Below, in pieces: positions 1-34,558 of a DNA stretch of 34,558 nt. The notes under the pieces are model-generated. The model saw only the letters and a list, made by a program, of their open reading frames with translations. It had not been told where the DNA came from and ran no database searches. The stretch spans positions 1 through 34,558 of the forward strand of contig VGZJ01000030.1 of assembly GCA_016872595.1 (NCBI GenBank), read 5' to 3'. Made by a program: the position numbers and the translations under genes. Every line of letters begins with the position of its first letter. Within the stretch, counting starts at the first letter, position 1. Origin of the DNA: Planctomycetota bacterium. Lineage in GTDB: Bacteria > Planctomycetota > Planctomycetia > Gemmatales > Gemmataceae.

Positions 1-328
1 ACGTGCGGTCGTATTTGGCGGCCACACAGAGACGCAAGACAACGGTTCAAGGCTATTTCCGAGCCGAGCATGTGAGATACGCCGCCTGAAGTCCGTTGAT
101 GTTACTTGTTATCCGCTCTGGGTAATAAGGCCGCGGAAGTGAAACGGGAGTTAAGTGGTGGTCCACAGGTTGCATGTTGGTTCGGGAGTGGAACCGGTCG
201 CGTATCGAGTCGCAGAAGTGAGCGTGTGGCGACGTGGTGGTCGACGGGAGCGTCGACGGCACCCCGTCGCTGTTCGGGAAGCAAAGGCCCGCCGCCCCAG
301 GCGCTACAGCAGACCGCGGCCGCGATCC
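1..328. other. Left-edge stretch with no recognisable gene
   Basis: I see no reading frame with recognisable protein character on either strand. The frames that are open lack a plausible start with a ribosome-binding site and show no domain motifs. The stretch ends at the MITE-like element at 329-437. It could be the intergenic space of a gene outside the window, or decayed sequence. Confidence 0.5.
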
Positions 329-437
329 TAGTGTCCAGAGTTGGAAGTTCGTTGCTGGTTTGGTTGTCACCAGAGCCTTGCTTTTCAAGGCGAATCGCGT
401 CCGTCAATCGGAAACGGACTTCTAACTCAGGACACTA
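329..437. mobile_element. MITE-like element with TA flanks (IS630/Tc1-like ends)
   Basis: Seen: a 23-bp left arm (331-353, starting GTGTCCAGAGTTGGAAG) and an inverted right arm (413-435, reverse complement starting GTGTCCTGAGTTAGAAG) match at 20 of 23 positions. The dinucleotide TA lies directly outside both ends (329-330 and 436-437). The body is 105 bp, too short for a transposase. Known: IS630/Tc1/mariner elements duplicate TA on insertion. Inferred: a non-autonomous element mobilised by a related transposase elsewhere in the genome. It lies about 90 bp upstream of the gene at 528, so it could influence that gene's promoter. Confidence 0.65.
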
Positions 438-527
438 GCTTCTCGAAGTTCAACGGTTCCGCGCGCGGCCGCCGGCTGCTGAACGTTGTCGTTCGGCCAC
501 AGAAGGGCGCACTTGCTGGAGGCACCT

Positions 528-1229
528 ATGAACCGTTACCGGCAAGCATTTCCGGGCCGGCACACCGTCCTGCCGGTCATCCACGTCGATTCGCTGGAAC
601 AGGCCCAGCAGAACGCCGGAATCGCCCGCGAGGCCGGGGCGGATGGGGTCTTCCTCATCAACCACGGGATGGCAGACGAAGCGCTGCTCCACATCCACGG
701 GGCCGTCGCCGATGCTCACCCGAGTTGGTGGGTCGGCGTCAACTGCCTCGGCCTCGCGGCCGAGGAAGCCTTCACTGCGGTCTCCCCGAAGGTCGGCGGG
801 GTCTGGGCCGATAACGCCGGGATCGAGGAAGGGGAGCAGAGCCAGCCGTACGCCGAGCGGGTGTTGGCCGCCCAGCGGGCCCGTGCCCCGAACTGCCTGT
901 ACTTCGGCGGGGTCGCGTTCAAGTACCAGCGGCCCGTCGAGGACCTCGAGGCGGCCTGCCGGGTCGCCGCCCGGTACATGGACGTGGTCACGACCAGCGG
1001 CCCCGGCACAGGGCACGCGGCGGATATCGAGAAGATCGCTCGCATGAAGCGGGCGCTGGGCGAGACGCCTCTGGCGATCGCGAGCGGGATCACCCCGGAG
1101 AACGTCGGGGGCTACCTGCCGCACGCCGACAGCTTCCTCGTGGCGACCGGGATCAGCCGCAGCTTCACCGAACTTGACCCGGCGCGGGTGCGGGCTTTGG
1201 TCCAGCGGGTTGCTGCGTCCAAGGGGTAG
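528..1229 (+). CDS. BtpA/SgcQ-like TIM-barrel protein
   Basis: The protein has 233 residues, no signal peptide and no membrane segment. The pattern fits a phosphate-binding TIM barrel: an early strand VLPVIHVDS, a middle strand GADGVFLINH, and a C-terminal block SGPGTGHAADIEKI followed by LAIASGITPENV and FLVATGISRSF. The last part resembles the SG.TG and SGVTxENV motifs of the BtpA/SgcQ family (COG0434), which is linked to photosystem I biogenesis in cyanobacteria and otherwise poorly characterised. I chose the ATG at 528 because GGAGG at 518-522 sits 5 nt upstream; an in-frame TTG at 486 has no such site. Substrate and pathway cannot be told from sequence. Other phosphate-binding barrels are possible. 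Confidence 0.7.
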   Translation: MNRYRQAFPGRHTVLPVIHVDSLEQAQQNAGIAREAGADGVFLINHGMADEALLHIHGAVADAHPSWWVGVNCLGLAAEEAFTAVSPKVGGVWADNAGIEEGEQSQPYAERVLAAQRARAPNCLYFGGVAFKYQRPVEDLEAACRVAARYMDVVTTSGPGTGHAADIEKIARMKRALGETPLAIASGITPENVGGYLPHADSFLVATGISRSFTELDPARVRALVQRVAASKG

Positions 1230-1244
1230 CAAAGGGCTTTCTTG

Positions 1245-1297
1245 CGGACGGCCCCTCGAAAACTGCCTCGGCGCGCACCCTCGGCGCGAGCCGTCCG
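1245..1297. terminator. Possible hairpin between convergent genes
   Basis: CGGACGGC (1245-1252) can pair with GCCGTCCG (1290-1297) in the 117-nt gap between the converging genes 528-1229 and 1347-2804. The loop is long and there is no clear U tract, so termination is inferred mainly from position. Confidence 0.25.
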
Positions 1298-1346
1298 TGA
1301 CGCCGCTTCGGTCACTCACGTTGTCAACGATCACTCCGCCCGCGCC

Positions 1347-2804
1347 TCAGCGCTTCGCGGCGGCGGCCATTTCCTCGTTCATCCGCTTGCGTAGCGCCGC
1401 GTCCACCAAGTTCCCGTGGTGCCGCTTGGGGAACAGTTCCACCACCGCGTCGCTCTTCAGGTCCGCCAGCCCCTGCTTCAACAGCCGCGCCGGGCCGTCG
1501 AGGTAGAACGTGTCCTCGTCGCCGCAGAACACGTGCAGTTTGCCCTTCAACTTCGGGCCGAGGGTCTTCCACTCGCGCGCGAGTTTCAGCCGGATGTCGT
1601 ACTTCTCCCACGCGGTCGCGACCTTCGGGTCGATCGCGCCGGTGGCGTGGTCCCACAGCGGCAGCGGCTTCCCGTTCGCGCCGCGCGGGCTAAACACCGC
1701 GTCGAACGAGCCGAGTTGCCCGCCGCGCGTCATGTAGTCTTCCATCGCCGTGAACGCCTTGTACGTCAGCGTTTGGCCGCGCGGCGTGGGCCGCGACAGC
1801 TCGCGCAGCTTGCCCGCACCGTCGGTGAAGATGTTCGCGTCCTTGTAGATGTTCACCAGTTGGAAGTCGCGGAAGTCCGACGGGTCCGGGGCCGTGGACC
1901 AGCACCCGGCGAACGTGTCCGGGTACGCGACCTGTAGCCACAGGCTGCTCCACCCGCCGGACGAGTGCCCCGTGGTGAACCGCACGCCGCTGCCGCGGTA
2001 CTTCTTCTCCAAGTGCGGGATCAGTTCTTCGACGAGCGCGGTGCCGACCGGCCCGTTGTTGGCGGAGTCGGCGAAGACGTGGTGCCCCAACCGGCAGTTG
2101 CCGTCGAGCACGACCCAGATCATCTCGGTGCCGGCCACGTCGGTGGCCTTGCGCGCGGCCGCGCCGAACGCGGCGAAGTGGTTCCCGCCGAACCCGGTCA
2201 CCTCGTACACGACCGGGTACGCGCGCGTCGGCTCCTTCCCGAACGACGGCGGTAGCACCACGCCCGCGCGCAGCGCCGTCGGCTTGCCGTGGAACTTCGT
2301 CAGCCGCTTGCTTTCCAGTTCCACGAGCTTGACCGTCTCGGTTTCCTTGAACTCGCGGGCCTTCACCACCTGATCGAGTTTGAGTTCGACGGTCCCGCTC
2401 GCCTTCGGGTCGAGGTCGAGCTGGCGCGGCTTGGAGAACACGTTCCCGGGGCTGTTGAGGAAGTCGATACCGCCGAGGTCGCGGTCCATGACCACGCACA
2501 CGAAGTACTTGCCGGGCTTCAGGTCCGCGAGCGGCTTGGGGTAGGCGATGTCCTTCGCGCCGATGGTGAGCGGCGCGCCCGGCTTCCAGTCCTTGACGTC
2601 CTTCGCGAGTCCGGGTTCCGGGGCGAACCAGTTGAGGCCGGTGGGGGGCGACGCGGACCCGGCGCGGAACGTGACGAACACGCGCCCGGTGAAGGGCGCG
2701 TCGAGCGCGGCCTTGTCGAAGGTCAGTTCGAACTCGAGCGGCTTCGGATCGGCGGCGCGGGCGACGGGCGCGAGCGCGAACAGGGCGAGAAGGGCGGCGC
2801 GCAT
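1347..2804 (-). CDS. Secreted alpha/beta-hydrolase (putative esterase family)
   Basis: The product has 485 residues with an N-terminal signal peptide (hydrophobic MRAALLALFALAPVARA, cleavage expected near AxA). Residues about 20-170 look like a beta-rich accessory domain. The esterase domain follows: a strand AYPVVYEVTGFGG near 205-217, and the nucleophile elbow GHSSGG with Ser281 as likely nucleophile. The candidate acid lies in the FCGDEDTFY segment and the candidate histidine in KRHHGN near the C terminus. This fits the putative esterase family PF00756 (esterase D/Fes-like). Expected location is the periplasm or outside the cell. The substrate is unknown. It lies downstream of ftr on the same strand with a hairpin between them, so it is probably transcribed separately. 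Confidence 0.8.
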   Translation of the reverse strand: MRAALLALFALAPVARAADPKPLEFELTFDKAALDAPFTGRVFVTFRAGSASPPTGLNWFAPEPGLAKDVKDWKPGAPLTIGAKDIAYPKPLADLKPGKYFVCVVMDRDLGGIDFLNSPGNVFSKPRQLDLDPKASGTVELKLDQVVKAREFKETETVKLVELESKRLTKFHGKPTALRAGVVLPPSFGKEPTRAYPVVYEVTGFGGNHFAAFGAAARKATDVAGTEMIWVVLDGNCRLGHHVFADSANNGPVGTALVEELIPHLEKKYRGSGVRFTTGHSSGGWSSLWLQVAYPDTFAGCWSTAPDPSDFRDFQLVNIYKDANIFTDGAGKLRELSRPTPRGQTLTYKAFTAMEDYMTRGGQLGSFDAVFSPRGANGKPLPLWDHATGAIDPKVATAWEKYDIRLKLAREWKTLGPKLKGKLHVFCGDEDTFYLDGPARLLKQGLADLKSDAVVELFPKRHHGNLVDAALRKRMNEEMAAAAKR

Positions 2805-2829
2805 GGTGTGAGTCCAAGGGGGCAGCGAG

Positions 2830-2850
2830 CGGCCGGGTTCGTCCCGGCCG
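2830..2850 (-). terminator. Hairpin downstream of ftr
   Basis: GGCCGGG (2831-2837) and CCCGGCC (2843-2849) form a stem with a 5-nt loop, extended by a C-G pair outside. It begins 14 nt beyond the ftr stop codon and lies 26 nt before the start of the esterase gene. No strong U tract follows, so it may be a weak terminator or a processing structure. Confidence 0.4.
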
Positions 2851-2864
2851 TATTCGTCTTCGTT

Positions 2865-3812
2865 CTATGCCGGTTGCTTCTCCGGGTGCAGGTAGATGAA
2901 GCTCTTACCGAGTCGCCCGCCGTAGTTGCCCGCGGAGACGGTGAGCAGGCCGGGCACGGTGCGGCTCGCGGCGATGGCGGCCTGTGTCGCGGTCACGAGG
3001 GTCGGCAGGTCGCCGCCGTTGATGATGATCTCCTGCACGCTCGTCACGCCGTCCGGGAGGCGCGAGGCCACGCCCGGTTTGCCCCGCAGCGTCGGGCAGA
3101 ACTCGGCGTAGGTGCTGGCGATGCTGAACTTGTACTTGCTGCCGGCCTTACTGCCGCTGCCCGCGACCCCGCCGGGGAACGGCAGGATCGTGCCCGGCAC
3201 CGCGCCAGCGGCGGCGGCGGCGCGCGTCGCGGCGTCGAGGGCCGCGTCCGCGGTCGCCCCGAAGAACCACAGGTTTCCGCCCATCAGTCCGTCCGCGAAC
3301 CCGACCCGCCGCTCGCACACGAACTCTCCGCTCAGGATCGGCACCACCCAGCAGCGCCGTCCGAACCGCTCGGCCGCGAACTGGTGCCCGTCGCCGAAGT
3401 AGCTCAACTTCCGCCCCAGCGGGAACCACTTCCCGCCGGGCTGCACTTCCTTCGTGCTGGCGTACCAACTGCCGCTGGCGTCGAGGACGTTGAACGCCGC
3501 GGTCGTGGGGCACGTCAGCACGTTCTGCGACACGCGCACGAGTACGGCGCGTTCGAGGCGCGACTCGCGGTCCTTGTGAAAGCGCGGCACGTGGAACTGC
3601 ACGACGGCCCCGGGGCGACCGTCGGGCGTTTCGGCGGGCGCAACGTAGCGGTCGAGACCGGCTTCGCAGTCGCACAGGATCGTGCTGCTAGCGTTGCCGG
3701 TGCTGGCGCTCACGGCGCGGTCGAGCCAATAGCGGTCGCGGGCCGTGATGAGAACGCTGGCATAGATGCTGCGAAACGCCTCGGCGTAGGTGTCGTCGAT
3801 CACGGCGGACAT
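2865..3812 (-). CDS. ftr: Formylmethanofuran--tetrahydromethanopterin formyltransferase (Ftr/FhcD)
   Basis: Ftr moves a formyl group between formylmethanofuran and tetrahydromethanopterin (H4MPT). In bacteria it belongs to the H4MPT-dependent formaldehyde oxidation route and works with the FhcABC subunits in the cytoplasm. The 315-residue product is close to the usual size of about 300. Family hallmarks are present along its length: IDDTYAEAF at the N terminus, EAGLDRYVAPAETPDGRPGA, VLTCPTTAAFN, KLSYFGDGHQF, GNLWFFGATADAALDAA, ILPFPGGVAGSGSKAGSKYKF, EFCPTLRGK and the C-terminal TVPGLLTVSAGNYGGRLGK. I chose the ATG at 3812, where similarity begins, with a GAGG-type site upstream; the frame stays open further upstream but that part has no Ftr character. 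No other fhc, mch or mtd gene is in the window, so ftr stands alone here. Confidence 0.93.
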   Translation of the reverse strand: MSAVIDDTYAEAFRSIYASVLITARDRYWLDRAVSASTGNASSTILCDCEAGLDRYVAPAETPDGRPGAVVQFHVPRFHKDRESRLERAVLVRVSQNVLTCPTTAAFNVLDASGSWYASTKEVQPGGKWFPLGRKLSYFGDGHQFAAERFGRRCWVVPILSGEFVCERRVGFADGLMGGNLWFFGATADAALDAATRAAAAAGAVPGTILPFPGGVAGSGSKAGSKYKFSIASTYAEFCPTLRGKPGVASRLPDGVTSVQEIIINGGDLPTLVTATQAAIAASRTVPGLLTVSAGNYGGRLGKSFIYLHPEKQPA

Positions 3813-4142
3813 GGAGCGGACCTCGAAAGGGCACGAATGCTGTATTTTCGGCAGGGTCGCGTCAAGAACAGCAGCCTTCCGGCATCGGAATCTGCCCCTG
3901 CACGCTTCTCGCGCACCATCTTGCTGGCGGTGCGCGAAATGTGTGCATTGAGGTACGCGAGACACGACCACCCGGAAAATCGATGCGCACAGAAATGCTT
4001 GGAAAACAGCCAGTTGCGTGATTTCTGGACAGCCAACTGGGAGTTTGGCACGCAACTCGCTTTCTTGTTGTACGGCGAGAGCCTAAAATCGCACGGTTGG
4101 CTGCCAGAGGGAGAGGCTGGCAGTCAACCGTGCGGTTGTTAT
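3813..4142. other. Intergenic leader region upstream of ftr
   Basis: This 330-nt gap is less GC-rich than its surroundings. It holds the terminator-like hairpin at 4091-4133 and presumably the ftr promoter. On the minus strand a TTGACG (plus 3860-3865) is followed 15 nt later by TACAGC (plus 3839-3844), about 25 nt before the ftr start; the spacing is short, so this is only a candidate. Two related blocks reading GCAACTCGC-like and CAGTTGCGTG lie around 4010-4060. I see no protein-coding signature. Confidence 0.4.
4091..4133 (-). terminator. Terminator of the HMA/MauE-like gene
   Basis: A 16-bp stem with one mismatch (GCACGGTTGGCTGCCA at 4091-4106, TGGCAGTCAACCGTGC at 4118-4133) has an 11-nt loop and begins about 10 nt past the stop codon at 4143. 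On the minus strand it is followed by CGATTTTAGG, a short T-rich run, which fits an intrinsic terminator. Confidence 0.65.
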
Positions 4143-4907
4143 TTATCCGAGCATCAGCACCAACATCGCCGCCGCCATTCCGAGCATCAGCACGTCTTCA
4201 ACAAGTGTGACCTTCGACATCGGCAAGTTGAACACCGTTCCGAGGCACGCGCAGCGGATCTTCCGGCGCGCGACCAGCGCCTTCACTACGCCCACGGTAC
4301 TCACGCCCATCACGACCAGCGTGACGACGTTCGTGGCGAGCGGGGCCGCGTGCGCGAGGTAGGCCGCGCCGAGCGCCAGTTCGATGAACGGGTACACGTA
4401 GCCGTAGGCGGGCCACTTCGCCGCGACCACGTCGTAACCGCGGTAGGCGTCGGCGAACGCGCGCACGTCGAGTAGCTTGAAGAACGAGAACACGAGGAAG
4501 AACCCGGCCATGAAGTGGCCCATCGCGCGCATGGCGTCGAAGCGGCCCGCGGCGAGTTCGGTCAGCCCGACCGCGCCGAGCAAGAAGAACAGGATCAGCG
4601 CGAGCGGGTAGTACGACGTGGGCTTTTCCGGCGGCGCAGCGGGCGCGCGGCCGAGCGCCAACAGTTGCGGCGGCGGTTCTTCGCCCAGAACCCGATACCC
4701 CGCAGGACGGATGAGCGCGTCCACGCGCGCCGCGGTGATGTCGTCGCCCTCGACGGTAAGAACCGCCTGCGGCCCGCTGGTGTCGGCGGCCCAGCGCGCC
4801 ACCCCGGGTGCGGCGTCGAGCAGCGGGCCGACACGCGCGACGCACGCCCCGCAGTGCAAATCGGTTCGGAATCGGTGCGCAGTCACGGTCGGCCCTCCGG
4901 AGTTCAT
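4143..4907 (-). CDS. Heavy-metal-associated domain fused to MauE/DoxX-like membrane domain
   Basis: The 254-residue product has two parts. Residues about 8-75 form a heavy-metal-associated (HMA) fold with the metal-binding motif DLHCGACVARV (CxxC) and the typical ending VDALIRPAGYRVLGE. After a proline-rich linker come four predicted membrane segments (about 100-120, 130-150, 170-210 and 235-254). The last two are joined by a cytosolic-looking stretch with RRKIRCACLG and LPMSKVTLVED, features of MauE/DoxX-like redox-associated membrane proteins. The HMA part probably binds Cu(I) or a similar ion. The membrane part may handle thiol redox or metal delivery. It is apparently monocistronic, with its own terminator. 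The function is inferred from domain architecture only. Confidence 0.78.
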   Translation of the reverse strand: MNSGGPTVTAHRFRTDLHCGACVARVGPLLDAAPGVARWAADTSGPQAVLTVEGDDITAARVDALIRPAGYRVLGEEPPPQLLALGRAPAAPPEKPTSYYPLALILFFLLGAVGLTELAAGRFDAMRAMGHFMAGFFLVFSFFKLLDVRAFADAYRGYDVVAAKWPAYGYVYPFIELALGAAYLAHAAPLATNVVTLVVMGVSTVGVVKALVARRKIRCACLGTVFNLPMSKVTLVEDVLMLGMAAAMLVLMLG

Positions 4908-4974
4908 CCTATTTGAGCGTACCCGCGGGCCGGACGGTTCTTGCAGTTGGTGTTTTGCCGCCCGCGCGCCGAGT

Positions 4975-4980
4975 TACAAT
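4975..4980 (+). promoter_or_regulatory. -10-like TACAAT abutting the SirB1-like start
   Basis: TACAAT at 4975-4980 is followed by only 6 nt before the ATG at 4987, and there is no Shine-Dalgarno sequence. If this hexamer is the -10 element, transcription would begin at or next to the ATG, giving a leaderless mRNA. No convincing -35 hexamer is visible. Confidence 0.4.
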
Positions 4981-4986
4981 ACACGT

Positions 4987-5808
4987 ATGAAGCTCCGTTC
5001 CGCTCTCGCGGCGCTCGCGGCCGACCCGCACGCGCCGACCGACCTCGCGCGCGTGTCGCTCTTGATCGCGCACGACGCCTACAGCCAGATGAACCCCCGC
5101 GCGTACCTGCGCGTGCTGGACCGATTGGCGGCGCGCGTGCGCCCGCGGCTCACCGGCTCACTGGCGGGGCGCACCGCGGCGCTGTCCGCGTTCCTGTTCG
5201 AGGAGTGCGGGTTCGCCGGCAACACCGAACACTACTACGACCCGCGCAACAGCTATCTGAACAAGGTGATCGACCGGCAGGTCGGGTTGCCGATCGCACT
5301 GTCGCTGGTCGCGGTGGCGGTCGGCGAGCGCGCCGGACTGAACGTCGTCGGCGTGGCACTGCCGGGGCACTTCATCGCGAAGGCCGTGGACGGCGCGGAC
5401 GAGGTGCTGTTCGACCCGTTCAACGGCGGACAGTTCCTCGACGTGGAGGCGTGCGAGGCACTGGTGGGCGGCGTGACCGGGCGGCCGTTTGAGGCGACCC
5501 CGGAATCGCTGGCCGCCGCGCCGCCGGGCGCGATCGTGGCCCGCGTGCTCCAGAACCTGAAGACCGCGTACCTCGCCGACCGCTCATACCAGCGGGCCGC
5601 GCGCGTCACGCGCCGGCTGGCGCAACTGTTCCCGCGTGACCCGTCGCAGCGCCGCGACCTCGGCGTGTTGCTGGCTCAGGCCGAGCGCCCCGGCGCGGCC
5701 ATCGACCACCTGCGCCACTATCTCGACGCGGCCCCCGCCGCCGCCGACGCGCCCGACGTGCAGAACTTCCTGACCAAAGCGCTCGCCGAAGTCGCGCGCT
5801 GGAACTGA
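4987..5808 (+). CDS. SirB1-like transglutaminase/TPR protein
   Basis: The 273-residue protein matches the SirB1 family. Residues about 1-165 form a transglutaminase-like region with FEECGFAGN, YYDPRNSYLNKVIDRQVGLPIALSLVAVAVG and the block VGVALPGHFIAK, followed by LFDPFNGGQFL. Residues about 190-265 are a TPR-like helical tail (AVARVLQNLKTAYLADRSY onward; LGVLLAQAERPGAAIDHLRHYL). The biochemical role of the family is unclear; it is often annotated as tetratricopeptide or transglutaminase-like. The start at 4987 is where family similarity begins. The frame is open far upstream but reads through the preceding divergent gene and is not credible there. It is divergent from the HMA/MauE-like gene, with a short shared upstream region. 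Confidence 0.85.
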   Translation: MKLRSALAALAADPHAPTDLARVSLLIAHDAYSQMNPRAYLRVLDRLAARVRPRLTGSLAGRTAALSAFLFEECGFAGNTEHYYDPRNSYLNKVIDRQVGLPIALSLVAVAVGERAGLNVVGVALPGHFIAKAVDGADEVLFDPFNGGQFLDVEACEALVGGVTGRPFEATPESLAAAPPGAIVARVLQNLKTAYLADRSYQRAARVTRRLAQLFPRDPSQRRDLGVLLAQAERPGAAIDHLRHYLDAAPAAADAPDVQNFLTKALAEVARWN

Positions 5809-5893
5809 CGCTCGTAGTGACCCGCTTCAGCGAGTCGAGGCGCGATCGATCTGTTGCCGTGAGGGAAACTGCTGTCGCGGCGCGGTTCGGGGG

Positions 5894-5899
5894 TACAGT
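5894..5899 (+). promoter_or_regulatory. -10-like TACAGT upstream of histidine kinase
   Basis: GGGTACAGTCG contains TACAGT 43 nt before the ATG at 5943. It follows the same GGTA-N3-T pattern found ahead of several other genes in the window. No clear -35 element is seen. Confidence 0.3.
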
Positions 5900-5942
5900 C
5901 GAGGGGTTCCGGTTCCGCCCGCCCCCGCGACCGGCCTCCATC

Positions 5943-6863
5943 ATGTCAACCCCCGTTCCGCACCGGAGCCGGCCGACCGAGATTGCCCGGCTCGAACTGG
6001 CCCGACTCGCCCCGAGCGAGCCGCTCGACGCGGTGTTCCGCCGCGCCTGCGAGCTGTCGGCGGGCGCGCTGCACGTCGAGCGCGTCGGCGTGTGGCTGTT
6101 CATCGACGACGGGGCCGCGCTGCGGTGCGCCGCCCTGTACGAGCGCGGAAAGGACGAGCACTCGGCCGGGGCCGTGTTACGGGTCGCCGCCTTTCCTACA
6201 TATTTCAGCTCGCTGACGATCCGCAAGGCCGTGCCCGCGGAGGTCGCGGCCACCGAACCGTGGACCCGCGAGTTGGCCGCCCACGATCTGACCCCGCTCG
6301 GCATCAGTTCGATGCTGGACGCCGGCATCTTCATGGACGGGAAGTTGGTGGGCGTGGTGTGCCACGAGCACGTCGGCCCGCCGCGCGAGTGGACGACGGA
6401 GGCCCGCGACTTCGCCGGCTCGGTCGCCGATGTGCTCGCGCTGCGCGTGCAGTCGGCCGAGGTGCGCGAGCTGCAGGCCGCGTTCCCGACCCAAGAGGAG
6501 CGGGCCGCGGCCCACGACAAGGCCGCGGCCCTCGAACGGCTCGCGGCCGGGGTCGCCCACGATTTCCGTAACCTGCTCTCGGTGTGCGTGGGGTACGGGG
6601 CGCTGATCGCCAAGCGCGCCGACGTGCCGGCCGAAGTGCGCCAGCAAGCGCGGGCGATTGTGGACGCGGCCGACCGAGGCGCGGCCCTCGCGCGCGAGCT
6701 GATGGACTTCGCGCGCCCGTCGGACGGCCCGCCCGCGGTCCTCGACCTGTCCGAAGTGACCACCGAGTTCCTCCCGGTGCTGCGCGCCGCCGTCGGCGCG
6801 CGGCACCCGGTTACGGTGTCGGTGCCCGCGGCGCTGGGGCAGGTGTTCATCGAGAAGTCGTAG
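5943..6863 (+). CDS. GAF-HisKA histidine kinase, N-terminal part ending at an in-frame TAG
   Basis: Residues about 15-180 form a GAF-like sensor (LDAVFRRACELSAGALHVERVGVWL; SSMLDAGIFMDGKLVGVVCHEHVG). A short helix leads to a HisKA H-box GVAHDFRNLLSV with His206 as phospho-acceptor and the downstream helix ELMDFARP. The frame meets TAG at 6861-6863, directly before the N-box. Translation after this codon continues in the same frame as YTRLLLNLALNARDAM, exactly what a complete kinase should have next. As it stands this product can be phosphorylated on His but has no ATP-binding domain. I chose ATG 5943 over GTG 5817 because similarity begins only after it. A real nonsense mutation, a split kinase or a base-calling error are all possible. 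Confidence 0.7.
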   Translation: MSTPVPHRSRPTEIARLELARLAPSEPLDAVFRRACELSAGALHVERVGVWLFIDDGAALRCAALYERGKDEHSAGAVLRVAAFPTYFSSLTIRKAVPAEVAATEPWTRELAAHDLTPLGISSMLDAGIFMDGKLVGVVCHEHVGPPREWTTEARDFAGSVADVLALRVQSAEVRELQAAFPTQEERAAAHDKAAALERLAAGVAHDFRNLLSVCVGYGALIAKRADVPAEVRQQARAIVDAADRGAALARELMDFARPSDGPPAVLDLSEVTTEFLPVLRAAVGARHPVTVSVPAALGQVFIEKS

Positions 6864-6908
6864 TACACGCGGCTGCTGCTGAACCTCGCGCTGAACGCGC
6901 GCGACGCC

Positions 6909-7244
6909 ATGCCCGACGGCCCGGTGGCGATCCGCCTCGCGCCGGTGAAGCTGACCGGGGACCCGAGCTACGCCGGCCGGTTCGTGATGCTCGAAGTGTC
7001 CGACACCGGCACCGGCATCGACGCCGCCACCCGCGCGCGCCTGTTCGACCCGTATTTCACCACGAAGGCGAAGGGCACCGGGCTGGGGCTGGCGGTGGTG
7101 CGCCAAGTTGTGGACCGGGCCGGCGGGCTGATCCGTGTAGACAGCACCCCCGGCACCGGGTCTACGTTTCGCATCTTCTTCCCGCGCGTCGGCACCGCGA
7201 CCGGGCTGACCGGTCTGTTCCCGGTCCTCCCGGCCGGCGACTAG
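6909..7244 (+). CDS. Histidine kinase HATPase domain (C-terminal part after the TAG)
   Basis: This is the ATP-binding half of the kinase at 5943-6863, in the same frame. It has the tail of the N-box (ARDAMPDG), G1 box VSDTGTGID, F box FDPYFTT, G2 box GTGLGLAVVRQVV, and the closing DSTPGTGSTFRIFFP. The first in-frame ATG after the stop (6909) falls inside the N-box, after the key Asn. No Shine-Dalgarno sequence precedes it, so independent translation would probably give a defective domain. If the TAG were sense, the full kinase would run 5943-7244 with 433 codons before the stop. Most likely this is a pseudogene half or a sequence-error artefact. Confidence 0.6.
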   Translation: MPDGPVAIRLAPVKLTGDPSYAGRFVMLEVSDTGTGIDAATRARLFDPYFTTKAKGTGLGLAVVRQVVDRAGGLIRVDSTPGTGSTFRIFFPRVGTATGLTGLFPVLPAGD

Positions 7245-7351
7245 CGCGCTCGCGCCGGGCGCGAAACCGCGCGCGTCGCGTGACAACGGCCGGCTCGTGT
7301 GGCACACCTTTCTTAGGGACACGTTCGGTTCCTTTCGGATTGCGGTGCCTT

Positions 7352-7543
7352 ATGAAGCGCTTTTTCGGCTGGGGGCTGGTGCTCGCGGGCGGGGCCGTGG
7401 GCGGGTGGGGCGTCATCTCGGTGCTGCGCGGCTCAACCTCCGCGCGGCTCAACGTCACCCCGGACCTGAGCGTCAGCGCGCTGACCGCGGGGCTGGCAGG
7501 GGTCGCGGTTCTCACCATCGGGCTGGTCTGGGTCCGCGATTGA
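7352..7543 (+). CDS. Small two-helix membrane protein
   Basis: The 63-residue product has two hydrophobic segments: about residues 3-22 (FFGWGLVLAGGAVGGWGVIS) and 40-60 (VSALTAGLAGVAVLTIGLVW), separated by a polar loop. There is no known domain. It starts at the ATG at 7352, after the kinase fragments and about 140 nt before the Ser/Thr kinase, with a stop at 7541-7543. It could be a small membrane factor transcribed with the kinase, but nothing in the sequence defines a function. Confidence 0.55.
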   Translation: MKRFFGWGLVLAGGAVGGWGVISVLRGSTSARLNVTPDLSVSALTAGLAGVAVLTIGLVWVRD

Positions 7544-7578
7544 GTGATCACAGTTTCTGTGCGCGCGCCGCGGTCGAA

Positions 7579-7591
7579 CCCGGTATAATCG
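7579..7591 (+). promoter_or_regulatory. Consensus -10 (TATAAT) upstream of Ser/Thr kinase
   Basis: CCCGGTATAATCG contains a perfect TATAAT (7584-7589), about 97 nt before the kinase start at 7687. The same 13-mer recurs at 12160-12172 ahead of the WXG100 gene. No good -35 hexamer is seen at 16-18 nt spacing. Confidence 0.5.
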
Positions 7592-7686
7592 CCCGCGACC
7601 CGCCGCTACGCGCTCTCATTTACCCTTATCCCCGCGCTCGCGGGGCCGCGTCGCGCGCCGGGCACACCCCCTGCGAGTCGCGCCCC

Positions 7687-10600
7687 ATGAGCTTCGCGTG
7701 CCCCTACTGCAAGGCCGTGCTGAACCCGAAAGGGCTGAAGCCCGGCAAGTTCCAGCCGAAGTGCCCCGGCTGCGGCAAGTCCTTCATCCTCCTCGTACCC
7801 GACGACCCGAACGGCACCGTCCGCGTGCAGCAACTCGTGGCAAAGTCCGCGCCGGTTGCCGACACCGCGCGCAACATCGTTGCGAATCCCCAACCGGTGA
7901 AGCCCGCGCCGAAGCGCAAACTGAGCGACGAGGAGCGCGCGGCGCTCATTCTCGAAGGCAAAGACCCCGGCGAGTACGAGGACGCCGGCACCGAGGCCGA
8001 GGCCGACGCGCCGGAAGAAGAGATCGATCCCAACACGACCGTGGCGCGCGACGTTGCGAAGCCGCCAGCGGCTGCGCCTGCGCCGAAGCCCGCGCCCAAG
8101 CCTGTTGCGAAGCCACAAGTGGCTGTGCCCAAACCTGCGCCGAAGCCGAAGGTCGAGGCCGATCCCAATACCACAGGCGATTTCACGAGCGCCGATGAAG
8201 GCCCGAAGCCCGCGCCCGTGGCGAAGAAGCCCGCGCCGCAGAAGACCGTCGTGCGCGAGCCGGACGCCAACGTGACCGGCGATTTCACCAGCGCCGACGA
8301 CGCGCCGCCCCCAAAGGCCGCGCCCGCAAAGCCGCAAGCGGCGAAGCCCAAAGCCGCGCGGAAGAAGGCCGATCCGAACGTGACCGGCGAGTTCACACAC
8401 ACCAACGACCCCGGCGCGACGCCCGGCCAGATGACCGGCGAGTTCACTTCGACCGACGAGGCCGACGCCGCGCCCGCGGACGAGCGCACCGAGGCGAGTG
8501 CGTCGCGCGCCGCGCCCAAGAAATCCAAATCGGACCCCGCCAAGACCCGCGTGCCGGGCGAAGCGGAGCCAGAGGAGCGGGAACCGCTGGGCGACGACGT
8601 GCCCCCGCGCCTCGGCGGGTACGAGGTGCTGAAGGTGCTGGGCAAGGGCGGCATGGGCGCGGTGCTGCTCGGCCGGCAGCTCTCGCTCGACCGCAAGGTC
8701 GCGCTCAAGGTGATGCACCCGAAGATCGCACAGAACCCCAGCTTCGTCGCGCGGTTCACCCGCGAGGCCTACGCCGCGGCGCAGCTCACGCACCACAACG
8801 TCATCCAGATTTACGACATCGGTGAGGACAAGGGCCAGCACTTCTTCAGCATGGAGTTCGTGCCCGGTCAGTCCCTCATGGACATCGTGAAGAAGGACGG
8901 CAAGCTGCCCGCGGAAGCGGCCGTCGGGTACATCCTGCAGGCCGCGCGGGGCCTGCGATACGGCCACAATCAGGGCATGGTTCACCGCGACATCAAGCCC
9001 GACAACTTGATGCTCAATCTGGAAGGCGTGGTGAAGGTAGCCGACCTCGGCCTCGTGAAACTGCCCGGCGGCGAACTGCCGGAACAGGCCGGCGCGCTGC
9101 CCCCCGCGGACGACGACACGCCCGGCAACACCAACCTCACGCGCGCCGGCGCGGTCATGGGCACGCCGGCGTACATGAGTCCGGAGCAATCGACCGACAG
9201 CGGCAGCGTGGACGCGCGGGCCGACATCTACTCGCTCGGCTGCACGCTGTACGTGCTCATCACCGGGCGGCCCCCGTTCGAGGGGAAGACCGCGATGGAG
9301 ATCATCAGCAAGCACCAAACGGAGCCGATCACGCCCCCGGAGGTCGTGGTGAAGCGCGTGCCGCCGGCGCTGTCGTCCATCTTGCTCAAGATGATGGCGA
9401 AGCGGCCCGAGGACCGGCACCAGACGATGGACGAGGTGATCGCGGCGCTGGAGGGCTTCTTGGGGCTGGAGCGCGCCGGGCCGTTCAACCCGAAGGAGGA
9501 GCAGGCCGACCAGTTGGAGAAGTGCGCGCACCAGTACCAGTTCCGGTCGAAGGCCGGTGCGAAGCGGTCGATGGGGTTCGCGTTCTTCGCCGCGTGCGCG
9601 CTCGGCGTGGTCGGGGCGGCGTTCATGGGTATGACCGCGGTGGCCGGCGGGCTGCTCGGCCTCGCGGTTATGACGCCGCTGGCGTACTTCGCGATCCACG
9701 GCACACTGACCGGGTCCGTCGTGTTCACGAAGGTGCGCGCCGTCGTGTTTGGGATGCGGTTCTTCGACTGGCTCACGTGGGCCGGCGGCGCGCTGCTGCT
9801 GCTCGTCACGCTGTACCTGTTCGGGTTCCTCTGGGCGTGGCTCGGGTTCGCGCTCTTGGCCGGCGCGCTGGGGTTCCTGCTCTGGTTCCTCACCGATCGC
9901 GCCGCGGCGAAGGGCCAAGCGGCCCCGCTCGACGAGGCCCGCGGGCTGCTCAAGTCGCTGCGCCTCGGCGGGTTGGAAGAGGACGCGGTGCGGCAGTTCG
10001 TGTGCAAGTTCAGCGGCCCGCACTGGGAACCGTTCTACGAAGGGCTGTTCGGGTACGAGGCCATGCTCGCGGCCCGTGCGTCGCGCAAGGGCGACACCGG
10101 CGAGACGTGGAAGAAGCACGGCACGTGGCGCGAACCCATCGTGCAGTGGGCCGACGCCAAGGTCGAGGCCCGGCGCGTCGCGAGGGAGCGCGCCCACTTG
10201 CAGAAGGTGGAGGCGAAGGCGCTCGTCGCCGAGGGCGTGAGCAAGGCCGAGGCGAATGCGCAGGCCGAAGAGATGGCCGGGCAGATGGTGGACCAAGCCG
10301 CGGAAGCGAAGCAGGGCCGCAAGGAGGGGAAAGAGGTCAGCATCAAGGACATGGTGGAAGCGGCGAAGGCCCGCCGCCGCCCGCAACCGGGCATGACCAT
10401 TGCCGGCCTGAAGCACCGCAATTTGTGGCTCAAGGACTTCATGAACGACTGGCTCGGCCGGCGGCTGAGGCTCGTGCTGGGCGCGGCGCTGTTCGCGGTC
10501 GGCCTGTTCTGGCTGCACCAGAACGATTTGTTGAAAGAGAGCAAGGCGGCGAACGCTCTACTCTCCGGGGACTTCGACGGCGCGTGGAAGGCCGCGAGCG

Positions 10601-10881
10601 CGACGAAGCCGCTGGCGATCCCCGGCGGCGTCGAGATCCCGGCCGCGATCAAGCCCGTGTTCAACACGTGGGCGCTGCCGATCACGGGTCTTCTGGTGCT
10701 GCTGAACGGCGTTTGTTACTTCGGGTGGCGGCCGTCGCTGGTGACGGTGCCCGGCGCGGCGGTCGCGCTGTTCGGTCCGACGTTCGGCATCCCCGATGTG
10801 GCGCCGCTGACCGCGCAACACCTGAGCCTCGCCGTGGGCGCGGTCTTGATCGTTGTGGTCGCGTGGGTGTTGCGAAAGTAG
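7687..10881 (+). CDS. Zinc-ribbon Ser/Thr protein kinase, multi-pass membrane
   Basis: The 1064-residue protein starts with a zinc ribbon (CPYC near residue 4, CPGC near 24). A long Ala/Pro/Lys-rich linker to about residue 305 carries five copies of a DPNxTGxFT-like motif, at about 8026, 8155, 8262, 8370 and 8434. The kinase domain spans about 310-595: glycine loop LGKGGMGAVLLG, VALKVM, catalytic loop HRDIKPDN (His433, Asp435), ADLGLVK with DLG in place of DFG, and GTPAYMSPEQ. Membrane segments follow at about 628-670, 692-740 and in three C-terminal helices from about 927. A charged helical region (about 760-920, rich in KAEANAQAEEMAG-like sequence) lies between them. ATG 7687 is chosen because the zinc ribbon begins there. 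It is followed after 12 nt by the secreted SGNH-like gene. Substrates are unknown. Confidence 0.88.
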   Translation: MSFACPYCKAVLNPKGLKPGKFQPKCPGCGKSFILLVPDDPNGTVRVQQLVAKSAPVADTARNIVANPQPVKPAPKRKLSDEERAALILEGKDPGEYEDAGTEAEADAPEEEIDPNTTVARDVAKPPAAAPAPKPAPKPVAKPQVAVPKPAPKPKVEADPNTTGDFTSADEGPKPAPVAKKPAPQKTVVREPDANVTGDFTSADDAPPPKAAPAKPQAAKPKAARKKADPNVTGEFTHTNDPGATPGQMTGEFTSTDEADAAPADERTEASASRAAPKKSKSDPAKTRVPGEAEPEEREPLGDDVPPRLGGYEVLKVLGKGGMGAVLLGRQLSLDRKVALKVMHPKIAQNPSFVARFTREAYAAAQLTHHNVIQIYDIGEDKGQHFFSMEFVPGQSLMDIVKKDGKLPAEAAVGYILQAARGLRYGHNQGMVHRDIKPDNLMLNLEGVVKVADLGLVKLPGGELPEQAGALPPADDDTPGNTNLTRAGAVMGTPAYMSPEQSTDSGSVDARADIYSLGCTLYVLITGRPPFEGKTAMEIISKHQTEPITPPEVVVKRVPPALSSILLKMMAKRPEDRHQTMDEVIAALEGFLGLERAGPFNPKEEQADQLEKCAHQYQFRSKAGAKRSMGFAFFAACALGVVGAAFMGMTAVAGGLLGLAVMTPLAYFAIHGTLTGSVVFTKVRAVVFGMRFFDWLTWAGGALLLLVTLYLFGFLWAWLGFALLAGALGFLLWFLTDRAAAKGQAAPLDEARGLLKSLRLGGLEEDAVRQFVCKFSGPHWEPFYEGLFGYEAMLAARASRKGDTGETWKKHGTWREPIVQWADAKVEARRVARERAHLQKVEAKALVAEGVSKAEANAQAEEMAGQMVDQAAEAKQGRKEGKEVSIKDMVEAAKARRRPQPGMTIAGLKHRNLWLKDFMNDWLGRRLRLVLGAALFAVGLFWLHQNDLLKESKAANALLSGDFDGAWKAASATKPLAIPGGVEIPAAIKPVFNTWALPITGLLVLLNGVCYFGWRPSLVTVPGAAVALFGPTFGIPDVAPLTAQHLSLAVGAVLIVVVAWVLRK

Positions 10882-10893
10882 AGGAGGCCCGAC

Positions 10894-12123
10894 GTGCTTC
10901 GTGCGTACGTTTCGCTCGCGCTCTTCGCCGGGGCGCTCGGCGCGGTCGTCGCTCAAGACGAGATCCGCCGCGGCACGGTCAAGGCGCTCGACGCCGAGAA
11001 GAGCACCGTCACCATCGCGGTCAACGGCAAAGATCAGACGTTCCTGCTGCCCGCGGACGCGGACGTGCGGTCCGGCGGCAAACAGGTGGCGAAGCCGTTC
11101 GAGGACAAGGACCTGAAGCCCGGCACCGCGGTCATGTTCAAGAGCGCCGTGAAGAACGGCGCGGACGTGATCACCGCGATGCGGTTCGGCGCGCAGCCCG
11201 GCCAGCCGCAACCGAAGGTCGATACGTCGAAGCTCAAACCGCTGCCGGAACTCGGCGCGGAGAAGTATCAGGGCTACGAGGGCGGGCTGTACCCCGGCGG
11301 CAAGAACGAGCGACCGAAGGCGCACGACGACGCGGGCCTGACGCGGGCGAAGGCGCTGCGCCCGCTCGACGCCGACGGCAAGCCGGCCGCGACCGGGAAG
11401 GTCGTCATGCTGTCCGTCGGCATGAGCAACACGACACAGGCGTTCTCCACGTTCAAGCGGCTCGCGGACGCCGACCGCGAGAAGCACCCGGCGCTCGTGC
11501 TGGTGGACGGCGCGCAAGGCGGCATGACCGCGGCCCGCATCAAGGACCCCGACGACAAGGGGACCGGCACCAAGTATTGGGAGGTCGTGGACCAGCGCCT
11601 CAAGGCCCAGAACGTGACCCGCGAACAAGTTCAAGTCGCGTGGATCAAGCAGGCCGACGCCGGCCCGCGCGACGGGTTCCCCAAGTACGCCCAGACGCTC
11701 CGCGACGAGCTGCGCCAGATCGTTCGCGCGATGAAGGCCCGGTTCCCGAACCTTCAGATGGTGTACCTCTCCAGCCGCACGTACGGCGGCTACGCGACCA
11801 CCGGCCTGAACCCGGAACCGTACGCCTTCGAATCCGGCTTCTCGGTGAAGTGGCTGATTGAGGAGCAACTCAAGGGCGACAAGGAACTGAACTTCGACCC
11901 GAAAAAGGGTGACGTGAAGGCCCCGTGGCTCTCGTGGGGGCCGTACCTGTGGGCCAACGGCACGACCAAGAACGCGGACGGCCTCGCCTACGAACAGAGC
12001 GATTTCGCCAACGACGGCACGCACCCGTCGCCGGCCGGGCAACGGAAGGTCGCGGAACACATGCTGAAGTTCTTCAAGTCCGAGCCGACCGCGCAGCCGT
12101 GGTTCGTGAAGGCGAAGGAATAA
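10894..12123 (+). CDS. Secreted SGNH-hydrolase-like protein
   Basis: The 409-residue product has a signal peptide (MLRAYVSLALFAGALGAVVAQ). A small beta domain (about 22-100) resembles modules that read TVKALDAEKSTVTIAVNGKD. The main domain (about 165-400) has a first block VVMLSVGMSNTTQ, which could hold the nucleophile serine of an SGNH esterase, and a late block NDGTHPSPAGQRKVA, matching the DxxH of block V. It starts with GTG at 10894, with GAGGAGG at 10881-10887. The 12-nt gap from the kinase stop suggests one transcript. Activity on acylated polysaccharide or a similar ester is a guess from the fold. Confidence is good for secretion and moderate for the fold. Confidence 0.65.
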   Translation: MLRAYVSLALFAGALGAVVAQDEIRRGTVKALDAEKSTVTIAVNGKDQTFLLPADADVRSGGKQVAKPFEDKDLKPGTAVMFKSAVKNGADVITAMRFGAQPGQPQPKVDTSKLKPLPELGAEKYQGYEGGLYPGGKNERPKAHDDAGLTRAKALRPLDADGKPAATGKVVMLSVGMSNTTQAFSTFKRLADADREKHPALVLVDGAQGGMTAARIKDPDDKGTGTKYWEVVDQRLKAQNVTREQVQVAWIKQADAGPRDGFPKYAQTLRDELRQIVRAMKARFPNLQMVYLSSRTYGGYATTGLNPEPYAFESGFSVKWLIEEQLKGDKELNFDPKKGDVKAPWLSWGPYLWANGTTKNADGLAYEQSDFANDGTHPSPAGQRKVAEHMLKFFKSEPTAQPWFVKAKE

Positions 12124-12159
12124 CTTCGCGCGGACGAAGCGCCAACGCCGGCCCACAGG

Positions 12160-12172
12160 CCCGGTATAATCG
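12160..12172 (+). promoter_or_regulatory. Consensus -10 (TATAAT) upstream of WXG100 gene
   Basis: CCCGGTATAATCG is identical to the element at 7579-7591. TATAAT (12165-12170) ends 37 nt before the WXG100 start at 12208, a normal leader length. It implies that the WXG100/FtsK-like block has its own promoter. Confidence 0.55.
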
Positions 12173-12207
12173 GGTGTCGGCCCTTGTCGTTCGCAGGAGA
12201 AGCCCAC

Positions 12208-12480
12208 ATGTCGCAGGCCATTGTGAACCCGGCGGAGGTGCGTCGGTTCGCCACCACCCTGAAGCGGTTCAACGCCGACCTGATGGCCGCGGTCGCCGGG
12301 CTACACGGCCAACTGGTCGCGCTCGGCGACAGTTGGCGCGACCACGAGCACGACCGCTTCCGGCAGGAGTTCGAGGCCACCATGCAGGTGCTGGAGCGGT
12401 TCCTGAACGTGTCCGACGAACACATCCCGTTCCTACTCCGCAAGGCCGAGCGGATCGAAGAGTATCTCTCCCAGCGGTAG
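12208..12480 (+). CDS. WXG100-like small helical protein
   Basis: The 90-residue, cysteine-free, all-helical protein fits the WXG100/ESAT-6 hairpin plan. Helix one runs about 8-38 and helix two about 46-85, joined by the turn LGDSWRDHEHDRF with Trp43 in W-R-D (a WxG-like turn with Asp in place of Gly). The C-terminal helix has the pattern ERFLNVSDEHIPFLLRKAERIEEYL. Known: WXG100 proteins are substrates and partners of type VII secretion and pair with an FtsK/SpoIIIE-type ATPase. Here such an ATPase lies three genes downstream. ATG 12208 is preceded by AGGAGA at 12195-12200. An upstream in-frame TTG (12184) is less likely. An inverted repeat follows the stop codon. Confidence 0.75.
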   Translation: MSQAIVNPAEVRRFATTLKRFNADLMAAVAGLHGQLVALGDSWRDHEHDRFRQEFEATMQVLERFLNVSDEHIPFLLRKAERIEEYLSQR

Positions 12481-12481
12481 T

Positions 12482-12550
12482 CGAAGGTCGTAAGGTCTAA
12501 GGTCGGAACGCCAACGACGGACTTTACGACTTTCGACCTTACGACCTTTG
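12482..12550. repeat. 24-bp imperfect inverted repeat between WXG100 and coiled-coil genes
   Basis: Arms 12482-12505 (beginning CGAAGGTCGTAAGGTC) and 12527-12550 (with GACCTTACGACCTT) pair at 21 of 24 positions around a 21-nt loop. The element fills almost the whole 83-nt gap. It may be a REP-type palindrome or an RNA processing/attenuation hairpin that sets the relative expression of the two genes. It is a different family from the C-rich elements. Confidence 0.65.
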
Positions 12551-12563
12551 ACCCCCGAATAGC

Positions 12564-13235
12564 ATGTCGGCCGACGTTCGGAGTATCGCCGCGGTTGTTA
12601 ATTGGCGGGCCGACCTCGCCAACTACGGCGACCTGCTCGCCGAGGCGATGGCCGGCGTCGATCTCGAAATCCGCCGCGCGCACGACTGGGTCGAAGAACA
12701 GCTCGCGCTGTGGCGGCGCGCCGTTCGCGGGTGCGAGGAAGACGTGGTGCGCGCGAAGGCGGAGCTGGCGCAGCGCAAGTTCCCGACGTGGGACGGGCGC
12801 GAGCCGGACTGCACCGTTCAGGAGAAGGCGCTGCGCCTCGCGAAGGCGAAGCTCGAACACGCCGAGGAGCAGGTGGAAACGTGCCGCCGCTGGCTCGGCC
12901 GGCTGCCGAAACTGGTGGACGAGCTGTTCACGGGCGCGTCGCGCCGCCTGCGCGGAATGCTCGAAGCGGACCTGCCCAACGCGCTCGCGGAGTTGGCCCG
13001 CCGGGTCGCCGCGCTGGAGAGCTACGCCGGGCTGAGGGCCGATTACGCGCCGCTGACGACGCGGGGGGACAACCCCACCCCCCAGCCCCCTCCCCGGGAC
13101 GGGGAGGGGGAGTCAGAGAAAGGCACCACAGGCTCAGCATCAGTGCGGGACGGTGAGAAGGAGAATGCCCCCCCTCCCCGCCCCGGGGAGGGGGCTGGGG
13201 GGTGGGGTTTGCCCGCGCCTTCGGAGTCACCCTAA
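12564..13235 (+). CDS. Coiled-coil protein of the WXG100/FtsK-like block
   Basis: The 223-residue protein has no signal peptide and no membrane segment. Residues about 10-150 are almost wholly helical and charged, with heptad-like runs (VDLEIRRAHDWVEEQLALW; KAKLEHAEEQVETCRRWL; LPNALAELARRVAALE). I do not recognise a named family. Residues about 170-215 are encoded by a C-rich palindromic element (13071-13209) and read as a Pro/Gly-rich tail. Only about eight codons follow before the stop. The TAA at 13233-13235 overlaps the next gene's ATG by one base, so the two are translationally coupled. Position suggests a structural or adaptor role with the WXG100 protein and the ATPase, but this is inference. 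Confidence 0.75.
   Translation: MSADVRSIAAVVNWRADLANYGDLLAEAMAGVDLEIRRAHDWVEEQLALWRRAVRGCEEDVVRAKAELAQRKFPTWDGREPDCTVQEKALRLAKAKLEHAEEQVETCRRWLGRLPKLVDELFTGASRRLRGMLEADLPNALAELARRVAALESYAGLRADYAPLTTRGDNPTPQPPPRDGEGESEKGTTGSASVRDGEKENAPPPRPGEGAGGWGLPAPSESP
13071..13209. repeat. C-rich palindromic element, copy A (inside the coiled-coil gene)
   Basis: Terminal arms 13071-13109 and 13171-13209 are inverted copies matching at 38 of 39 positions. Each arm is itself a hairpin (CCCCTCCCCGGGACGGGGAG). The total length is 139 bp with a unique centre. The element lies in frame in the coding region and introduces no stop. Its architecture (two inverted hairpins around a spacer) is like a REPIN. Related copies lie at 16755, 25324 and 27947. 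Confidence 0.85.
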
Positions 13236-13456
13236 TGCGGTTCGGCACCACGCGCAGCCAGATTTACGACGCCCAGAAGACCGCGCGCGCGAAGTGGGAC
13301 GTGTCGCAAGACGGCTGGGACGATGAGGTGCGCCGCGCGCACGGGGAAACGACCGTCGAACCGCTCGACGCGGCCGTGAGCGACGCGCTCCGCGCCATCG
13401 ACCAGTTGAGCGTGCTGTTTACTCAAGTCCGGCAAGAGTGCGAGTTCGGTTCGTAA
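13235..13456 (+). CDS. Small helical protein of the WXG100/FtsK-like block
   Basis: The 73-residue product starts at an ATG overlapping the previous stop (TAATG) and ends 29 nt before the ATPase start. It is predicted mostly helical: QIYDAQKTARAKWDVSQDGWDDEV, a short turn, then VEPLDAAVSDALRAIDQLSVLFTQVRQECEF. It contains two tryptophans (AKWDV, GWDDE), the second followed by acidic residues somewhat like the turn of the WXG100 protein. I do not recognise a family. It may be a second small secreted partner or a chaperone for the module. Tight coupling supports that it is a real gene. Confidence 0.7.
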   Translation: MRFGTTRSQIYDAQKTARAKWDVSQDGWDDEVRRAHGETTVEPLDAAVSDALRAIDQLSVLFTQVRQECEFGS

Positions 13457-13485
13457 CGTACTGCCTTCGCCCGGTGGGTTTCACC

Positions 13486-16400
13486 ATGTCCGACAACCTG
13501 TTCGACCGGCAGCGGGGCGCGCTCGCGCGCCTGACCGACGCGGCCCGCGCGCGCGCGGCGGCCGACGCCGACCTGACCGGCGCGTTCCGGACCGCCAGCG
13601 AGCGCGCCGAGCGCGACCTGAGCCGCGCGCGCAAGGCCCGCGCCGGCGGCACCGAGAGCGAAATCGGCGCGCTGGAGGCCGAGCACGCCGCGGCGCTGGC
13701 GCATGTTGCGGCCGACTACACCGCCGAACTGCTCGCCTCTGACCGCGAACACGGCGACCGCCGCAAGAGCACGACCGCGCGGTTCAACGCCGCGCAGCAG
13801 AAGGGCGACGACGACTACAAGGGCGACATCTGGAAGCACGATTCCGTGCTGGAAGCGGGCGAGAAGACCGCGAAGGAGCAGCTCGAAGCGCTCCAGCGCA
13901 AGGCCGCGGCCGGCGGCGAGCGCGCCGAGGCGCTGTGGCCCGACCTCGAACCGCTGCTGACGCGCGGGCGCGTGACGCGCGCCGAAGTCGAACACACCGG
14001 CGAACTGCCGCCGCCGACCGACGACGACCCCATCACCCGCATGAACAAGTGGCTGGGGCGCGCGGAAGACGGGATCGCGCAACTGGCCCGCCGCCGCTCG
14101 CCGGGCTGGGGCCACCCGGTGCGCCTGTTCGTGCTGATCGTGCTGTTCGGCGCGCTCAGCGCTGGTGTGTTCGTGCTCGTGGAGCGACCGAGGATCGGCG
14201 ATTTCGCAATCTCAGCTAGCTACTTCATCGCCGCGGCGGCCGGCCCCGTCGTCGGCGTTGCACTGTGGCTGCTGCTTCGCTGGCTCGGCCGACGAGTCAC
14301 GCGGCGCGAGGGGAAGCAGATCGCGATGCAGGCCGCCGAGAGCGCCCGCGCGGTGAAGCTCCTGTACGAGTACGCCACCGCCGAGTTCGTCGCGCAGATG
14401 GAGCGCCTGCGCGAGAAGCACCGGAAGGAGCGCGACAAGACCGACGCCTATTACAAGCCGCTGCTCGAAACGCAGCGGAAGCAGTACAACGCCGAGGTTC
14501 TGCGCATCGAGGCCGAACACGCGACCGCGACCGAGGTGATCCGCCGCACGCGCGGCAACCGCGAGCGCGGCGCGGACGACAAGCACCGCCGCGGTAAGGA
14601 CGAGGTCGCGGCGCGACTCGGCGGCGAGTTGAAGGCCGTGGAAGACGCGGTCGCGGAGCGCATGTCCGCGGCGACTGCCGCGCGCGATTCCGCTTGGAAT
14701 GCGATGGCGGAAGCGTGGAACGGCACGACCGCGGCGGTCGCGCGCACCTTCACCGAGCTGCGCGCCGAAGGCGCGACGGCTTTCCCCGCGTGGGGCGAAC
14801 TGACGACCGCGCGCCCGCTCGTGGAGCGCGTGCCCGCCGGTATCCGCTTCGGCGACCTGACCGCGGAACTGAGAGCGATCACCGACGCCGTACCCACCGA
14901 CCCGCGGCTCGCGCCGCCCCCGGAACTGGCCGGCCCGGTGCCGGCGTTCCTGCCATTCTCCGAGCGCTGCTCTGTGCTGCTCCGCTGCCGCGACGACGGC
15001 CGCGCCGCGGGCGTGGGCGCGCTGCAAGCGATGATGCTCCGGTTCCTCACCGGCCTGCCGCCGGGCAAGGTGCGGTTCACCATCGTCGACCCGGTCGGCC
15101 TCGGCGACAACTTCGCCGCGTTCATGCACCTCGCGGACTTCGACGAGAAGCTCGTCACGGCGAAAATCTGGACCGAGCCGCGCGACATCGAGGCCCGCCT
15201 CGCGGACCTTACCGACCACACCGCGAGCGTGATCCAGAAGTACCTGCGGAACCAGTACAAGAGCATAGAGGAGTACAACCGGGCCGCGGGCGAAGTGGCC
15301 GAGCCGTACCGCGTGCTCGTCGTCGCGAACTTCCCAAGTGGCTTCACACCCGAAGCGGCCAAGCGCCTCGTCAGCCTCGCGCAAAGCGGCCCGTCGTGCG
15401 GGGTGTGCGTGCTGGTCAGTGCCGACACGCGCGCCGCGATGCCGCGCGACTTCAACATCGCCGACCTCGAAGCGGTCAGCTACAGCGCCGCGTGGAAGGA
15501 AGGGCGATTCGTGCCGAAGGACGCGGTGCTGGCCGCGTTCCCACCGGCATTCGACCGGCCCCCGGAGCCGGCCACGGTCGCGGCACTCGTTCAGCGCGTC
15601 GGCAAGGCGAGCAAGGAAGCCGTGCGCGTGGAGGTGCCGTTCGACTACATCGCCCCAAAACCGGACGAGTTGTGGGCCGCGAGCGCCGCGAAGGGGTTCG
15701 AGGTGGCCGTGGGCCGCGCCGGGGCGACCCGCAAGCAGATGTTCGCGCTCGGGCGCGGCACGGCGCAGCACGCGGTCATCGCCGGCAAAACCGGATCCGG
15801 CAAATCGACGCTGCTGCACGCGCTCATCACCAACCTCGCACTCACGTACAGCCCGGACGAGGCCGAACTGTACCTGATCGACTTCAAGGAGGGCGTCGAG
15901 TTCCAGTGGTACGCGACGTACCGCTTGCCGCACGCGCGCGTGGTCGCGATCCAGAGCGAGCGCGAGTTCGGCCTGAGCGCGCTCCAACGGCTCGACGGCA
16001 TCCTGCGCGAGCGCGGCGAGAAGTTCCGCGACGCCGGGGTGAACGACCTCGCCGGCTATCGCGCCGCCAAACCCAACGAGAAAACGCCGCGCATCCTGCT
16101 GGTGATCGACGAGTTCCAAGCGTTCTTCACCGAAGACGACAAGCTCGCACAAGAGGCGTCGCTGCTGCTCGACCGATTGGTTCGGCAGGGCCGCGCGTTC
16201 GGGATGCACGTCCTGCTCGGCTCGCAAACGCTCGGCGGCGCGTACTCGCTCGCGCGCAGCACCATCGACCAGATGGCGGTGCGCGTCGCGCTCCAGTGCT
16301 CCGACGCCGACGCGCAGTTGATCCTGAGCAAGGACAACACCGCGGCCCGGTTGCTGTCGCGCCCCGGCGAGGCGATCTACAACGACCAGAACGGACTGAT

Positions 16401-17517
16401 CGAGGGCAACGACCCGTTCCAAGTGGTGTGGCTGACCGAAGAGCGCCGCGAGCAACTGCTGGAAGACCTGCACGCCCGCGCCGGCGACCGCTGGCCCGCG
16501 CCGCTGGTGTTCAGCGGCAACACGAGCGCGCCGCTGGAGAGCAACCGCGCGCTGGCGAAGCAACTCGCCTCACCTTCGCGCGTGAAGGTGCCGACCGCGT
16601 GGCTCGGCGACCCGGTGGCGATCAAGGAGCCGACCGCGGCGCTGTTCCGACCGCACGGCGGCGCGAACCTGCTGATGATCGGCCAGAGCGAGGACAGCGC
16701 ACGGGCGCTGTTCGTGGCCTCGCTGCTGGGGCTGGCGGCGCAACCGACGCGCTCAGAACCTAACCCCCCGGCCCCCTTCCCTGAGGGGGAAGGGGGGGAG
16801 GGCGCGATTGAAGATACGATCACTAACGCGGCGCGCGGACAATTCGGCGCGCGTACTCCCCCTTCCCTCTTAGGGAAGGGGGTTGGGGGGTTAGGTTCTG
16901 CGCTCCTCCTTCTCGACGGCACGCCCGACGACGCCGACAGCGCCGACGCGCTGCGCGCGTTCGCGGAGCAGGTGCCGGGCGCGCGCGCGGTGGCCCGCGC
17001 CGAACTGCCGGCCGCGCTCGCGGAGGTGGCCGCCGAAATCGAGCGCCGGCAAAAGGGGGAAGCCGAGCGCGCGCCGCGGTTCCTGTTCATCTTCGGCGTG
17101 CATCGGTTCCGCGAGCTGCGCAAAGCCGACGACGACTTCAGCTTCGGGCGGCGCGGCGAGCGCGAGCCGTCGCCCGCGGAGCGCCTCGCCGCCATCTTGA
17201 AGGACGGCCCGCTCGCCGGGGTACACGTGGTCGCGTGGTGCGATTCGCTCGTGAACCTGAACCGGGTGTTCGACCGGCCGCTGCTGCGCGAGTTCGCGAT
17301 GCGCGTGCTGTTCCAGATGAGTGCGACCGATTCGAGCACGCTGATGGACGCGCCGACCGCGTCGAAGCTGGGCCGGCACCGGGCACTGTTCCTGCACGAG
17401 GAGCAGGAGCGCGCGGAGAAGTTCCGCCCCTACGGGCTGCCGTCGGCCGCGTGGCTGGACGGGGCGTGCGCGGCCCTCCGCGCGCGCGGCGCGCCCGCCG
17501 TGGGAGCGGGCGTGTAG
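13486..17517 (+). CDS. Membrane-anchored FtsK/SpoIIIE (EccC-like) ATPase
   Basis: The 1343-residue protein has a layout like the type VII ATPases EccC/EssC. Residues 1-200 are a charged coiled coil. Two membrane helices lie at about 212-232 and 239-266. A second coiled coil (about 275-440) follows. Then come three ATPase-like modules. The first (about 485-690) lacks a Walker A motif. The second is canonical, with GKTGSGKST at 767-775, DEF at 875-877 in ILLVIDEF, and GSQTLGGAYSLARSTIDQM. The third (from about 1065) has GQSEDSARALF in place of Walker A and is degenerate. A C-rich palindromic element encodes residues about 1091-1138 inside the third module. The start at 13486 follows the small gene by 29 nt with a weak ribosome site. 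It probably powers export of the WXG100-like protein or DNA/protein translocation; export is the better guess from context. Confidence 0.85.
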   Translation: MSDNLFDRQRGALARLTDAARARAAADADLTGAFRTASERAERDLSRARKARAGGTESEIGALEAEHAAALAHVAADYTAELLASDREHGDRRKSTTARFNAAQQKGDDDYKGDIWKHDSVLEAGEKTAKEQLEALQRKAAAGGERAEALWPDLEPLLTRGRVTRAEVEHTGELPPPTDDDPITRMNKWLGRAEDGIAQLARRRSPGWGHPVRLFVLIVLFGALSAGVFVLVERPRIGDFAISASYFIAAAAGPVVGVALWLLLRWLGRRVTRREGKQIAMQAAESARAVKLLYEYATAEFVAQMERLREKHRKERDKTDAYYKPLLETQRKQYNAEVLRIEAEHATATEVIRRTRGNRERGADDKHRRGKDEVAARLGGELKAVEDAVAERMSAATAARDSAWNAMAEAWNGTTAAVARTFTELRAEGATAFPAWGELTTARPLVERVPAGIRFGDLTAELRAITDAVPTDPRLAPPPELAGPVPAFLPFSERCSVLLRCRDDGRAAGVGALQAMMLRFLTGLPPGKVRFTIVDPVGLGDNFAAFMHLADFDEKLVTAKIWTEPRDIEARLADLTDHTASVIQKYLRNQYKSIEEYNRAAGEVAEPYRVLVVANFPSGFTPEAAKRLVSLAQSGPSCGVCVLVSADTRAAMPRDFNIADLEAVSYSAAWKEGRFVPKDAVLAAFPPAFDRPPEPATVAALVQRVGKASKEAVRVEVPFDYIAPKPDELWAASAAKGFEVAVGRAGATRKQMFALGRGTAQHAVIAGKTGSGKSTLLHALITNLALTYSPDEAELYLIDFKEGVEFQWYATYRLPHARVVAIQSEREFGLSALQRLDGILRERGEKFRDAGVNDLAGYRAAKPNEKTPRILLVIDEFQAFFTEDDKLAQEASLLLDRLVRQGRAFGMHVLLGSQTLGGAYSLARSTIDQMAVRVALQCSDADAQLILSKDNTAARLLSRPGEAIYNDQNGLIEGNDPFQVVWLTEERREQLLEDLHARAGDRWPAPLVFSGNTSAPLESNRALAKQLASPSRVKVPTAWLGDPVAIKEPTAALFRPHGGANLLMIGQSEDSARALFVASLLGLAAQPTRSEPNPPAPFPEGEGGEGAIEDTITNAARGQFGARTPPSLLGKGVGGLGSALLLLDGTPDDADSADALRAFAEQVPGARAVARAELPAALAEVAAEIERRQKGEAERAPRFLFIFGVHRFRELRKADDDFSFGRRGEREPSPAERLAAILKDGPLAGVHVVAWCDSLVNLNRVFDRPLLREFAMRVLFQMSATDSSTLMDAPTASKLGRHRALFLHEEQERAEKFRPYGLPSAAWLDGACAALRARGAPAVGAGV
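16755..16899. repeat. C-rich palindromic element, copy B (inside the FtsK-like gene)
   Basis: Inverted arms 16755-16796 and 16858-16899 (outer ends AGAACCTAACCCCCC) enclose a 61-nt centre. Each arm contains a CCCCCTTCCCT-AGGGAAGGGGG hairpin. It is read in frame as [15 protein letters not shown], then TPPSLLGKGVGGLG, without a stop. The element splits the third ATPase-like module between LLGLAAQP and ALLLLDGT. Confidence 0.88.
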
Positions 17518-17535
17518 CGCGGCCCGCAACCGACG

Positions 17536-17565
17536 TTGCCCCCGGCGCGCGCCGGCGGGTACCAT
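17536..17565 (+). promoter_or_regulatory. Candidate promoter of the SRPBCC gene
   Basis: TTGCCC (17536-17541), an 18-nt spacer and TACCAT (17560-17565) lie 33 nt before the ATG at 17599. The -10 sits in GGGTACCAT, the GGTA-N3-T pattern shared with other promoters here. Confidence 0.4.
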
Positions 17566-17598
17566 CCGCCCTCTGCGCCAACCCGGAGAGGGCGTCTC

Positions 17599-18057
17599 AT
17601 GTCCGACAACACAGGCACGGTTCGGCTCCACCGCGTGTTCCGCGCGCCGCCGGCGCGCGTCTACCGCGCGTTCCTCGACCCCGCGGCGATGGTCAAGTGG
17701 CTCCCGCCGCACGGGTTCACCGGCACCGTTCACGAGATGGACGCGCGCGTCGGCGGCGGGTACCGCATGTCGTTCACCAACTTCGGCAGCGGCAAGAGCC
17801 ACTCGTTCGGCGGGCGGTACGTCGAACTGAAGCCCGACGAGTTGATCCGCTACACCGACCGCTTCGACGACACGAACCTGCCCGGCGAGATGAGCGTGAC
17901 CGTCGTCCTGCGCCAAGTGCTGTGCGGCACCGAGGTGACGATCACGCAAGAGAACCTGCCCGCGGCGATCCCGGTGGAGTTCTGCTACCTCGGCTGGCAG
18001 GAGTCGTTGGCGCTGTTGGCGCACGTGGTCGAACCGGAAATCCCCGACGGCGCGTGA
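17599..18057 (+). CDS. SRPBCC (AHSA1-type) domain protein
   Basis: The 152-residue single-domain protein has family hallmarks: the N-terminal VFRAPPARVYRAFLDPAAMVKWLPPHG, then ARVGGGYRMSFT, GGRYVELKPDELIRYTDRF, and the C-terminal YLGWQESLALLAHVVE. SRPBCC folds bind hydrophobic ligands in a deep pocket, and AHSA1-type members are often stress-related or polyketide-cyclase-like; the ligand here is unknown. The ATG at 17599 begins right where the domain does. It follows the FtsK-like gene after 81 nt with its own candidate promoter, so it need not belong to that block. Confidence 0.85.
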   Translation: MSDNTGTVRLHRVFRAPPARVYRAFLDPAAMVKWLPPHGFTGTVHEMDARVGGGYRMSFTNFGSGKSHSFGGRYVELKPDELIRYTDRFDDTNLPGEMSVTVVLRQVLCGTEVTITQENLPAAIPVEFCYLGWQESLALLAHVVEPEIPDGA

Positions 18058-18075
18058 CCGCGGCGCGGTACGTGG

Positions 18076-18081
18076 TACGCT
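18076..18081 (+). promoter_or_regulatory. -10-like TACGCT upstream of the gene at 18132
   Basis: GTGGTACGCTGTG contains TACGCT 50 nt before the ATG. It fits the local GGTA-N3-T pattern; no -35 is seen. Confidence 0.25.
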
Positions 18082-18131
18082 GTGCGCCCGCGGCGCGCGC
18101 CCGCGCGCCGCGAACCGCGAAAGGATCTGCC

Positions 18132-18716
18132 ATGCCGATCTGGGGCTGGGTGTGCGTGGGCCTCGTCGTCCTCACCGTGCTGTTCTTCGTGTGGATCAAC
18201 ATCGACGAGAAGCGGACGCGCCGGCGGTACGAGGCCGACGGCGTGGCGGTCCTCGGGTGGATCGTGCAGGCCAACGACGACCTGTACGCGCCCGGCAACT
18301 TCGACAAGCCGGCGCAGATTCTGGTGTGCTTCGACGCCGAGGCGAACCCGCCGGACTCGTTCATGGCGAAGCTCGCCGAGCGCGTCGGGGAACTGAAGGG
18401 CGAGGACCCCGACCGCAAGGCCGAGGCCAAAGTCGCGCGCCTCGTGAACGACGAGACGTACCAACCGTTCAAGCGGTTCCTGCTGCCGAAGGAGTTCACC
18501 GGGGGCCGCGAGGTGTACAGCATGCACGTGTGGGTGCAGCGCGCGCTGCTGCCGGAGCGCGTGCTGCAATACGTGTTCGTGCGCTGTCTCGTGTTGGAGA
18601 ACGACCAGAACTCGCGCCCGCTGATGGTGGAGTACAAGACGGGCGACAAGAAGTTCCGCGGCAAGCCCGGCGACCGCCACCCGGACGACGACGAGGCCGA
18701 GGACGACGAGGAATGA
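18132..18716 (+). CDS. Membrane-anchored protein of unknown function
   Basis: The 194-residue product has one N-terminal membrane helix (about residues 3-24, GWVCVGLVVLTVLFFVWIN), then a soluble domain and a very acidic C terminus (DDDEAEDDEE). The soluble part alternates strands and helices (GVAVLGWIVQANDDLYAP; AQILVCFDAE; QYVFVRCLVLENDQNSRPLM). I do not recognise a family. It should sit as an N-in, single-pass protein or with an uncleaved signal anchor. It is monocistronic or follows the SRPBCC gene after 74 nt. Confidence 0.7.
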   Translation: MPIWGWVCVGLVVLTVLFFVWINIDEKRTRRRYEADGVAVLGWIVQANDDLYAPGNFDKPAQILVCFDAEANPPDSFMAKLAERVGELKGEDPDRKAEAKVARLVNDETYQPFKRFLLPKEFTGGREVYSMHVWVQRALLPERVLQYVFVRCLVLENDQNSRPLMVEYKTGDKKFRGKPGDRHPDDDEAEDDEE

Positions 18717-18739
18717 GCGCGGCGCGCGAGCCAGAGCGG

Positions 18740-19285
18740 TTACGAGATGCGCTTCACTTCGGCATTGGGATAACGGTCGAGAAGAGCCGCGTATTCGGGA
18801 ACGAAACGTAAGGCTTTGATGAGTGCGGTGCGGTCGTTCAGCCCGGCGCGACAGCCGGTACACACCGGCAGCGGCAGCTCAAAGGCCACGTCTTGACCAA
18901 CGTACTTGGCACCCGCCGTATCGTTCGAACTTTGCATGACACGGTTCCCGGCGAACAACCCGCCAAGCCCGCCGATCGCCATCCCGAACAAGCAACCGAT
19001 CCCCGCGGTCGTGCGCGACGCGGGACCGGGCTTCAGTTCCCCGCGCTCGCACTCGATACCGATAAGAACCCGTTTGCTGGTGGTGGCGGAGCAAACGGCG
19101 CACAGGTTGGTGCCGGGCAACTGTCCCGCCAACAGCAGTGATTGAATGCGAACTGCCGGCGAGAGTGCCTCCTCCCCAACCGACGCGCGCAGTTGGTGCA
19201 GCGGGGGCACATCGACCGTGCGCCCGCAGGCCCAGTTTAATGATTCGCCGGCGTCGGCCGCACTGACCGCGTGTGCCTTCCGCAC
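18740..19285 (-). CDS. Zinc-ribbon-like protein, probable N-terminal frameshift
   Basis: The open frame gives 181 residues from a GTG at 19285. It contains GESLNWACGRTVDVPPLHQLR, a Cys pair LCAVCSA, a Cys in IGIECERGEL, a glycine-rich hydrophobic segment (GIGCLFGMAIGGLGGLFAG) and VCTGCRAGL. Just upstream, an ATG at 19308 begins MSYEVRCECGR in another frame, 7 nt after the stop of the DUF1501 gene. Joining the two frames near 19279 (one base missing) gives CECGR-AHAVSAADAGES, a good zinc-ribbon opening. So the intact gene probably runs 18740-19308, carries a one-base deletion or a sequence error here, and is co-transcribed with DUF1501. Function is unknown; metal binding by the Cys pairs and a membrane segment are likely. 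Confidence 0.6.
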   Translation of the reverse strand: MRKAHAVSAADAGESLNWACGRTVDVPPLHQLRASVGEEALSPAVRIQSLLLAGQLPGTNLCAVCSATTSKRVLIGIECERGELKPGPASRTTAGIGCLFGMAIGGLGGLFAGNRVMQSSNDTAGAKYVGQDVAFELPLPVCTGCRAGLNDRTALIKALRFVPEYAALLDRYPNAEVKRIS

Positions 19286-19315
19286 TCGCAGCGAACTTCG
19301 TAGCTCATCGGGCGA

Positions 19316-20737
19316 TTACCACACCGGCATCGGGTCGCCGTGGTAGAGGTGGTGGGGGCGGCTCTCGGCGTCGGTCCACGCGGCGGTCTTGGGCAGGCCG
19401 AGCGCGCTGTAGATCGTCGCGGCGAAGTTCTCCGGCGATTGCGGGTCGGTCGCGGGGTAGCCGCCGGTCTTGTCCGACGAGCCGACCACCTTGCCGCCCT
19501 TCACCCCACCGCCCGCGAGCCACACCGATTGCACGGAACCCCAGTGATCGCGGCCCGGCCCCTTGTAGTGCTGCGTCAGCGTGCTGACGCGCGGCGTGCG
19601 GCCGAACTCGCCGGCCATCACGATCAGCGTGTCGTCGAGCAGCCCGCGCTGTTCGAGGTCGCTCAGCAGCGCGCAAAGGGATTTGTCGGTCGGCGGCAAC
19701 AGCTTGTCCTTCATGTGCGGGAAGGCGTTGCCGTGCGTGTCCCAACTCTCGTTGTTGCCGAGGTTCACCTGCACGAGGTTCACGCCGGCTTCGACCAGCC
19801 GCGCGGCCATGAGCAGCGACCAGCCGAAGGCATTGTTGCCGTAGCGGTCGATGTCGCGCCGCGGCGCGCGGTTCAGGTCGAACGCGGCCCGTACGCGCGC
19901 GTCCGTGAGGAGACTCACCGCGTCGGCGCGGGTGCGGTCGAACGCCCCGGCGCTGGCGGCACTATCGAGGCTTTTGCGCTGCGCGTCGAGGTGCTTGAGC
20001 AGGTCGAGTTGCCCGCCGAAGCGCGTGCCGTCCACGCCCTGCGGCAAGCTGAGATCAGGAACGGTGAACGTCTTCCGCTTGAAATCCGTGGGCCGCTGCT
20101 GGTGGTCGAACTCGTATTCGGGGAACGCCCCATACGCCTTCGGCTCGAAGGCGCTGGCCTCGATGAACCACGGGTCGCGCGCGCGGCCCATCACGCCCGC
20201 GAACTGCCCCGGAATCACGCGGCCGGTGTTGTGGACGATCTTGTCCGGCAGCACGATGGCCGGCGGCAGGTTGTTGCGCGCCTTCGTCACCGCGCCGGCG
20301 ATGGCCGCGAGGCTGGGGTGATCGGTCGGCAGCGGCTTGCTGGGGTTGAACCCGACCGGCGCGTCGCCGCGCCCGGTCAACATGATGTGGTGGCCGAGCG
20401 AGTGGTCGTTCGACTTGTGCGTGAGCGAGCGCACCACGCACCACTTGTCCGAACACGCGGCGAGCTTCGGCAGGTGCTCCGTGATGCGCAGGCCGGGCGT
20501 CTGGGTGGCCGTGGTGCCGAACTCGCCGCGAATCGTGTCCGGCGCGTCCGGCTTCGGGTCGAAGCTCTCGTGCTGCGCCAGCCCACCGCTGAGGAATACG
20601 TAGATGACGGACTTCGCGCGCGACCGCTCGCGCGCGCGAAGGGCGCTGAGTTCGCCGACGCCAAGCCCCAAGAGGCCGACGGCCCCGGCTTGGATCGCGG
20701 TGCGGCGCGTGAAGGTCGGGTGGGAGAAGGTCGGCAT
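19316..20737 (-). CDS. DUF1501 protein with Tat signal
   Basis: The 473-residue protein starts with a twin-arginine signal (FTRRTAIQAGAVGLLGLGVG). The DUF1501 body follows: SVIYVFLSGGLAQHESFDPKPDAP, EHLPKLAACSDKWCVVRSLTH, HHIMLTGR, NLGNNESWDTHG, DDTLIVMAGEFGRTPR, DHWGSVQSVWLAGGGVKGG, and the C-terminal ENFAATIYSALGLP. The alkaline-phosphatase-like fold (with H, D and E near metal sites) suggests a sulfatase/phosphatase-like exported enzyme. DUF1501 proteins are numerous in planctomycetes and often paired with cytochrome-like DUF1549/DUF1553 proteins; none is adjacent here. ATG 20737 is chosen because the Tat motif begins there. It probably leads an operon with the gene at 18740-19308. Confidence 0.9.
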   Translation of the reverse strand: MPTFSHPTFTRRTAIQAGAVGLLGLGVGELSALRARERSRAKSVIYVFLSGGLAQHESFDPKPDAPDTIRGEFGTTATQTPGLRITEHLPKLAACSDKWCVVRSLTHKSNDHSLGHHIMLTGRGDAPVGFNPSKPLPTDHPSLAAIAGAVTKARNNLPPAIVLPDKIVHNTGRVIPGQFAGVMGRARDPWFIEASAFEPKAYGAFPEYEFDHQQRPTDFKRKTFTVPDLSLPQGVDGTRFGGQLDLLKHLDAQRKSLDSAASAGAFDRTRADAVSLLTDARVRAAFDLNRAPRRDIDRYGNNAFGWSLLMAARLVEAGVNLVQVNLGNNESWDTHGNAFPHMKDKLLPPTDKSLCALLSDLEQRGLLDDTLIVMAGEFGRTPRVSTLTQHYKGPGRDHWGSVQSVWLAGGGVKGGKVVGSSDKTGGYPATDPQSPENFAATIYSALGLPKTAAWTDAESRPHHLYHGDPMPVW

Positions 20738-20801
20738 GGCAGCGCCCCGGTGGGATAGCAACAGTGTGCGGTATTCGCGTGCGGAAAGCAACGCCGCACT
20801 C

Positions 20802-20830
20802 TTCAACCGCGTCCCGCGCCCCGGTACACT
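20802..20830 (+). promoter_or_regulatory. Candidate promoter of the second Ser/Thr kinase
   Basis: TTCAAC (20802-20807), a 17-nt spacer and TACACT (20825-20830, in CCGGTACACT) lie 30 nt before the ATG at 20861. This is the best -35/-10 spacing among the GGTA-N3-T sites in the window. Confidence 0.45.
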
Positions 20831-20860
20831 GTGGCGTTCCCTTCTCATCGGCACGCGGCC

Positions 20861-23527
20861 ATGTCCGAGCAGACCGAAATGCACCCGTCGTCCGACCAAC
20901 CGGACGACCCGAACGCGACCCGCATGAGCGACGGCGCGGCCGGGCCCGGCGCGCCGGACGTGCTCGCCGTGCCCGGTTTCGACATCGTCGGCGAACTGGG
21001 CCGCGGCGGAATGGGCATCGTGTACCGGGCGCGCGACCGCGACCTGACGCGCGAGGTCGCCATCAAGATGCTCCAGACGCGCTACGCCGGGGACCGCGTC
21101 GCGACGCGCCGGTTCGTCGCGGAGTCGGACATCACCGCGCGGCTCGCGCACCCCAGCGTGCCGCCCGTTCACCGCGTCGGCACGCTGCCCGACGGCCGCC
21201 CGTATCTGGTGATGAAGCTGATCGACGGGCAGACGCTCGACGAACTGCTGAAGGCCCGCGCGCACCAGCTCGCGGACCTGCCCCGGCACCTCGACATCTT
21301 CGAGCACGTGTGCCAAGCGGTCGCGTCCGCGCACGCCCGCGGCATCATCCACCGCGACCTGAAGCCGCACAACGTCATGGTCGGCGCGTTCGGCGAAGTG
21401 CAGGTGATGGACTGGGGCTTGGCGAAGCACGTTCTAAGTTCCATGCTCCAAGTTCCAAGTGAAGAGGAAGAAGAGAGACAAGGCGAAGACTCCGTTAGCC
21501 GCGAGCCGGAGGCGAGCGCGGACCAGACGCTGGCGGGCACGGTACTGGGCACGCCGGCGTACATGGCCCCGGAGCAGGCGCGGGGCGAGGCGGTCGGCCC
21601 CGCGTCCGACGTGTTCGGCCTCGGCGCGCTCTTGTGCTGCGTGCTGACCGGCGAAGCGCCCTTCGGCACCACGTCATCGGACGGCGCACGACTGATGAGC
21701 ATCCGCGGGCAACTGGCCCCGGCGTTCACGCGCCTCGACGCCATCACCGGCGAAGCGGACCTCGTGGCACTGTGCAAGCGGTGCCTGAACCCCGACCCCG
21801 CGCTGCGCCCCGCCGACGCGGGCGAAGTGGCGACGGCGCTGGCCGCGGTGCGCGCCGCCGCCGAGGAGCGCGCCGCGCGCGCCGAGCAGGACCGCACCCG
21901 CGCCCAGACCCGCGCCGCGGAGGCCCGCAAGCGGAGGCAGGTGTGGGCCGCGCTCGCGGGCACCTCGGTCGTGCTGCTGGCGATGATCGGCGGCGCACTG
22001 TGGTGGGCCGATCACCAGTCGGTCGAGCGCAAGCGCGAGCGCGAGGTGGCCGCGGCGCGCGACCGTGAGGGCATCACCGGCACGCTCGACGCGGCCGAGG
22101 TCGCGCTCAAGGCCGGGCACCTCGCCGACGCCGACGCCGACCTCGCGCTCGCGCAGAAGCGGCTGCAAGAGCACCCCGACGCCGACCCGGACGGGCGCTA
22201 CCAGTCGCTGGTGCGCGACCGCGACGCGGCCCGCGAGGTGGAGCGCGCGTTCGAGAAGGTGTGGACCGACACCGCGAAGTGGACCGGCGGGTTCAACGAG
22301 GACGCGGCGAAGCTCTACCCGACCGCGTTCGAGAAATACGGGCTGAACGTGGGCCGCGACGCGCCCGCCGACATCGTCGCGAAGGTGCGCGCGGCGCGCG
22401 TGTCCGACGAACTGGCCGCGGCGCTCGACGAGTGGTTCGTCGTGAACCCGCGCTACCCCGGCCTGCGCGCGGTGCTGGACGAACTCGACCGCGACCCGGA
22501 GCGCACCGCCATTCGCGCGGCCGTCGCCACCGACAACCGCGCACGGCTGATCGAACTCGCGGAGAAGCTCGACGGCGCGAAGCTGACGCCGCGGGCCGCG
22601 ATCCTGCTCGGCATGAACTACGCCGTGCCCCCGGCCCGCGCGGTCGAACTGATGGCCGCGACGTGGCGCACGAACCCGGACCACTTCCCGCTGACGCTGC
22701 GCATCTGCATCCGCTTCGAGCAACTGCACGGCACGCGCCTCACCGAAGCGCTCGGCTGGTGCCGCGTCGCGGTCGCGCTGCGCGGGCGCAGCGTCGTGGC
22801 GCGCACGGTGCTCGGCAACGCGCTGTCGGTCGGCAAGCGCCTCGACGAGGCGCTGGTCGAGTACCGCTACGCGGTCGACCTCGACCCGACCGCGCCGGCC
22901 CCGCACATCGTGTTGGGCACCGCGCTGGCTCTGGCGAAGCGCTACCCGGAAGCGGTGGCGGAACTGCGCACCGCGATCCGCCTCGAACCGGGTTCGGTGC
23001 TCGCGCACCAGCGCCACGCCGCCACGCTCACCGCGTCCGGCGATCACGTCGGGGCCGTTGACGCGCACCGCGCCATCGTGAAACTCCCGAACCCGGCTTC
23101 GACCGCGTACCTCGAATTGGCAATGGCGTGCCTGCGTGCCGACCGCGGGCGCGAGTGCGCCGACACCATCGCCCGTCAAGCGCAAGCGGACCCGGCGTTC
23201 ATGGCGAACCTCGGCACTCAGGGCCGCGTGACCGCGGCACGCGGCGCGGCAATGTGCGGCACCGGCGGCGGAACCGACGCGCCGTCGCCCGCCGAGCGCG
23301 CCCACTATCGCGAACTCGCGCTGAACTGGCTCCGCGAAGAGTTGGCGCAGTTCGAGAAGCACAAAGTCGCGCCAGGCGTGCGCGCGTCGTTCGTGCGGTC
23401 GTGGCTGGCGACTGGCGATTTCGCCGGCCTGCGCGACCCGGCCCACCTCGCGCAGTTGCCGCCCGAGGAGCGCGCGCGGTGGCAACGACTCTGGGCCGAC
23501 GTGCGCGCCCTCGCGCCCGGGAAGTGA
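20861..23527 (+). CDS. Ser/Thr protein kinase with TM helix and TPR domain
   Basis: The 888-residue protein has a 40-residue N terminus (DPNAT motif at about 16-20) and a kinase domain at about 41-325. It shows GELGRGGMGIVYRAR, VAIKM (Lys69), HRDLKPHN (His164, Asp166), MDWGLAK with DWG in place of DFG, and GTPAYMAPEQ. Between DWGLAK and GTPAYM the activation segment is filled by LSSMLQVPSEEEEERQGEDSV and SREPEASA, encoded partly by one arm of a repeat (21494-21520). A membrane helix lies at about 361-383, then a coiled coil and a TPR region (about 590-760; LAKRYPEAVAELRTAIRLEPGS). It is predicted to sense outside signals through the TPR tail and phosphorylate cytosolic targets. ATG 20861 is preferred over GTG 20831. 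Confidence 0.9.
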   Translation: MSEQTEMHPSSDQPDDPNATRMSDGAAGPGAPDVLAVPGFDIVGELGRGGMGIVYRARDRDLTREVAIKMLQTRYAGDRVATRRFVAESDITARLAHPSVPPVHRVGTLPDGRPYLVMKLIDGQTLDELLKARAHQLADLPRHLDIFEHVCQAVASAHARGIIHRDLKPHNVMVGAFGEVQVMDWGLAKHVLSSMLQVPSEEEEERQGEDSVSREPEASADQTLAGTVLGTPAYMAPEQARGEAVGPASDVFGLGALLCCVLTGEAPFGTTSSDGARLMSIRGQLAPAFTRLDAITGEADLVALCKRCLNPDPALRPADAGEVATALAAVRAAAEERAARAEQDRTRAQTRAAEARKRRQVWAALAGTSVVLLAMIGGALWWADHQSVERKREREVAAARDREGITGTLDAAEVALKAGHLADADADLALAQKRLQEHPDADPDGRYQSLVRDRDAAREVERAFEKVWTDTAKWTGGFNEDAAKLYPTAFEKYGLNVGRDAPADIVAKVRAARVSDELAAALDEWFVVNPRYPGLRAVLDELDRDPERTAIRAAVATDNRARLIELAEKLDGAKLTPRAAILLGMNYAVPPARAVELMAATWRTNPDHFPLTLRICIRFEQLHGTRLTEALGWCRVAVALRGRSVVARTVLGNALSVGKRLDEALVEYRYAVDLDPTAPAPHIVLGTALALAKRYPEAVAELRTAIRLEPGSVLAHQRHAATLTASGDHVGAVDAHRAIVKLPNPASTAYLELAMACLRADRGRECADTIARQAQADPAFMANLGTQGRVTAARGAAMCGTGGGTDAPSPAERAHYRELALNWLREELAQFEKHKVAPGVRASFVRSWLATGDFAGLRDPAHLAQLPPEERARWQRLWADVRALAPGK
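21494..21520 (+). repeat. Single arm of a palindromic repeat inside the kinase gene
   Basis: Bases 21495-21520 match an arm of the palindrome at 29563-29631 at 25 of 26 positions (beginning TTAGCCGCGAGCCG). They are read as SREPEASA in the activation segment. AAGTTCCA-type direct repeats also lie just upstream at 21436-21462. Only one arm is present here. Confidence 0.7.
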
Positions 23528-23545
23528 CGACGACCGGCCAGCGGG

Positions 23546-23551
23546 TACCAT
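23546..23551 (+). promoter_or_regulatory. -10-like TACCAT upstream of the gene at 23579
   Basis: GCGGGTACCATGGG contains TACCAT 27 nt before the ATG, following the local GGTA-N3-T pattern. Confidence 0.3.
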
Positions 23552-23578
23552 GGGATCGCCCATCACGTGAGTTGACCT

Positions 23579-24169
23579 ATGCTTCGCGTGCTCTTCACAT
23601 TGTTCGGCGCTCTGGTGTGCTTCACGGTCGCGCCGGCCGCGCCGGTGCCCAAGCACCTGACGCCGAAGACGGAGGCGCGCTACTTCCCGACGCGCCTCGG
23701 CGCGGAGTCGCGCTACTTGCTCGATGAGAAAGATCAGGGCGGGTTCGACCGCGTGACTGCGGTCGAGGAGGGCGACGGCGAGACGCGCGCGACCGTCAAC
23801 GACGGGCAAGCCGTGTGGCTCGTGTCGAAGAAGGGGCTGTTTATCGCGCGGCAAGGGACGGCCACCTATCACCCGCCGCTCGCGATCCTCAAGATGGATC
23901 ACGTCGGGGGCACGGCGTGGGACGTGACATCGGAAACCAAAGGGTCGGACAATAAGCACCCGCACGGCAAGTTCGCGGCGCACGGGCCGGAGGAAGTGAA
24001 GGTTCCGACCGGCACCTACCGAGCGATCCGCGTCGAGGGCGCGTGGGACGGCGGCACGAAGGTGACGTTCTGGTTCGCGCCGGAGGTCGGGCTGGTGAAG
24101 CGCGTGGTCAAGCACGCGAACGGGGGCGGGTTCACACAGGAACTGCGCGCGTTTGCCCCCGGCAAGTAG
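23579..24169 (+). CDS. Secreted protein of unknown function
   Basis: The 196-residue product has a signal peptide (MLRVLFTLFGALVCFTVAPAAPVPK, cleavage near AAP). The mature part is beta-rich: YFPTRLGAESRYLLDEKD, GETRATVNDGQAVWLVSKKGLFI, EVKVPTGTYRAIRVEGAWDGG and KVTFWFAPEVGLVKRVVKHA. This repeats the style of lipoprotein-carrier-like or DUF3108-like beta sheets, where a late strand reads FAPEVGLVKR, but I cannot assign a family. It converges with hisI, with a 9-nt gap. It is transcribed after the kinase with its own candidate promoter. Confidence 0.65.
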   Translation: MLRVLFTLFGALVCFTVAPAAPVPKHLTPKTEARYFPTRLGAESRYLLDEKDQGGFDRVTAVEEGDGETRATVNDGQAVWLVSKKGLFIARQGTATYHPPLAILKMDHVGGTAWDVTSETKGSDNKHPHGKFAAHGPEEVKVPTGTYRAIRVEGAWDGGTKVTFWFAPEVGLVKRVVKHANGGGFTQELRAFAPGK

Positions 24170-24178
24170 CGCGCGGCG

Positions 24179-24550
24179 TTACTTCTTGTACACGACCTTC
24201 GGGTCGAAGATGCGCTCCGCGATGACCTTCAGCTCGTCGCCGTCGAGCTGGCGGAAGAAGCAGCTCTTGTACCCCTCGTGGCACGCGGCCCCACCGAGTT
24301 GCTTCACCTTCAGTAGCACCGTGTCGGCGTCGCAGTCGATGAGCACGCCCATCACGAGTTGCACGTGGCCGCTCTCCTCGCCCTTGCGCCACAGCTTGTT
24401 GCGGCTGCGGCTGAAGTAGACCGCGCGGCCGGTGCGCACGGTCTCCTCGAACGCCTCGCGGTTCATCCACGCGACCATCAGCACTTCGTTGGTGTCGGCG
24501 TCCTGCGCGACGGCCGCCACCAACCCGCCGGCTTTGTCGAAATCGAGCAT
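24179..24550 (-). CDS. hisI: Phosphoribosyl-AMP cyclohydrolase (HisI)
   Basis: HisI opens the adenine ring of phosphoribosyl-AMP in histidine biosynthesis, in the cytoplasm. The 123-residue product has all family blocks: [42 protein letters not shown], the metal-binding DCDADTVLL, and the zinc-binding [11 protein letters not shown] near the C terminus. It is a stand-alone HisI without a fused HisE. It starts at the ATG at 24550 and converges with the secreted protein gene. Upstream on the same strand, after 38 nt, is a DUF1080 gene, so the two may share a transcript, which would be an unusual pairing for a histidine gene. Confidence 0.93.
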
Positions 24551-24588
24551 GGTCTGGTTCCCTTGCGAAGCCGCGAGCGACTTCCGAA

Positions 24589-25248
24589 TTACTTCAGTTC
24601 CTTGATCCACACGTTGCGGAACTCGACGCGGATGTTGTAGCTCTGGAACCCGATGTGCCCCTTCGTGCGGCCGAGGCCGGGGTGGTTCTTGTCCTGCTTC
24701 GCCTTGTAGTCGTCGAGGTTCGCGTCCACCAGTAGCCCGCCGTTCTGCTCCACCGTCACCTTGCGGCCCTTGCACACGATTTTGACGCTGTTCCACTCGC
24801 CGATGGGCTTGTTGACCGCGGCCTTCGCCGGTTGCACGTCGTAGATGGAGCCGGTGTGCTGGTAGTCGGCCAGCTTGCCCGGCCAGCCCTCGTCGTCGAT
24901 GAGCTGAATCTCCATGCCGGCGTACGCCGGGTCGCCCTTCTCCGGCGTGCGGAGCGCGACGCCGCTGTTGCCGCCCTTCTTTTCCCACCTGTATTCGCAG
25001 CGGAACTCGAAGTCGCCGTACTCTTTTTCGGTCAGCAGGTAGCCGCCGCCGCCGCCCTTGCACACGATCGCGCCGCCGTCCGCGGCCCACGCCTCGGCCT
25101 TGCCGCTGGCCTTCCAGCCGCCGAGGGTCTTGCCGTCGAACAGGGGGGCGAACCCTTCGGGCGGCTTCGCCGCGGGCTTGTCTTCGGCCCGCGCGCCCGC
25201 CACACACACCGCCACCGCCAGCACACCGAGTTTGAGCACCGTTCGCAT
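24589..25248 (-). CDS. DUF1080 (3-keto-disaccharide hydrolase-like) secreted protein
   Basis: The 219-residue protein has a signal peptide ([17 protein letters not shown]) and a single DUF1080 domain, a LamG-like jelly roll. Motifs are [84 protein letters not shown], and [22 protein letters not shown]. Family members are abundant in planctomycetes and act on, or bind, sugars outside the cytoplasm; some are described as 3-keto-disaccharide hydrolases. It starts at ATG 25248. A -10-like TAAGAT lies at 25287-25292. It is the first gene of a pair with hisI. Confidence 0.9.
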
Positions 25249-25286
25249 GAGAGAGGCTCCGGTTGGGTAAGTCGCGTCCGCACGAC

Positions 25287-25292
25287 ATCTTA
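25287..25292 (-). promoter_or_regulatory. -10-like TAAGAT upstream of the DUF1080 gene
   Basis: On the minus strand the sequence reads GGGTAAGATGT, 38 nt before the ATG at 25248. It matches the GGTA-N3-T pattern seen on the plus strand elsewhere. Confidence 0.35.
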
Positions 25293-25303
25293 CCCGCCGG
25301 GCG

Positions 25304-25309
25304 TAGAAT
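25304..25309 (+). promoter_or_regulatory. -10-like TAGAAT upstream of panD
   Basis: GCGTAGAATGG lies 123 nt before the panD start. If this is the -10, the C-rich palindromic element at 25324-25413 would lie in the transcribed panD leader. It is back to back with the minus-strand element at 25287-25292. Confidence 0.3.
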
Positions 25310-25323
25310 GGCAGGGGAAAGGC

Positions 25324-25413
25324 AACCTAACCCCCCGGCCCCCTTCCCTGAAGGGAAGGGGGCGCTACACGTTGCCGAATTCCCTTCAGGGAAAGGGGCC
25401 GGGGGGTTAGGTT
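25324..25413. repeat. C-rich palindromic element, copy C (panD leader)
   Basis: Outer arms starting AACCTAACCCCCCGGCCCC (25324-25362; inverted at 25380-25413) enclose only a 17-nt centre. The total length is 90 bp, the shortest of the four copies. It ends 19 nt before the panD start. Confidence 0.85.
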
Positions 25414-25432
25414 TCTTCCGTTGGGAGAGCAC

Positions 25433-25777
25433 ATGCGCCGGATCATGATGAAGTCGAAGCTGCACCGCGCGACGGTGACGGAAACGAACGTCGAGTACGA
25501 GGGCAGCCTGACCATCGATGCCGACCTGCTGGACGCGGCCGACATCCTGCCGCACGAGCAGATTCACGTTTGGGACGTGACCAACGGCGCGCGGCTCGTG
25601 ACGTACGCGCTGTTGGGGCCGCGCGGCAGCGGGGTGATCTGCGTGAACGGGGCCGGCGCGCACCTGATCCGCACCGGCGACACGGTCATCATCGCGACCT
25701 TCGCCGAGTACGAAGACGCCGAAGCGAAGCGCCACGAGCCGCGCGTGGTGTTCGTCAAGCCGGGGAACCGGGCGTGA
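25433..25777 (+). CDS. panD: Aspartate 1-decarboxylase (PanD)
   Basis: PanD makes beta-alanine from L-aspartate for pantothenate and CoA synthesis. It is a pyruvoyl enzyme that cleaves itself. The 114-residue proenzyme has [20 protein letters not shown], then SLTID: the cleavage site is Gly24-Ser25, the same numbering as the E. coli enzyme. Further blocks are [49 protein letters not shown] and [11 protein letters not shown] chose ATG 25433, preceded by GGGAGAG; a TTG at 25421 is less likely. The last 23 bp overlap the 3' end of the convergent GT87-like gene. A palindromic element fills the leader. Confidence 0.94.
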
Positions 25778-27002
25778 CGCGCTTGGGCGCGACCGGCCCC
25801 AGCAGCACCAGCACCGCGAGGCCCAGCGCGGCCATCGGGCGGTGCGAGTCGACGCCGATTTGCGCGAACAGTTCGAACGGAATCTGTTGGCTCAACAGCA
25901 GCAGCACCGCGAGCCAGCCGCGCACCTTCCAGCCGCCGGCGAACAGGTCGCGGATGTACGGCACGACGAGCGTGAGCGCGAGCAGTTCGTAGCCGAGTAC
26001 CTGACAGCAGGTGAGCGCGCCGGCCAGCGCCGCGGCCACCGCCCACGGCGCGGACGGGCGCACCCCGGCCAGCGCCACGCGCCCCACCACCAACCCCGCC
26101 CACACCATGTACCCGGCGAGCGTCGTGAGCGCCGACAGTTCGATCAGCGGCCCGCCCGCGGCGAACAACAGGCGGTTCCAACTCGTGATCTGCGGGTTCA
26201 GTTCCGCGCGGTTGTACAGCACCGACTTGTGCGCGGTCGGCAGGTACTCGAAGTAGTCTTTGAGGTACAACGGCGAGCCGCCGGCGAGGGTCGCGCCGAT
26301 CAGGTTCAGCGCCGCGACGATGCCCACGAGGATCGCGGCCCGCCTCCACCCGCCCAAGTACCACGCGAGCGGGATCAGCGGGAGCGCGAGGTGCGGCTTC
26401 ACGAACGGGATCGCCCACAGCGCCGCACCGGCCCACGTCCACCCGCGCGCGAAGCACATCTGCCCGGCGCACACGCACCCGACCAGCAGCAGCGGCGTCT
26501 GCCCGACAACCACGGTCGCGATGGCGAGCGGGTTCAGCACCAGCGCCAGCGGTACGAGCAGCCAGACGGCGGTGAACGGCGGGGGCTGCGCGTCCGCATC
26601 GCGAAATAGGTGCGGCAATCGCGCGATGGCGAGTGCCGCGAGTACGGTCACGAGCGCCCACACCACCTTTGCCCCGAGCCACGGCAGCATCGCGAACGGC
26701 ATGTAGACGATGAGCGCCAGCGGCGGCGGGAAGTACCCGCAGTTGTTGACGAAGCTGTCTTCCTTGGGTTCCGGGTCCGGGAACTGCGCCGCCACGCGCG
26801 CCCGAACCAGCGGCACGTCGTAGGGCGTCTTCCCTTCGGACACGAGCAGCGGGCCGGCGCGGTAGATGAACAGGTCGGGGAAGTTGTTCGTGGCGCGCGC
26901 CTGAAACAGCGCGAACGCGCCGAGGAGGAGGGCGGCGAGAATCGAAAGGCGAGCGGGGGGCGTAAGCCCCCTGTTCTCTTCTTGCATCTGATCTTTCGTC
27001 AT
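25755..27002 (-). CDS. GT87-like (DUF2029) polytopic membrane glycosyltransferase
   Basis: The 415-residue protein has about 10-11 hydrophobic segments. Family-like features are the early [22 protein letters not shown] loop (with a candidate catalytic Asp), [32 protein letters not shown] and [26 protein letters not shown]87 members use polyprenyl-phosphate sugars as donors in the membrane; the acceptor is unknown. Both possible starts (27002 and 26987) and the next dozen codons lie inside a palindromic repeat. It follows E2 after 15 nt, so it is probably co-transcribed with the dehydrogenase genes, though a functional link is not obvious. Confidence 0.8.
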
Positions 27003-27035
27003 CGGAGAACAGGGGGCTTACGCCCCCCGCTCGCC
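26948..27035. repeat. Palindrome with 31-bp perfect arms spanning the E2 stop and the GT87 start
   Basis: Arms 26948-26978 (beginning GGCGAGCGGGGGGCGTAAGC) and 27005-27035 are exact inverted copies around a 26-nt centre. The right arm encodes the last residues and the stop codon of E2. The centre supplies the GT87-like start codon, and the left arm encodes [10 protein letters not shown] of that protein. Confidence 0.92.
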
Positions 27036-28352
27036 CAACAGCAGCAGAGCCGGGGCGTGCAGGTAGCGCATCACGGCGTTGCCGAACACGACGCCGATCG
27101 CGCCGTCCACGACGCGGTGGTCGAACGAGAACGACAGGTACACCATGTCCGCGGGCTTCAGCGCGCCGTGGGCGTCGTACACCGGGCGTTTCACCACCTT
27201 GCCCACGCCCATGATCCCGACCTCCGGGTGGTTGATGATGGGCGTCGAGATGAGGCCGCCGAGGTTGCCGATGGACGTGACCGTGAACGTGCCGCCGCGC
27301 AGGTCGTCGATCTTGATCTTCCCGGCCTTCGCGTCGTTGCTCAGGCGCTCGATGTCGGTGGCGATGGTCGCCACGTCCTTCTTGTCCGCGTCCTTCACCA
27401 CGGGCACCATCAGCCCGTTGTGCGCGGCCACCGCGACGCCCACGTTGTACTTGTCGTGCAGAACCACTTCGTTCGCGGCCTCGTCGAACGAGCTGTTCAC
27501 GATGGGCACTTCCTTGAGCGCCCGCGCGACGGCCTTCACCATGAACGACAGGTACGTGAGCTTTACGCCGGACTTCGCGAGCGCGTCGCGCAGTTGGGCG
27601 CGGAGCCGCACGAGGTCCGAGAGGTCGCACTCGTCGATGTAGGAGTAGTGGGGGATGTGCCGCTTCGATTCGACCATGTGCTCCGCGATCTTGCGGCGCA
27701 GACCGATGAGCTTCATGCGCGTGCCGGCGGTGCCGAAGTCGAGCTTCGGGGCGTCCGGCGCGGCGGGCGCGGGCCGCGCGCCGTTGGCGGGCTTGGGCGC
27801 GAGGTACGGGGCGAGGTCGTCGAGCAGGATGCGGCCGTGCGGCCCGCTGCCGCGGACGTGGGCCAGATCGACGCCGAACTTGCGCGCCAACATGCGCACC
27901 GACGGGGCCGCGGGGGGCAGGGGCGCGCCGTGGCCGTTGGGGGAAGAACCTACCCCCCCGGCCCCCTTCCCTAAGAGGGAAGGGGGGGCCAGAGCCGTCG
28001 CGCTCTCGTGTGGGCCGTTTGTGCGCTGGGGCGAGCCAGCCTCTTGCTCCCCCGTCCCTCTTAGGGAAGGGGGCCGGGGGGGTAGGTTGCCTTCGCTGGG
28101 GGCAGGTTGCGCCACCTCGCCCACGGCGTTATAGCTGAGGAACGTCTGCCCCACCTTCACCTTCGTGCCCTCTGTGGCCGCGAGCGCGGTGACGGTGCCC
28201 GCGAACGGCGACGGCACCTCCATGTTCGCCTTGTCGGACATGACTTCGGCGAGGCTCTGCCCGCGCGCGACCGCGTCGCCCGGCCGCACCAGCCAGCGCA
28301 CCAACTCGACCTCGATCAGCCCTTCGCCCACCGGCGGAAGAGGAAAGTCCAT
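27018..28352 (-). CDS. 2-oxo acid dehydrogenase E2 (dihydrolipoamide acyltransferase)
   Basis: E2 carries the acyl group on lipoate and passes it to CoA; it is the core of the pyruvate or branched-chain 2-oxo acid dehydrogenase complex. The 444-residue product has a lipoyl domain at about 2-78 (lipoyl Lys41 in MSDKANMEVPSPFAGTV). A linker contains a C-rich palindromic element (residues about 89-135). Then comes a peripheral subunit-binding domain (SVRMLARKFGVDLAHVRGSGPHGRILLDDL) and the catalytic domain with the active site FSFDHRVVDGAIG (HxxxDG). I chose ATG 28352, where the lipoyl domain begins. The stop codon lies in another palindrome. No E3 gene is in the window. Pyruvate versus branched-chain specificity cannot be decided. 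Confidence 0.92.
   Translation of the reverse strand: MDFPLPPVGEGLIEVELVRWLVRPGDAVARGQSLAEVMSDKANMEVPSPFAGTVTALAATEGTKVKVGQTFLSYNAVGEVAQPAPSEGNLPPRPPSLRGTGEQEAGSPQRTNGPHESATALAPPSLLGKGAGGVGSSPNGHGAPLPPAAPSVRMLARKFGVDLAHVRGSGPHGRILLDDLAPYLAPKPANGARPAPAAPDAPKLDFGTAGTRMKLIGLRRKIAEHMVESKRHIPHYSYIDECDLSDLVRLRAQLRDALAKSGVKLTYLSFMVKAVARALKEVPIVNSSFDEAANEVVLHDKYNVGVAVAAHNGLMVPVVKDADKKDVATIATDIERLSNDAKAGKIKIDDLRGGTFTVTSIGNLGGLISTPIINHPEVGIMGVGKVVKRPVYDAHGALKPADMVYLSFSFDHRVVDGAIGVVFGNAVMRYLHAPALLLLGERGA
27947..28088. repeat. C-rich palindromic element, copy D (E2 linker)
   Basis: Arms 27947-27986 and 28049-28088 match at 39 of 40 positions in inverted orientation (outer end AACCTACCCCCCCGGCCCCC). The total is 142 bp. 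On the minus strand it is read in frame as LPPRPPSLRGTGEQEAG, then APPSLLGKGAGGVG, between the lipoyl and subunit-binding domains. Confidence 0.9.
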
Positions 28353-28374
28353 GGTCGCTTCGCTCCCAGTGCCA

Positions 28375-28480
28375 GTGTCAGTGGCTCGTGTCAGGGAAGA
28401 ACGCCGAAGAGTGAAGGCAACGCAGCTTCCGCTCTTGTCTTTCACTGCCGTTCACCGGCACTAGCCACCGGTACTGACAC
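28375..28480. repeat. Imperfect inverted repeats in the E1-beta/E2 gap
   Basis: GTGTCAGTGGCT (28375-28386) pairs with AGCCAC (28463-28468) and TGACAC (28475-28480), interrupted by 6 nt. Inside, AGTGAA and TTTCACT also pair. The 131-nt gap is therefore a structured intergenic element, possibly a degraded palindrome. It may set mRNA processing within the operon. Confidence 0.35.
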
Positions 28481-28483
28481 GAC

Positions 28484-29542
28484 TCAGGCCGCTTCGGTCG
28501 CCAAGTCCCACAGCGCGGCGCGCACGTCGCCCAACTGCGGGACGCTGTTGGTCTCGTAGTTCTGGTTCATGCCGATGCCGGGGATGTGCTTACCCAGCAG
28601 TGTACGCGGGCGCGTAACGAGGTCGTAGAAGTGCTCGTCGATCACCCGCCGGAGCAGGTGCTCGCCGAAGTTGGTCACCTCGGTGTCCTCGTTCACGATC
28701 AGCACGCGCCCGGTCTTCAGCACGCTCTTGGAGAGCATATCCCAGTCGTAGGGGAAGATGCTCCTCAGGTCGATCACGTCGAACGTGCGGCCGTGGTCGC
28801 GGGCCAGTTCGTCGGCGGCCTGCGCGCACAGCGGGAGCGGGCGCCCGTAGCTGATCACGGTGCCGGCGGTGCCCTCGCGCACCAGCACCGCGCTCCCGAT
28901 GTTCACGGTGTAGTCGCCCACCTCCGGCCACTGCGGCTCCCAGTTCGAGCGGTCGCCGATGGGGGCGTCGATCATCCGGCTCAGCTCTTCCGGGTCGGCC
29001 GGCTCGCCCGGAATCAGGCGCGTGTCCTTCGCGCGCATCAGCGCCTTCGGCAGCAGCACGAGCACCGGGTTGGGGTCTTTGATCGCGGCGAGCATCAGGC
29101 CGTAGGCGTCGAGGGCGTTGGACGGCATGACGACCTTCCACCCGGCGAGGCGGCTGGCCCAGCTCTCGAAACTGTGCGAGTGGTACAGGCTCCCGCGGAT
29201 GCCGGCCCCGTTGGGCGTCATGACGACCATCGGCAGGGCGAACGTGCCGGCCCCCGCCCAGCGCTGGTTGCCCGCGACCTTGAACAGGTCGAGCACGTTG
29301 AAGGCGTAGTCGCAGAACTGGATCTCGCACACGGGCCGGCCGCCGGCGTAGGCGATGCCCATGGCGGTGCCCATGATGCCGCGCTCGTCGAGCGGGGTGT
29401 TCCACGCGGTCTTGAGGCCCTGCGTGGCGGTGAACACGCCGCCCAGCGGCGGGCCGACGTCCTCGCCGAACACGTCCGTCACGCCGAGGTGCGTCTCGCC
29501 GTAGTGCAGGGCCATGCGCACCGCTTGCGCTATACTCGCCAC
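28484..29542 (-). CDS. 2-oxo acid dehydrogenase E1 beta subunit
   Basis: The 352-residue beta subunit of the thiamine-dependent E1 pairs with the alpha subunit encoded just upstream. Family features are the ThDP-contact motif VFGEDVGPPLGGVF, TPLDERGIMGTAMGIAYAG, PVCEIQFCDYAFNVLDLFKVAGNQRW, GSLYHSHSFESW (the expected LHSQ region) and VIDLRSIFPYDWDMLSKSVLKTGR, NEDTEVTNFGEH. It starts with GTG at 29542, chosen because GGAGG lies 7 nt upstream and because the first helix is then complete. It sits between E1-alpha (94-nt gap filled by a palindrome) and E2 (131-nt gap). Confidence 0.92.
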   Translation of the reverse strand: MASIAQAVRMALHYGETHLGVTDVFGEDVGPPLGGVFTATQGLKTAWNTPLDERGIMGTAMGIAYAGGRPVCEIQFCDYAFNVLDLFKVAGNQRWAGAGTFALPMVVMTPNGAGIRGSLYHSHSFESWASRLAGWKVVMPSNALDAYGLMLAAIKDPNPVLVLLPKALMRAKDTRLIPGEPADPEELSRMIDAPIGDRSNWEPQWPEVGDYTVNIGSAVLVREGTAGTVISYGRPLPLCAQAADELARDHGRTFDVIDLRSIFPYDWDMLSKSVLKTGRVLIVNEDTEVTNFGEHLLRRVIDEHFYDLVTRPRTLLGKHIPGIGMNQNYETNSVPQLGDVRAALWDLATEAA

Positions 29543-29562
29543 TGTGAATCCTCCACAAACAA

Positions 29563-29631
29563 TTAGCCGCGAGCCGCAGGCGAGCGCGCCGCCTCAAACT
29601 GAGGGCGCGCTCGCCTGCGGCTCGCGGCTAA
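29563..29631. repeat. Palindrome with 28-bp perfect arms between E1-alpha and E1-beta
   Basis: Arms 29563-29590 (beginning TTAGCCGCGAGCCGCAGGCG) and 29604-29631 are exact inverted copies with a 13-nt loop. It lies between the E1-alpha stop and the E1-beta ribosome-binding site. One arm with a single mismatch also occurs at 21495-21520. Confidence 0.92.
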
Positions 29632-29636
29632 CGGCT

Positions 29637-30767
29637 TCAGCGCGCGCGGGGTAGCCCCGTGTAGTCCAGTGGGTAGACCGAATCGACGGCGCTGGGCGCG
29701 TACGTGTGGGTGTACACGTCCTCGCGGGTCGGCTCCGGCTCGGTCATCGTCTGCACGACGGCCGCGTCCGCCTCGGCCTTCGCGTCGTCCTTCAGCGCTT
29801 GCACGGCGGGCGTGTCGATGGCCCGGGCGTCGATCAACTTCTGCTCGAACGCCGCGAGCGGGTCGAGGTCGTTCCAGTTGCGCTGCGCGCCGCTACTCGA
29901 CGAGTGCCCGTGCAGGCGGCTGACGAGCGCTTCGAGGAGGAACGGCTTGCGCTCGCGGCGGCAGTACCGCATGGCGCGGTCGATGGCGGCCCACGCCGCG
30001 ACCGGGTCGTTCCCGTCGGTGATCTCGTGGCGGATGCCGTACGGTTCGGCCCGGTCCACGATGGGCCGGTGCGTGTGGACCGTGTCGAGGTCGGTCGAGA
30101 TGCCGAACTTGTTGTTGGTCACGAGCATGAGAACCGGCAGCTCGCGCCCGGGGCGCGTGCTCCAGTTCATGCAACTGTCGAAGTCGCCCTCCGCGGTCCC
30201 GGCCTCGCCCCCGATCACGATACTGATGCCCTCGTTCTCGTTCGGGTTCTTGAGGCCGTGGCGCTTCTGGACCAGTGCGGTGCCGGGGGCCATCGCGTAC
30301 TGCACCTCGATCACCGACGTGACCGGGACGACGTTCCAGTCGGGGATCGCGTAGTGCCCGACGAAGTTCCGGCCCCACGAGTGGGCGTCGGTCTTCCGCA
30401 TGGCGAGTTGGCGGGTGTGGTCGATCATCGGCATGCCCATGGCGAGCAGAATGCCGGCGTTGCGGTAGTGGAGGTGCAGGTAGTCGTAGGCGGGGCCGCG
30501 GCCCTTGTGAACTTGCAGCCCGAGGCACACGTTGAACGCCTCTTCGCCCGGCCCGCCTATCCAGAAGTAGGCCTCGCCGGACTTCGACATCTTGATGCTG
30601 CGCTCTTCGAGCGCGCGGGTGCGGAGCATCTGGCGGAACACGGTCAGCGCGAGCTCGACCGTCATCGAGTCGCGGCCCGAGCGGATGACCGAGGGGGCCG
30701 CGGTTCGGGTGCCCCGCCGCAGCAGGGCGTCTTCAAGATCGGGCGGGTCCTCGTTCGCGTCTGGCAT
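29637..30767 (-). CDS. 2-oxo acid dehydrogenase E1 alpha subunit
   Basis: The 376-residue alpha subunit decarboxylates the 2-oxo acid with thiamine diphosphate. Features are FRQMLRTRALEERSIKMSKSGEAYFW, GPGEEAFNVCLG, YLHLHYRNAGILLAMGMP, a ThDP/Mg motif region GGEAGTAEGDFDSCMNW ending in LVTNNKFGIST, and the loop SRLHGHSSSSGAQRN. The usual GDG of the ThDP motif reads GEA here, while the closing NN is kept. It starts at ATG 30767, preceded by GGGAGG. It is the first gene of the operon E1-alpha, E1-beta, E2, GT87-like. A regulatory region of about 395 nt lies upstream. Confidence 0.9.
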   Translation of the reverse strand: MPDANEDPPDLEDALLRRGTRTAAPSVIRSGRDSMTVELALTVFRQMLRTRALEERSIKMSKSGEAYFWIGGPGEEAFNVCLGLQVHKGRGPAYDYLHLHYRNAGILLAMGMPMIDHTRQLAMRKTDAHSWGRNFVGHYAIPDWNVVPVTSVIEVQYAMAPGTALVQKRHGLKNPNENEGISIVIGGEAGTAEGDFDSCMNWSTRPGRELPVLMLVTNNKFGISTDLDTVHTHRPIVDRAEPYGIRHEITDGNDPVAAWAAIDRAMRYCRRERKPFLLEALVSRLHGHSSSSGAQRNWNDLDPLAAFEQKLIDARAIDTPAVQALKDDAKAEADAAVVQTMTEPEPTREDVYTHTYAPSAVDSVYPLDYTGLPRAR

Positions 30768-31162
30768 GAACGGCTACCTCCCGGCACGAGGGCGGATTGG
30801 AGAGGGGACCGACCAAGGTCCGAATAACGACAGTTCCGGGACCGCTTCGCGTTGGGCGAGTCGCCCGTGTTTCTTTTCGGCTCGCGGGGGTGCAGGAATC
30901 GGGCCAACCGCGGGGCCGGGACGAAACAGCGGGTGCGCCGCACGCAACATTACCGACTACAGCATTCTACGCCACGCGCGCGCCGCGGGATGCGGCAATT
31001 CGTGCGGAATGTTCGGGCAGCGGTCGCCCGCGGCGCGACTATTCCGGTATTCGTTGAACGTTCGCGGGGATTGTACCCCGCGAGCTGCCGCGCGGCCGGG
31101 CACGTCGCGCCCCGGACCTCATTCGCGCGTGGGTTGTTTCGGTCGCCTCGCGACCGGCGGGC
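30768..31162. other. Gene-free stretch upstream of E1-alpha
   Basis: I see no coding signature. It should contain the promoter of the dehydrogenase operon (minus strand, near 30767), though no clear hexamer pair stands out. Two hairpins lie near the other end: TCGCGGGG/CCCCGCGA (31062-31069 and 31076-31083) and CGGTCGC/GCGACCG (31140-31146 and 31150-31156). They follow the stop of the gene at 31163-33709, so they may end its transcript, but neither is followed by a U tract on that strand. Confidence 0.45.
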
Positions 31163-33709
31163 TTACGCCGCGCCGCTCGCCGGCGGAGTCGCACCCGCGC
31201 CCGCGTCCGCCCCTTCCACTTTGTTCCCGAACGCGGCCGACAGCAAATAGAATCCGGCCGCGACGCACAAGAGCAACTGGAACCCCAACACGACGGACGT
31301 GTTTTCCGCCAGCCCGCCGACCAGCGCCCCGGCCACGTTCGCCCCGATCACGCGGTCGGGTTGCGTCGTGCGCTTGAAGCTGGTCGCGAAGATCACGCCC
31401 GCGAACGCGATGGGCGCGAACACCAACAGGCACGCCAGCGCGATCTGGACCGTCGCGCTCAGCCCGAGGAAGGTGTTCAGCGACACCACCATACCGATCC
31501 CGATGGTGATGAACAGCCCGATGTAGTACGGCTCCAGCCGCTTCGGGTTGACGCGCCCGGCGAACAGGTTCCCGGCGAGGCTCATCACCAGAATCGCCGC
31601 GAACACCGCGGTGTTCACCATCCACGTGCCGCCGAACAGGAGCGCCATCTGCGTCACGGCTTTGGTTTCGACGAGCATGAACCCCGCGCCGAGGAAGAAA
31701 GCCCGGAGCATGGAGCCGGAGTCCGGTTTCGCGCCGGCCCCGGTGCCGAGCGCCTGCCGCCCGCCGAACAGCATCCAGATGCCCAGCGACAGCACCACCG
31801 TCAGGGCGACGCTGATCGAGGTCTGGAGCGGGACCAGCGGCTCGCGGGTGTACAGGAACGGCCAGTCGTCGGTGGCGATGCGCATCTCGTCGCCGCGCGG
31901 CTCCACTTTGGCCGTGATGAGGCCCATCCACACCGGCGGCACGTCCTCGTAAACGAGGTCGCCCTTCTCGTTCTTGACCGCTTCGGTCGTGTCCTCGCCC
32001 TTCGCGTCCTTCTTGTAAAGGACGCGGCGGACCGGGTGCGCCGGCTTCGGGGGCGGGTCCGCGGGCGGCACCGCGGAGAACCGCGCCTTGGTATCGACGG
32101 ACACGCCCGTGAACCACGGGTACCAGTACCGCACCGGGGTCGGCACCCCCTTCGCGTTCGGCTCCGTGCGCGCGAACGCCTTGCGCAGCGGCTCCACCAC
32201 CTCGGCGCGGCCTGCGAAGAACCCGGTACTCGAACTCGGGTCGAACTCGTCGAGGAGCACGCGGTTGAGCTCGGGCAACTTCGGGTCGACGCGGTTCACG
32301 ATCACGACCGGGTCGGTGCCGAACGCGAGCTTCAACTGCTTGTTGATGCGGGCCGCGATCCACCCCTGCCGGAAGAAGTTGTACACCGCGTAAACGCCGG
32401 TCGGCTTCAGCACGCGCCGCACGTCTTGGAACGATTCGAGCGTGAACAGGTAGCTCTCGAGGCGCAGGTTCGAGTACCCGGATTGCAGCACCAGCGAGTC
32501 GATGAGGGCGAACACCACGAGGTCGTAGGTTTCGGCCTTCGCCTCGCGGAGGAAGTTGCGCCCGTCGTTGATGTGGACCGTGACGCGCTTATCGGCGAAC
32601 GGCTTGTCCGGGTGGTCCCGGCTGCCCAGTGCTTGGATCACCGGGTCGATCTCGACGGCGTCGATCTGGGCGTCCGGCGCGGCCCACATCAGCGCGCGGG
32701 CCACGTCGTTCCCGTTCCCGGCCCCGATGATGAGCACCTTCTTGAACGGCTGCCACAGCGGTTTCGGCTGCTTGTCCGGGCCGAGGACCGGCTGCCCGTC
32801 GGGCCCGCGCTCCACGAGGTCGCGCTGGAACAGGTACGGGAGCGCGTACGGCACGGCCGCGGCCGTCGGCAGGTCCTTCGGCTCCATCTGCTGCTGGCTG
32901 ATGAGGTTGGTGATGATCCCGTGGTAGTCGGCGCTGTAGTCGATGCGGTAGTACTCGCTCCACGTGACCGAGCGCCCGTTCACCGTGGTGAACCCGGACG
33001 TGGCCGCCGACCCGACGCCCACCAGCGCGAGCGCCGCCAGCGCCCACACTGTACACCGGGGTGCGGGCCGCGCGCCGCCCTCCGCCGCGGGCGCGTCCCC
33101 GGCCCGCGGCCCCCGGCACAGCAGGTACGCCAGCACCGCGATGATCAGCCCGAACCACACGAGCGGCGGCAGCCGCAGGTACGAGCACCCCGCGAACATG
33201 CCGATCCCCACGAGACTGCCGAGCAGGTTCGCGCTGTACGACGTGGTACGGTTCGGGACGCGGTTGAACGCCCGGCCCATCTCCTGACCGGGGCCGACCA
33301 TGACCGCCGCGATGATCCCGAAGAACAGCGCGCCGACCAGTTCGATGGGCACCACGAACGGCAGCGGGTTCTTGTGCGTGACCGTGCCCTCGGTGCCGAA
33401 GTACACCACGTCGGCCTGCGCTTGGTTGCCGACCGCGAACACCGTTTGGAGGTAGTCCGAGTTGTAGCCCACGAGCAGTCCCAGCCCGATGCCGAGCAGC
33501 AGCCAGTACGGGGTGTGGCGGATGTAATCGGTGGGGCGGCGGGCGACGAGGCACCCCACCGACATGCCCACGAAGCACGCGAGCAGCACGAGGTTCACGA
33601 AGAACGTGAGGAACAGGACGTGCGACGGGAACCAGCGGATGCAGGCGAGTTCGAGGAACAGCACGAGCCACGAGATGAGGAACAGCTCAAGGGCCGGGCG
33701 GTCGCGCAT
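31163..33709 (-). CDS. Spermidine synthase-like multi-pass membrane protein
   Basis: The 848-residue protein has an N-terminal block of about seven membrane helices (residues 1-235). A soluble Rossmann domain (about 320-520) resembles aminopropyltransferases: KKVLIIGAGNGNDVARAL, DAVEIDPVIQALG, VTVHINDGRNFLREAKAETYDLVVFALIDSLV. A further soluble stretch leads to a second block of membrane helices (about 630-830; FFLGAGFMLVETKAVTQMALLFGGTWMVN). Membrane-bound SpeE-like proteins with this layout occur in several phyla. Whether this one makes polyamines or methylates something is not known. The usual spermidine-synthase YxxD-type substrate residues are not evident. It starts at ATG 33709 and has no co-directional neighbour within 390 nt. 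Confidence 0.8.
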   Translation of the reverse strand: MRDRPALELFLISWLVLFLELACIRWFPSHVLFLTFFVNLVLLACFVGMSVGCLVARRPTDYIRHTPYWLLLGIGLGLLVGYNSDYLQTVFAVGNQAQADVVYFGTEGTVTHKNPLPFVVPIELVGALFFGIIAAVMVGPGQEMGRAFNRVPNRTTSYSANLLGSLVGIGMFAGCSYLRLPPLVWFGLIIAVLAYLLCRGPRAGDAPAAEGGARPAPRCTVWALAALALVGVGSAATSGFTTVNGRSVTWSEYYRIDYSADYHGIITNLISQQQMEPKDLPTAAAVPYALPYLFQRDLVERGPDGQPVLGPDKQPKPLWQPFKKVLIIGAGNGNDVARALMWAAPDAQIDAVEIDPVIQALGSRDHPDKPFADKRVTVHINDGRNFLREAKAETYDLVVFALIDSLVLQSGYSNLRLESYLFTLESFQDVRRVLKPTGVYAVYNFFRQGWIAARINKQLKLAFGTDPVVIVNRVDPKLPELNRVLLDEFDPSSSTGFFAGRAEVVEPLRKAFARTEPNAKGVPTPVRYWYPWFTGVSVDTKARFSAVPPADPPPKPAHPVRRVLYKKDAKGEDTTEAVKNEKGDLVYEDVPPVWMGLITAKVEPRGDEMRIATDDWPFLYTREPLVPLQTSISVALTVVLSLGIWMLFGGRQALGTGAGAKPDSGSMLRAFFLGAGFMLVETKAVTQMALLFGGTWMVNTAVFAAILVMSLAGNLFAGRVNPKRLEPYYIGLFITIGIGMVVSLNTFLGLSATVQIALACLLVFAPIAFAGVIFATSFKRTTQPDRVIGANVAGALVGGLAENTSVVLGFQLLLCVAAGFYLLSAAFGNKVEGADAGAGATPPASGAA

Positions 33710-33936
33710 GGTGCAGGCTCAGTGGGGAACGGCGAAGGCGTGCGAGCGAACGGGCGTATCAGAACGGTTTACGAACCCCGCGCCACCGCGGACACCCGAC
33801 GCGCCGAACGTTGGTAGGTGCCACTTGCCGAGCGGCACCGGCGAACATGAGTGGAGCGTTCCGAATACCGCCAATCGCTCCCGCGCGCGGGAACGGTGCC
33901 GCTTGGTGTGGATTCGAGGCGAGCGCCGAGTTACCC

Positions 33937-34084
33937 CCAGAGCGCCAAAAAGAGATCGTCAATTCCCGACCCAGAGCGCCACATCCCCACCCCAGAGCGC
34001 CAACTCTGTTGGAGTGGCGCTCTGGGTGAAACGCTTGTTTTTCCAGTGTTTAGTACCCCAGAGCGCCAGAGCGCCAGAGCGCCA
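33937..34084. repeat. Array of CCAGAGCGCCA repeats
   Basis: Direct copies of CCAGAGCGCCA begin at 33937, 33971, 33992, 34058, 34066 and 34074. The last three overlap as a tandem with an 8-nt period. One inverted copy (TGGCGCTCTGG) lies at 34015-34025. The copy at 33992 and the inverted copy form a hairpin extended by CTC/GAG. Confidence 0.85.
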
Positions 34085-34107
34085 ACTCGTCTGGGGCGGG
34101 CGTGCCT

Positions 34108-34123
34108 TGTGAAATGTTTCACA
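34108..34123. promoter_or_regulatory. Operator-like dyad TGTGAAA-TG-TTTCACA
   Basis: Two perfect 7-bp half sites are separated by 2 nt, a layout typical of dimeric repressor sites. It lies about 43 nt upstream of a candidate -35. No regulator can be named. Confidence 0.4.
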
Positions 34124-34165
34124 GACTGTCGTTCGCCTTTCTGGAAATAATCCCGACTCGCGGGT

Positions 34166-34194
34166 TTGCGTTCGCGCGACCGAATGCGCACAAT
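34166..34194 (+). promoter_or_regulatory. Candidate promoter in the right-edge leader region
   Basis: TTGCGT (34166-34171), a 17-nt spacer and CACAAT (34189-34194) would start transcription near 34201, upstream of a short open frame, a hairpin and the gene at 34432. Confidence 0.35.
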
Positions 34195-34241
34195 CGCGTG
34201 CAGTGGACATCGGCTCACAGCACCACTCAGGACGAACGCCC

Positions 34242-34286
34242 ATGTCGCCGCGCACGATCACCGCCGGCACCGCGACCACCGAGTGA
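34242..34286 (+). CDS. Possible 14-residue leader peptide
   Basis: ATG 34242 opens MSPRTITAGTATTE and stops at 34284-34286. Five of 14 residues are Thr. It lies between the candidate promoter and a strong hairpin, as leader peptides do. No Shine-Dalgarno sequence of quality is seen, so translation is uncertain; it may be chance. Confidence 0.2.
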   Translation: MSPRTITAGTATTE

Positions 34287-34311
34287 CGCGGATACCAGAC
34301 CGAACCACGAC

Positions 34312-34338
34312 CCGCCCGCGGCCCAACGCCGCGGGCGG
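34312..34338 (+). terminator. Strong hairpin, attenuator- or terminator-like
   Basis: CCGCCCGCGGC (34312-34322) and GCCGCGGGCGG (34328-34338) form a perfect 11-bp stem with loop CCAAC. It is followed by TTGTCGTTGG, a weak U-rich stretch. It lies 25 nt after the possible leader peptide and about 94 nt before the start of the last gene. Confidence 0.5.
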
Positions 34339-34431
34339 TTGTCGTTGGTGGGTATCCACTTCCGACTTTTTCAATTTTCTTTACCGACGCGCGACCTTTG
34401 GCGGCAACTATGTGGTTGAGCCGAGGGAATG

Positions 34432-34558
34432 ATGCGCAAGCAAAGCCCCCACGCGCTGGCCGCGATCCTCCGCACCGCGACGGAGATCCCCGACGCGCGC
34501 GCCGGCGAACTGTGGGAGAAGTACCGCACCACCGGCGACCCGAACACGTTCAACGTTC
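34432..34558 (+). CDS. Truncated gene at the right edge, unidentified
   Basis: The first 42 codons are visible: helical, beginning MRKQSPHALAAILRTATEIP, then DARAGELWEKYRTTGDPNTFNV. The phrase ELWEKYRTTGDPNTF faintly resembles the opening of ECF sigma factors (where ELLxRYxxTGDxxAF is common), but this is weak. A GAGGG at 34423-34427 fits the ATG at 34432 better than the ATG at 34429. The gene continues beyond the window, so its identity cannot be settled here. Confidence 0.6.
   Translation, partial: MRKQSPHALAAILRTATEIPDARAGELWEKYRTTGDPNTFNV

What the first reader, a model, noticed from the sequence alone, without database searches (positions are those of the whole stretch)
12208..17517. 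Minimal WXG100 plus FtsK/EccC-like ATPase module in a planctomycete
Four tightly packed genes encode a WXG100-like helical hairpin (W-R-D turn, 90 aa), a coiled-coil protein, a 73-aa helical protein overlapping its neighbour by 1 bp, and a 1343-aa ATPase with two TM helices and three ATPase-like modules, only the middle one with an intact Walker A/B. This mirrors the EccC/EssC plan of type VII secretion, yet no EccB, EccD, EccE, EsaA or mycosin is present. The ATPase also has extra long coiled coils on both sides of its TM hairpin. It may be a compact type VII-like export system suited to a diderm planctomycete. Its own TATAAT promoter supports a stand-alone unit.
Basis: partly seen in the sequence, partly recalled or inferred. 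Interest (0 to 1): 0.8.

Follow-up and report, generated by a model that had tools for sequence, protein, structure and literature searches.

The report
Four-gene type-VII-like module in planctomycetes
A planctomycete carries a compact, conserved set of four genes (a membrane-anchored motor protein and three small hairpin-shaped partners) that resembles the core of a known protein-export machine and is kept as one functional set, although what it exports, if anything, is untested.

Summary
Window 12208-17517 encodes a WXG100 protein (W-R-D turn), a long helical hairpin, a 73-aa WXG100-like protein and a membrane-anchored, three-domain EccC/EssC-like ATPase with one intact P-loop. It is one functional set: of 392 Planctomycetota genomes, 58 of the 64 with any of the four genes have all four and 328 have none, and in 11 genomes C1 and the ATPase lie truly apart. 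No YukD or YukC match reaches its cut-off in 13 module-bearing genomes. The ATPase tree largely follows taxonomy. It is not categorically new: a 2012 paper's table footnote, naming planctomycetes, describes solo WXG with a three-domain ATPase of which only the middle is active, and the CoCoNuT paper of 2024 describes a similar cassette. What looks new is the planctomycete variant: a hydrophobic anchor in 42 of 42 ATPases examined (two or more segments in 36), no toxin domain recognised in the window's C2, vertical inheritance, and a fixed gene set kept even when scattered. Best reading: a minimal type-VII-like inner-membrane translocase whose passengers are its own hairpin proteins. Export is inferred, not shown.

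The parts
12165..12170 (+). TATAAT hexamer, probable -10 element of the operon (no recognisable -35)
   Evidence: TATAAT upstream of 18 of 89 distinct C1 homologues against a shuffled mean of 1.5, maximum 7; sigma-70 scan found no promoter
12208..12480 (+). C1: 90-aa WXG100 protein with W-R-D turn
   Evidence: PF06013 30.5 bits over cut-off; profile best PDB match 3fx7/2gts (HP0062 of H. pylori) E=5.6e-12, then EsxB E=4.5e-9; W-x-D in 24 of 24, W-x-G in 0 of 24
12564..13235 (+). C2: 223-aa long helical hairpin; no domain recognised in the window protein
   Evidence: AF2 of the first 165 aa: helices 8-72 and 84-157, pLDDT 91; no Pfam match at E<=0.1; orthologue in 60 of 392 phylum genomes
13235..13456 (+). 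C3: 73-aa second WXG100-like protein with W-x-D, overlapping C2 by 1 bp
   Evidence: PF06013 matched at E<=0.1 by 8 of 24 orthologues, best 1.5e-6, not by the window protein itself; HHalign with C1 E=2.5e-5, probability 75, Trp turns aligned; C2 stop and C3 start overlap by 1, 4 or 8 nt in 40 of 53 named loci
13486..17517 (+). C0: 1343-aa membrane-anchored EccC/EssC-like ATPase
   Evidence: PF01580; Foldseek best PDB match EccC 4nh0 E=1.6e-31; VIA 4nh0 Z 27.7, 728 residues, rmsd 13.2, model 1-881
14125..14259 (+). Transmembrane hairpin of the ATPase (aa 214-232 and 240-258)
   Evidence: hydropathy only; at least one such segment in 42 of 42 planctomycete ATPases examined, two or more in 36
14803..15624 (+). 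First ATPase-like domain, no P-loop
   Evidence: AF2 model residues 1-274; model 1-881 aligned with EccC 425-1315; a single P-loop per protein in 42 of 42
15784..15807 (+). Walker A of the central domain (aa 767-774)
   Evidence: G767 and T769-S774 invariant in 42 sequences; only P-loop
16108..16113 (+). Walker B Asp-Glu of the central domain (aa 875-876)
   Evidence: invariant in 42 sequences
16510..17490 (+). Third ATPase-like domain (about aa 1009-1335), no P-loop
   Evidence: model 274-881 aligns with EccC/EssC ATPases 2 and 3
16753..16893 (+). In-frame palindromic repeat insertion in the third domain (aa 1090-1136)
   Evidence: model residues 651-697 have pLDDT under 50; its columns hold 30 or more residues in only 3 of 42 rows, the window included; inverted arms 16728-16806 and 16848-16926

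Best explanation
A minimal, membrane-anchored type-VII-like translocase. Shown by computation: four genes form one conserved set; the ATPase has the three-module EccC/EssC cytoplasmic plan behind a hydrophobic hairpin, with a P-loop only in the central module; C1 is a WXG100 protein, C3 a second WXG100-like protein, C2 a double-length helical hairpin. Inferred: the ATPase forms a hexamer in the inner membrane; C1 and C3 pair as an Esx-like dimer; C2, which by gene order sits where a Helicobacter relative has a nuclease, is passenger or scaffold; ATP hydrolysis in the central ring drives the C1/C3/C2 hairpins across the inner membrane into the periplasm. With essentially one copy of each gene per genome and vertical inheritance, a housekeeping or envelope function is more likely than toxin delivery.
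For: Co-occurrence: ATPase 62, C1 60, C2 60, C3 62 of 392 genomes; all four in 58, any in 64, none in 328; ATPase-C1 Fisher p=3e-65, not corrected for relatedness. Structural match to the EccC chain over three modules. C1 profile matches HP0062, EsxB and EsxA structures. tblastn of C1 against 72,556 plasmids finds 3 records, each also among the top five ATPase records. Helicobacter relative: WHH/colicin DNase beside a SUKH-type gene between its WXG100 gene and its ATPase gene. Hydrophobic anchor in 42 of 42. On the ATPase tree all groups together need 14 changes, the minimum.
Against: No secretion data. C1 lacks a C-terminal YxxxD/E signal (0 of 24). No YukD or YukC over cut-off, and no outer-membrane step is known. 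The first module has no P-loop, although ATPase1 is the active one in EccC (recalled). By fold the central domain is at least as close to the FtsK DNA motor (Z 31.7) as to EccC/EssC. The window's own C3 has no WXG100 match, and the C3 profile's PDB matches are weak (best 0.083; EsxA 0.34). C2's fold search is unspecific (0 matches at E<=0.001). Outside the phylum the C2 model matches only the Rhodococcus C2-slot protein (E=1.1e-6), and the C3 model none of the 73-77-aa proteins of Rhodococcus, Caballeronia and Helicobacter, so C2 and C3 equivalence there rests on gene order.
Confidence: 0.55

Rival explanations
1. The ATPase is a membrane-anchored FtsK-like DNA pump or a signalling/defence machine, and the WXG100-like hairpins are cytoplasmic adaptors or regulators that are never exported.
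For: FtsK motor is the top VIA match, on the central domain, Z 31.7; PADLOC SspH and mad8 match the motor domain; plasmid relatives sit beside TerD, VWA, PP2C, kinase and CARF genes; the CoCoNuT homologues lack TM helices.
Against: Three tandem modules aligned with EccC; no FtsK gamma domain among the Pfam matches at E<=1; a separate, stronger FtsK-type gene on another contig; WXG100 partners; hydrophobic anchor in 42 of 42 examined. TerD, VWA, PP2C or kinase genes were not looked for systematically in planctomycete flanks.
Confidence: 0.22
2. C1-C3 are structural or gating parts, and the real cargo is encoded elsewhere in the genome.
For: C1, C2 and C3 are essentially single-copy, unlike diversifying substrates; they are kept even when scattered.
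Against: One WXG100 match in the own genome and one in 69 of the 71 family genomes with a match, so no cargo family of that kind is visible; no candidate cargo was identified.
Confidence: 0.15
3. A domesticated remnant of a toxin-immunity (polymorphic toxin) export cassette that has lost its toxins.
For: Nuclease and SUKH-type genes in the Helicobacter relative; C2 of four planctomycete genomes ends in an Imm33-like domain above cut-off.
Against: All four genes are kept together across the phylum and the catalytic residues are invariant in 42 ATPases, which is not decay.
Confidence: 0.08

Closest known systems
'Solo WXG' with a YueA-like ATPase with three HerA/FtsK domains, only the middle one active (PMC3482391, Biol Direct 2012, Zhang et al., author name recalled; passages seen)
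   Same: Solo WXG100 protein, three-domain ATPase, only the middle one active; planctomycetes named
   Different: Described there as apparently mobile versions of T7SS; here the tree largely follows taxonomy, a fixed four-gene set is defined and a TM anchor is found
EssC-like cassette of extended Type III-A CoCoNuTs (PMC11090510, eLife 2024; section 10 read, passages elsewhere)
   Same: Three ATPase domains with only the central one predicted active, two WXG100 proteins, a coiled-coil protein
   Different: That ATPase has no TM helices and the coiled-coil protein carries a nuclease, between VWA genes; here a TM anchor, no nuclease recognised, a stand-alone module
H. pylori HP0062/HP0066 (PMC4978471 and PMC3397514; passages seen)
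   Same: WRD-turn hairpin clustered with an FtsK-like ATPase in a diderm, called a minimal set of T7SS; HP0062 is the best PDB match of C1
   Different: Its cluster also includes an HNH/Endo VII nuclease and a DnaK homologue; the HP0066 sequence was not compared here
Canonical T7SS, T7SSa-j (PMC11217815; abstract and passages seen)
   Same: Membrane-bound EccC/EssC-type ATPase plus WXG100 protein
   Different: Four NTPase domains there, three recognised here; no YukD or YukC over cut-off; no YxxxD/E tail
T. curvata EccC (4nh0)
   Same: Three-ATPase cytoplasmic fold in the same order
   Different: The profile's P-loop region matches all three EccC domains; here only the middle domain has a P-loop

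Membership tests
WXG100/ESAT-6 superfamily (for C1) | Profile match over the curated cut-off | tested here: met
   PF06013 30.5 vs 27.3 bits; NCBIfam TIGR03930, 23.5 bits, is below its 44.85 cut-off
WXG100/ESAT-6 superfamily (for C1) | Tryptophan turn motif between two helices (W-x-G, or the W-R-D variant of HP0062) | tested here: met
   W-x-D in 24 of 24, strict W-x-G in 0 of 24; HP0062 has WRD; C1 itself was not modelled
WXG100/ESAT-6 superfamily (for C3) | Profile match over the curated cut-off | tested here: inconclusive
   8 of 24 orthologues match at E<=0.1, best 1.5e-6; the window protein does not; scores per member were not shown
Canonical type VII secretion system | Membrane-bound EccC/EssC-type ATPase | tested here: met
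   hydrophobic hairpin and EccC fold; NCBIfam EccCa 104.8 bits is far below its equivalog cut-off of 509
Canonical type VII secretion system | Four NTPase domains after the TM helices | tested here: inconclusive
   three domains in the model from aa 440; aa 1-439 were not modelled
Canonical type VII secretion system | YukD-like ubiquitin protein (most subtypes) | tested here: not met
   0 of 13 genomes over cut-off, one weak match in G087, B. subtilis control rings
Canonical type VII secretion system | YukC/EssB (T7SSb) | tested here: not met
   0 of 13 genomes; control rings in 3 of 14, over cut-off in 1
Canonical type VII secretion system | EccB (T7SSa) | tested here: inconclusive
   0 of 13 genomes but no control rang
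Canonical type VII secretion system | EccE, EsaA, mycosin | not tested
   no search run
Canonical type VII secretion system | YxxxD/E C-terminal signal on the Esx protein (recalled as a T7SS hallmark) | tested here: not met
   0 of 24 in the last 25 residues of C1
Canonical type VII secretion system | ATP-dependent export of the WXG100 protein | not testable with these tools
   needs experiment
Solo WXG / three-domain ATPase group (PMC3482391) | Three HerA/FtsK domains with only the middle one active | tested here: met
   one P-loop in 42 of 42; three-domain model; activity itself not tested
Solo WXG / three-domain ATPase group (PMC3482391) | Solo WXG100 protein with the ATPase | tested here: met
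CoCoNuT Type III-A EssC cassette | ATPase without TM helices | tested here: not met
   hydrophobic segment in 42 of 42, two or more in 36
CoCoNuT Type III-A EssC cassette | Coiled-coil protein fused to a nuclease | tested here: not met
   no Pfam domain in window C2 and none of the shown matches of 22 C2s is a nuclease toxin except weak Exonuc_VII_L, E>=0.0033; in 133 C2 frames, duplicates included, the median tail beyond the model is 3 residues, tails over 100 aa in 7 frames of 4 genomes, Imm33-like
CoCoNuT Type III-A EssC cassette | Long N-terminal coiled coil on the ATPase | tested here: inconclusive
   profile positions 261-412 match helical apolipoproteins; no coiled-coil predictor run
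FtsK/SpoIIIE DNA translocase | C-terminal FtsK gamma DNA-binding domain | tested here: not met
   not among the 20 Pfam families at E<=1

The most novel reading that the evidence does not exclude
A vertically inherited, toxin-free, four-protein type-VII-like translocase of Planctomycetota that works across a diderm inner membrane with a TM-anchored ATPase driven by its central ring: the smallest type-VII-like translocase, put to a housekeeping use.
Probability: 0.35. Interest if true: 0.78.

Novelty: new variant of a known kind. Interest (0 to 1): 0.52.

Why it matters
What minimum a type VII translocase needs is hard to test in systems that all have extra membrane components. Here four genes are kept as a set across a phylum, even when scattered, without YukD or YukC partners over cut-off. 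If it exports, it is a minimal type-VII-like translocase in a diderm; if it does not, WXG100 plus an EccC-type ATPase cannot by itself be read as secretion.

Tried and rejected
Defence system: PADLOC matches are to the motor domain only. Phage origin: 56 pattern matches in viral contigs, none a relative. Canonical T7SS: YukD and YukC not found over cut-off. True FtsK: no gamma domain, and the genome has a separate, stronger FtsK match. The C2 fold search gave unspecific helical matches, 0 at E<=0.001. The register against EccC is not settled: structure aligns the modules in order with ATPases 1-3, while sequence puts the central module slightly closer to ATPase1 (64.5 vs 50.0 bits). In one search the third model round drew C1 proteins into the C3 and C2 models; I rebuilt cleaned models and used those afterwards. 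Co-occurrence counts come from P0002 and alignments A1, A3 and A2.

Limits. A1-A3 were seeded mostly from members next to the ATPase (row L084 is not), so distant ATPase-less homologues could be missed. The Pfam WXG100 search in 95 family genomes, independent of this seeding, gives 71 against 76 with ATPase; comparing the two lists, the only WXG100 match without ATPase is G079, below cut-off. In one search the C1 and C2 sets were derived from the ATPase set by the differences. In one search the ATPase positions of split genes are those of one piece (G396, G365, G373). Apart from the window's own genome, no member of its family is in the listed rows of the phylum draw. The Fisher test ignores relatedness. 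Family f90 alone needs 3 changes on the tree, which is a quick one with long outgroup branches and a long-branch warning. In the named set, 46 loci have 4 kb or more upstream of the ATPase frame; 9 of these show no C1 there. The hydropathy cut-off was 1.7 and 1.6. Verrucomicrobia, cyanobacteria and Bacteroidetes relatives named in PMC3482391 were not reached. Paper searches. PMC4631099 holds both 'WXG100' and 'Planctomycetes' and was not opened; other listed papers not named above were seen as listings only. Anantharaman 2012 is not held and is known here only through papers that cite it.
Full report
Observation. The four ORFs are real and packed as stated. C1 (12208-12480) matches Pfam WXG100 above the curated score. 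C0 (13486-17517) matches FtsK_SpoIIIE, and among PDB sequences EccC of T. curvata best. C2 and C3 of the window have no Pfam match over cut-off.

Conservation as a unit. In the window's own genome there is one WXG100 match; FtsK_SpoIIIE matches over cut-off lie on contig C51 and at this ATPase. In the family, 76 of 95 genomes carry the ATPase and 71 of 95 a WXG100 match, 68 over cut-off. I read 20 stretches from 19 family genomes: in 18 of 19 the three small genes lie upstream of the ATPase, and in the other (G001) C1-C2-C3 and the ATPase are on different contigs. Flanking genes are little shared: in a simple clustering of 21 loci, window included, the ATPase is in 20, the three small genes in 10-15 and the next commonest clusters in 7. 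In 46 of 46 named loci where all three small genes were found the order is C1-C2-C3, and C2 stop and C3 start overlap by 1, 4 or 8 nt in 40 of 53.

Phylum-wide co-occurrence. A draw of 392 Planctomycetota genomes gave ATPase in 62, C1 in 60, C2 in 60, C3 in 62. All four are in 58, at least one in 64, none in 328. The six exceptions are G136 (a weak C3 match only), G201, G313, G390, G430 and G471. G313, G390 and G430 are 61-80% complete and G201 86%; G471, 98% complete, lacks a C1 match without such an excuse.

Linkage in that draw. C1 lies within 8 kb of the ATPase in 41 of 59 genomes, far off on the same contig in 6 and on another contig in 12. Of those 12, five (G218, G233, G373, G374, G442) have a piece of the ATPase beside C1 at a contig end, and in G170 and G365 the contig ends just after C3, so contig breaks explain seven. 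The other five (G181, G231, G288, G310, G459) and the six far ones make 11 genomes where C1 and ATPase are truly apart. In G199 the four genes are at four separate places of one chromosome. Loss of linkage with retention of the set is strong evidence for a common function; it does not say which.

What the parts are. C1: the family profile's best solved structures are HP0062 of Helicobacter pylori (E=5.6e-12), EsxB (4.5e-9) and EsxA (1.2e-5); W-x-D is present in 24 of 24, as WRD is in HP0062. C3: 8 of 24 orthologues match WXG100 at E<=0.1, best 1.5e-6, and profile comparison with C1 aligns the Trp turns (E=2.5e-5, probability 75); PDB matches are weak. C2: its first 165 residues are predicted as one hairpin of two helices of 65 and 74 residues. 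C0: the aa 440-1343 model (pLDDT 83) matches the EccC chain best by Foldseek and aligns with it over 728 residues (rmsd 13.2); its second and third modules align with EssC/EccC ATPases 2 and 3, while the single best VIA rows are FtsK motors on the central module. All 42 planctomycete ATPases examined have exactly one P-loop, with invariant Walker residues, and at least one hydrophobic segment at the same place, 36 two or more.

Relatives elsewhere. tblastn of the ATPase against plasmids found relatives in Rhodococcus, Caballeronia, Deinococcus and Helicobacter. Each has a protein beside it that matches the C1 model (E=7.5e-11 to 4e-28 in a set of 24 proteins); only the Caballeronia one passes the Pfam WXG100 cut-off, the others match below it. 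tblastn of C1 alone found three plasmids, the same as three of those. The C2 model matches the Rhodococcus C2-slot protein (1.1e-6) but not those of the other three, and the C3 model matches none of the 73-77-aa proteins of Rhodococcus, Caballeronia and Helicobacter; there the correspondence is by gene order only. These four ATPases show no clear TM hairpin (none, or one borderline segment), and the Deinococcus one lacks the first glycine of the P-loop. The Helicobacter C2-slot protein carries WHH/colicin DNase domains beside a SUKH-type gene; no Pfam domain was found in the Rhodococcus, Caballeronia and Deinococcus C2-slot proteins. In planctomycetes C2 usually ends soon after the hairpin; four genomes have a C-terminal Imm33-like domain over cut-off.

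Mode of inheritance. On the ATPase tree the labelled groups together need the fewest changes possible (14; shuffled mean 31.5), with the caveats of a quick tree and of family f90, which alone needs 3. This differs from the mobile-cassette description in the literature.

Known or new. [quoted passage not shown] The H. pylori pan-genome paper calls WxG plus FtsK a minimal set of T7SS, citing Anantharaman 2012. The CoCoNuT paper describes the same ATPase plan with two WXG100 proteins but without TM helices and with a nuclease. The finding is therefore a variant of a known kind. New here, as far as my searches reach, are the TM anchor, the defined four-gene set, the absence of a recognised toxin domain in most members, vertical inheritance and co-occurrence despite dispersal.

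Mechanism. I commit to a minimal inner-membrane translocase with its own hairpin proteins as passengers or scaffold (0.55). The parts, their co-occurrence and the fold are computed results; the hexamer, C1-C3 pairing, export and the lack of a known outer-membrane step are inference.

Noticed in passing
window 16728-16926 and 13057-13223; further motif sites near 25339 and 27962-28064: Palindromic G/C-rich repeat elements inserted in frame in the ATPase (disordered in the model, mostly absent in relatives) and in the 3' end of the C2 gene, with similar motifs elsewhere in the window.
   Followed up: partly
window 12475-12557: Inverted repeat with 34-nt arms (82% complementary) in the C1-C2 spacer.
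   Followed up: no
L124:7222-8295, L120:6820-7947, L129:7108-8256, L221:3642-4703: C2 proteins of four planctomycete genomes end in an Imm33-like domain (PF24719) above its cut-off.
   Followed up: partly
L256:6015-7426: Helicobacter plasmid relative has a WHH/colicin DNase protein and a SUKH-type gene between its WXG100 gene and its ATPase gene.
   Followed up: partly
L257:7267-7695: Deinococcus relative has a separate 142-aa protein with a hydrophobic C-terminal stretch directly upstream of an ATPase without a TM segment whose P-loop lacks the first glycine.
   Followed up: no
L254:10450-11394: The Rhodococcus C2-slot protein is 314 aa, with a long C-terminal region beyond the part that matches the C2 model; no Pfam family found.
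   Followed up: partly
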